From: Oscillospiraceae bacterium
GTDB taxonomy: Bacteria; Bacillota; Clostridia; Oscillospirales; Oscillospiraceae
Reading direction: 5' to 3'
Assembly (NCBI GenBank): GCA_017398685.1
Contig: JAFQFH010000030.1
Location: 1 to 36,487, forward strand
Length of the DNA: 36,487 nucleotides
The position numbers and the translations under genes are program-made. This document shows, one piece after another, positions 1 to 36,487 of the stretch (positions are counted from its first letter, which is position 1; each line of letters starts with the position of its first letter). The notes under the pieces were generated by a model. The model searched no databases. It saw only the letters and a list, made by a program, of their open reading frames with translations, and was not told the origin of the DNA.

Positions 1-491
1 CCAACCGTGGCGGCTGCCATGTCCGCGGCTACACCATCGCTCCCGAAGTTGTCGGCCTGCCCGTACAGCTTGACCGTACCATCACCGATGAAAAGGCATT
101 CTGGTCCAAGACCTTCCAGGATCTGACCGCTGTCATCGACTCCATGGGTATGTGCCTGTTCACCTCCTTCGCTCTGGGCGCTCCCGAGTACACCAAGATC
201 CTCAACGCCGCCTGCGGCACTGAGTACACTCCCGAGCAGGTTCTCGAGCTGGGCGAGCGTATCTACAACATTGAGCGTATGTTCAACAAGGCTGCCGGCA
301 TGAAGCCTGAGGATGACCGTCTGCCCAAGCGTCTGCTCACCGAGCCCATCCCCGATGGTCCTTCCAAGGGTCTGGTCTCCAAGCTGGACATCACTCTGCC
401 CGAGTACTATCAGGTCCGTGGCTGGGAGAAGGCATTCCCCACCGATGAGACTCTTAAGAGACTGGGTCTTGACGAGTGCGTAGGTAAGTAA
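1..491 (+). CDS. Aldehyde ferredoxin oxidoreductase, C-terminal part (partial at left edge)
   Basis: This is the 3' end of an AOR-family gene that begins before the window; the reading frame is open from base 3. AORs are tungsten- (sometimes molybdenum-) pterin iron-sulfur enzymes that oxidise aldehydes to acids with ferredoxin in the cytoplasm. The visible 162 residues start in the conserved ANRGGCH region. They contain the DSMGMC stretch whose Cys (codon 153-155) corresponds to the fourth [4Fe-4S] ligand, and end in the family's LPKRL...YY..RGW...G.PT..TL.RLGL tail. The second AOR at 9348-11255 shares the same blocks. Codon use is strongly biased (CGT, AAG, CTC, GCC), which suggests high expression. 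A strong terminator follows the stop codon, so this gene is separated from the MoaD-like gene downstream. The subfamily and the aldehyde substrate cannot be told from this piece. Confidence 0.93.
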   Translation, partial: NRGGCHVRGYTIAPEVVGLPVQLDRTITDEKAFWSKTFQDLTAVIDSMGMCLFTSFALGAPEYTKILNAACGTEYTPEQVLELGERIYNIERMFNKAAGMKPEDDRLPKRLLTEPIPDGPSKGLVSKLDITLPEYYQVRGWEKAFPTDETLKRLGLDECVGK

Positions 492-507
492 GTATTATAT
501 AGCTTAA

Positions 508-542
508 GGTGAGGGGTTCATCCGAACCCCTCACCATTTTTT
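508..542 (+). terminator. Rho-independent terminator after the first AOR gene
   Basis: A perfect 12-bp stem (508-519 with 524-535, GC-rich) closes a 4-base ATCC loop and is followed by A and six T. It lies 17 bases after the AOR stop and 17 bases before the MoaD-like start, with no evident new promoter between, so the downstream pair is probably expressed by partial read-through. Confidence 0.9.
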
Positions 543-558
543 AAAGGCAGGTAACTGT

Positions 559-780
559 ATGATTGAAGTGAGACTTTTTGCCGGGCTGAGAGAGGGCAGA
601 GGCAAGGTTTTTGAGCTTGAAGCCAATTCCGTGTCCAATGTTCTTGACGTTATGAAGCATTTTTCCATTCGCCGTGAAGAGGTGAATATACTGCTGGTCA
701 ACGGCTTTCACCAGAAGCCGGAGTATGAGCTCAAGGACGGGGATGTAGTCTCCCTCTTCCCTGCCGTGGGAGGCGGCTGA
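559..780 (+). CDS. MoaD/ThiS-like small sulfur-carrier protein
   Basis: This is a 73-residue beta-grasp protein of the MoaD/ThiS family ending in the carboxy-terminal glycines (VGGG) that are adenylated and thiocarboxylated in sulfur carriers. Other family signs are the start IEVRLFAGLRE, the central ILLVNG strand and the late DGDVVSLFPAVGG block. It sits between an AOR gene and a ThiF/MoeB-like activating enzyme whose ATG begins one base after this gene's TGA, so the pair is almost certainly co-translated. The context points to sulfur delivery for the dithiolene of the pterin cofactor used by AOR. A role in thiamine or another sulfur pathway cannot be excluded. AGGCAG upstream is a modest ribosome-binding site. 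Confidence 0.85.
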   Translation: MIEVRLFAGLREGRGKVFELEANSVSNVLDVMKHFSIRREEVNILLVNGFHQKPEYELKDGDVVSLFPAVGGG

Positions 781-781
781 T

Positions 782-1453
782 ATGCAGGCGCGCTATGAGA
801 GGAATGTTCCTGCGCTTTCGGAGGCGGAGTGCGCTCTTCTTGGCTCGAAGCGTGTGGCGGTCATCGGCTGCGGCGGCCTTGGCGGGCATATAATCGAGCT
901 TTTGGCCCGCGTGGGTGTGGGGTACATAAAGGCAGTAGACGGGGATAGCTTTGATGAAAGCAATCTCAACCGCCAGCTTCTGAGCGAAACGGCGCTTATC
1001 GGCAAGAGCAAAGCTCAGGCCGCAAAAGAACGGGTGCAGCGGATAAACCCGGATGTGGAAGTCACAGCTGTTGAAGCTTTTCTCACGGAGGAAAATGCCC
1101 TTGATATAGTCTCCGGCTGTGACGTGGTAATGGACGCGCTGGACAATGTGAGCGCCCGCCGGGTGCTCTCCCGGGCCTGTGAAATGGCCGGGATACCCTA
1201 TGTTTACGGAGCTATAAGCGGCTGGGTGGCCCAGTGCGCGGTTTCAATGCCGGGAGACGGACTTATCGAAAAGCTTTTCGGGGCAGAGCCTGAGATCACT
1301 GACAAAAGCGTTCTGAGCTTCACTCCCGCTCTCTGTGCCGCAGCCCAGTGCGCCCTTTGCGTGAAGCTTCTTTGCGGGCGGGACGTGCAGAGCGGACAGA
1401 TATACTATTTTGACCTTCTGAATATGGAGTTTGAGAACATTTCAATAATATAA
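782..1453 (+). CDS. ThiF/MoeB/HesA-family E1-like adenylyltransferase
   Basis: This 223-residue protein is an E1-like enzyme expected to adenylate the C-terminal glycine of the adjacent MoaD-like protein. Visible motifs are the nucleotide-binding GCGGLGG loop (residues 29-35), the acidic VDGDSFDESNLNRQ block (52-65), the GKSKA lysine (75-79) and MDALDN (117-122). It is at the short end for MoeB/ThiF. The two CxxC pairs that bind structural zinc in MoeB are not apparent: the position where the first pair is expected reads LIEKLF, and the cysteine-rich stretch near 194-208 does not align as a zinc knuckle. It is the last gene before a strong terminator. The assignment to pterin cofactor synthesis is by context. 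Confidence 0.87.
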   Translation: MQARYERNVPALSEAECALLGSKRVAVIGCGGLGGHIIELLARVGVGYIKAVDGDSFDESNLNRQLLSETALIGKSKAQAAKERVQRINPDVEVTAVEAFLTEENALDIVSGCDVVMDALDNVSARRVLSRACEMAGIPYVYGAISGWVAQCAVSMPGDGLIEKLFGAEPEITDKSVLSFTPALCAAAQCALCVKLLCGRDVQSGQIYYFDLLNMEFENISII

Positions 1454-1497
1454 CTGAACCACCATGGATTATTTCCACAGCGGTTCTTCAGTGTGTC

Positions 1498-1545
1498 AAG
1501 AATCCTGCATTTTCTTGTTTTGAAAATGCAGGATTCTTATTTTAA
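1498..1545 (+). terminator. Rho-independent terminator of the moaD-thiF-like unit
   Basis: A perfect 17-bp inverted repeat (1498-1514 with 1522-1538) with a 7-base loop is followed on the plus strand by a T-rich tail (ATTTTAATTT). On the minus strand no T-run follows, so it serves mainly the plus-strand genes. It lies about 45 bases after the ThiF-like stop and separates them from the converging TRAP operon. Confidence 0.9.
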
Positions 1546-1595
1546 TTTATATAATCCGCATTGCTGGATTTTCCAGCTTCACAGCAGCATATATG

Positions 1596-2627
1596 CTAAT
1601 CAAAGCTGACCATTACCTTAAGAACAGGCTCAGGTCTTTCATCTGCCATGATCATTGCTTCTTTAAACTGCTCAATAGGATAACGCTGTGAGACAAAATG
1701 GCTCAGGTCCAGTTTACCGTCCGCAATTGCCTTGCAAAGGATTTCAAAGTCCTCGTAAACATACATCTGATATGCCTTGAAGTCGAGCTGATGCTGCTGG
1801 TGAACCTCATAGGGAAAAGGCAGACCATCCACCATCATCGCGTGCTGTATAATTTTTCCATCTCTTCTTGTTATCTCTGCGGCCTGTTGGAGAGTCGGCC
1901 CATCTCCGAAGGCCAGAAATGTCATGTCGACCCCAAGTCCGTCAGTAAGTTCCATCACACGCTCATACAGGTTTTCCGTTCTGTTGTTAATTGTATATTC
2001 AGCGCCCATTTCTTTAGCTTTCTGGAGGTTGAAATCAACAATATCCGTAATGATGATTTTTTTGGCATGGTATAGTTGGGCACAAAGAAGGTCTCCTATT
2101 CCGATTGGTCCGGCACCTATAATGCACATCGTTGTGTTTTCATCTACCCCGGCATGACGTACGGCATACATACCGTTGGCGACAGGTTCGATGAGAGCAC
2201 CTTCCTCGTAAGACAGCCTGTCATCCAGAGGAACAACAGTCCTCTCAGGCGTGACAATGTATTCGCCAAGTGACCCGCTCCATCCTCCCGAGCCGAGAAC
2301 TTTCCTTGATGTGCAGAGATTATACATTCCGTGCCTGCAGTACCAGCATTCTCCGCATCCGTACTGTGGTTCACCGGTTACCCGGTCCCCTACCTTGAAT
2401 TTTTTTACGGCAGAACCGATTTCAACGATCTCGCCTGCATATTCATGCCCTGAAACAAGCGGAGGAATCCGGAAAGGATGAACTCCGTGATAGGCATGCA
2501 CTTCACTCCCGCAGATCCCGCATTTATGGATCCGTATCTTGACATCATCCGGTTTTACTATCTGCGGTTCCGGCATATCATCGCGGAAACAGGCACTTTT
2601 AACGGCGTCGATATAGCCAGCTCTCAT
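1596..2627 (-). CDS. Zinc-dependent medium-chain alcohol/polyol dehydrogenase
   Basis: This 343-residue MDR-family dehydrogenase resembles the sorbitol, threonine and galactitol-phosphate dehydrogenases. The catalytic zinc site is seen in CGICGSE (36-42) and GHEYAGE (60-66). The structural zinc lobe has four cysteines at 91, 94, 97 and 105. A Rossmann glycine motif IIGAGPIG is in the middle. It probably oxidises a sugar alcohol or sugar acid with NAD(P). AAGGAG lies 6 bases before the ATG. It is the last gene of the TRAP-transporter operon, about 80 bases after the isomerase gene, with a hairpin between them. The substrate is unknown, and no clear T-tailed terminator follows it on this strand. 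Confidence 0.9.
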   Translation of the reverse strand: MRAGYIDAVKSACFRDDMPEPQIVKPDDVKIRIHKCGICGSEVHAYHGVHPFRIPPLVSGHEYAGEIVEIGSAVKKFKVGDRVTGEPQYGCGECWYCRHGMYNLCTSRKVLGSGGWSGSLGEYIVTPERTVVPLDDRLSYEEGALIEPVANGMYAVRHAGVDENTTMCIIGAGPIGIGDLLCAQLYHAKKIIITDIVDFNLQKAKEMGAEYTINNRTENLYERVMELTDGLGVDMTFLAFGDGPTLQQAAEITRRDGKIIQHAMMVDGLPFPYEVHQQHQLDFKAYQMYVYEDFEILCKAIADGKLDLSHFVSQRYPIEQFKEAMIMADERPEPVLKVMVSFD

Positions 2628-2656
2628 ATTATTCTCCTTCTTTTGTTTATTACAGT

Positions 2657-2690
2657 TTCAGGCATCACCTGCAACCAGATGATGCCTGAA
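2657..2690 (-). other. Intercistronic hairpin between isomerase and dehydrogenase genes
   Basis: An 11-bp perfect inverted repeat (2657-2667 with 2680-2690) around a 12-base loop fills the gap between two co-oriented genes. No T-run follows on either strand, so an mRNA-processing or stabilising hairpin is more likely than a terminator. Confidence 0.55.
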
Positions 2691-2707
2691 TTCTGGATGT
2701 TAAATCT

Positions 2708-3490
2708 TTAAATAGCTCTGATAAGTGTCAGTGCAGATTTCAAATCTTCAATCTTCTCACATTTCGTTTCAAAACTGATTGCTTTCTGATATCCATGATC
2801 CAGCATGGTCCGGATAAATGTCCGGCACTCTGTGGAGTACGAATGAGCAGGCAGAACCCTTCCGATTTCGCTGACGTGAAAATGGCCGATATAATCCAGA
2901 TACTTCTCTGATATCTCTTCCGGTTTTTCCTTCATTGTCATCATGTGCATGGTATCTGCCACAATGCCGAAGTGAGGATCTCCTACTTTCTCAAGAAACA
3001 ACGCCGTCTGCCTTACGGTATTCAGGAAATTCGTTTCCTCTGTTCTCAGTGGCTCTATATTCAGCGTCATCCCGTATTTAACAAGGCAGGGAAGATAGTT
3101 TTTCACAAGAATATCGGCAAATCTGGATTCTGCTTCGGGCAGCGGCATATTTTCAGGAATGTTTCTGGACATGCCGCTTCCGTAGCCGATGCTCTCAACG
3201 CCTAACCGACTAAACCTTTCAAACAGCATTTCCACATAGACTCTGTAATCAGCCTTATCATATGTCAGAAAGTTGATCCTGCCGGGAAGTAACGCGCAAA
3301 TGCGTTTGCACTTTAATCCGATATCTTCAAGAAATCTGCACAGATATGCAAATCTTTCCTCTTCAAGCCCTCCTATGAGCGTACCGGGAAGTTCAACATA
3401 GTCAAACCCAGCTTCCTTTACTGCCCGTAGAAAGTCATAGTCGGGGATATCCTGTGAGCAAGCGAACGGTGTTGCAAATCCATACTCCAT
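2708..3490 (-). CDS. Sugar phosphate isomerase/epimerase-like TIM-barrel protein
   Basis: This is a xylose-isomerase-like (AP-endonuclease family 2) TIM-barrel protein of 260 residues, the family that includes hydroxypyruvate isomerase, tagatose epimerase and IolE/IolI enzymes. The expected metal-site residues are visible: Glu in LNIEPL, Asp and His in VADTMHMM, His in GHFHVSE and Glu in SFETK. I chose the ATG at 3490 because the family's N-terminus begins at MEYGFATPF and it lies 6 bases after the stop of the preceding aldolase gene. A longer frame starting at 3541 would overlap that gene by 46 bases. Its place in the TRAP operon suggests it isomerises the imported sugar acid or its oxidised product. 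The exact substrate cannot be read from sequence. Confidence 0.85.
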   Translation of the reverse strand: MEYGFATPFACSQDIPDYDFLRAVKEAGFDYVELPGTLIGGLEEERFAYLCRFLEDIGLKCKRICALLPGRINFLTYDKADYRVYVEMLFERFSRLGVESIGYGSGMSRNIPENMPLPEAESRFADILVKNYLPCLVKYGMTLNIEPLRTEETNFLNTVRQTALFLEKVGDPHFGIVADTMHMMTMKEKPEEISEKYLDYIGHFHVSEIGRVLPAHSYSTECRTFIRTMLDHGYQKAISFETKCEKIEDLKSALTLIRAI

Positions 3491-3495
3491 GAATC

Positions 3496-4539
3496 TCACA
3501 CTTTTCTCTGATCTGCTATGAATTTCAGTGCATTTTTCCATGCACTTTCAAACTGTGTCCGGAACAAAACGACTGGACCGAACTCTTCATATTCAGAAGG
3601 ATCAATATCATTAATGAAGTATCCCTTCTTGAAATCCGGGAGTTTTTCCACACATTCGTCAAGAACATTGTCAGCAACAGGCATAGAGAAACGCTGTACG
3701 ACAACAGGATCCTGCTCAATCAGTTTATCTGCTGTACCGACCCAGTTGATGGTCACGACCGCATCTGCTCCGACCATCTCGGTAAAGTGATGCAAACCTC
3801 TTGCGCCGCCGCCGATAAATCCAACCTGCGGAGCGCGTTCTTTTGATAATTTGTACGTCTTCTTTGCTACTGCCATACCGGCCTGCCAAAGTGAATCCGG
3901 GGAAATATCCACATTATTTTCTTTGGCGTAGTTTTTCAGATATTCATCGTAGATGCCTGTGATGTGAGAGAAATAAACTACCGGAGGCTTTTCCATAGAG
4001 GAGCACACCTCATTGTAGACATCGCACACATCAAGAGCCTGACGTACAGCCATTACTTCCGTGGCGTTAATTGCTATACCCTCTGCAAGAAGGACGCGGA
4101 TTGCTTTAAGTCCCTCTTCTGTTACAGGGATTTTTGCCATTATATTGGGAGAGCCCTTTGCGTTGTATCTGGCACACCGGATAATGGTCTCAGCATCTTC
4201 ATGGAATGGATCTCCCTGTATGCTTACATAGCCCAGTCGGTGACCGGACTGCTCATAGAGAGGCATGAAGTGCGCCGCAATATCGGACACAAGTGCTCTC
4301 TGAAGCTTCACCAGAGCTTCAGTGTCATCCGGTTCCTCTGCCAGAATCGGATTAAGCAGTTCCAGAACATGAGGGAGCTCTTTTTCCCTTTGAATCATTT
4401 TCCATGTATAAGAAGGATTCTGTGTACAGCCAACCGCACCTGCGTCAAGAGCCAGGTCTGCCTCTTCTCTGGTCACGTTATTGATCCAGAACCGGGTGGC
4501 AGTCTGTTCATGGACACGATGAAAATATGCTTTACTCAT
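3496..4539 (-). CDS. Transaldolase-family Schiff-base aldolase
   Basis: This 347-residue protein belongs to the transaldolase / fructose-6-phosphate aldolase TIM-barrel family. The Schiff-base lysine sits in the motif IMAKIPVTEEG, and family blocks include an early DAGAVGCTQNP, GYVSIQGDP and INATEV. These enzymes make or break a C-C bond through a lysine-bound dihydroxyacetone-type intermediate. The ATG at 4539 is preferred to the one at 4557 because AAAAGGAG lies 8 bases before it. It is longer than the roughly 215-residue small transaldolases and carries an extra C-terminal region (from about residue 260) containing IDPSEYEEFGPVVLFR, for which I recognise no family. It is translated between the TRAP binding protein and a sugar isomerase. 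The likely job is cleavage or transfer on a non-standard sugar or sulfosugar-like substrate, by inference from context. Confidence 0.82.
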   Translation of the reverse strand: MSKAYFHRVHEQTATRFWINNVTREEADLALDAGAVGCTQNPSYTWKMIQREKELPHVLELLNPILAEEPDDTEALVKLQRALVSDIAAHFMPLYEQSGHRLGYVSIQGDPFHEDAETIIRCARYNAKGSPNIMAKIPVTEEGLKAIRVLLAEGIAINATEVMAVRQALDVCDVYNEVCSSMEKPPVVYFSHITGIYDEYLKNYAKENNVDISPDSLWQAGMAVAKKTYKLSKERAPQVGFIGGGARGLHHFTEMVGADAVVTINWVGTADKLIEQDPVVVQRFSMPVADNVLDECVEKLPDFKKGYFINDIDPSEYEEFGPVVLFRTQFESAWKNALKFIADQRKV

Positions 4540-4558
4540 ATAACAACTCCTTTTCATA

Positions 4559-4592
4559 GGAGCCGTCTACTCTGAAAAGGGGAGACGGCTCC
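4559..4592 (-). other. Hairpin between dctP and the aldolase gene
   Basis: A 10-bp perfect GC-rich inverted repeat (4559-4568 with 4583-4592) lies just upstream of the aldolase ribosome-binding site. It has no T-run. Hairpins at this place after binding-protein genes often protect the upstream mRNA and give excess binding protein over downstream enzymes. Confidence 0.6.
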
Positions 4593-4629
4593 CAAAGTCG
4601 AATCAAAACCTTAATATCTATTTATCTAT

Positions 4630-5715
4630 TTATGCCGGAACATCGAAATCGTAGGTGCTGACGGTAATCTGAACTGCTTTGTCATTAGCTTTGTAGGAAT
4701 CAAGGAATTCCTTCTGGTGGACAACGATGTCTTTATAACCGTCTTCCTCTTCCATGTACTGCTTCATAAGGTCATAAGTTACATTCAGGAATTCCTGCTG
4801 GGTCTCCTCGGAGAGAGTGAAGAATTCCACTCCGGCCTCTGCAAAGTTCTTCATAGCTTCAGCATCGAGGTTTGCAAAGAAATACGGGCTTTCGAGAGCC
4901 ATGGCCTTTGTGCACTGATAAAGAATCTCCTGAAGGTCCTCGGGGAGGCTGTTCCAGACATCGGGGTTGCAGTACATCATTTCTGCACATGTGGGAGAAT
5001 GGATGCCAGGAATTCCTATGTATTTCATGATATCCTGATATCCCATGGTGTAGTTGATTGCTGCATCACAATACTCAAATGCATCGATCAAGCCCTTTTC
5101 AGCTGCCTGATAAATGTCACCACCTGACAGGTTGACGACAGATGCGCCGATCTCAGTAAGAACGTCAGCCCACATACCCATCGTTCTGAATTTTACGCCC
5201 TTGAAATCATCAACAGTCTCGAGTTTTACGTTGGAGTGGCAGAACAGCTCTGCACCGGATGCTGTACCGACAGTAATAACCTTGACTCCGATCGGCTCCA
5301 CCCATTTCTGGATGATCTCTTCGCCGCCGCCTTCATATACCCAAGCAAGGAACTCGTCGGGATTGAAGCCGCCGGGACTTCCGGAGCCGCCGAACAGATA
5401 TGCCTTTTTACCTACAAGGCCGGACTGGGAGGCGATAGATACTGTGGCAAGATCGACAATGCCGTCTCTGACAGCAGTTGCCATATCGTTGTACTCGCAC
5501 AGAGCGCCTACGGCATACAGGTCAATATGGATTCTGCCGCCAGATGCCTTTTCGACCTGCTCGACAAATTTCTCAGCCATCAGATAGTTCGGAGTTCCTG
5601 CTGCAAGGCATGTCTGCATCGAAAGGTTGTACTCAGGACCTTTTGCAGATGCTGATACTGCTACAAGCGAGAAGAGCATGACCATCACAAGGGCAAATGC
5701 GATAATTTTTTTCAT
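4630..5715 (-). CDS. dctP: TRAP transporter solute-binding protein (DctP family)
   Basis: This 361-residue extracytoplasmic binding protein belongs to a tripartite ATP-independent periplasmic transporter, delivering an organic or sugar acid to the DctQ/DctM permease. Residues 1-24 form a Sec signal peptide (Lys-Lys start, hydrophobic core, ASA cleavage site). DctP hallmarks are AEKFVEQVEKASGGRI near the N-terminus, LETVDDFKGVKFRTMG with the ligand-carboxylate-binding arginine region, and GGDIYQAAEKGLIDAFEY. There is no lipobox Cys, so in a Gram-positive cell it is either released or held by its uncleaved N-terminus. An AAAGGAG site precedes the ATG. It is third in the operon after dctQ and dctM. 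The ligand is not predictable from the sequence; the neighbours suggest a carbohydrate acid. Confidence 0.93.
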   Translation of the reverse strand: MKKIIAFALVMVMLFSLVAVSASAKGPEYNLSMQTCLAAGTPNYLMAEKFVEQVEKASGGRIHIDLYAVGALCEYNDMATAVRDGIVDLATVSIASQSGLVGKKAYLFGGSGSPGGFNPDEFLAWVYEGGGEEIIQKWVEPIGVKVITVGTASGAELFCHSNVKLETVDDFKGVKFRTMGMWADVLTEIGASVVNLSGGDIYQAAEKGLIDAFEYCDAAINYTMGYQDIMKYIGIPGIHSPTCAEMMYCNPDVWNSLPEDLQEILYQCTKAMALESPYFFANLDAEAMKNFAEAGVEFFTLSEETQQEFLNVTYDLMKQYMEEEDGYKDIVVHQKEFLDSYKANDKAVQITVSTYDFDVPA

Positions 5716-5745
5716 TTTTTCGACTCCTTTTTTTAATATTTTCGT

Positions 5746-7083
5746 TTATCCATTCGCTATGCTTGGCAGATATGTCAGTATCCCTGGGAAGACACAACAT
5801 AGAGCCAGACACAGCGCAATTAGGAACAAATATGGTATAATTCCCGATATAATGTCTTTCGTTTCTATCCCGTATTCTGGTTTACAGCAGTCTTTACAGA
5901 AAAAGATTGCATAAGCAAAAGGAGGGGTGATGAAAGACAACTGGAGATTGACAATTATCATCATAGCAAACCAGATCGGATCAAAGCCGAGTTTCGGGAC
6001 AAGAGGAGTGACAAGAGGTACAACAATCATGATGATACCGATCCAGTCAATAAACATGCCGAGAAGGAATACGATTACCATGATAAGGCCGAATGCCGCC
6101 CATCTTCCGCCGGCCATGTTCGTAAGAAGACTTGTAATGACATTACCGCACCCGATTTTAAGAAACAGAGTAGTAAAGCCCTTTGCTCCCCACATGATCA
6201 TCTGAACCATGGCATAGTTTTTCGCGGTTCTGCGAAGGGCATCCCAAAGTCTCTCAAATGTGAAAGATTTGTAGATAAAAGAGAGAATTATTGTGGCAAG
6301 AGCGCCCACCGCAGCAGCTTCGGTCGGTGCAGCAATTCCGAACATGATAGACCCGAGCACCGCTGCGATCAAAATGACGGGGGGGAGAATTGCTGTGACA
6401 AGCATTTTGACTTTTTTACCAAGCGGTATATCAAAATCCTTTTCGGAAGCAACAGGAGCGTATTCAGGGTGTATGATACACATTATGATATTGTATGCAC
6501 AGTAAAGGACACACAGGAGAAGGCCAGGACCGACAGCGCCGACAAACAGCTTGCCTACCGAAAGCCCTGCCGTCGGAGCATAAAGGACAAGGAGAACGGA
6601 CGGGGGTATCAGTATACCAAGAGAACCGCTGGCGCAAATAGCACCGGTTGCAAGTCTTTTATCGTATCCGCGTTCCATCATCATCGGAAGACCGATCATG
6701 GCGAGCATTGTCACAGATGCGGCTATGACACCAACGCAGGCAGCCAAAATCGTTCCGATAATGCAGACGACCACCAGAAGGCTTCCCCTCATTTTACCGA
6801 TCCACACATACAGGGCTTCAAACATATTATTCGTTATGCCGGTAACCTCAATCATATTGCCCATAAATACGAAAAGAGGGACGGCAAGCATAGTGTAGTT
6901 TGTTGCCTGAACATAGACGCCTGCCTGAAACATGGTAAAGCATCTCTCGCCTACTGTTAAAACGCCGATCACTGCTGCAGATCCCATAAGAGCAATTGCA
7001 ATCGGATGGCCAAGCAGAATCAAAAGCAGGGCCGCGATAAAAATTATGGCGGTCAGGGCAGGTGCACCTAATGACATCAACAT
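5746..7083 (-). CDS. dctM: TRAP transporter large permease (DctM family)
   Basis: This 445-residue polytopic membrane protein with about a dozen hydrophobic segments is the ion-coupled translocation subunit of a TRAP transporter. Family marks include GHPIAIALMGSAA near the N-terminus, the MGNMIEVTGITN block, GILIPPSVLLVLY in the first half and FIDWIGIIMIVVPLVTPLV in the second. Its ATG overlaps the dctQ stop by one base (TAATG), so translation is coupled. The length is normal for DctM. It works with the small subunit encoded just upstream and the binding protein just downstream, using a sodium gradient in the characterised members of the family. Confidence 0.94.
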   Translation of the reverse strand: MLMSLGAPALTAIIFIAALLLILLGHPIAIALMGSAAVIGVLTVGERCFTMFQAGVYVQATNYTMLAVPLFVFMGNMIEVTGITNNMFEALYVWIGKMRGSLLVVVCIIGTILAACVGVIAASVTMLAMIGLPMMMERGYDKRLATGAICASGSLGILIPPSVLLVLYAPTAGLSVGKLFVGAVGPGLLLCVLYCAYNIIMCIIHPEYAPVASEKDFDIPLGKKVKMLVTAILPPVILIAAVLGSIMFGIAAPTEAAAVGALATIILSFIYKSFTFERLWDALRRTAKNYAMVQMIMWGAKGFTTLFLKIGCGNVITSLLTNMAGGRWAAFGLIMVIVFLLGMFIDWIGIIMIVVPLVTPLVPKLGFDPIWFAMMIIVNLQLSFITPPFAYAIFFCKDCCKPEYGIETKDIISGIIPYLFLIALCLALCCVFPGILTYLPSIANG

Positions 7084-7613
7084 TATGTACGATTCTCCTT
7101 TCCTTTGTACTGCTGAACAAGTTTAACAATCTTACCAACAACAATGATCACATAGTCTATTAAATATACAACAACGCCGATGCAAATAATCGCCTTGATC
7201 GGCCAAAGAAGCGGATACCATGTCGTGATGACAGAAGTTTCACCTGTATTAAAGGCAGTTACGCAATTTTTGATAAGGGCTTTGGCAAGAAATGAATAAG
7301 CGGGAATAAAAATGAAAACGGAAAAAATCACATCAACCCACAACTTCATTTTTTCGCTGAACTTTACATAGAACAAATCGACACGAACGTTGCCATCATC
7401 AAGCATCAACTGGCCAATACCCATGGCTGCTATCGTTGCACCGATGATATAACTCATTTCATATACCCAGTTGATCGGGCTGTTGAATACATATCGTGCA
7501 ATGACATCAGCACAAATCAAAAAGATCAATACCAGCACCAGACCGGCGGCAATATAACTCATCCATTTGCTTAAGGTCCGGGCACTTTTCTCAATTGTTT
7601 TAAGAAAATTCAT
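7083..7613 (-). CDS. dctQ: TRAP transporter small permease (DctQ family)
   Basis: This 176-residue protein with four predicted membrane spans is the DctQ small subunit that pairs with DctM. It carries the typical ICADVIARYVFNSPINWVYE block at the end of the first span, in which the conserved N..W.E residues are visible. It is the first gene of the operon. It starts about 50 bases after the predicted transcription start, and its stop overlaps the dctM start. GGTGG serves as a modest ribosome-binding site. Divergent to it is a GntR-type regulator that probably controls the whole operon. Confidence 0.9.
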   Translation of the reverse strand: MNFLKTIEKSARTLSKWMSYIAAGLVLVLIFLICADVIARYVFNSPINWVYEMSYIIGATIAAMGIGQLMLDDGNVRVDLFYVKFSEKMKLWVDVIFSVFIFIPAYSFLAKALIKNCVTAFNTGETSVITTWYPLLWPIKAIICIGVVVYLIDYVIIVVGKIVKLVQQYKGKENRT

Positions 7614-7641
7614 TTTACCACCCTCTCTAAAATTTATAAGA

Positions 7642-7650
7642 TTGTATACA
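7642..7650. promoter_or_regulatory. Candidate GntR operator, site 1
   Basis: TTGTATACA is centred on the palindromic hexamer GTATAC (7644-7649) and lies just downstream of the predicted dct transcription start, where a bound repressor would block elongation. The same core recurs at 7785-7790, in front of the regulator gene. FCD-type GntR repressors such as UxuR/ExuR are known to bind related GTATAC-centred palindromes. Confidence 0.5.
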
Positions 7651-7670
7651 TCTTGTATTTTCTTGATTTC

Positions 7671-7699
7671 ATCTTACATCTCTGATATAATAATGTCAA
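7671..7699 (-). promoter_or_regulatory. Promoter of the dctQMP-aldolase-isomerase-dehydrogenase operon
   Basis: On the minus strand, a perfect -35 TTGACA (7694-7699) is followed by a 17-bp spacer and the -10 hexamer TAAGAT (7671-7676). Transcription would start near 7664, about 50 bases before dctQ and just before the GTATAC site. Confidence 0.7.
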
Positions 7700-7784
7700 A
7701 TAATTTATTGGTGATTTTGCTCAAAAAACACATTTTTAGAGAATTCGCGCAAAACATTGTTGTGCGATTTGTGCAATATGCGCC

Positions 7785-7793
7785 GTATACAAG
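7785..7793. promoter_or_regulatory. Candidate GntR operator, site 2 (autoregulatory)
   Basis: GTATACAAG carries the same GTATAC core as 7644-7649. It directly abuts the AAGGAG ribosome-binding site (7791-7796) of the regulator gene, a position suited to autoregulation. Confidence 0.45.
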
Positions 7794-7802
7794 GAGTATT
7801 TT

Positions 7803-8516
7803 ATGGGTCAAAAAGAAAAGTTGAGTGACTATGCGTACAAAATCCTGAAACAGAAGATCCTGTCCAACTCTTTCAAGCCGGGCGAACATCTCGAAGAAAA
7901 CAATTTATGTGAAATGCTGAATATCAGCAGAACGCCTCTTAGAGAGGCTGTGAACCGTCTCATGTATGAGGACCTTCTTGTTTCGGTTCCCCAGAAAGGA
8001 ATATTCGTGCCAGAACTTAGTTTCCAGTCTACTGCGGAACTTTTCCGTGCCAGAAAACTGATTGAACCGATGGTCATTCTCCTGAGTGCAGGTCGAGTAA
8101 ACAAAGATGTTATTATGTCTTTTCGCAATAAAACGACCGTTCTTTTGGAACACAAGGGTTCACCTGAGGCGAACGCAGCAGAACTTCATCTGCTGGATTA
8201 TGAGTTTCATGACTACTTCAATACCAATTGTGGGAATCAGTATATTCTGCGCAATGTTATGTATATTTCAGACCAGTTCCAACGTGTCAGAACTCAGGAC
8301 TTTTTCCCGGTCGAGCGTGCTGTGAACGGAGCAATTGAACATTTAAAGATTATCGACGCGCTCATGAACGGGGAGCACGACACCCTTCCGACTCTGATTC
8401 TGGAACATATAAAAAGTACAGAAACCTACTACTACAAGAAACTGCTGGATGATGATGTCACCAGACATAATATAGATTATCTGAAACAAAACATGGATTC
8501 CATTACTCAGAGATGA
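7803..8516 (+). CDS. GntR-family regulator, FCD subfamily
   Basis: This 237-residue transcription factor has an N-terminal winged helix (about 5-75), with the classic blocks FKPGEHLEE, LCEMLNISRTPLREAVNRL and GIFVPELS. A C-terminal all-helical FCD ligand-binding domain follows. The FCD metal/ligand residues appear in LLDYEFHDYF, EHLKIIDALMNGE and LEHIKSTETYY. FCD regulators usually sense small organic or sugar acids and repress a neighbouring catabolic operon, which fits the divergently oriented TRAP operon. AGGAG lies 6 bases before the ATG. Two GTATAC sites in the 189-base intergenic region are its likely operators. The effector is unknown and is probably the TRAP substrate or an intermediate. 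Confidence 0.93.
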   Translation: MGQKEKLSDYAYKILKQKILSNSFKPGEHLEENNLCEMLNISRTPLREAVNRLMYEDLLVSVPQKGIFVPELSFQSTAELFRARKLIEPMVILLSAGRVNKDVIMSFRNKTTVLLEHKGSPEANAAELHLLDYEFHDYFNTNCGNQYILRNVMYISDQFQRVRTQDFFPVERAVNGAIEHLKIIDALMNGEHDTLPTLILEHIKSTETYYYKKLLDDDVTRHNIDYLKQNMDSITQR

Positions 8517-8607
8517 TGGAGATAAATGCCTTATTAAAGGCAGCAAAGGTTTTTCCATTCCGATCTTCTGGATACTGGGTTTGAATCTATTCAAGCATGA
8601 AAAATAT

Positions 8608-8645
8608 ACAGGCGCAGCGGTGTTCTCCGCTGTGCCTGTTCTTGT
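8608..8645 (+). terminator. Probable terminator after the GntR regulator
   Basis: A 13-bp stem with one G-U pair (8608-8620 with 8627-8639) and a 6-base loop is followed by a short T-rich tract (TTCTTGT). The T-run is weak, but the position between two plus-strand genes is right. Confidence 0.7.
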
Positions 8646-8670
8646 ACAATGACCTATGTTGTGATAAAAT
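8642..8670 (+). promoter_or_regulatory. Promoter of the GNAT gene (extended -10)
   Basis: The -10 hexamer TAAAAT (8665-8670) is preceded by TGA, giving an extended -10, and a poor -35 TTGTAC (8642-8647) lies 17 bp upstream. The element overlaps the tail of the preceding terminator and is 34 bases upstream of the GNAT start. Confidence 0.5.
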
Positions 8671-8703
8671 CATCTTATCTTAAAAATACGGAGTTTTATC
8701 AAA

Positions 8704-9243
8704 ATGATACTTGAAACAAACAGACTTATATTACGCACATGGAGAGAAAGCGATGCGGAAAGTCTCTTTGAATACGCCAGTGACATAGATGTTGGCCCCA
8801 TTGCGGGCTGGCCGCCCCATAAGAGTGTAGAAGAAAGCCTGAACGTTATAAGGACTGTTTTCACCGGGGCTGAGTGCTACGCCATATGCGAAAAAGGCAG
8901 TGATCGGGCCATAGGTGCTGTTGAGCTGAAGCTCAATGGCCACACGGACATGACAGAGCGCGACGATGAGTGCGAGCTTGGGTACTGGCTTGGAAAGCCC
9001 TTCTGGGGTCGGGGCTATATGCCGGAAGCAGCAAGGGCGCTTTTGCGGCGTGGATTTGAGGAGCTTGGCATGAAGTGCATATGGTGCGGCTACTACGAGG
9101 GAAACACCAAATCCAGACGTGTACAGGAAAAGCTGGGCTTTTGCTATCATCACAGCTGTGACGATGTTGAGGTTCCCCTGCTGAATGAGGTCCGCATCGG
9201 GCATACAAACTTTCTTACAAAAGAACAATGGGAAAAGATATAG
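8704..9243 (+). CDS. GNAT-family N-acetyltransferase (RimJ/RimL-like)
   Basis: This 179-residue acyl-CoA N-acyltransferase is of the RimJ/RimL group. It begins with the typical ETNRLILRTWRESDAESLFEYASD and carries ELGYWLGKPFWGRGYMPEAAR, where the acetyl-CoA pyrophosphate loop lies. It ends with the N.KSRRVQEKLGF strand-helix block shared by this group. Such enzymes acetylate N-terminal amines of ribosomal proteins or small amines and antibiotics; the substrate cannot be told. It is a single-gene unit: an extended -10 promoter precedes it, GGAG lies 10 bases before the ATG, and a strong terminator overlaps its stop codon. Confidence 0.9.
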   Translation: MILETNRLILRTWRESDAESLFEYASDIDVGPIAGWPPHKSVEESLNVIRTVFTGAECYAICEKGSDRAIGAVELKLNGHTDMTERDDECELGYWLGKPFWGRGYMPEAARALLRRGFEELGMKCIWCGYYEGNTKSRRVQEKLGFCYHHSCDDVEVPLLNEVRIGHTNFLTKEQWEKI

Positions 9244-9273
9244 GTGCCAAAATACATGGCACCTATATCTTTT
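9233..9273 (+). terminator. Terminator overlapping the GNAT stop codon
   Basis: A perfect 17-bp inverted repeat (9233-9249 with 9257-9273) with a 7-base loop ends in TTTT. The TAG stop (9241-9243) lies inside the left arm. Because the left arm begins with AAAA, the element is symmetric and could stop transcription in both directions. Confidence 0.85.
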
Positions 9274-9297
9274 ACGGCAAAATTAAAAGTTTGTTTA

Positions 9298-9326
9298 TTG
9301 AACAGATTCTTTTGTACAGATATAAT
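9298..9326 (+). promoter_or_regulatory. Promoter of the second AOR-moaD operon
   Basis: TTGAAC (9298-9303), a 17-bp spacer and a consensus TATAAT (9321-9326) form a strong sigma-A-type promoter. The predicted start is near 9333, downstream of a longer open frame's ATG at 9228. This supports 9348 as the real AOR start codon. Confidence 0.8.
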
Positions 9327-9347
9327 GGGAAAAAGGCGGTGGATTAT

Positions 9348-11255
9348 ATGAAAAGCAAGTATTCAGGATACATGGGCAAACTAGTGGAAATAGACCTTGG
9401 CGCTGAGACTGTGCGCGAGTATCCATGGAGCGACAAGGAAAGAGAACTTTATCTGGGCGGTAAGATCATGGCGGCCCGCATTCTCTGCGACCATCTTACA
9501 GGAAATGAAAAAGCCTTTTCCGAGGAAAACTGGCTGGTCATCGCTACAGGGCCGCTGACAGGTACCGGTGCTCCCAGTTCTGCCCGCTTCAATATCTCCG
9601 CCATTTCGCCTCAGACCGGTATTCTGGCCTCATCCAACTGCGGCGGCAGCTTCGGCTTTCATCTGAAAAAAGCCGGGTATGATGCGCTTATTATCAAGGG
9701 CAGATGCAAAGGCCGCAAATGGCTGGAAATAAACGATGATGAATTTATCTTCCACGATGCCGAAGCTCTCTGGGGTACAAAAACCGGAGAATGCCACGAA
9801 AAGCTAGCAGAGCTTTGCGGTAAAAAGAACTTTGGCAGGCTTTGTATCGGCCCTGCCGGTGAAAACCTTGTAAAATACGCCTCCGTTATTTCCGATGAGC
9901 GGGCCGCAGGCCGCACAGGTATGGGTGCCGTTCTGGGCTGGAAGGGTCTGAAGGCCATCACCGTCAGCGGCAGCAGAAGCGTTGAGGTATACGACAGGGA
10001 GAAAACTGCCGCATACATAAAAAAGTGGGTGGCATATCTTAAAGAGCATCCGCTCACCGGCTCCCAGCTGCCAAGGCTGGGCACCGCCGGGCTTGTAAGC
10101 TCCATGCAGTCCCACTCCATTCTGGCAACCAGAAACTACTCTGCCGGGCAGTTCGAGGATTTTGACAGCGTAAGCGGCGAAACACTGGCCGAGAGCTATA
10201 ATGTGAACAACTCCGGCTGCCTTGGCTGCACAATCAGATGCCGCCGCAACGTGAAGGTTGATGGCAAAGTCGTGAAGGGGCCGGAGCTTGAGACTCTTGT
10301 GCTTTTCGGCAGCAATCTGGGCAACAGTGATATGCAGAGTGTGCTGGATCTCAACTACCTTGCAGATGAGCTGGGGCTGGACACCATATCCTGCGCCAAC
10401 ACCATTGCCTGGGCTATGGAAGCCAGCGCAAAGGGCATATGGAACTGCGGACTCGAGTTTGGAAAACCCGATGGGCTTGCCTCGCTTCTTGATGATATCG
10501 CCCACCGCCGGGGCATAGGTGATGAGCTTGCCGAGGGCAGTAAGCGGCTGAGTGAAAAGTACGGTGGGACAGACTTTGCCATACACAGCAAGGGTCTGGA
10601 GCTTGCAGCATATGAGCCAAGGCGCGCCGTGGGTCAGGGGCTGGGTTACGCCATTGCCAACCGTGGCGGCTGCCATATAAACGGCGGCTATGCCGTTATA
10701 GCGGAGGGTCTTGGGCTCAACGCCGATCCGCAGACCCCCAAGGCCAAGGCCGACCTTACCATGATGATGCAAAATCTGATGGAGGCTATTTCCGCCTCCG
10801 GTCAATGTATTTTCACATCCTACGCTTTTTTCCCAAAAGCGCTGCTTGCAAATCCCAACGGCATTCTGACAAAGTGCGTCAACTCCCTTTTGCCCCACTT
10901 AGGCTGGGGCATACGCATCATGAACCGTTTCCCCCGTATGCTGGCGGTAAACCTGCCCATTATTCATCACACCGCTATCTTAAAATACGCCGTGGGTATG
11001 AAGATGGATCTGGGCCGCTATCTGGAGATAGGTGAGCGGGGCTACAATATGGAGCGGCTTATAAACACCCGTTTTGGAATAAGCGCGGAAAACGACAAGC
11101 TGCCAAAGCGCCTTACCGATGTGCCGCAGGACCCCGATGACCCCAGTACCAGGGTGCCGCTGGAAGTGATGAAGCGTACATACTACAAGGCACGGGGCTG
11201 GGATGAAAACGGCATCCCTACGGAAAAAACACTGAGGCGGCTGAAGATAAAATGA
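9348..11255 (+). CDS. Aldehyde ferredoxin oxidoreductase (second copy, complete)
   Basis: This 635-residue AOR-family oxidoreductase is predicted to bind a bis-pterin tungsten (or molybdenum) cofactor and one [4Fe-4S] cluster. The N-terminal beta-rich pterin domain shows YLGGKIMAARIL, TGPLTGTGAPSSARFN and SNCGGSFGFHLKKAGYDALIIKG. The cluster ligands are C291, C294 and C298 in GCLGCTIRC, plus C487 in SGQC. ANRGGCH, conserved in AORs, is near residue 436. The start is set by the promoter at 9298-9326. The upstream ATG at 9228 lies before the promoter and inside the GNAT gene. Its stop overlaps the ATG of a MoaD-like gene (ATGA), so the two are translationally coupled. The aldehyde substrate is unknown. 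Its codon use is less biased than that of the AOR at the left edge. Confidence 0.94.
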   Translation: MKSKYSGYMGKLVEIDLGAETVREYPWSDKERELYLGGKIMAARILCDHLTGNEKAFSEENWLVIATGPLTGTGAPSSARFNISAISPQTGILASSNCGGSFGFHLKKAGYDALIIKGRCKGRKWLEINDDEFIFHDAEALWGTKTGECHEKLAELCGKKNFGRLCIGPAGENLVKYASVISDERAAGRTGMGAVLGWKGLKAITVSGSRSVEVYDREKTAAYIKKWVAYLKEHPLTGSQLPRLGTAGLVSSMQSHSILATRNYSAGQFEDFDSVSGETLAESYNVNNSGCLGCTIRCRRNVKVDGKVVKGPELETLVLFGSNLGNSDMQSVLDLNYLADELGLDTISCANTIAWAMEASAKGIWNCGLEFGKPDGLASLLDDIAHRRGIGDELAEGSKRLSEKYGGTDFAIHSKGLELAAYEPRRAVGQGLGYAIANRGGCHINGGYAVIAEGLGLNADPQTPKAKADLTMMMQNLMEAISASGQCIFTSYAFFPKALLANPNGILTKCVNSLLPHLGWGIRIMNRFPRMLAVNLPIIHHTAILKYAVGMKMDLGRYLEIGERGYNMERLINTRFGISAENDKLPKRLTDVPQDPDDPSTRVPLEVMKRTYYKARGWDENGIPTEKTLRRLKIK

Positions 11256-11488
11256 TAAAAGTAAAGCTGTTCGGCCTTTTGCGGCTGGATTCCGGCATAA
11301 AGGAAATTGAACTTGAAGCCGGGGCCGTGAAGGATATTTATACGGAGCTGGAAAAGGCCTCTGATATTCTCAGCGCAAAGAAGCTTGACGCTTGTGTTGT
11401 TCTTGTAAACGGAAAAAGCGCAAATAAAAACACCCGGCTCAGTGACGGAGATGAAGTCAGCTTCCTCTCCCCTGTCGCCGGAGGGTAA
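11252..11488 (+). CDS. MoaD/ThiS-like sulfur carrier paired with the second AOR
   Basis: This 78-residue beta-grasp protein ends in VAGG, the diglycine tail needed for adenylation and thiocarboxylation. The beginning IKVKLFGLLRLDSG and the late LSDGDEVSFLSPVAGG match the MoaD family and resemble the carrier at 559-780. The ATG overlaps the AOR stop by four bases, implying stoichiometric co-production with the enzyme. No activating enzyme gene accompanies this copy, so the ThiF-like protein encoded at 782-1453, or another one elsewhere, would have to serve it. It could act in cofactor sulfuration for AOR, by inference from gene pairing. Confidence 0.86.
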   Translation: MIKVKLFGLLRLDSGIKEIELEAGAVKDIYTELEKASDILSAKKLDACVVLVNGKSANKNTRLSDGDEVSFLSPVAGG

Positions 11489-11530
11489 AAAATTAGCTGC
11501 TGCACCATGCAGCAGCTAATTTTATGTTTT
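11489..11530. terminator. Bidirectional terminator between moaD-like and EIIC genes
   Basis: A perfect 16-bp stem (11489-11504 with 11508-11523) with a 3-base loop has T-rich flanks on both strands. It fills the gap between two convergent stop codons and probably ends transcription from both sides. Confidence 0.9.
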
Positions 11531-12635
11531 AAAGCTCAAGCTTAAGGTCATTTTCGCCTATCCAGCCCCATTTGCGGAGGGGCAGGGCAAAAAGCCAGCT
11601 TAAAACAGCGGGCAAAACAAAGCAGATGAGTACAAGCCCCAGCCAGTCAAAACCTGTGATGGCGGTTTTTGCGCCGCTGGCTACATCAGCAAGCCAGCCG
11701 GAGTATATACCTATCTGCCCTACAAAGCCGCAGGTACCCATGCCGGAGGATATGGCAGCACCGTTCATTTCCAGCTTAAAAACGCAGGTGGCTACGGGCC
11801 CGGTGACGGCGGAGGCCAGTGTGGGCGGTATCCAGATGCGTGGATTTTTGACGATATTGCCCATTTGCAGCATGCTTGTGCCGATGCCCTGTGCCACAAG
11901 GCCGCCCCAGCGGTTTTCCTTGAAGCTCATAACCGCAAAGCCCACCATCTGGGCGCAGCAGCCGGCAACAGCCGCACCGCCTGCCAGCCCCACAAGGCCA
12001 AGAGCCGCACAGATTGCAGCGCTTGATATGGGCAGGGTGAGGACAATTCCCACTACCACGGACACGATAATGCCCATGAAGAAGGGGTGCAGCTCCGTGG
12101 CCCACATGACCATTTTTCCGAAAGCGGTGGCGGCGGTTCCCACGGGCTCGGCAATAAGTGCCGCCGCGCCTACGCCGATGAGAATGGTGACTATTGGTGT
12201 GACAAGGATATCCACCTTCGTCTCCTTGCTGACTGCCTTACCAAATTCAGCCGCAATTATGGCCACAAAAAACACGGCCAGCGGACCGCCGGCGCCGCCC
12301 ATGGCGTTGGTGGCAAAGCCCACGGGGATAAGAGAGAAAAGTACCATGGAAGGCGCGTGCAGGGCATTACCTATGGCCACAGCCATGCCGGGGCCGACCA
12401 TTGCGGAGGCAAGACCGCCAATGGTATAAGTGGCAGCCCCCTCACCGCTGCCGATGCTTACAATGACAGCCTTGAGAAAGCCGATATCGAACTGAGTTCC
12501 AATGGTGTTTAGGATAGTCCCCACCAGAAGAGTGCAGAAAAGCCCCTGCGCCATGGCACTCATAGCGTCAATAAAATAGCGTTTTACGGAAAAGACTATA
12601 TCTTTACGTTTGAGAAATGCTTTCAGCTTATCCAT
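11529..12635 (-). CDS. PTS_EIIC_2-type membrane permease
   Basis: This 368-residue polytopic membrane protein resembles the PTS_EIIC_2 family, a group of IIC-like sugar permeases. It has a soluble, basic start (DKLKAFLKRKD), many glycine/alanine-rich spans, the stretch GPGMAVAIGNALHAPSM and a repeated AAICAALGLVGLAGGAAVAGC segment. The ATG at 12635 is chosen because AGGGAGGATA precedes it; an ATG at 12656 is upstream of that site. No EIIA or EIIB gene is in the window, so either the phosphotransfer subunits are elsewhere or the protein transports without phosphorylation. It is a single-gene unit, convergent with the second AOR operon. The substrate is unknown. Confidence 0.82.
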   Translation of the reverse strand: MDKLKAFLKRKDIVFSVKRYFIDAMSAMAQGLFCTLLVGTILNTIGTQFDIGFLKAVIVSIGSGEGAATYTIGGLASAMVGPGMAVAIGNALHAPSMVLFSLIPVGFATNAMGGAGGPLAVFFVAIIAAEFGKAVSKETKVDILVTPIVTILIGVGAAALIAEPVGTAATAFGKMVMWATELHPFFMGIIVSVVVGIVLTLPISSAAICAALGLVGLAGGAAVAGCCAQMVGFAVMSFKENRWGGLVAQGIGTSMLQMGNIVKNPRIWIPPTLASAVTGPVATCVFKLEMNGAAISSGMGTCGFVGQIGIYSGWLADVASGAKTAITGFDWLGLVLICFVLPAVLSWLFALPLRKWGWIGENDLKLEL

Positions 12636-12673
12636 ATTATCCTCCCTGTGCCGCAAATTTTATTTCGGGCATA

Positions 12674-12679
12674 ATTATA
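12674..12679 (-). promoter_or_regulatory. Possible -10 element of the EIIC gene
   Basis: On the minus strand a consensus TATAAT lies 39 bases before the EIIC start. The -35 at 17 bp (TTCTAT) is poor, so only the -10 is well supported. Confidence 0.4.
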
Positions 12680-12725
12680 CCGCAGTTTTGCGCACAATAG
12701 AAGCGTTTAATGCTTAAACATACGG

Positions 12726-12769
12726 AAAAAAATAATCCTGTCCCGCTCAATGCCGGACAGGATTATTTT
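12726..12769 (-). terminator. Terminator at the end of the polC operon
   Basis: A perfect 15-bp stem (12729-12743 with 12755-12769) around an 11-base loop is followed on the minus strand by a run of T. It overlaps the polC stop codon and ends the long housekeeping operon. Confidence 0.9.
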
Positions 12770-15700
12770 ACATTTCAAAGAGATTAAGCTGATTGCTCTC
12801 GGGCATGTCACCCAGTGCGCCAAGCTCACGGAGAGCCTCAATATGGCTCTGGCTGACCTTGGGGCAGGCAGCGGAAAGCTCCTCGGCAGAGATAAAGGTC
12901 TGGCCGGAGTCTTTCACGCGGCCCAGTTCCTGCGCCGCCGTCTCGCCCAGACCGGGGACGGAGACAAAGGGCGGGCGAAGCTGCTTGTCCCCCACGATGA
13001 GGAATTTTGTGGCATCGGACTGGTAAAGGTCGATATCCGCAAACTCAAAGCCGCGCATGTTGAATTCGTACACGGCCTCAAGAGTGACAAGCAAATCTTC
13101 CTCGTTGGCGGTGAGATCGCGCTTTTTCATGTCGTTTATCTTCCGGCGCACATCGTCCGTGCCGCCGCACATCAAGGTTGCGTCAAAGCCGCCCTTCTGG
13201 CTGCGGCGGTAGAAATATGCGCTGTAGAAGGCAAGAGGCCTGTGCACCTTGAACCAGGCGATGCGGAAGGCCATCATAACATAGGCCACGGCGTGGGCCT
13301 TGGGGAAGAGGTAGGCTATTTTCCGGCAGGATTCGATATACCAATCCGGCACCTTGAAAGAGCGCATCTGCTCCTCAGCCTCGCCGGGGAACCTGCCGCT
13401 GCGCTTGACCTTGCCCTTACGTACATCCTCCATGACCTTGAAGGCCAGAGAGGGCTGCATGCCCACAGAGATAAGGTAGAGCATGATGTCGTCGCGGCAG
13501 GAGACAGTCTCATTGACGTCGGCAATTTTGTTGACGACAAGGTCGCGGATATTGCCGGCCCAAACATCCGTGCCGTGGGAGAAGCCGGAAAGGCGCACAA
13601 GGGTGGAAAAGCGGCTGGGCTGGGTGTCGGTGAGCATCTGGCGGGTAAAAGGAGTGCCAAACTCCGGCACGCCGATGCTGCCGGTTTTGCCGATGATGGG
13701 GTCATCATCGGGCAGCCCCAGAGCCGCAGGGCTTGTGAAGATGGACATGGTCTCGGGGTCTGAGAAGGAGATGAGCTTTGCGTCCTCCCCTGTCATGTCC
13801 TCCAGCATGCGGATCATGGTAGGGTCATCGTGACCCAGCTCGTCCAGCTTCAGGAGGTTATCCTCCATGCAGTGATATTCAAAATGGGTGGTGATGATAT
13901 CGCTGTTGGGGTCATCCGCCGGGTGCTGCACGGGGCAGAAATCCGTAACATCCATATCCTGCGGTATGACCACAAGGCCGCCGGGGTGCTGGCCGGTGGT
14001 GCGTTTGATGCCCACAAGGCCCTGAGAGAGCCTGTTTTCCTCTGCCTTGGTGGCCTTTACACCGTGCTCCTCCAGATACTTTTTCACGTAGCCGAAGGCG
14101 GTTTTCTCAGCAAGGGTGCCTATAGTCCCGGCGCGGAACACATGGTCCGAGCCGAAAAGAGTTTCGGTATACTTATGGGCCTTGGCCTGATACTCACCGG
14201 AGAAGTTAAGGTCGATATCCGGGGTCTTTTCATTGCCGGGGAAGCCAAGGAAGGTTTCAAAGGGGATGTCAAAGCCATCCCTGTTCATGGCTGCGCCGCA
14301 TTGGGGGCAGTTTTTCTCCGGCATGTCCGCACCGCAGCCAAAGCTGCCGTCGGTTATAAACTCGCTGTGGCAGCACTCCGGACAGACATAGTGGGGCGGC
14401 AGGGAGTTGACCTCCGTAATGCCGGACATATAGGCCACAAGGGATGAGCCCACACTGCCGCGGCTGCCCACCAGATAGCCGTTGGCAAGGGAGTTTTCCA
14501 CCAGTTTTTGGGCGCTCATATAGATAACGTCATAGTTATGGTCGAGGATGGTTTTAAGCTCCACGTCCACACGGTCTTTAACAATGGCAGGCGGGTTTTC
14601 ACCGTATATGCGGTGCATCTTGCCGTAGACAAGGTCTGTGAGCAGCTGGGCGGAGTTTTCGATTTTGGGCGGGAAAAGCTCCTTGGGCAAAAGCTCTATT
14701 TCCTCCACCTGGTCAGCTATGGCGCGGGTATTGGTGACGACCACCTCGTAGGCAGTCTCCTTCCCCAGATACTCAAATTCTTTGAGCATCTCGTCAGTGG
14801 TGCGGAAGAATATGGGGCAGTCCCTGTCCGCATCGGAAAACTTTTTGGCGGCCTGGAGTATTTTCCTGTACTGCTCGTCCTCGGCGTCCATGAAATGCAC
14901 GTCGCTGGCGGCAACTACGGGCTTGCCAAGCTTTCTGCCCAGCTCAAGGATGGTGCGGTTATAGTCCTGAAGGACCTTTTCATCCTTCACCCTGCCGTTT
15001 TCCACAAGGAAGGCGTTGTTGCAGATGGGCTGTATCTCAAGATAGTCATAGAAAGAAGCTATCTTTTCAAGAGTTCTCTTGTCCTTGCCGTCCATGACAG
15101 CACCATAAAGCTCGCCCATGCCGCAGGCAGAGCCCACTATAATCCCCTCCCTGTGCTGAATAAGCAGGCTTTTGGGGATGATGGGGCTACGGTGGAAGTA
15201 TTTGAGATAGGACTGGGAAATCATCTCATAGAGATTTTTAAGGCCCTTGCGGTTTTTCACCAAAAGCACCATGTGGTAGGTTTTGGCGTGCTCGGTGCGG
15301 CGGAGAGAGTGGTAGATATTTTCAATATCATTTACGGTCTTTGCGCCCTGACGCTGGAGCATGGGGATAAACTTTTCCATTATCCGCGCCACAACCATAG
15401 CGTCATCGGAGGCCCGGTGGTGGTTGAACTGTGGAAGCTGCAAGTGATTTGATACGATATCCAGCTTAAAGCGCTTCAGCTCCGGCAAAAGGGCCTGAGA
15501 GAGCGCCAGAGTGTCCAGAAACACGGGCTCGAATTTAAGGCCGTTTCTGTTGGCGGCGGCGGTCATGAAGCCCACGTCAAAATGGGCGTTGTGGGCGATG
15601 AGGGGACGCTCGCCTATGTAGTCTATAAACATCTGCATGGCTTCCTTCTCATCGGGAGCGCCCTGCACATCGCTGCCCCGGATACCGGTAAGCTTGGTTA

Positions 15701-16766
15701 TCTCGGCGGGGATGGGCATTTTCGGGTCAACGAAGGTATTGAAGGTGGAGATTATATTGCCGCCGGAGAAGATGACTGCGCCTATCTCAGTCATGCGGTC
15801 GTTCATGGCGTTAAGGCCCGTGGTCTCAATGTCAAAGGCCACAAACTCCGTATCCAGAGGCAGCACACTTTTGCCCATGACGGCCCGGTTTCCGTCCATG
15901 TCGTTGGCATAGTAGGCCTCAAGGCCGTAGATAATCTTGACGCCGTGCTTTTTTCCCGCCTTCCACATGGGTGGAAAGGCCTGAGCTACGCCGTGGTCGG
16001 TGACGGCGACGGCAGGCATGCCCCAGTAGGCAGCCCGCTTTACCACTTCCGCCGGGTCGGTGAGCGCGTCAAGGGCGGAAAAACGGGTGTGCAGATGCAG
16101 CTCCACACGCTTTTCCTCAGCGTCGTCTGTGCGTATTTTCTTTTTGGTTTTGACGATATTTTTAGGGTCCAGGACCATGTCATCGTCAAACTTGTTGTAG
16201 CTTATATCACCCTGAACAAGAAGATGGTCGCCCTGGGAGATTTTGCTGATGACAGATTTATCGTCATCGGGTCTGAAATAGCGGGAGACACGGACAGAGT
16301 TTGTCCTGTCCGTAATATCAAAGCTCAGCACCGCAGCACCGCTTTTCTGGATAGTGCGGCTTGAAACGGCTATAACGTCACCCTCCACGGTGACGCGGCC
16401 CGACTCCAAGTTAAGCTCGCTCATAGGAGAGGGCTTTTTCTTTATGCTTCTGCCGAAAAGCACATCTCCCCCGCTGCTGCCTGTGGGCGCGGAGGTACTG
16501 CTTTCGCTGGCCACTACCGGGTTTATGCGGGGATAGTCGGGGATGAGGACAACGGTTTTCAGGCTGTAGATATCCCGCAGGGTGTCGGAGAGCTTGCTCA
16601 CTTCCGCAGGTGAAGGCATGGCGGCAAACCATGCAGCAATGCTCATGGTCTGCTCTGCCAATATTATTTTTACCTCGGTCACATATGCTTTTTCCAGTCC
16701 TCCCGCGAAGTCCCCGAAGGGGGCGCAGTCAGGAAAGATGGTGAGAAAGGGCGTATGCTGGCTCAT
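12768..16766 (-). CDS. polC: DNA polymerase III alpha subunit, PolC type
   Basis: This 1332-residue protein is the replicative polymerase of low-GC Gram-positives. In order it shows an N-terminal domain, an OB-fold (about 124-205), a PHP domain beginning VELHLHTR (221-228), and a proofreading DEDDh exonuclease inserted in the PHP domain (DIETTG 312-317, HNAHFDVGF 392-400). The polymerase core follows, with a zinc-binding module (cysteines 795, 798, 820 and 823) and catalytic aspartates in PDIDLNF (D850, D852). It is about 100 residues shorter than Bacillus PolC (about 1437), mainly at the N-terminus. The ATG overlaps the ispG stop by four bases. It is the last gene of the pyrH-to-polC operon, the usual place for polC after ispG in Clostridia. 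Confidence 0.97.
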   Translation of the reverse strand: MSQHTPFLTIFPDCAPFGDFAGGLEKAYVTEVKIILAEQTMSIAAWFAAMPSPAEVSKLSDTLRDIYSLKTVVLIPDYPRINPVVASESSTSAPTGSSGGDVLFGRSIKKKPSPMSELNLESGRVTVEGDVIAVSSRTIQKSGAAVLSFDITDRTNSVRVSRYFRPDDDKSVISKISQGDHLLVQGDISYNKFDDDMVLDPKNIVKTKKKIRTDDAEEKRVELHLHTRFSALDALTDPAEVVKRAAYWGMPAVAVTDHGVAQAFPPMWKAGKKHGVKIIYGLEAYYANDMDGNRAVMGKSVLPLDTEFVAFDIETTGLNAMNDRMTEIGAVIFSGGNIISTFNTFVDPKMPIPAEITKLTGIRGSDVQGAPDEKEAMQMFIDYIGERPLIAHNAHFDVGFMTAAANRNGLKFEPVFLDTLALSQALLPELKRFKLDIVSNHLQLPQFNHHRASDDAMVVARIMEKFIPMLQRQGAKTVNDIENIYHSLRRTEHAKTYHMVLLVKNRKGLKNLYEMISQSYLKYFHRSPIIPKSLLIQHREGIIVGSACGMGELYGAVMDGKDKRTLEKIASFYDYLEIQPICNNAFLVENGRVKDEKVLQDYNRTILELGRKLGKPVVAASDVHFMDAEDEQYRKILQAAKKFSDADRDCPIFFRTTDEMLKEFEYLGKETAYEVVVTNTRAIADQVEEIELLPKELFPPKIENSAQLLTDLVYGKMHRIYGENPPAIVKDRVDVELKTILDHNYDVIYMSAQKLVENSLANGYLVGSRGSVGSSLVAYMSGITEVNSLPPHYVCPECCHSEFITDGSFGCGADMPEKNCPQCGAAMNRDGFDIPFETFLGFPGNEKTPDIDLNFSGEYQAKAHKYTETLFGSDHVFRAGTIGTLAEKTAFGYVKKYLEEHGVKATKAEENRLSQGLVGIKRTTGQHPGGLVVIPQDMDVTDFCPVQHPADDPNSDIITTHFEYHCMEDNLLKLDELGHDDPTMIRMLEDMTGEDAKLISFSDPETMSIFTSPAALGLPDDDPIIGKTGSIGVPEFGTPFTRQMLTDTQPSRFSTLVRLSGFSHGTDVWAGNIRDLVVNKIADVNETVSCRDDIMLYLISVGMQPSLAFKVMEDVRKGKVKRSGRFPGEAEEQMRSFKVPDWYIESCRKIAYLFPKAHAVAYVMMAFRIAWFKVHRPLAFYSAYFYRRSQKGGFDATLMCGGTDDVRRKINDMKKRDLTANEEDLLVTLEAVYEFNMRGFEFADIDLYQSDATKFLIVGDKQLRPPFVSVPGLGETAAQELGRVKDSGQTFISAEELSAACPKVSQSHIEALRELGALGDMPESNQLNLFEM

Positions 16767-17830
16767 TTATTCTCTCCGTCGTTTTCTATAAGCTCCATCA
16801 GTGCGTCGCAGAGCTGATCGTAGGGGTATGTACCCAGAACTTCGCCTTTTTTGAAGAGGATGCCCTTATTTTTGCCGCCGGCTATGCCGTAGTCGGCCTC
16901 TCTGGCCTCGCCGGGGCCGTTTACGACACAGCCCATGACGGCAACGGTGATGTCCTTATCCATATTGCGCACCTTCTCCTCCACCTGAGAGGCAAGGGAG
17001 ATAAGGTCTATCTCGGTTCTGCCGCAGGTGGGGCAGGACACGAATTTCACGCCGCCCGAGCGGACTCCCGCCGCCTTCATGATGGCGATACCGGCGGAAA
17101 CTTCGCGGACGGGGTCGGCAGTCAGAGAGACACGGATGGTGTTGCCGATACCCTCGCTTAAGAGAGTGCCAATACCAACGGCTGACTGGATGGTACCGTT
17201 CCACTCAGTACCGGTTTCGGTTACACCAAGGTGGAGAGGGTATTTGAAATGCTCGCTGGCAAGGCGGTAGGCCGCAATGGTGAGAGGCACGGAGGAGGCC
17301 TTCATGGAAATGCAGATATCCTCAAAGTCGTACTTTTCCAGAAGTGCCACATGGCTCTGAGCGCTCTCCAGCATGGCCTCCGGACAGGGATGGCCGTACT
17401 TTTCCAGAAGCCCCTTTTCAAGGCTGCCGGCATTGACGCCGATGCGGATGGGAATACCTCTTTTTTTGCAGGCTTCCGCCACGGCCTTTACGTTTTCTTC
17501 CGCACCGATGTTGCCGGGGTTGATGCGGATTTTGTCTATGCCCCGCTCGGCAACAGCCAGAGCCAGACGGTAGTCAAAATGGATATCGGCAACGATGGGC
17601 ATATCAACCCGCTCCTTGATGGCGGAGATAGCTTCGGCTGCCGCCATGTCGGGGATGGCAAGGCGCACAATGTCACAGCCTGCGGCCCGCATGGCCTTTA
17701 TCTGGGAAACAGTGGCTTCCACATCCCAGGTCTTTGTATTGCACATGGACTGGACGGATACGGGAGCGTCACCGCCCACATACACTCCGCCCACGTTTAT
17801 TTTTCTTGTCAAATTTCTCTTATCTTTCAT
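16763..17830 (-). CDS. ispG: 4-hydroxy-3-methylbut-2-enyl diphosphate synthase (flavodoxin/ferredoxin)
   Basis: This 355-residue IspG/GcpE is the penultimate enzyme of the MEP isoprenoid pathway. It converts MEcPP to HMBPP with a [4Fe-4S] cluster. The TIM-barrel half opens with RKINVGGVYVGGDAPVSVQSMCNT. The cluster half has CPTCGRTEIDL and GCVVNGPGEA, giving the three cluster cysteines. It overlaps polC downstream and rseP upstream by four bases each, so the three are tightly coupled. The dxr gene of the same pathway is two genes upstream. The length matches the bacterial short form. Confidence 0.97.
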   Translation of the reverse strand: MKDKRNLTRKINVGGVYVGGDAPVSVQSMCNTKTWDVEATVSQIKAMRAAGCDIVRLAIPDMAAAEAISAIKERVDMPIVADIHFDYRLALAVAERGIDKIRINPGNIGAEENVKAVAEACKKRGIPIRIGVNAGSLEKGLLEKYGHPCPEAMLESAQSHVALLEKYDFEDICISMKASSVPLTIAAYRLASEHFKYPLHLGVTETGTEWNGTIQSAVGIGTLLSEGIGNTIRVSLTADPVREVSAGIAIMKAAGVRSGGVKFVSCPTCGRTEIDLISLASQVEEKVRNMDKDITVAVMGCVVNGPGEAREADYGIAGGKNKGILFKKGEVLGTYPYDQLCDALMELIENDGENK

Positions 17831-18885
17831 TTTACCACTATCCTGACTATATCGTTGAACATTATAAGGGCCATCAGCGCCAGCAGCAGTATCATGCCGG
17901 CAGCGTGCACATAGCCCTCGTACTTGGGGTCAAGGCGTTTTCTCGTTATGGCTTCAATGAGCCATGTGACTATGAGGAAAAAGACTCTGCCGCCGTCCAG
18001 TGCGGGGATGGGCAGCATATTCATGATTGCAAGGTTTACGGCGATAAAGGCACCAAGGTAGACAATGTCGAGAATTGCATCCCATGTACTGGCAGCCTGC
18101 GCGCCGGTTTCGGCCATCAGGTCAACAATACCCACGGGGCCTGCCATATCCTCCATCTTCACCTGACCACCCACCAACTGCTCAAGGCCCATCCAGACCC
18201 AGCGGCCAAATTCCATGGTGGCGTTCCATGAGTGGGCAATGGTATTTTTAAGGTTGGCCTCCTCCACGCCGAACTGGAAGCCGTAGTACTTTCTGTCCTC
18301 GCCTTCATACTCAAGAAGCTTCAGCTCAAGGCCTTCCAGCTTCACCTTGTGACCGTCGCGCTTTACAACAACGTCATAGACCCCGTCGCCCTGGGAGAGG
18401 AATTCACTGACGTCGCTGTTCTGGTATATGCGTTTGCCGTCAATGCTCCATATTCTGTCACCCACCTGAAAGGCTTCCTCACTTTCATAGGGGCAGCCCT
18501 CCATAAAGCCGGAGATAACGGGGGCGTAGAAGCCGCTGGCATTGGAGTAGACCAAAAGCACAAGGAGAAAGCCCAGCACAAAGTTCATGAAAGATCCCGC
18601 CACAAGAATTATGGCCTTTTTCCAGACCTTCTGGCTGGTGAAAGCCTTGGGATCGTCCACAGCCTCATCCTCGCCCAGCATGGCGCAGTAGCCGCCGATG
18701 GGTACAGCTCTGAGGGCGTAGAGAGTCTCTCCCTTTTGTTTTTTGAAGATGGCAGGGCCCATGCCGATGGCAAACTCCTCCACCTTTACACCGCAGAGCT
18801 TGGCGGTGACAAAGTGGCCGAACTCATGCACGGCAATGAGCACGCCGAAGAGCAAGATTGCAAGCAGAACATACAGTATAGTCAT
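17827..18885 (-). CDS. rseP: Site-2 intramembrane zinc metalloprotease (RseP family)
   Basis: This 352-residue S2P-family protease cleaves membrane-embedded substrates such as anti-sigma factors or leftover signal peptides. The zinc motif HEFGH is at 20-24 in the first span. The third ligand lies in NMLPIPALDGGR (289-300). A single PDZ domain (about 110-190) lies between, with VGDRIWSIDGKRI clearly visible. Further spans follow the LDG motif. The Gram-positive orthologue is also called RasP/YluC. It lies in the standard order dxr-rseP-ispG. A short hairpin separates it from dxr. Confidence 0.95.
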   Translation of the reverse strand: MTILYVLLAILLFGVLIAVHEFGHFVTAKLCGVKVEEFAIGMGPAIFKKQKGETLYALRAVPIGGYCAMLGEDEAVDDPKAFTSQKVWKKAIILVAGSFMNFVLGFLLVLLVYSNASGFYAPVISGFMEGCPYESEEAFQVGDRIWSIDGKRIYQNSDVSEFLSQGDGVYDVVVKRDGHKVKLEGLELKLLEYEGEDRKYYGFQFGVEEANLKNTIAHSWNATMEFGRWVWMGLEQLVGGQVKMEDMAGPVGIVDLMAETGAQAASTWDAILDIVYLGAFIAVNLAIMNMLPIPALDGGRVFFLIVTWLIEAITRKRLDPKYEGYVHAAGMILLLALMALIMFNDIVRIVVK

Positions 18886-18911
18886 ATAAACTCAGTCTCC
18901 ATTGGGTCAAA

Positions 18912-18931
18912 AGCCCCGGCGAACCGGGGCT
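18912..18931 (-). other. GC hairpin between dxr and rseP
   Basis: An 8-bp all-paired stem (18912-18919 with 18924-18931) has a TTCG loop on the minus strand and is followed by TTTTG. The T-run is short, so partial attenuation or RNA stabilisation is more likely than full termination in the middle of the operon. Confidence 0.5.
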
Positions 18932-18939
18932 GGGGTGAT

Positions 18940-20088
18940 TTACTTTGCGTAGCTTTCTCTTACGTAGCGGCGGGCGGCCTCGTCAGCGGCAATGATGGTG
19001 TCAAGGTCTGCGCCCTGAATAACGCCCACATGCTCCACAGCTCCCGCTGCCGCCTCATAAATGCGGTTATAGCCAAGCTGGTTTTTAAGGAACATATGTA
19101 CCGCCACCTCGTTTGCCGCGCTCATGACGCAGGGGGCTGTGCCGCCGGTGCGGGCACAGTCGATAGCCAGCTTCAGGCAGGGCAGCTTTTTGTAGTCGGG
19201 GGCTTCAAATGTCATATCCTTCATAGAGAAAAAGTCCAGTCTTTCAAACATGGAGGGCTTTCTCTCAGGATATGTAAGGGCAAGCTGGATGGGCAGGCCC
19301 ATGTCCGGCACGCCCAGCTGGGCGATGACTGTGCCGTCTATCAGCTCTACCATAGAGTGTATGATGCTCTGGGGGTGGATTACCACCTGAATATCATCCG
19401 GAGTGACACCAAAAAGATGCATGGCCTCAATGAACTCTAGCCCCTTGTTCATCATGGTGGCGCTGTCCACGGAGATTTTCGCGCCCATGCTCCAGTTGGG
19501 ATGGGCAACAGCCTGCTGGGGCGTAACATCCTCAAGCTCGGCTACGGGTCTTCCGCGGAAGGGGCCGCCGGAGCCTGTGAGGAGAATACGGCGCAGCTCG
19601 CCCTTTTCCCGGCCCATAAGGCACTGGAAAATAGCGGAGTGCTCGGAGTCCACGGGGATTATCTCCGCGCCCTTTTCCTCGGCTCTTTTCATGACTATCT
19701 CACCGGCGCAGACCAGGGTTTCCTTATTGGCGAGAGCAATGCGCTTTTTCTCATCAATGGCGGCAAGGGTAGGGCGAAGCCCAACCGCGCCGGAGACGGC
19801 TGTTACCACGCAGTCAGTCCCGTCCATGGTGGCGGCCTCGATAAGACCCTCCATGCCGGAGCCTACCTTCACATCAAGGTCGGCAATATTGGTTTTGAAC
19901 TGAGCTGCCGCCTTCTCGTCGTAGACTGCCACGAACTTTGGCTTAAGACGGCGCACCTGCTCTTCCAGCATATCTATGCGGCTGTTGGCGGTAAGGGCGG
20001 CAACAGGCATGCCTATATGCTCCGCCACAGCGATGGTCTGGCGGCCAATGGAGCCGGTGCAGCCGAGAATGGATATGGATTTTACCAT
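18940..20088 (-). CDS. dxr: 1-deoxy-D-xylulose 5-phosphate reductoisomerase
   Basis: This 382-residue DXR catalyses the first committed step of the MEP pathway, converting DXP to MEP with NADPH. The N-terminal Rossmann motif is ILGCTGSIGRQT (about 7-18). The metal and substrate sites show IPVDSEHSAIFQCL and TGSGGPFRG, and SVDSATMMNKGLEFIEA is the signature central block. Length is typical. It lies 34 bases downstream of uppS. In most Bacillota cdsA sits between these two, and here there is no room for it. rseP and ispG follow in the same transcript. Confidence 0.97.
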   Translation of the reverse strand: MVKSISILGCTGSIGRQTIAVAEHIGMPVAALTANSRIDMLEEQVRRLKPKFVAVYDEKAAAQFKTNIADLDVKVGSGMEGLIEAATMDGTDCVVTAVSGAVGLRPTLAAIDEKKRIALANKETLVCAGEIVMKRAEEKGAEIIPVDSEHSAIFQCLMGREKGELRRILLTGSGGPFRGRPVAELEDVTPQQAVAHPNWSMGAKISVDSATMMNKGLEFIEAMHLFGVTPDDIQVVIHPQSIIHSMVELIDGTVIAQLGVPDMGLPIQLALTYPERKPSMFERLDFFSMKDMTFEAPDYKKLPCLKLAIDCARTGGTAPCVMSAANEVAVHMFLKNQLGYNRIYEAAAGAVEHVGVIQGADLDTIIAADEAARRYVRESYAK

Positions 20089-20122
20089 AAGTTCACCTCA
20101 TGTAATCCTATTTTATGTATTA

Positions 20123-20863
20123 TCAGGGGTTTTTCACCTTGCCGTAGCGTCTGTCACGGCTTTGAAATTCAGCGATGGCCTTGTCAAGCTCTGCCGTTGA
20201 AAAGTCCGGCCAGAGCACATCGGTATAGTAAAACTCGCTGTAGGCGCACTGCCACAAAAGGAAGTTTGAAAGGCGCTTTTCCCCGCCGGGGCGGATGAGA
20301 AGATCCGGGTCGGGAATACCGGCAGAGTAGAGGTAGGAGGCAAAGCCCGCCTCGTCAAGCCCCGGCTGCACTTTACCGGCGGCAAGATCGGCAGCATAGC
20401 GCTCAGCCGCCTTGACTATCTCGGCGCGGCCGCCGTAGTTGAGGCAGATGTTGGCCTGAAAGCCCTCATAGCGCTGGGATATCTCATTGGTGTGGGCTAC
20501 CATTTCCTTCAGCTCGTCGCTGAGCTCATCCACATCGCCCAGCACCTTCATCTTTATCTTGTCCTTTTCCATGGTGTCGATAGCTTCCTGAAGATAGTTC
20601 TTCAAAAGCTTCATTATGGTTTTGACCTCTTCGGGAGGGCGCTTCCAGTTCTCGGTGGAAAAGGCGTAGACCGTGAGATACTCAACGCCGATATTCTTGC
20701 AGTAGGTTGCGATCTTGCGGAAGGTCTCCGCGCCTACGGCGTGACCGGCGGTACGGGGCAGGCCCCGCTTTTTGGCCCAGCGGCCGTTGCCGTCAAGTAT
20801 GATTGCAATATGACGGGGGAGGCCGGATCTCTCCTGCTCCCCCGCCTTAATGGTGTTGGCCAT
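20123..20863 (-). CDS. uppS: Isoprenyl transferase (undecaprenyl diphosphate synthase)
   Basis: This 246-residue cis-prenyltransferase makes undecaprenyl diphosphate, the lipid carrier for cell-wall synthesis, from FPP and IPP. The catalytic aspartate D24 is in IAIILDGNGRWAKKRG. Other blocks are LTVYAFSTENWKRP, LNYGGRAEIVKA and the C-terminal DLLIRPGGEKRLSNFLLWQ followed by AYSEFYYTD. A GGAGT ribosome-binding site lies before the ATG, 10 bases after the frr stop. It links this operon's isoprenoid genes with peptidoglycan precursor export. Confidence 0.96.
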   Translation of the reverse strand: MANTIKAGEQERSGLPRHIAIILDGNGRWAKKRGLPRTAGHAVGAETFRKIATYCKNIGVEYLTVYAFSTENWKRPPEEVKTIMKLLKNYLQEAIDTMEKDKIKMKVLGDVDELSDELKEMVAHTNEISQRYEGFQANICLNYGGRAEIVKAAERYAADLAAGKVQPGLDEAGFASYLYSAGIPDPDLLIRPGGEKRLSNFLLWQCAYSEFYYTDVLWPDFSTAELDKAIAEFQSRDRRYGKVKNP

Positions 20864-20873
20864 TATTTACTCC

Positions 20874-21425
20874 TTATATCTCGATAAGCTCTTTTTCCTT
20901 CTTCTCGGAGATCTTGTCGATTTCCTTGATGAAGTCATCAGTGAGCTTCTGGATATCCTTCTCGGCGATCTTGTAATCGTCCTCGGTGATCTCAGAGGAC
21001 TTCTGCTGCTTCTTGAACTTGTCAATAGCGTCGCGGCGGATGTTGCGGATGGCGACCTTGGCCTCCTCGCCGTACTTCTTGGTCTGCTTTACCAGATCGC
21101 GGCGGCGTTCCTCAGTGAGAGGTGGGAACACAAGGCGGATCATTCTGCCGTCGTTCTGGGGATTGATGCCCAAGTCGGAGGCCAGAATGGCCTTCTCAAT
21201 GCCCTTGAGTACGGATGCGTCCCAGGGCTGGATAAGGAGAGAACGGGGATCGGGAGTGGCAATGGAGGCCACCTGATTTATGGGTGTGGGAGAACCGTAG
21301 TAATCCACCTGCACCTGATCAAGAACGGATGCATTGGCGCGGCCTGCGCGGATGGTTGCCAGCTGAGAAGAAAGATTCTCGCAGGTTCTTTTCATTTTGT
21401 GTTCAAATTCTTTGTAGTCAGACAT
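20874..21425 (-). CDS. frr: Ribosome recycling factor
   Basis: This 183-residue RRF acts with EF-G to split post-termination ribosomes. The family pattern is complete: an N-terminal helix with [22 protein letters not shown], the [15 protein letters not shown] beta domain, and helices containing [18 protein letters not shown] and NIRRDA. GGAGG lies before the ATG. It follows pyrH by about 70 bases, the universal pyrH-frr order, and precedes uppS. Confidence 0.97.
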
Positions 21426-21495
21426 GGTTTTACCTCCGTTTTATTATTTCATACTGTTTTTGATTTTCTGTGAACTTTTCCTGAAATAATTATTA

Positions 21496-22206
21496 TTATT
21501 TCACGGTGGTGCCTATCTTCTCACCACTGAGGACACGGCCCATGTTTGTGGGCTCTGCCAGAGCAAAGACCACAACGGGGATATTATTGTCCATGGCAAG
21601 GCTTGTGGCAGTGCTGTCCATAACGGCGAGGCGGCGAAGGAGCACTTCGCTGTAGCTTATCTCGTCAAACTTGACGGCATTGGGGTCCTTATCCGGGTCG
21701 GCGGAATACACGCCGTCCACGTTCTTTGCAAGAAGCAGGGCATCAGCGTGCACCTCAGCGGCTCTGAGGGCTGCGGTGGTATCGGTGGAGAAGAAGGGCA
21801 TGCCGGTGCCGCAGGCGAAAAGGACCACCTTGCCCGCCTTCATGTACTCAATGGCGCGGCCGGTATCATAACGCTCGCCCACGCCCTGAATGTCAACTGC
21901 GGTCATGACCTTGGCATCTGCGCCCAGCTGCTTGAAAACGTCAGCCACGGCAAGGCAGTTCATGGCGGTGGCCAGCATACCCATACGGTCTGCGCTGACA
22001 CGCTCCACCTTGCCTGCGCCGTCCTTGACGCCGCGCCAGAAGTTGCCGCCGCCGATGACGATACCGACTTCAACGCCCATTTTGGTGCAGTCCATCACGG
22101 CCTGACACACACGGCTGACAAAGTCAAAGTCAAAGCCTGTCTTCTTCTCAGCGGCAAGAGCCTCACCACTAATTTTTATAACTACGCGCTTATACACTGC
22201 ATTCAT
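21496..22206 (-). CDS. pyrH: UMP kinase
   Basis: This 236-residue bacterial hexameric uridylate kinase converts UMP to UDP. It shows the amino-acid-kinase start RVVIKISGEALA, IVIGGGNFWRG, DRMGMLATAMN and the C-terminal VDGVYSADPDKDP block. It is the first housekeeping gene after a DMT-type permease gene. The rpsB-tsf pair that usually precedes pyrH is absent here. An AT-rich palindrome (21482-21503) overlaps its stop region; there is no T-run, so the transcript probably continues into frr. Confidence 0.97.
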   Translation of the reverse strand: MNAVYKRVVIKISGEALAAEKKTGFDFDFVSRVCQAVMDCTKMGVEVGIVIGGGNFWRGVKDGAGKVERVSADRMGMLATAMNCLAVADVFKQLGADAKVMTAVDIQGVGERYDTGRAIEYMKAGKVVLFACGTGMPFFSTDTTAALRAAEVHADALLLAKNVDGVYSADPDKDPNAVKFDEISYSEVLLRRLAVMDSTATSLAMDNNIPVVVFALAEPTNMGRVLSGEKIGTTVK

Positions 22207-22222
22207 GTTTTACTCTCCGTTC

Positions 22223-23134
22223 TTATATATCAAGTATACCCATTATGACGATGCCGATAATTACAAGCAGGATGCAAAGATAGTGCTTGCGGGAAAGCTT
22301 CTCCTTGAGGAAGATGCGGCTCCACAGAACGGATGCCACACAGTAGGAGGAGATGATGGGGGCAGCAAAGGCCACATGCTCAGAGTCAGCAAGAGCGTAT
22401 ATGTAGAAGAACTGACCGATAGTCTCAAAAATTGCGCCGGTGTACTTGGGGGCTTCCATCTTGGGAATGAGCTTCTGCTTTTTGATGCCCAGTACGTAGA
22501 TGGCGCAGATTATACCCACGATAAGGAAGGTAAGCTCATAAGCAACGTTTGCGCTGTCCTCATCCAGTATCTCAAGAACGCGGCTGTCGGCAAAGGTTCC
22601 CAGTGCGTCCAGCAGGCAGTAGATAACGGGGATGATGATGGCGATCCAGCTTTTTGCATAGTGGTGGTTGGAGGCATCCTGACGGGCACGGCGCAGTTCC
22701 TCGTCCTCGCGGGACTCAACAACGCCAAGGGCCACAACGCCGATACACACAAGAGCCACAGCGACAAAGGCCATGGGGGGAAGCTCTGCACTGACGCCCA
22801 TGGTGGCAAAGGTGAGGATAGCAACGATAGCGCCGGAGCTGTTGCAGATGGGAGAGGATATAGAAAGCTCGATATATCTCAGTCCCAGATAGCCCATTGC
22901 CATGGATGCAATGTACAAAAGGGAAACGGGCAGGTATGTGATGATAATGGAAGCATTTATCTCAACGCCGCCTACAAAAATTTCATAGCAGGCGTGGATA
23001 CCCATGACCACACCGACGGCAGTGACCATTTTCAGGTGACTGTACTTATCGGACGCGTCCTGACAGCCTATCTTGGAGAAAAGGTCAGAACCACTCCAGC
23101 ACAAAAGTGCGATTACCGCAAACCAAAACCACAT
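22223..23134 (-). CDS. DMT-superfamily (EamA-like) permease
   Basis: This 303-residue membrane protein has about ten hydrophobic spans in two repeats, as in the drug/metabolite transporter superfamily. It begins WFWFAVIALLCWSGSDLFSK and ends the second repeat with FLKEKLSRKHYLCILLVIIGIVIMG, the usual EamA ending. A charged loop (SREDEELRRARQDASN) separates the two halves. It is the first gene behind a good promoter and ends 16 bases before pyrH, so it leads the housekeeping operon. The substrate is unknown. GGAG lies 13 bases before the chosen ATG, a long spacing; an in-frame GTG sits five codons upstream. Confidence 0.85.
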   Translation of the reverse strand: MWFWFAVIALLCWSGSDLFSKIGCQDASDKYSHLKMVTAVGVVMGIHACYEIFVGGVEINASIIITYLPVSLLYIASMAMGYLGLRYIELSISSPICNSSGAIVAILTFATMGVSAELPPMAFVAVALVCIGVVALGVVESREDEELRRARQDASNHHYAKSWIAIIIPVIYCLLDALGTFADSRVLEILDEDSANVAYELTFLIVGIICAIYVLGIKKQKLIPKMEAPKYTGAIFETIGQFFYIYALADSEHVAFAAPIISSYCVASVLWSRIFLKEKLSRKHYLCILLVIIGIVIMGILDI

Positions 23135-23174
23135 GGGGGGACTTTCACTCCTTTATGTTTATATCCATCATTGA

Positions 23175-23203
23175 ATTTTACCACAGCATACCTTTTTTGA
23201 CAA
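23175..23203 (-). promoter_or_regulatory. Promoter of the DMT-pyrH-...-polC operon
   Basis: On the minus strand TTGTCA (23198-23203), a 17-bp spacer and TAAAAT (23175-23180) form a good vegetative promoter about 40 bases before the DMT permease start. No other promoter of this quality was noticed inside the operon gaps. Confidence 0.75.
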
Positions 23204-23230
23204 TTCCCAATTATGCGCGCTGATAGATTA

Positions 23231-23288
23231 AATTTGTCATCCGCCGCTCTTCAAGCTGACAAATTACTCCCGCCGCCCCTGATATAAT
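23231..23288 (+). promoter_or_regulatory. Sporulation-type promoter of spoIIGA-sigE
   Basis: A consensus TATAAT lies at 23283-23288. The best -35 match, CTGACA (23256-23261), is 21 bp upstream, too far for a normal promoter but like the wide spacing of the Bacillus spoIIG promoter. A perfect 9-bp inverted repeat (23231-23239 with 23257-23265) contains TGACAAA in both orientations, one base off the Spo0A box TGNCGAA, and overlaps that -35. This suggests Spo0A-activated transcription. Confidence 0.5.
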
Positions 23289-23294
23289 CCGGAT

Positions 23295-24092
23295 ATGGAA
23301 ACCATTTACATAGACAGTCTCTTTCTTCTCAATCTGGTGATAGACTATTTTTTGTGCCTTGTGTCGGCAAGGGTCTGCGGTGTGGTGCTGAGACGCTGGC
23401 GATATGCGCTGGCAGCTCTCATAGGCGCTTTGTACGCAGTAGGTATATACCTGCCCGGGCTTGGGTGGCTGGGGCTTCCTGCCGCGAAGCTTTGTCTCTG
23501 GCTTATTATGGCGCTGGCAGCCTATGGTGGAGAAGAGCGTATGCTTCGCTGTGGGGTGGTATTTGCAGCCGTGTCGGCAGCCTTCGGTGGCTTTATATGG
23601 GCTTTGCAGCTGGCAGGAGGCCGCCCCGCTTTTGATATGCGCACGCTTCTTTTGTCCTTCACTCTTTGCTACGCTACGCTGCGGCTTATCTTCGGCGGCA
23701 AGGCAAGGCTTGCCGAGGAGAAGCGTATCAAGGTGGAGCTTTGGTTGGGAGGGCGCACAGCCGAGTTCATGGCCCTTGTGGACACGGGAAATCAGCTTAC
23801 AGACCCTGTTTCCGGCAAGGCGGTGATGGTAGTCTCCCCGCAGGCAGTGGAGCCGCTTTTTCCCCACCATACAGAGCTTCTGGAGCTGGAGGGGGTTGAG
23901 ATGCTTCAAAGTGCCGATGCCGTTGACGGGCTCAGGGGCAGGTTCCGGCTTATCCCCTATTCCAGTGTGGGCGGCAGTGGGCTTCTCTGCGCTTTTCATC
24001 CGGATAAAGCCAGATGCGGAGAAAGAGAGCTTGAGATAATGGCGGCAATATCCAAAAACGCCGCAGGAGACGGATTTCAGGCCATTATTTGA
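23295..24092 (+). CDS. spoIIGA: Sigma-E processing aspartic peptidase SpoIIGA
   Basis: This 265-residue membrane protease is needed in the mother cell to cut the pro-sequence from sigma-E. About five N-terminal membrane spans (1-130) are followed by a cytoplasmic aspartic protease domain with the catalytic motif [11 protein letters not shown] (D163). The start [16 protein letters not shown] is typical. It is followed 13 bases later by its substrate gene, the universal spoIIGA-sigE arrangement. No good ribosome-binding site is seen. The TATAAT lies so close that transcription may start at or near the ATG, so translation initiation here is unusual. The frame cannot begin later without losing the first span. 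Confidence 0.93.
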
Positions 24093-24105
24093 GAAAGGAC
24101 CGACC

Positions 24106-24828
24106 ATGCTTTGTAAACCCCAGATCATATTTTTGCGCGAGCAGCTTTTGAATCTTTTAGGGATAAAGGCTCCGCCCCTTTTTTACATAGGCGGCAGCGA
24201 CACCTTGCCGCCGCCTTTGGAACGATGTGCAGAGCAAAAGGCGCTGGAAGCTTTGGAAGCAGGAGATGAAAGCGCAAGGTCAAAGCTTATAGAGCACAAC
24301 CTGCGCCTTGTGGTATACATCTCCAAGCGTTTTGAAAACACCGGCATAAATATCGAGGACCTTATCTCCATAGGCACCATCGGGCTTATAAAAGCGGTAA
24401 ACACCTTCAACAGCTCCAAAAACATAAAGCTCGCCACCTACGCCTCCCGCTGCATTGAAAACGAGATACTCATGTATCTTCGCAAAATAAGCTCACAGCG
24501 CACGGAGATAAGCTTTGACGAGCCCTTGAACACCGACTGGGACGGAAATGAGCTTTTGCTTTCTGACATTCTGGGCACCGACGAGGACGAGGTGGCCCGC
24601 CCCATGGAGGATGACGCTGAAAAGCACATGCTGATGGAGGCCATATCCACCCTTTCCCAGAGAGAGCAGAGCATCATACTCATGCGCTTTGGTCTGCCCG
24701 ACGGGCAGGAATACACCCAGAAAGAGGTGGCGGACATCATGGGCATCTCTCAAAGCTACATAAGCCGCCTGGAGAAAAGGATAATAGAGCAGCTTAGACG
24801 GGAAATGCTGAAAATGATGCAGGTGTAA
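24106..24828 (+). CDS. sigE: RNA polymerase sporulation sigma factor pro-sigma-E
   Basis: This 240-residue sigma-70-family factor directs early mother-cell gene expression in sporulation. It carries the N-terminal pro-sequence (about 27 residues), ending just before [13 protein letters not shown], where SpoIIGA cuts in Bacillus. Region 2 reads [20 protein letters not shown] and [17 protein letters not shown]. The [18 protein letters not shown] block is sigma-E specific. Region 4 ends with the helix-turn-helix [19 protein letters not shown]. Both processing partners are adjacent. sigG, which often follows, is not here; a terminator comes instead. Confidence 0.96.
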
Positions 24829-24832
24829 AACA

Positions 24833-24867
24833 AAAATACGACTGTGCGTACGTCACAGTCGTATTTT
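24833..24867. terminator. Bidirectional terminator between sigE and the PHP gene
   Basis: A perfect 14-bp stem (24833-24846 with 24854-24867) with a 7-base loop has TTTT tails on both strands. It lies between the convergent sigE and PHP-domain genes and overlaps the latter's stop codon. Confidence 0.9.
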
Positions 24868-25692
24868 CGTTTTCAGCTCACTGAGATACTCATAGGGCAC
24901 ATTCAGCTCGCCAAGGCCGCGGCCAAGGGCTATATGAGGCTTGTTCGTGCCGTGGAAGTCGCTGCCACCGGTGCGTATGAGGCTGTACTCTTTGGCAAGG
25001 GCCTCAAGGTATGCCACCATTTCCCCGTCATAGCCGGTGTAGCGGCACTCTATCCCCTTAAGGCCAAAGCCCATGCAGTATTCAATAAGCTCTCTTAAAA
25101 GGGCATCGTCCATGCGGTACTGGAAGGGATGCGCCAGCACCGGGATACCGCCGGCATCCACAATTATCTGCACTGCCCTGTCCAGCGGCAGGATGGTACG
25201 GGGCTGATAGTATTTCTGTCCCTTTTCCACAAAGCGATCAAAAGCGTCCTGAACGCTCTCTGCCAGCCCCAGCTCCACAAGGAGCGCGGCAAAATGTGGT
25301 CTGCCGATGACTTCGCCGTATTTCTCGTGCATCATCTCATAGCTTACCGGCAGCCCGTCCGCCGCCATAAGCTCCGCCATTTTCCGGTTTCTCTCGTCCC
25401 TGTCGTGGACTATCCAGTTCAGCACAGGGTCCAGACTGGGGGATTTGGGGTCTATATAATAGCCGAGGACGTGGACGGCCCTGTCGTACTTGGTGCTTAT
25501 CTCTATACCGGGGACAACCTCAAGACCCAGCCTTTCACCTTCGGCAGCGGCCTCAAAATAGCCGGAGACGGTGTCATGGTCGGTAATGGCTATGGCGCTG
25601 AGCCCCTGCTCTTTGGCAAGCTGCACCACATCGCTGCCGCTGCAGGTGCCGTCGGAAGCCCTGGTGTGTACGTGAAGGTCTATGCTTTTCAT
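24853..25692 (-). CDS. PHP-domain phosphoesterase (RNase AM / TrpH-like)
   Basis: This 279-residue PHP-family metal phosphoesterase resembles YciV/TrpH, which hydrolyse 3',5'-nucleoside bisphosphates or 5' ends of short RNAs. The first metal site is DLHVHTRASDG (H7, H9, D14); others are ITDHDTVSGY, PGIEIS, GRPHFA, LAHPFQ and GGSDFHG. The ATG at 25692 is chosen because AGAGG precedes it, it overlaps the upstream stop (ATGA), and the PHP motif normally starts right at the N-terminus. It is the last gene of the murT-gatD-amidohydrolase unit. Linkage with a deaminase suggests nucleotide salvage or RNA turnover. Confidence 0.9.
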   Translation of the reverse strand: MKSIDLHVHTRASDGTCSGSDVVQLAKEQGLSAIAITDHDTVSGYFEAAAEGERLGLEVVPGIEISTKYDRAVHVLGYYIDPKSPSLDPVLNWIVHDRDERNRKMAELMAADGLPVSYEMMHEKYGEVIGRPHFAALLVELGLAESVQDAFDRFVEKGQKYYQPRTILPLDRAVQIIVDAGGIPVLAHPFQYRMDDALLRELIEYCMGFGLKGIECRYTGYDGEMVAYLEALAKEYSLIRTGGSDFHGTNKPHIALGRGLGELNVPYEYLSELKTKIRL

Positions 25693-26957
25693 GCAAATAT
25701 CCTCTTGGCGCACTCGTTTGCGCTGCGGTAGATGTCCTCCACGCTCTCGCCGATGTGGTAGACTCCGTTTTCATAGAGTACCCTGCCGTTTACCATGGTC
25801 AGGCGCACGTTGGATTTGGAGCCGGAGTAGACGATGTTATGGGGGATGTTGTTGACAGGCTGCATATTGGGCTGGGACATGTCGATCACGATAAGGTCTG
25901 CAAGCTTGCCCACGGCAAGATCGTCACAGTCGTCAAGGCCCATGGCACGGGCTCCGCCCACACAGGCCATCTGAAGCGTCCTGTCGGCACAGCCTGCGGC
26001 GGCATCGGAAAGAAGCTGCTTTTGAAGCACGCTCACAAGGTACATCTCCCGGAACATATCAAGGGCGTTATTGCTGCCGGCGCCGTCCGTACCCAGAGCC
26101 AGCTTTACGCCGGCATTGGCCATGGCGTCGATGGGGGCAATGCCGCTGCCAAGCTTCAGGTTTGAAGCGGGACAGCTTACGGCGTAGACATTCTTCTCCG
26201 CCATTATCCGCATATCCTCTTCATTGACCCACACACAGTGGAAGCCACCGCCGCCGTAGTCAAAAAAGCCTATTTTGGCAAGGAGCTGGGTGGGGGTGAG
26301 GCCGTAGCGCTCAATGCAGCCGTCCACTTCGCTTTTAGTCTCGCTCATGTGGGTGTAGCAGGGGGCTTTGTACTTACGTGCAAGGGATACCATGTACTCC
26401 ATACGCTCCATGGAGGTGGTATACTCCCCGTGGATGCCCAGCTTATAGGAGACAAGCTCACTGTAGTTATTGAATTTGAGATATTCCCGCTCGATATTGG
26501 TGATATCCGCGTCAAAATTGTTCATGCCGGAGCAGATAACTGTGCGAAAACCTGTGTCCGCGTTGGCTTTGGCATAGAAATCGTTTTTGAAATACATGTC
26601 AAAGCTGGCGGTGATGCCAGAGGAGAGATACTCCTTAATGCCAAGCTTTGTAAGGTGATAGACATCCTCCCCGGTCATTTTGGCCTCGTTGGGCCAGATT
26701 TTATCCGAAAGCCAGCTGTGAAGCTCCATATCGTCAGCGAGGGAGCGAAAGAGCACCATAGCGGTATGGCTGTGGGCATTTTTGAAGCCGGGCATGATTA
26801 CATCGCCCTTTAAGTCTATCTCTCTTTCAAAGCTGGGCATATCGGCTTTCTTATCGCCCACATGGACGATGCGGCTGCCTTCTGTCCACACTTCGCCGTA
26901 TTTAACATTTATTCCTCCGCTAAAGCTGAGGACGTATCCATTGTAAAAGCGTATCAT
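25689..26957 (-). CDS. Amidohydrolase, probable MTA/SAH or adenosine-type deaminase
   Basis: This 422-residue metal-dependent amidohydrolase is closest in motif content to 5'-methylthioadenosine/S-adenosylhomocysteine deaminases. Metal ligands are seen in HSHTAM (H62, H64), YTHMSET, GGFHCVW and GTDGAGSNN. LFRSLADDMELHSWLSDKIWP is the characteristic MtaD/SsnA block after the first motif. It deaminates an adenine or guanine derivative in the cytoplasm in characterised relatives. Translation is coupled to the PHP phosphoesterase downstream by an ATGA overlap. It starts 12 bases after the gatD stop. The exact nucleoside is not certain. Confidence 0.87.
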   Translation of the reverse strand: MIRFYNGYVLSFSGGINVKYGEVWTEGSRIVHVGDKKADMPSFEREIDLKGDVIMPGFKNAHSHTAMVLFRSLADDMELHSWLSDKIWPNEAKMTGEDVYHLTKLGIKEYLSSGITASFDMYFKNDFYAKANADTGFRTVICSGMNNFDADITNIEREYLKFNNYSELVSYKLGIHGEYTTSMERMEYMVSLARKYKAPCYTHMSETKSEVDGCIERYGLTPTQLLAKIGFFDYGGGGFHCVWVNEEDMRIMAEKNVYAVSCPASNLKLGSGIAPIDAMANAGVKLALGTDGAGSNNALDMFREMYLVSVLQKQLLSDAAAGCADRTLQMACVGGARAMGLDDCDDLAVGKLADLIVIDMSQPNMQPVNNIPHNIVYSGSKSNVRLTMVNGRVLYENGVYHIGESVEDIYRSANECAKRIFA

Positions 26958-26969
26958 CGTGCGCTCCTT

Positions 26970-27698
26970 TTATCCAAGTCTTGCGTTTATGGCGGCAAAG
27001 GCCTCGTTTTCTGCCCTGTCATTGAGGGCCTCAAGCTCTTTAAGGCCGTATTTTCTTTCAAGGGCGGTAAGCAGTATATGGTCGCAGAGCTTCGCATTTT
27101 TTGGCAGGATAGGGCCATAGCTATAGGTGCCGAAGAGGTTTTTGTATCTTGCGCCCTCGCCGCCGTCCTCGCCGTTGTTGCCGTGACCGCAGAGCACTTT
27201 GCCAAGAGGCTCCACACCCTCTGAAAGATAGCTCTTGCCCTGATGGTTTTCAAAGCCCACAACTTCATAGCCGCCGGACTTTTCACCCAGGACGAATTTA
27301 TAGTTTCCTGTCATGCGCTCTTTGCCGCAGACAGTGTACATATCCAGAACGCCTGCCATGGGGGTTTTGACACCCTTTCCATCCTGACAGTACCGCCCCA
27401 GCAGCTGATAGCCACTGCAAATGGCAAGAAGGCTTACACCGTCCTCAACCGCCGCCTTCAGCTCCGCCGCCCGGCCTGCACGGAGGTCGTCAGCAATGAG
27501 CCTTGTATCAAACTCCATGCCGCCGCCGATGAATATAAGGTCGCAGCCTGCAAGCGAAGCGGTCTGGCCGGGGTTGATCTTTTCCACGGCGCAGTCTATG
27601 CCGCGCCACTCAAGGCGCTTTTTCATGGTGATGATATTGCCCCTGTCCCCGTAGAGATTGAGCACATCGCCGTAGAGATGGCAGATTTTAAGTTCCAT
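26970..27698 (-). CDS. gatD: Lipid II isoglutaminyl synthase, glutaminase subunit GatD (atypical active site)
   Basis: This 242-residue class-I glutamine amidotransferase of the CobB/CobQ type works with MurT to amidate the D-glutamate of lipid II. The start ELKICHLYGDVLNLYGDRGNI and the nucleophile C94 in LLAICSGYQLLG are as expected. GFENHQGKSYL and GHGNNGEDGGEGARYKN also match. The catalytic histidine of the family lies in GTYLHGPILPKN (H189 in Staphylococcus aureus); here the same block reads GTYSYGPILPKN, with Tyr194 in its place. So the normal Cys-His pair looks broken, or another His such as H152 serves. The ATG at 27698 is chosen for its AGGAGG site, and lies 13 bases after the murT stop. 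Confidence 0.9.
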   Translation of the reverse strand: MELKICHLYGDVLNLYGDRGNIITMKKRLEWRGIDCAVEKINPGQTASLAGCDLIFIGGGMEFDTRLIADDLRAGRAAELKAAVEDGVSLLAICSGYQLLGRYCQDGKGVKTPMAGVLDMYTVCGKERMTGNYKFVLGEKSGGYEVVGFENHQGKSYLSEGVEPLGKVLCGHGNNGEDGGEGARYKNLFGTYSYGPILPKNAKLCDHILLTALERKYGLKELEALNDRAENEAFAAINARLG

Positions 27699-27711
27699 TT
27701 CCCGCACCTCC

Positions 27712-29082
27712 TTATTCCCAGAATTCACTGCCGCCGCAGTGCTTTACAATTACCTGACGGATATCCAGCATGGCAGAGTAGGTGGGCATGATGAACACAG
27801 GGCAGTCCTCCCCTTTCATCCACTCAACCAGCTTTTCACAGTCGCGCTCGGTGACAATGGCGTTTTCGTCAAAGCCTGCGTACTTGAGACGAAGGCGCAT
27901 TTCCTCGGCTCTGTCGCCGGATACAACAAGGCTTTTTATGCGGCCTGAAAGTGCGGTGAGCTGTTCAAAGTCCGTATCCCATATCCACGAGATGTCCTTG
28001 CCGTCGCCGGTGCGGTCATTGAGGCTTATCACAAGGGAGAAGCGCTCTTTGATGTTGGAGAGAAACTCCATGACAAGGTTGCAGCCGGTAGGATTTTTCA
28101 CCAGCATCATGCGGGCTCCCGCGCCTATGTCAAACTGCTCCATGCGTCCAAAGCCGCATTTGAAGCCGGAGAGCGCCTGTACCGCAGCGTCCTTGTCCAT
28201 GCCCATTGCACATACGGCAGCGCAGGCGGCAGCGGCGTTATATATATTGTACATGGCCGGGAGATTGACCGTGACCATTCTCCGTTCGCCCTGCATATCC
28301 ATCACAATGGAGCTGCCCTCGGTGCTCTGATGGGCAATGTCCACCACGGCAAAGTCCGCTTCCGGGCGGCGGTGGCCGCAGTTGGGGCAGAAAAAGCCGC
28401 CCAGATGGCCGAAGTTGATATATTCAAATTCATACTCATGGCCGCAGCGGATGCAGATATCACCATCGGATATTTCGGCCTTTTCCTTATTGGGGGCTGC
28501 ACCGCGGTTCATGCCGAAGTACAAAACCCTGTTGGGCATATCATCGGCAAGGGACGAGGTGAGAGAACAGTCCGCATTGAGGCAGAGAGTGGCCGTGGGC
28601 ACAGAGCCGATGGCTTTTTTTATGCTGTCTCTTGTGTGGGCAAGGTCGCCGAAGCGGTCCAGCTGGTCACGGAAGAGGTTTGTGACTACGATGACCTTGG
28701 GCTGCATCTGGGCAAATACCCTGACGGAAGCGGCCTCGTCACATTCAATCACCGCGTAGTCGCAGCGGTTTTTTCCGCTCAAGCTGCTGTTTATGACAAA
28801 CTCCGTGGTGATGCCGTCAATAAGATTAGCACCCGAGCGATTGGAGAAATACTTCTTTCCTTCCCGCTCAAAAGCCTCCTCCACCATGCGGCTGCAGGTG
28901 GTTTTGCCGTTGGTGCCAGTTATGACCACAGTCTGAACGTTTTTTGCCAGAACGGAAAGAAGCTGCGGGCATATCTTAAGGGCATATCTGCCGGGCATGG
29001 CAGTGCCGCCACGGTGCATAAGCCTTGATACAAGGCGCAGCGCCTTGCACACGATGATGGCAAATACTACTTTTAATTTCAT
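27712..29082 (-). CDS. murT: Lipid II isoglutaminyl synthase, ligase subunit MurT
   Basis: This 456-residue Mur-ligase-like protein activates the gamma-carboxylate... of the stem-peptide D-Glu (its alpha-carboxylate in lipid II) for amidation with ammonia supplied by GatD. It shows the P-loop GTNGKTT (56-62), a four-cysteine zinc ribbon (C210, C213, C232, C235) characteristic of MurT, and the C-terminal DUF1727 region with NDRTGDGKDISWIWD. A GAGGTG site lies before the ATG and a plausible promoter upstream. It is the first gene of a four-gene unit. The carboxylate amidated is known from other Bacillota and is not shown here. Confidence 0.94.
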   Translation of the reverse strand: MKLKVVFAIIVCKALRLVSRLMHRGGTAMPGRYALKICPQLLSVLAKNVQTVVITGTNGKTTCSRMVEEAFEREGKKYFSNRSGANLIDGITTEFVINSSLSGKNRCDYAVIECDEAASVRVFAQMQPKVIVVTNLFRDQLDRFGDLAHTRDSIKKAIGSVPTATLCLNADCSLTSSLADDMPNRVLYFGMNRGAAPNKEKAEISDGDICIRCGHEYEFEYINFGHLGGFFCPNCGHRRPEADFAVVDIAHQSTEGSSIVMDMQGERRMVTVNLPAMYNIYNAAAACAAVCAMGMDKDAAVQALSGFKCGFGRMEQFDIGAGARMMLVKNPTGCNLVMEFLSNIKERFSLVISLNDRTGDGKDISWIWDTDFEQLTALSGRIKSLVVSGDRAEEMRLRLKYAGFDENAIVTERDCEKLVEWMKGEDCPVFIMPTYSAMLDIRQVIVKHCGGSEFWE

Positions 29083-29142
29083 AGCTTTTCACCTCTATGA
29101 AGCTTGGAATGATATTTATATCATACTATTTATAACCAATGT

Positions 29143-29171
29143 ATTATATCACTTTACGCCATGAATGAAAA
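29143..29171 (-). promoter_or_regulatory. Promoter of the murT-gatD unit
   Basis: On the minus strand TTTTCA (29166-29171), a 17-bp spacer and a consensus TATAAT (29143-29148) lie about 60 bases before murT. The -35 overlaps the edge of the upstream terminator region. Confidence 0.6.
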
Positions 29172-29173
29172 GC

Positions 29174-29208
29174 AAAAATAAGACGATGAAGCCATCGTCT
29201 TATTTTTT
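29174..29208. terminator. Terminator after the permuted binding-protein gene
   Basis: A perfect 15-bp stem (29174-29188 with 29193-29207) with a 4-base loop has AAAAA on one side and TTTTTT on the other, so it can work in either direction. It ends the four-gene unit 29220-34101 eleven bases after its last stop. Confidence 0.9.
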
Positions 29209-29219
29209 CGACAATATTA

Positions 29220-30032
29220 TCAGTGGCAATTGAAGTAATACAAGGCAGTGCTGTCTGTGAGGACAGTGTCGCATTTGCCGGAATAAAGATGTTCAAAGCA
29301 CTCCGTGGTGCCGCCGGCAAGTCTTGTTATCTGGCCCAGACGCTTTGACAGCTTGGGATCGGTATTGAGCGCCTCCAGTGCCTCCGGTGTGGAGCACATT
29401 GCCATATTCTTACCGTTGAGGCGCATGGAGTTCCAGACGGAAGAGCCGCTTCTGGTAGCAACCACGATGTCGTTTTTCACATAGGGGCCGTAGGGGGTGA
29501 AGTTGCCTTCGGCTATCTCCTCACGGGTGATGGCGATGCCGCCCCAGGCGCAGTCTATGTTGCCGGAGGAGAGCTCTATGTACACATTTTCCTTTTCAAT
29601 AGGCTGCATCTTCAAATTCCAGCCCAGCTTCTGGCACACGGCAATGGCCAGCTCCACATCAAAGCCCCAGTATTCCCCGTTTGAGATGTAGGCCATGGGG
29701 AAGGAGTTTATGTCAATGCCGATTATAAAGTCCTGTGGGGGCGGAGGCGTGAGCTCGGAAAGCGCTTCAACGCGACCCTTGAAGTCTATTATCTGCTCTC
29801 CGAACCACTTGGCTGTAAGCTCATGTACCCGTCCCTCACCTGCCAGAGTTTCTATGGCAGCGGTCACATAGAAATATGTGGGGTCATTGTTGCGGAAGGC
29901 CAGAAAATACTCCTGCTCCACGAGGGTCTGGAGGGTTTTCACACCGTAGCTCGTGCCGGTGCTGCCGCCGCAGGCCGCAAGGGAAAGAGCCATGGATAAA
30001 ATCAGCAGAATAAGAACAAGTTTCTTTATCAT
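29220..30032 (-). CDS. Lipoprotein with a circularly permuted family-3 solute-binding domain
   Basis: This 270-residue lipoprotein has a signal peptide with lipobox LAAC and acylated C21. Normal SBP_bac_3 proteins (e.g. GlnH) end with a strand-helix segment of the form YGIAF.KG...L......L...G....I..KWFG. Here that segment comes first (about 31-78: EYFLAFRNNDP...ETLAGEGRVHELTAKWFGE). A proline linker (96-99) follows, and then the usual N-terminal part: FIIGIDINSFPMAYISN, GYWGFDVELAIAVCQKLGW-like lobe 1, SSGNIDCAWGGIAITREE, and lobe 2 ending in CDTVLTDSTALYYF. The protein stops exactly where the normal family would cross back through the hinge. All pieces of the fold are present in rotated order. 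No ABC permease or ATPase gene is adjacent. It is last in the unit, 14 bases after the serine-hydrolase gene. Its ligand is unknown, perhaps an amino acid or peptide. Confidence 0.88.
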   Translation of the reverse strand: MIKKLVLILLILSMALSLAACGGSTGTSYGVKTLQTLVEQEYFLAFRNNDPTYFYVTAAIETLAGEGRVHELTAKWFGEQIIDFKGRVEALSELTPPPPQDFIIGIDINSFPMAYISNGEYWGFDVELAIAVCQKLGWNLKMQPIEKENVYIELSSGNIDCAWGGIAITREEIAEGNFTPYGPYVKNDIVVATRSGSSVWNSMRLNGKNMAMCSTPEALEALNTDPKLSKRLGQITRLAGGTTECFEHLYSGKCDTVLTDSTALYYFNCH

Positions 30033-30046
30033 CTGGTTCTCCCATC

Positions 30047-31735
30047 TCAGTGTCTGGGCCGATAGCCGCCCTTGTCAGAGCCGCTTCTGCCGCTGCGGCG
30101 GCTTTCACGCTCTTCATAATCGCGATAATCGCGCTCCTGAGAACGTGGACGGTCACGCTCAAGCTCCCGTTCTTGCCTGCGCATATACTCCATGGCATAG
30201 TCATACTCGTCAAAGCTTTCGTAGCTGCGGGACATGCGGGGGGCTTCTTCATAGCCGTCACTGCTGTGTACGGCTGCAAACTGGTCTTCAAACTCTCTCT
30301 GACTGCGGCGGCGGGATACACGTTCCTGTTCGCTGTGATCCGGACGGCGCGTATAGCGCTCTGTCAGTTCCTGAGATCTTCTGCGGGGTGCAAGCTCCTG
30401 CTCAAAGGTGCTTTTGCGCGTGGGATACTCTTCCTCGTCCCGGCTTCTTCTGCGGCGGGGCAGCTCCACATAATCATAGCCGTCATCATAGGAGGGTAGG
30501 TCGGGAGCGTCGATACCGTATCTGCGGCGTCTGAGCATCTCCTTTTCATAGGCCGCTTCCTTAGCTGCGCGTTTTTTCCTGTAGGAACGCAGCAATATAA
30601 GCACTGCAACACCCACAACAACCGCAACCGCCACAACCTTTACGGCAATGTCAATGAACTTTTCACGTCTTGCCTTGGCCTCGGCCTCTTTCTGGGCGCG
30701 CTCTATCTCGGCAAGGCGCTCACGCTCTGCCTGTGCGGCAGCTTCGGCTGCTTCCCTTGCCTTGCGCTCAGCCTCTTCGGCGGCAAGTCGTGCCTCCTCG
30801 GCGGCTTTGGCTTCGGCCTCGGCTATCATCTGCTGGTGGGCAGCAAGCTGCTTGTCCACTTCAAGAGTGTAGTCCAGAAAGACCTTGGCTGTCTGGCCCA
30901 TAAAGGCTTCCGCCGCCTCTATGCTCATATGCTCTGTCATGACGGTGAGAATAAAGGGGTTGGGAGTGAAGATGATGCCGGTATTGTTGTTGAATTCCTT
31001 GAAGGTGCCGTACTTCTGTGCCACCACATAGCTGGGGTCGATGTTCAGGTGATAGTACCTGTCGGGCATGGCTACCTTCAGGCAGTCCATTATGTTGGGG
31101 AAATTGGACTGGTTATTGTAAAGAGTCTGCATGACATCGTCCATATAACGGGCGGTGAAATAGCAGTAATCTATAAAGTCTGAGTGATAGTAGCTCTCCT
31201 CCTGAGGTGAATAGGCCTGATAGAGCTTGCGGGCAACCGGGTCGCCGCCCAGATACTTGCGCACCACATGGGCCTGCTCATTGTTGGACCAGATAAGCAC
31301 CAGATCCTCGGTTTTGGCAAGGGTCATGCCGCCGATATCGCTTTCCTGCGTAAGCTCCCCTTTGGCAACTCTCTCAGCCAGCACCATCAGCATGGGTACC
31401 TTGTACATGCTGGCGGGATAGCGCCAGGTGTCCGCATTGTAGTACCAGCTGTCGCCGGTGCCAAGATATGTATAGACTATGCTGATATTTTCGCGTCTGT
31501 CCTCGCTGATACCGCTGGTGTCCATCAGGTTATCCACCAGCAGCTGTATCTTTTCCTCGTCGAGGATGCTTGGATGTTCTATCTCCGGGGCCGCAGTCTG
31601 CTCCACTGCGGCAGCATTTTCAGTGGTGTCCCCATTTCCGGCAGGGACTTCCTCCTGAGCGTAGGCAGGAACAGCCGAAACAACAAGGGCAAACACCAGT
31701 ATAATACCAAGCGCTGTTTTCAGCGTTTTCTTCAT
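30047..31735 (-). CDS. Membrane-anchored SxxK serine hydrolase with coiled coil and charged cytoplasmic tail
   Basis: This 562-residue protein has a Sec signal peptide (1-26) followed by an extracytoplasmic beta-lactamase-like domain (about 55-290). The triad motifs are S109-M-Y-K112, S150-N-N152 and K241-Y-G, so the catalytic residues of the SxxK superfamily look intact. An Ala/Glu/Arg-rich coiled coil (about 300-358), one membrane span (about 361-383) and a 180-residue cytoplasmic tail full of Arg, Glu and Tyr (RRRR, DYDYA, RSRD-like stretches) follow. Relatives are class A beta-lactamases and cell-wall peptidases. A long coiled coil plus charged tail suggests signalling or scaffolding more than drug resistance. 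AAGGAG precedes the ATG. It sits 35 bases after the flavodoxin-like gene and 14 before the permuted binding protein. Its substrate is unknown. Confidence 0.83.
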   Translation of the reverse strand: MKKTLKTALGIILVFALVVSAVPAYAQEEVPAGNGDTTENAAAVEQTAAPEIEHPSILDEEKIQLLVDNLMDTSGISEDRRENISIVYTYLGTGDSWYYNADTWRYPASMYKVPMLMVLAERVAKGELTQESDIGGMTLAKTEDLVLIWSNNEQAHVVRKYLGGDPVARKLYQAYSPQEESYYHSDFIDYCYFTARYMDDVMQTLYNNQSNFPNIMDCLKVAMPDRYYHLNIDPSYVVAQKYGTFKEFNNNTGIIFTPNPFILTVMTEHMSIEAAEAFMGQTAKVFLDYTLEVDKQLAAHQQMIAEAEAKAAEEARLAAEEAERKAREAAEAAAQAERERLAEIERAQKEAEAKARREKFIDIAVKVVAVAVVVGVAVLILLRSYRKKRAAKEAAYEKEMLRRRRYGIDAPDLPSYDDGYDYVELPRRRRSRDEEEYPTRKSTFEQELAPRRRSQELTERYTRRPDHSEQERVSRRRSQREFEDQFAAVHSSDGYEEAPRMSRSYESFDEYDYAMEYMRRQERELERDRPRSQERDYRDYEERESRRSGRSGSDKGGYRPRH

Positions 31736-31770
31736 AAAACTCTCTCCTTGTGGAACTATTGGGTGTCAAT

Positions 31771-32394
31771 TCAGCGGATGAAATTCGTGGCTATCCGCTT
31801 TTCATAGGCCGGAGCAGGCACATTGGCAGCTTTTCCGGCTTCGATGCACTTTAAAAGCCAGGCCATGTTCTCACCCAGCACGCGCATGGTCTGAAGTCCC
31901 TCCGCATCCTCTTTTGCCTGAGCGGCATTGCTGCCGTGGATCTGATTCCAGTACTGGGAGCCGACTATGACCATGTTGTTCATGGCCGGGTATTTGTTGA
32001 GCCTGTCAAAAGCTGCGGTTGCGCCGCCGCGCCGACTGGAGACGACAGAGGCGGCAAGCTTGCCCGCCATGCCAGTGCCGTAGGCGAAAAAGAGCCTGTC
32101 CAGAAAGGCGCAGAGCTGGCCGGACGGGCCGCCGTAATACACGGGAGAGCCCATGACTATGCCGTCAAATTCCTCAAGCCGTCCGCCGATTTCGTTTACC
32201 GCGTCATCCATGACACACTTCCCCAGTCCTCCGCAGGCACGGCAGGCCGTGCAGCCGGAGATGGGGTCTGTGCCCAGATACAAAAGCTCTGTTTCCACGC
32301 CGTGCTTTTCAAGCTGCATGGCAAGCTCGGAAAGTGCCGTATATGTGCAGCCCTTCTCGTTGGGACTGCCGTTTATCAAAAGTATTCTGGACAT
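31771..32394 (-). CDS. Flavodoxin-like NAD(P)H-dependent FMN reductase
   Basis: This 207-residue flavodoxin-fold protein is of the FMN_red/Flavodoxin_2 type. It starts with ILLINGSPNEKGCTYTALSEL, where the FMN phosphate loop GSP..KG.T lies. It contains CTACRACGGLGKC (four cysteines common in this clostridial group) and MGSPVYYGGPSGQLCAFLDR, the second FMN loop. It would reduce flavins, quinones or metal ions in the cytoplasm. The ATG at 32394 is supported by GAGGT 8 bases upstream; an upstream ATG at 32430 lies in a hairpin region. It is the second gene of the unit, between the pseudokinase-lectin and serine-hydrolase genes. A role as the redox partner of the unit is only a possibility. Confidence 0.87.
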   Translation of the reverse strand: MSRILLINGSPNEKGCTYTALSELAMQLEKHGVETELLYLGTDPISGCTACRACGGLGKCVMDDAVNEIGGRLEEFDGIVMGSPVYYGGPSGQLCAFLDRLFFAYGTGMAGKLAASVVSSRRGGATAAFDRLNKYPAMNNMVIVGSQYWNQIHGSNAAQAKEDAEGLQTMRVLGENMAWLLKCIEAGKAANVPAPAYEKRIATNFIR

Positions 32395-32415
32395 AAATTT
32401 TACCTCACCGCTGGA

Positions 32416-32448
32416 AAACCGCTCCCCCATTTTTCGAGAGAGCGGTTT
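32416..32448 (-). other. Intercistronic hairpin between pseudokinase-lectin and flavodoxin genes
   Basis: A 9-bp perfect stem (32416-32424 with 32440-32448) with a 15-base loop lies in the 72-base gap and is followed on the minus strand by TTTTCC. The T-run is too short to be sure of termination; partial attenuation is possible. Confidence 0.5.
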
Positions 32449-32466
32449 GCCGGAACTTCAAGTCAC

Positions 32467-34101
32467 TTATCCGCCGAACTCGCAGATATAGGCCATCTTC
32501 CCGCCGTACCACTGGGGGAACTCAGCGCAGGGGTCATGGCGGCTGTCATTGAAAAACCAGCCGTTATTGTACCAGAGAAGCACATAGTCTTCCAGAACGC
32601 CGTCGGAACTGTCCTGATAGGAAGGCTCACCTGCTGCCCAGGGAGTATAGGCCTGGTCGGAACCATCTTCCCAGATCATCTTGTCGTTTTCACGGCGACC
32701 GCCTATCCACAGCATACTGACACCGTTTTCCTCAGCAAGGGCAACGATTTCTGCAAACTCTTCCTCGTCATTGATGACTGCCAGATGTCCGCCCAGCTCA
32801 AAGCACTTGTCGCGGGCGTCGCTCCAGCTGATGTCTTCCTTGAAAAGCTCATAGCTGGGTTCCACAGGCTCCACAACGGGAGGTACGGTAGTCTCCTCAA
32901 GGCCGCCGGGCAGAGGAGTTGCGTCGGGAACAGGCTCCATGGTGGGGGCAGGCGTGATCTCCATGACATTGATGGGCTGCTGAAGCTGCTGCTGGACAAT
33001 CTGCTCCTGATTCATTTCAGGTCGGGAAGTGATATCCTTGATTATGGCATTGAATACTATTGCCGCCACCACAAGAAGGGCGCACAGTACCAAAAGGATC
33101 GCCACAGGTCTTCTTCTTCTGTTTTCCACGTCATCATCCTCCATCCTCATGCGCTGCTGCGCATTTTTTGAATATTGTACGGCCGGTCTCATATCAGCTG
33201 AATTTTTCAGCACCACCGGCTCAAGGTCGGGGTATCGCTCTTCGTATAGTCTTGGGACACGGTTTGCAGCTTCCCTTGCCGCAAAGCGGGCAAACTCCGC
33301 CTCGTAGACCCTGTCCTCCTCAAGCGCATCCACAAATTCTTCTTCCAGTTCAAATTCGTCCGGCTCTTCTTTCTCAGGTCTTTCGTCCTCAGGCAGATAG
33401 TCCTCCACCTGGAGCTGGGGCAGTTCTTCCTCTTCCTCCGGCACCTGAGAGAGTATCTCCTCCTCGGGCAGAGGCTCCTCCTCACCCTTTTCAATAATGG
33501 ATACCATCATACGCTCCAGATCGTTCAGATCATCGTCGTGCTTTTTGAAAATGCTCTCTGCGCTGGTGGCACCGCCCAGATAGAGGTTTTTAAGGCAGCT
33601 TTCCACAAGGGCGCGGAGCTCATCCATGCTCTGATATCTGTCGGCAGCCTTGAACTGGGTGGCCTTGCGGATAATATCGCCCAGCCTGCGGCCTGCGGCC
33701 TTGGGCACATCAAAGGGATCGCCGCTCATGCGCCTGAGCTGCGGGTCGCGGCACTCCCCCTCAAAGGGCAGCTTTCCTCCGGAGACTGCATAGTAAAGCA
33801 GCATGCCTATGGAATACACGTCCGCTGCGGGAGTGAGCTTATTGTTCCAGTACTGCTCGGGAGGGAGAAAATCCAGCTCCTGACCCTGCCAGTCAGCTCT
33901 GGAGGCGGGCCCTACAGCCAGCTCACCATCCTTGTTTTCGCTTATATTCTCAGGGTACACGCCGCCACGGTACACGCCTGCACCTGCGTCGGCCTTTACC
34001 CGTTCGCACAGCTTTATTATAAAGCGGCAAAGGGTTTCCCTGTCGTATTCAAGAATATTATTGCCCACGATCTGCGATGGATCGAACTGATACTTTTTCA
34101 C
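32467..34101 (-). CDS. Kinase C-lobe-like (pseudokinase) / transmembrane / C-type-lectin-like receptor protein
   Basis: This 544-residue protein starts with GTG; GGAGG lies 7 bases before it. Residues 1-175 resemble only the C-lobe of a Ser/Thr protein kinase. The catalytic loop reads RGGVYPEN (45-52) in place of HRDLKPEN. The DFG position reads VGP. The APE-like LPPEQ (79-83) and F-helix DVYSIG (94-99) are kept. There is no glycine-rich loop or ATP lysine, so it is probably catalytically dead. A Glu-rich acidic linker (about 205-265), one membrane span (331-354) and a Pro/Thr stalk (about 380-415) follow. The outer domain (417-544) is C-type-lectin-like: C433, C525 and C540, GGHLAVIND, LWIGG and WFFND. 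It heads the four-gene unit. The ligand and partners are unknown. Confidence 0.85.
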   Translation of the reverse strand: MKKYQFDPSQIVGNNILEYDRETLCRFIIKLCERVKADAGAGVYRGGVYPENISENKDGELAVGPASRADWQGQELDFLPPEQYWNNKLTPAADVYSIGMLLYYAVSGGKLPFEGECRDPQLRRMSGDPFDVPKAAGRRLGDIIRKATQFKAADRYQSMDELRALVESCLKNLYLGGATSAESIFKKHDDDLNDLERMMVSIIEKGEEEPLPEEEILSQVPEEEEELPQLQVEDYLPEDERPEKEEPDEFELEEEFVDALEEDRVYEAEFARFAAREAANRVPRLYEERYPDLEPVVLKNSADMRPAVQYSKNAQQRMRMEDDDVENRRRRPVAILLVLCALLVVAAIVFNAIIKDITSRPEMNQEQIVQQQLQQPINVMEITPAPTMEPVPDATPLPGGLEETTVPPVVEPVEPSYELFKEDISWSDARDKCFELGGHLAVINDEEEFAEIVALAEENGVSMLWIGGRRENDKMIWEDGSDQAYTPWAAGEPSYQDSSDGVLEDYVLLWYNNGWFFNDSRHDPCAEFPQWYGGKMAYICEFGG

Positions 34102-34164
34102 AGGCTAACCTCCATATGGCATTTATATCCACATCCTGCCAAAATCGGCAGACAGTTTTCGACG

Positions 34165-34188
34165 TATAATTATGTTAACATAATTATA
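34165..34188. promoter_or_regulatory. 24-bp perfect palindrome, candidate operator
   Basis: TATAATTATGTTAACATAATTATA is fully self-complementary and covers the -10 and most of the spacer of the predicted promoter of the pseudokinase-lectin unit (34172-34200). A dimeric repressor bound here would exclude RNA polymerase. Confidence 0.5.
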
Positions 34189-34200
34189 TTCATTCGTCAA
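34172..34200 (-). promoter_or_regulatory. Predicted promoter of the pseudokinase-lectin unit
   Basis: On the minus strand TTGACG (34195-34200), a 17-bp spacer and TAACAT (34172-34177) lie about 70 bases before the GTG start. The -10 is only moderate. The overlapping palindrome suggests repression. Confidence 0.55.
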
Positions 34201-34236
34201 TGAAAACTCTCACCTGAAAGCCTATGATTTATACAA

Positions 34237-35844
34237 TTATTCTTCCATTTTTTCTATTATCTTGTTTATCTGCTCAGTATAGCGGTTAAGCTCTTTGTTG
34301 GCTCTTCCCTCAAGGCTGCGGCCGATGCGCTGGAGCTTGTCAATTGCCTGCATGAGAGCTGTGAAGGATGGGCTGGTCTGCCTTGTCTGGGCATGGGCTT
34401 TTTTCTCTATGGGCTTTCCCTCGGTGACGCTGACAAAGTCGCCGGCGAGAAGGTCATAGCTTGTGCCGCTGTATGGGGCAAAGGCCTTATAGCCAAGTTC
34501 TGTAGTGAGACATTCCACAAAGCTGTCGGCAGAGTCGGGGTCGCCGTGGTTTACAAAGACCATCTGCGGTTTCTTTTCAAAGCCATTGAGCCAGTTTATA
34601 AGCCCTTCCTTGTCCGCATGGCCACTGACACCGGGGAGAGTGTCCACCTGGGCGCGGACGATGACCTCGTCCCCAAGTATTTTCACCTTCTCAGCACCAT
34701 CGGCAATGAGCCTGCCCAGAGTTCCTACTGACTGATAGCCCACAAAGAGGATAAGATTTTCACTTTTCCAGAGATTGTGCTTGAGATGGTGGCGGATACG
34801 GCCCGCATCGCACATGCCGCTGGCGGAAATGATGACCTTGGGTATCTTGTTTTCGTTTATCGCCTTGGACTCCTCCTGTGAAACCGCCAGCTCAAGGCCG
34901 GGAAACACCAGCGGATTTACGCCGGAGCGGATAATCTCTGCCATTTCATCGTCTACAAAGTGCGTATCACACTGGAGAAAGACGCTGGTGGCTTCAATGG
35001 CCAGAGGGCTGTCCACATAGACAGGGAAGTCACTGTGACCCCTGACAAGGCCCTTCTGCTTTATTTCACGGATAAAATACAGCATTTCCTGAGTACGGCC
35101 CACGGCAAAGGAGGGGATGATGACGTTGCCGCCCCGGTCAAAGGTGCGCTGGATGCGCACGGCAAGCTCCGTTACATAGTCGGCCCTCTCCTTTTCGTGA
35201 TACCTGTCGCCGTAGGTAGACTCGATAATTACATAGTCGGCATCTTTCACATGCACAGGGTCACGGAGGATGGGCTGGTCAATATTGCCCACATCGCCGC
35301 TGAAGCAGAGCTTTTTTGTCTGCCCCTCTTCGGTGAGCCAGACTTCTATGGCCGCGGAGCCGAGAAGATGACCCACGTCGGTAAGGCGAATGGACACGCA
35401 GTCATTGACCTGTATAGGCTTATCATAAGGGCAGGGTATCATCTTGGTGAGGATACCCTCTGCATCCGCCATGGTATAGAGAGGCTGCTCCATGGGTCTG
35501 CCGGAGCGCTTGTTTTTCTTGTTTTTCCACTCTGCGTCCGATTCCTGAATATGGGCACAGTCGCGCAGCATTATCTGGCAGAGGGAGCAGGTGGCGGCGC
35601 TGGCGTACACTGAACCGCGAAAGCCTTCTTTATACAAAAGGGGCAGTCTGCCGGTATGATCCACATGGGCATGGGTTACAAGCACAAAATCCAGCTGTGA
35701 GGCCACCACAGGCAGTTGAGCATTGACAAAAAGGTCCTTACCCTGTTCCATGCCGCAGTCCACTATGCCCTTTTTGTCGCCTACTTCGATATATGTGCAG
35801 CTGCCGGTAACCTCGTGAGCCGCGCCCAAAAATGTAATTTTCAT
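34237..35844 (-). CDS. Beta-CASP metallo-beta-lactamase-fold RNA-processing hydrolase
   Basis: This 535-residue MBL-fold protein has a beta-CASP insert and C-terminal RMMBL region, as in CPSF73-like ribonucleases. The start ITFLGAAHEVTGSCTYIEV, the metal motif HAHVDHTG, DVGHLLGSAAIEV and SGDVGNIDQPIL are MBL features. FVGYQSVGTLGR and HADKEGLINWL are beta-CASP/RMMBL features. The likely substrate is RNA, as endo- and/or 5' exonuclease. The last 70 residues (from about 465) form a basic helical tail (EKKAHAQTRQ..., NKELNRYTEQINKIIEKMEE) that is not part of the usual core. The ATG at 35844 is chosen for AGGAG 8 bases upstream and the family's N-terminus; the frame is open to an ATG at 35868. 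It is a single-gene unit after ppdK. Confidence 0.92.
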   Translation of the reverse strand: MKITFLGAAHEVTGSCTYIEVGDKKGIVDCGMEQGKDLFVNAQLPVVASQLDFVLVTHAHVDHTGRLPLLYKEGFRGSVYASAATCSLCQIMLRDCAHIQESDAEWKNKKNKRSGRPMEQPLYTMADAEGILTKMIPCPYDKPIQVNDCVSIRLTDVGHLLGSAAIEVWLTEEGQTKKLCFSGDVGNIDQPILRDPVHVKDADYVIIESTYGDRYHEKERADYVTELAVRIQRTFDRGGNVIIPSFAVGRTQEMLYFIREIKQKGLVRGHSDFPVYVDSPLAIEATSVFLQCDTHFVDDEMAEIIRSGVNPLVFPGLELAVSQEESKAINENKIPKVIISASGMCDAGRIRHHLKHNLWKSENLILFVGYQSVGTLGRLIADGAEKVKILGDEVIVRAQVDTLPGVSGHADKEGLINWLNGFEKKPQMVFVNHGDPDSADSFVECLTTELGYKAFAPYSGTSYDLLAGDFVSVTEGKPIEKKAHAQTRQTSPSFTALMQAIDKLQRIGRSLEGRANKELNRYTEQINKIIEKMEE

Positions 35845-35925
35845 ATTTTTATCTCCTTTGTATCGCACTTTTTATTTCATTTTAAACCTTTGCGGCTTTT
35901 ATGTGATAAACAAAAAGTAAACAAA

Positions 35926-35958
35926 ATAACGCCTTCCGATATGCTCGGAAGGCGTTAT
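35926..35958 (-). terminator. Terminator after ppdK
   Basis: A perfect 14-bp GC-rich stem (35926-35939 with 35945-35958) with a 5-base loop is followed on the minus strand by TTTTG. It lies 25 bases after the ppdK stop. Confidence 0.85.
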
Positions 35959-35983
35959 GATTATAGGCTATGCCCTAAGGAAA

Positions 35984-36487
35984 TTACATATCCTTGATTG
36001 CGGCCTGTGCAGCAGCCAGACGTGCGATGGGAACGCGGAAGGGGCTGCAGGAGACGTAGTCAAGACCGGTCTTGTGGCAGAACTCAACAGAGCTGGGGTC
36101 GCCGCCGTGCTCGCCGCAGATACCCAGCTTAAGGTTCTCGCGGGTGGAGCGGCCAAGCTTTGCAGCCATGGCAACCAGCTTGCCAACGCCGTTCTGGTCC
36201 AGACGTGCAAAGGGATCGGACTCGTAGATCTTGGTGTCGTAGTAGGAGCCCAGGAACTTGCCTGCGTCGTCGCGGCTGAAGCCGAAGGTCATCTGGGTAA
36301 GGTCGTTGGTACCGAAGGAGAAGAACTCAGCCTCGGTGGCGATCTCGTCAGCGGTGAGGGCTGCTCTGGGGATCTCAATCATGGTGCCGACCATGTACTT
36401 CATGCCGGTGCCGGACTCAGCGATCAGAGCGTCAGCTGCCTTGACAACAACGTCCTTGACAAACTTAAGCTCCTTGACTTCGCCAAC
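35984..36487 (-). CDS. ppdK: Pyruvate, phosphate dikinase, C-terminal part (partial at right edge)
   Basis: The last 167 residues of PPDK are encoded here; the gene continues past the window. The enzyme interconverts pyruvate, ATP and phosphate with PEP, AMP and diphosphate, and many anaerobes use it in place of, or with, pyruvate kinase. The piece is the PEP/pyruvate-binding TIM-barrel end: [32 protein letters not shown], the catalytic cysteine in [10 protein letters not shown], and [27 protein letters not shown]. The strongly biased codon use (CTC, GCC, AAC, AAG) fits high expression, like the AOR piece at the left edge. The stop is TAA at 35984-35986, followed by a terminator. Confidence 0.96.

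Follow-up and report, generated by a model that had tools for sequence, protein, structure and literature searches.

The question raised by this locus is whether one gene of the analyzed contig (the whole 36,487-nt stretch, hereafter the window) encodes a family-3 solute-binding protein (SBP) whose domain has been circularly permuted, as had been predicted from the sequence alone, and, if so, how such an arrangement arises and what the protein may do. Below, L, G and C numbers designate loci, genomes and contigs, respectively.

Domain order of the window protein

The predicted ORF is real: it occupies positions 29220–30032 and lies, as added here, on the minus strand. ORF reading, Pfam, matches to PDB chains and rotation of the sequence together define a CDS for a circularly permuted family-3 solute-binding lipoprotein of 270 aa. 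Direct reading identified a signal peptide with a lipobox (residues 1–21, LAAC at 18–21; minus strand, 29970–30032). The protein thus carries both the signal peptide and the lipobox Cys of a bacterial lipoprotein, and this residue (Cys21) is invariant in 54 aligned rows, the window row included. The signal is followed by three parts, all on the minus strand: (i) a C-piece (residues 29–82; 29787–29948), equivalent to the canonical C-terminal strand-strand-helix-helix unit and now N-terminal (PDB chains, alignment, split profiles, rotation), (ii) a connector from the old C-terminus to the old N-terminus (residues 83–100; 29733–29786; alignment, connector counts) and (iii) a body (residues 101–268; 29229–29732) that begins at the canonical N-terminal start and includes the final helix ahead of the strand leading to hinge 2 (Pfam, PDB chains, split profiles, rotation, VIA-align).

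Pfam covers the body alone (PF00497, SBP_bac_3; residues 103–210, E 3.3e-21, 75.9 bits, gathering cut-off 26.4); linear profiles detect just part of permuted SBPs. When phmmer was run against PDB chains, the initial ~165 residues of polar-amino-acid SBPs were matched by residues ~102–267; a second domain, weak and not significant alone, aligned residues ~36–83 with their last ~48 residues. In 3hv1, for instance, window residues 102–266 matched 23–188 and 45–83 matched 214–253; in 8hnj, residues 104–267 matched 4–161 and 36–83 matched 176–224. The order is therefore C-piece then body, and not the linear order of body then C-piece that is usual for PF00497.

A stronger signal was obtained by rotation. 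A canonical profile (model length 233) was built from 77 canonical relatives. In its native order the protein hit this profile as two domains (119.4 and 14.8 bits), the second being the match of the N-terminal piece to the SBP_bac_3 C-terminus that the original prediction had named. Rotated to start at residue 86–97, it formed a single domain of 143.4 bits covering model positions 5–231. With the N-terminal piece simply placed behind the body the score was 142.2 bits, which none of 200 shuffled versions of that piece reached (mean 119.2, maximum 124.8). At the level of sequence, all elements of the two-lobe SBP_bac_3 domain are present in the rotated chain, so the expectation that no piece of the fold had been lost was borne out. 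As befits a natural circular permutant, homologues occur in both orders with no segment missing. Other permuted relatives carry an N-terminal piece that cannot be mistaken (e.g. ...EEYGIGFRKGDELCNIVNAAMKVLKADGTLAQISEKWFG... in L068).

An AF2 model of middling quality (pLDDT 79.8, pTM 0.76, from 22 close sequences) placed the elements E31–38, E41–47, H52–65 and H68–77 in the C-piece, the expected strand-strand-helix-helix order. The best Foldseek match of this model reached a TM of only ~0.4, and VIA-align matches mostly spanned residues ~97–270; both aligners are sequential, so that the N-terminal piece lay outside these comparisons. We are highly confident both that the window protein is permuted and that the permutation has recurred, as described below.

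Position of the cut and of the lipid anchor

Matches to GlnH-type chains place the cut between the last helix of the body and the strand before hinge 2, at residues ~162–175 of the GlnBP chain. The limits of the GlnBP small domain, which we take to be 90–180, put this point on lobe 2 and not in the hinge itself. The suggestion that the new termini lie near the hinge has to be corrected accordingly: by these limits they sit in the loop that precedes the final strand of lobe 2. The cut is common to the permuted ORFs: in 113 of 116 the match to the body profile stops no more than 3 positions short of the profile end, and at most 12 residues follow the body in 114 of 116.

The canonical layout is signal-Cys-tether-body-C-piece, and the permuted one is signal-Cys-C-piece-connector-body. 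Counted to HMM domain edges and not on structures, and with a wide spread, the distance from Cys to the domain had a median of 23 residues in canonical ORFs (68 of 77, those with a recognized lipobox) and 6 residues in permuted ORFs (104 of 116; range 0 to 73). The inner connector had a median of 21 residues in the 116 permuted ORFs, about the size of the old tether. A tether-like stretch now joins the C-piece to the body, with the C-piece directly behind the lipobox. Because the GlnBP limits given above put the new ends on lobe 2, the lipid anchor appears to have shifted there from lobe 1, on a tether of ~6 instead of 23 residues.

Distribution of the permuted form

Within the window genus, a near full-length copy without inner stops was found in 56 of 61 genomes, the window's included (E 1.7e-95 or better); two of the remaining five gave no match and three gave weak matches to the body alone. 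Lipobox and domain are conserved, at 53–98% identity, and 21 named records of several MAG series also carry the permuted gene. This distribution bears on the trivial explanation, a misjoined or decaying SBP gene, which might be suspected since the assembly is split into 85 contigs and the gene stands as an orphan on the one that makes up the window. Genus-wide conservation, the records from several MAG series and the aligned conserved residues rule this out, and we assign it practically no probability.

At the family level, 43 of 200 genomes matched at E≤1e-25, with 44 matches of which 43 included the N-terminal piece; at the order level, 12 of 295 genomes matched. With a 54-sequence profile, matches appeared in 148 of 291 genomes at class level and in 134 of 295 at order level; among the matches listed, most span the body only, as canonical proteins do. 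Some partial matches of the class search (e.g. G654, G747 and G779, with one inner stop; G617 and G739) are counted neither for nor against the permuted order. Matches in G654, G747 and G779 (class) and in G425 (order) cover approximately model positions 22–193 with one stop codon inside, and might represent neighboring SBP genes or disrupted permuted ones.

Of 348 genomes searched across the phylum, 138 gave a match, with partial spans in G861 and G1125. Outside the class, none of the matches extended from model position 40 or lower to position 250 or higher. All 29 loci taken from this search (L190–L218, one of them inside the class) have the body-C order. Since no full-span match was found outside the class in this search, the canonical order is taken as ancestral.

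Homologues sharing the permuted order, which the original prediction had called for, are numerous. Split profiles sorted 197 distinct ORFs into 116 C-body, 77 body-C, 3 BCBC and 1 BCB proteins; as the ORFs had been selected by their resemblance to the permuted profile, these proportions are no estimate of prevalence.

A scan of viral contigs yielded a single locus, L255 (IMGVR_UViG_3300028326_000340), itself permuted. Its SBP gene adjoins genes read as NifS-, NifU- and Rrf2-like, the same kind of neighbors as those of a canonical SBP-GlnP-GlnQ set on contig C30 of the window genome. The L255 contig is probably bacterial DNA misfiled as viral.

Repeated changes of domain order

Trees were calculated within the class from a joined alignment of body and C-piece, in the order of the rotated sequence. 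A quick tree of 113 rows, made after removal of any row that had more than half of its 3-mers in common with a retained one (L097 was lost in this way), required 12 switches between the normal and permuted forms, at least 6 of them forced by well-supported branches. A careful tree of 61 rows, picked to retain the interesting pairs, required 13 switches, 11 of them forced in the same manner. Neither count depends on which order is ancestral. A single switch was seen in 0% of 200 bootstrap trees of the 61 rows.

Close pairs of the two forms are the most direct evidence. L097 (permuted) and L118 (canonical), from one genus, are 79% identical in the body and 72% in the C-piece. In blastn they align as two blocks in swapped order (78.5% over 508 columns and 73% over 156 columns), and their neighborhoods differ. 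The order is likewise swapped at the DNA level between L133 and L138. Permuted L095 is 77% (body) and 64% (C-piece) identical to canonical proteins, and at most 46% identical to any other permuted one. It belongs to a four-gene operon that is conserved with either form: the SBP is permuted in L095/L127, and canonical in L143 and L144. Between the permuted operon and the two canonical ones the identities are 73–74% for the SBP body, 74–78% for the permease, 66–69% for the ATPase and 36–38% for the next gene.

Within the class, the rearrangement has thus been repeated many times at one and the same loop, including within an otherwise conserved permease-ATPase operon. Some switches could be reversals, or overwrites by gene conversion, and not fresh permutations. 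A rival explanation is that one ancient permutation spread by recombination, resident canonical genes having overwritten the body and the C-piece bit by bit without changing the order. Canonical and permuted SBPs do coexist, even side by side (L232), so exchange is possible. Each case would, however, demand two independent overwrites that draw on a single donor subfamily: in L095 and L097, the body and the C-piece both resemble the same canonical relatives. A single origin was also rejected on the joined alignment by a test that contains no recombination model (29 permuted rows held together cost 792 log units, AU p 9.9e-6). We regard one ancient permutation as unlikely.

Repeated origin is thus the reading we retain. 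Because the change is repeated at the same loop, and also within a conserved operon, a permuted SBP can very probably still fold and function in transport. We further consider it reasonably probable that circular permutation acts here as a recurrent evolutionary switch, with approximately 11 or more order changes in one class at the same loop, some of them recent (within a genus, within a conserved transport operon), each moving the lipid anchor between lobes and shortening the tether. The switch may be selected, perhaps since a homodimeric GlnP permease accepts either lobe orientation, or it may be driven by a recurring DNA mechanism.

As to the route, a tandem duplication followed by loss of the outer parts had been proposed, and tandem SBP_bac_3 proteins were indeed found among the relatives (the BCBC and BCB ORFs above). 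L177 (G510:C2), L220 (G524:C151) and L221 (G429:C84) encode in frame two family-3 units followed by permease sequence; the two units of L177 are nearly identical and represent a recent in-frame tandem duplication. An in-frame tandem SBP would be the first step of duplication and trimming. A C-body-C intermediate was detected by split profiles in none of the 197 ORFs. It is plausible that duplication and trimming produced the permuted order.

Two apparent cases of a second C-piece were examined and discarded. L136 and L137 had first been classed as permuted with a C-piece at both ends: their Thr/Ala-rich tether had been aligned by chance, and split profiles identified them as canonical. The full-span matches in G613 and G553 are those of L136/L137 and so are not permuted. 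In L066/L067, 55 extra C-terminal residues considered as a second C-piece proved on reading to be a low-complexity tail.

Genomic context and ligand-binding residues

Context was available for 42 distinct permuted genes outside the clade of the window protein: 34 stand ahead of both GlnP- and GlnQ-like genes, four ahead of GlnP only and four ahead of neither (the first SBP of L160, scored permuted and not among the aligned rows, is omitted from this count). By this gene order, and by the TxER Arg that most of them keep (see below), the permuted SBPs outside the clade are very probably ordinary importer receptors. One locus, L232 (G378:C43), contains two tandem SBP-GlnP-GlnQ operons, the first with a canonical SBP and the second with a permuted one of a different subfamily.

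The window's clade is well supported (28 rows with SH-aLRT 99 in the 113-row tree; 8 rows with 100/100 in the 61-row tree). Among 24 loci from other genera, 17 have the clade member behind an SBP1-GlnP-GlnQ operon, whose SBP1 is canonical in 13 cases and permuted in four; it is directly adjacent to GlnQ in 10 of the 17 and 0.7–1.4 kb away in the others. One further locus has GlnQ alone at a contig edge, and the upstream GlnP-GlnQ arrangement is absent from 6 of the 24. In the window, neither a GlnP nor a GlnQ match was found. It had been argued that without a neighboring ABC permease the protein may not serve transport; the absence holds for the window copy, but the arrangement of the clade elsewhere, and of the other permuted SBPs that head importer operons, weakens the conclusion. 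The window genome does contain canonical SBP-GlnP-GlnQ sets, on C30 and C70, unlinked to the permuted gene, and no second SBP was found beside them in the 14- and 12-kb stretches fetched. The SBP on C30 groups with SBP1s whose operons, in other genomes, have a clade member behind them (SH-aLRT 100).

Just past the stop codon of the permuted gene there is a terminator-like hairpin of 15 pairs followed by a T-rich run (29174–29207, minus strand), one of 4 terminator-like sites found by a terminator scan of the window compared with 4.0 expected in shuffles. Its position suggests that the gene ends its operon, separate from murT. The nearest relative, L033, has an SBP 97% identical to that of the window. 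Compared with window positions 27712–29082, its locus lacks a murT match, and ABC-type ATPases with 34–36% identity to GlnQ lie ~1.3 kb downstream. Either the downstream neighborhood changed recently or one of the two assemblies is misjoined there.

Two other regions of the window were recorded. Positions 32467–34101 (minus strand) encode a protein whose kinase-like N-terminal part is weak and seemingly incomplete, followed by a single predicted membrane span and, at the C-terminus, a C-type lectin domain. Positions 23295–24828 (plus strand) encode a SpoIIGA-like peptidase and then a sigma-70 factor, a sporulation-type pair in a genome of ~2.1 Mb.

In amino-acid-binding family-3 SBPs, the Arg of the TxER motif is the ligand of the carboxylate, and an Asp near the end of the body is the ligand of the amino group. 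The Arg is present in 67 of 83 canonical units and 31 of 41 other permuted proteins, and in none of the 72 clade rows (0/27 from other genera, 0/45 from the window genus). The Asp is found in all 83 canonical units, all 41 other permuted proteins and 62 of 72 clade rows (17/27 and 45/45, respectively). The Ser of the GSS motif is kept in 1 of 72 clade rows. The clade would therefore have lost the usual carboxylate-binding residues, and may bind another ligand or none.

Putative role of the window protein

Taken as a whole, the observations are very likely best explained by a lipid-anchored, permuted family-3 SBP that arose by a recurrent rearrangement and belongs to a clade of putatively altered specificity. 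The clade would descend from an accessory second SBP behind an SBP1-GlnP-GlnQ operon; in the window genus the gene would then have left the operon and become paired with a membrane-anchored serine hydrolase.

The hydrolase gene (30047–31735, minus strand; Beta-lactamase2 family, PF13354, by family match and conservation) lies upstream, 14 bases from the SBP gene. Its product has a signal, an SxxK domain and SNN and, by reading and a simple hydropathy count, a coiled coil, one predicted membrane span and a charged, Arg-rich tail. A hydrolase gene is found upstream on the same strand in 48 of 53 loci of the genus (window included, some genes fetched twice), the other five giving no hydrolase match, and SxxK is kept in all 48 aligned sequences. 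This pairing, together with the loss of the amino-acid-site Arg, could mean that the SBP senses the cell wall, or presents substrate, on behalf of the hydrolase and binds peptidoglycan fragments in the manner of the SBP-like domain of MltF. MltF, whose structure was solved with muropeptides, is among the structural matches and the NCBIfam matches (E 4.4e-8). The hydrolase-linked role is drawn from gene order only, though, and we find it doubtful.

Alternatively, the protein might have remained an accessory second SBP and continue to supply a GlnP-GlnQ permease, but in trans and with an altered ligand. The position of the clade behind SBP1-GlnP-GlnQ operons in other genera speaks for this, as does the C30 operon, which the window genome keeps without a permuted gene and whose SBP1 has the relationship described above. 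Against it, the permuted SBP and a permease are not physically linked in the window. The 21 MAG-record loci and the window, with flanks of unequal length, contain no GlnP and only ATPases of 24–36% identity, and the lost residues argue against conventional binding of a standard amino acid. Service in trans is accordingly put forward as a tentative option.

Judged from sequence and gene neighborhood, the window protein is best read as an accessory receptor with altered specificity and changed partners. Its most likely role, which we propose with some reserve, would be that of a surface receptor serving either one of the GlnP-GlnQ pairs of its own genome in trans or the hydrolase.

Comparison with known systems

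Canonical family-3 SBPs of ABC importers for polar amino acids (PF00497; 3hv1, 4ohn, GlnH) have the same fold elements in sequence, give the best sequence and structural matches and, in most of the canonical relatives, share the lipobox with the permuted proteins. The latter differ in having the C-piece at the N-terminus and a shorter lipid tether, and the window's clade also in being without the TxER Arg and the GSS Ser. In the GlnPQ transporter, GlnP carries tandem SBD1-SBD2 domains (6h30). Two head-to-tail family-3 SBPs of this kind contain the same C-piece-to-body junction as the permuted proteins, and L177, L220 and L221 are proteins of this type; the tandem proteins have two complete domains, however, whereas the permuted ones have exactly one. 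The membrane-bound lytic transglycosylase MltF (5aa2, 4p0g) contains an SBP-like domain solved with cell-wall ligands, outside transport. It has the canonical order, with the same matched ranges as ordinary SBPs, and matches the window protein more weakly than they do.

Natural circular permutations tend to be known as isolated ancient events that set distant proteins apart. Close pairs of a normal and a permuted form, arising several times over and mostly in importer operons, constitute a natural experiment in protein re-wiring. They allow a direct test of the steps that make a permutation, of the need for duplication intermediates and of the effect of shifting the anchor between lobes, and they offer natural, evolution-tested permutation points for SBP-based biosensors. 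A literature search, with most subscription journals outside its reach, found no report of permuted family-3 SBPs.

Circular permutation has been reported with CPSARST among glycine-betaine-binding proteins (PDB 2B4L, 1R9L, 1SW1; OpuAC, ProX) and among molybdate-binding proteins (PMC2395249). Those cases are likewise natural permutations among ABC-type solute-binding proteins, but they belong to other SBP families, were found by structure and involve pairs below 24% identity. The family-3 pairs described here are up to ~79% identical, and the change is repeated at one loop in one class, also in a conserved operon. Permutation in SBPs is therefore already known; it is its recurrence in close relatives that would surprise.
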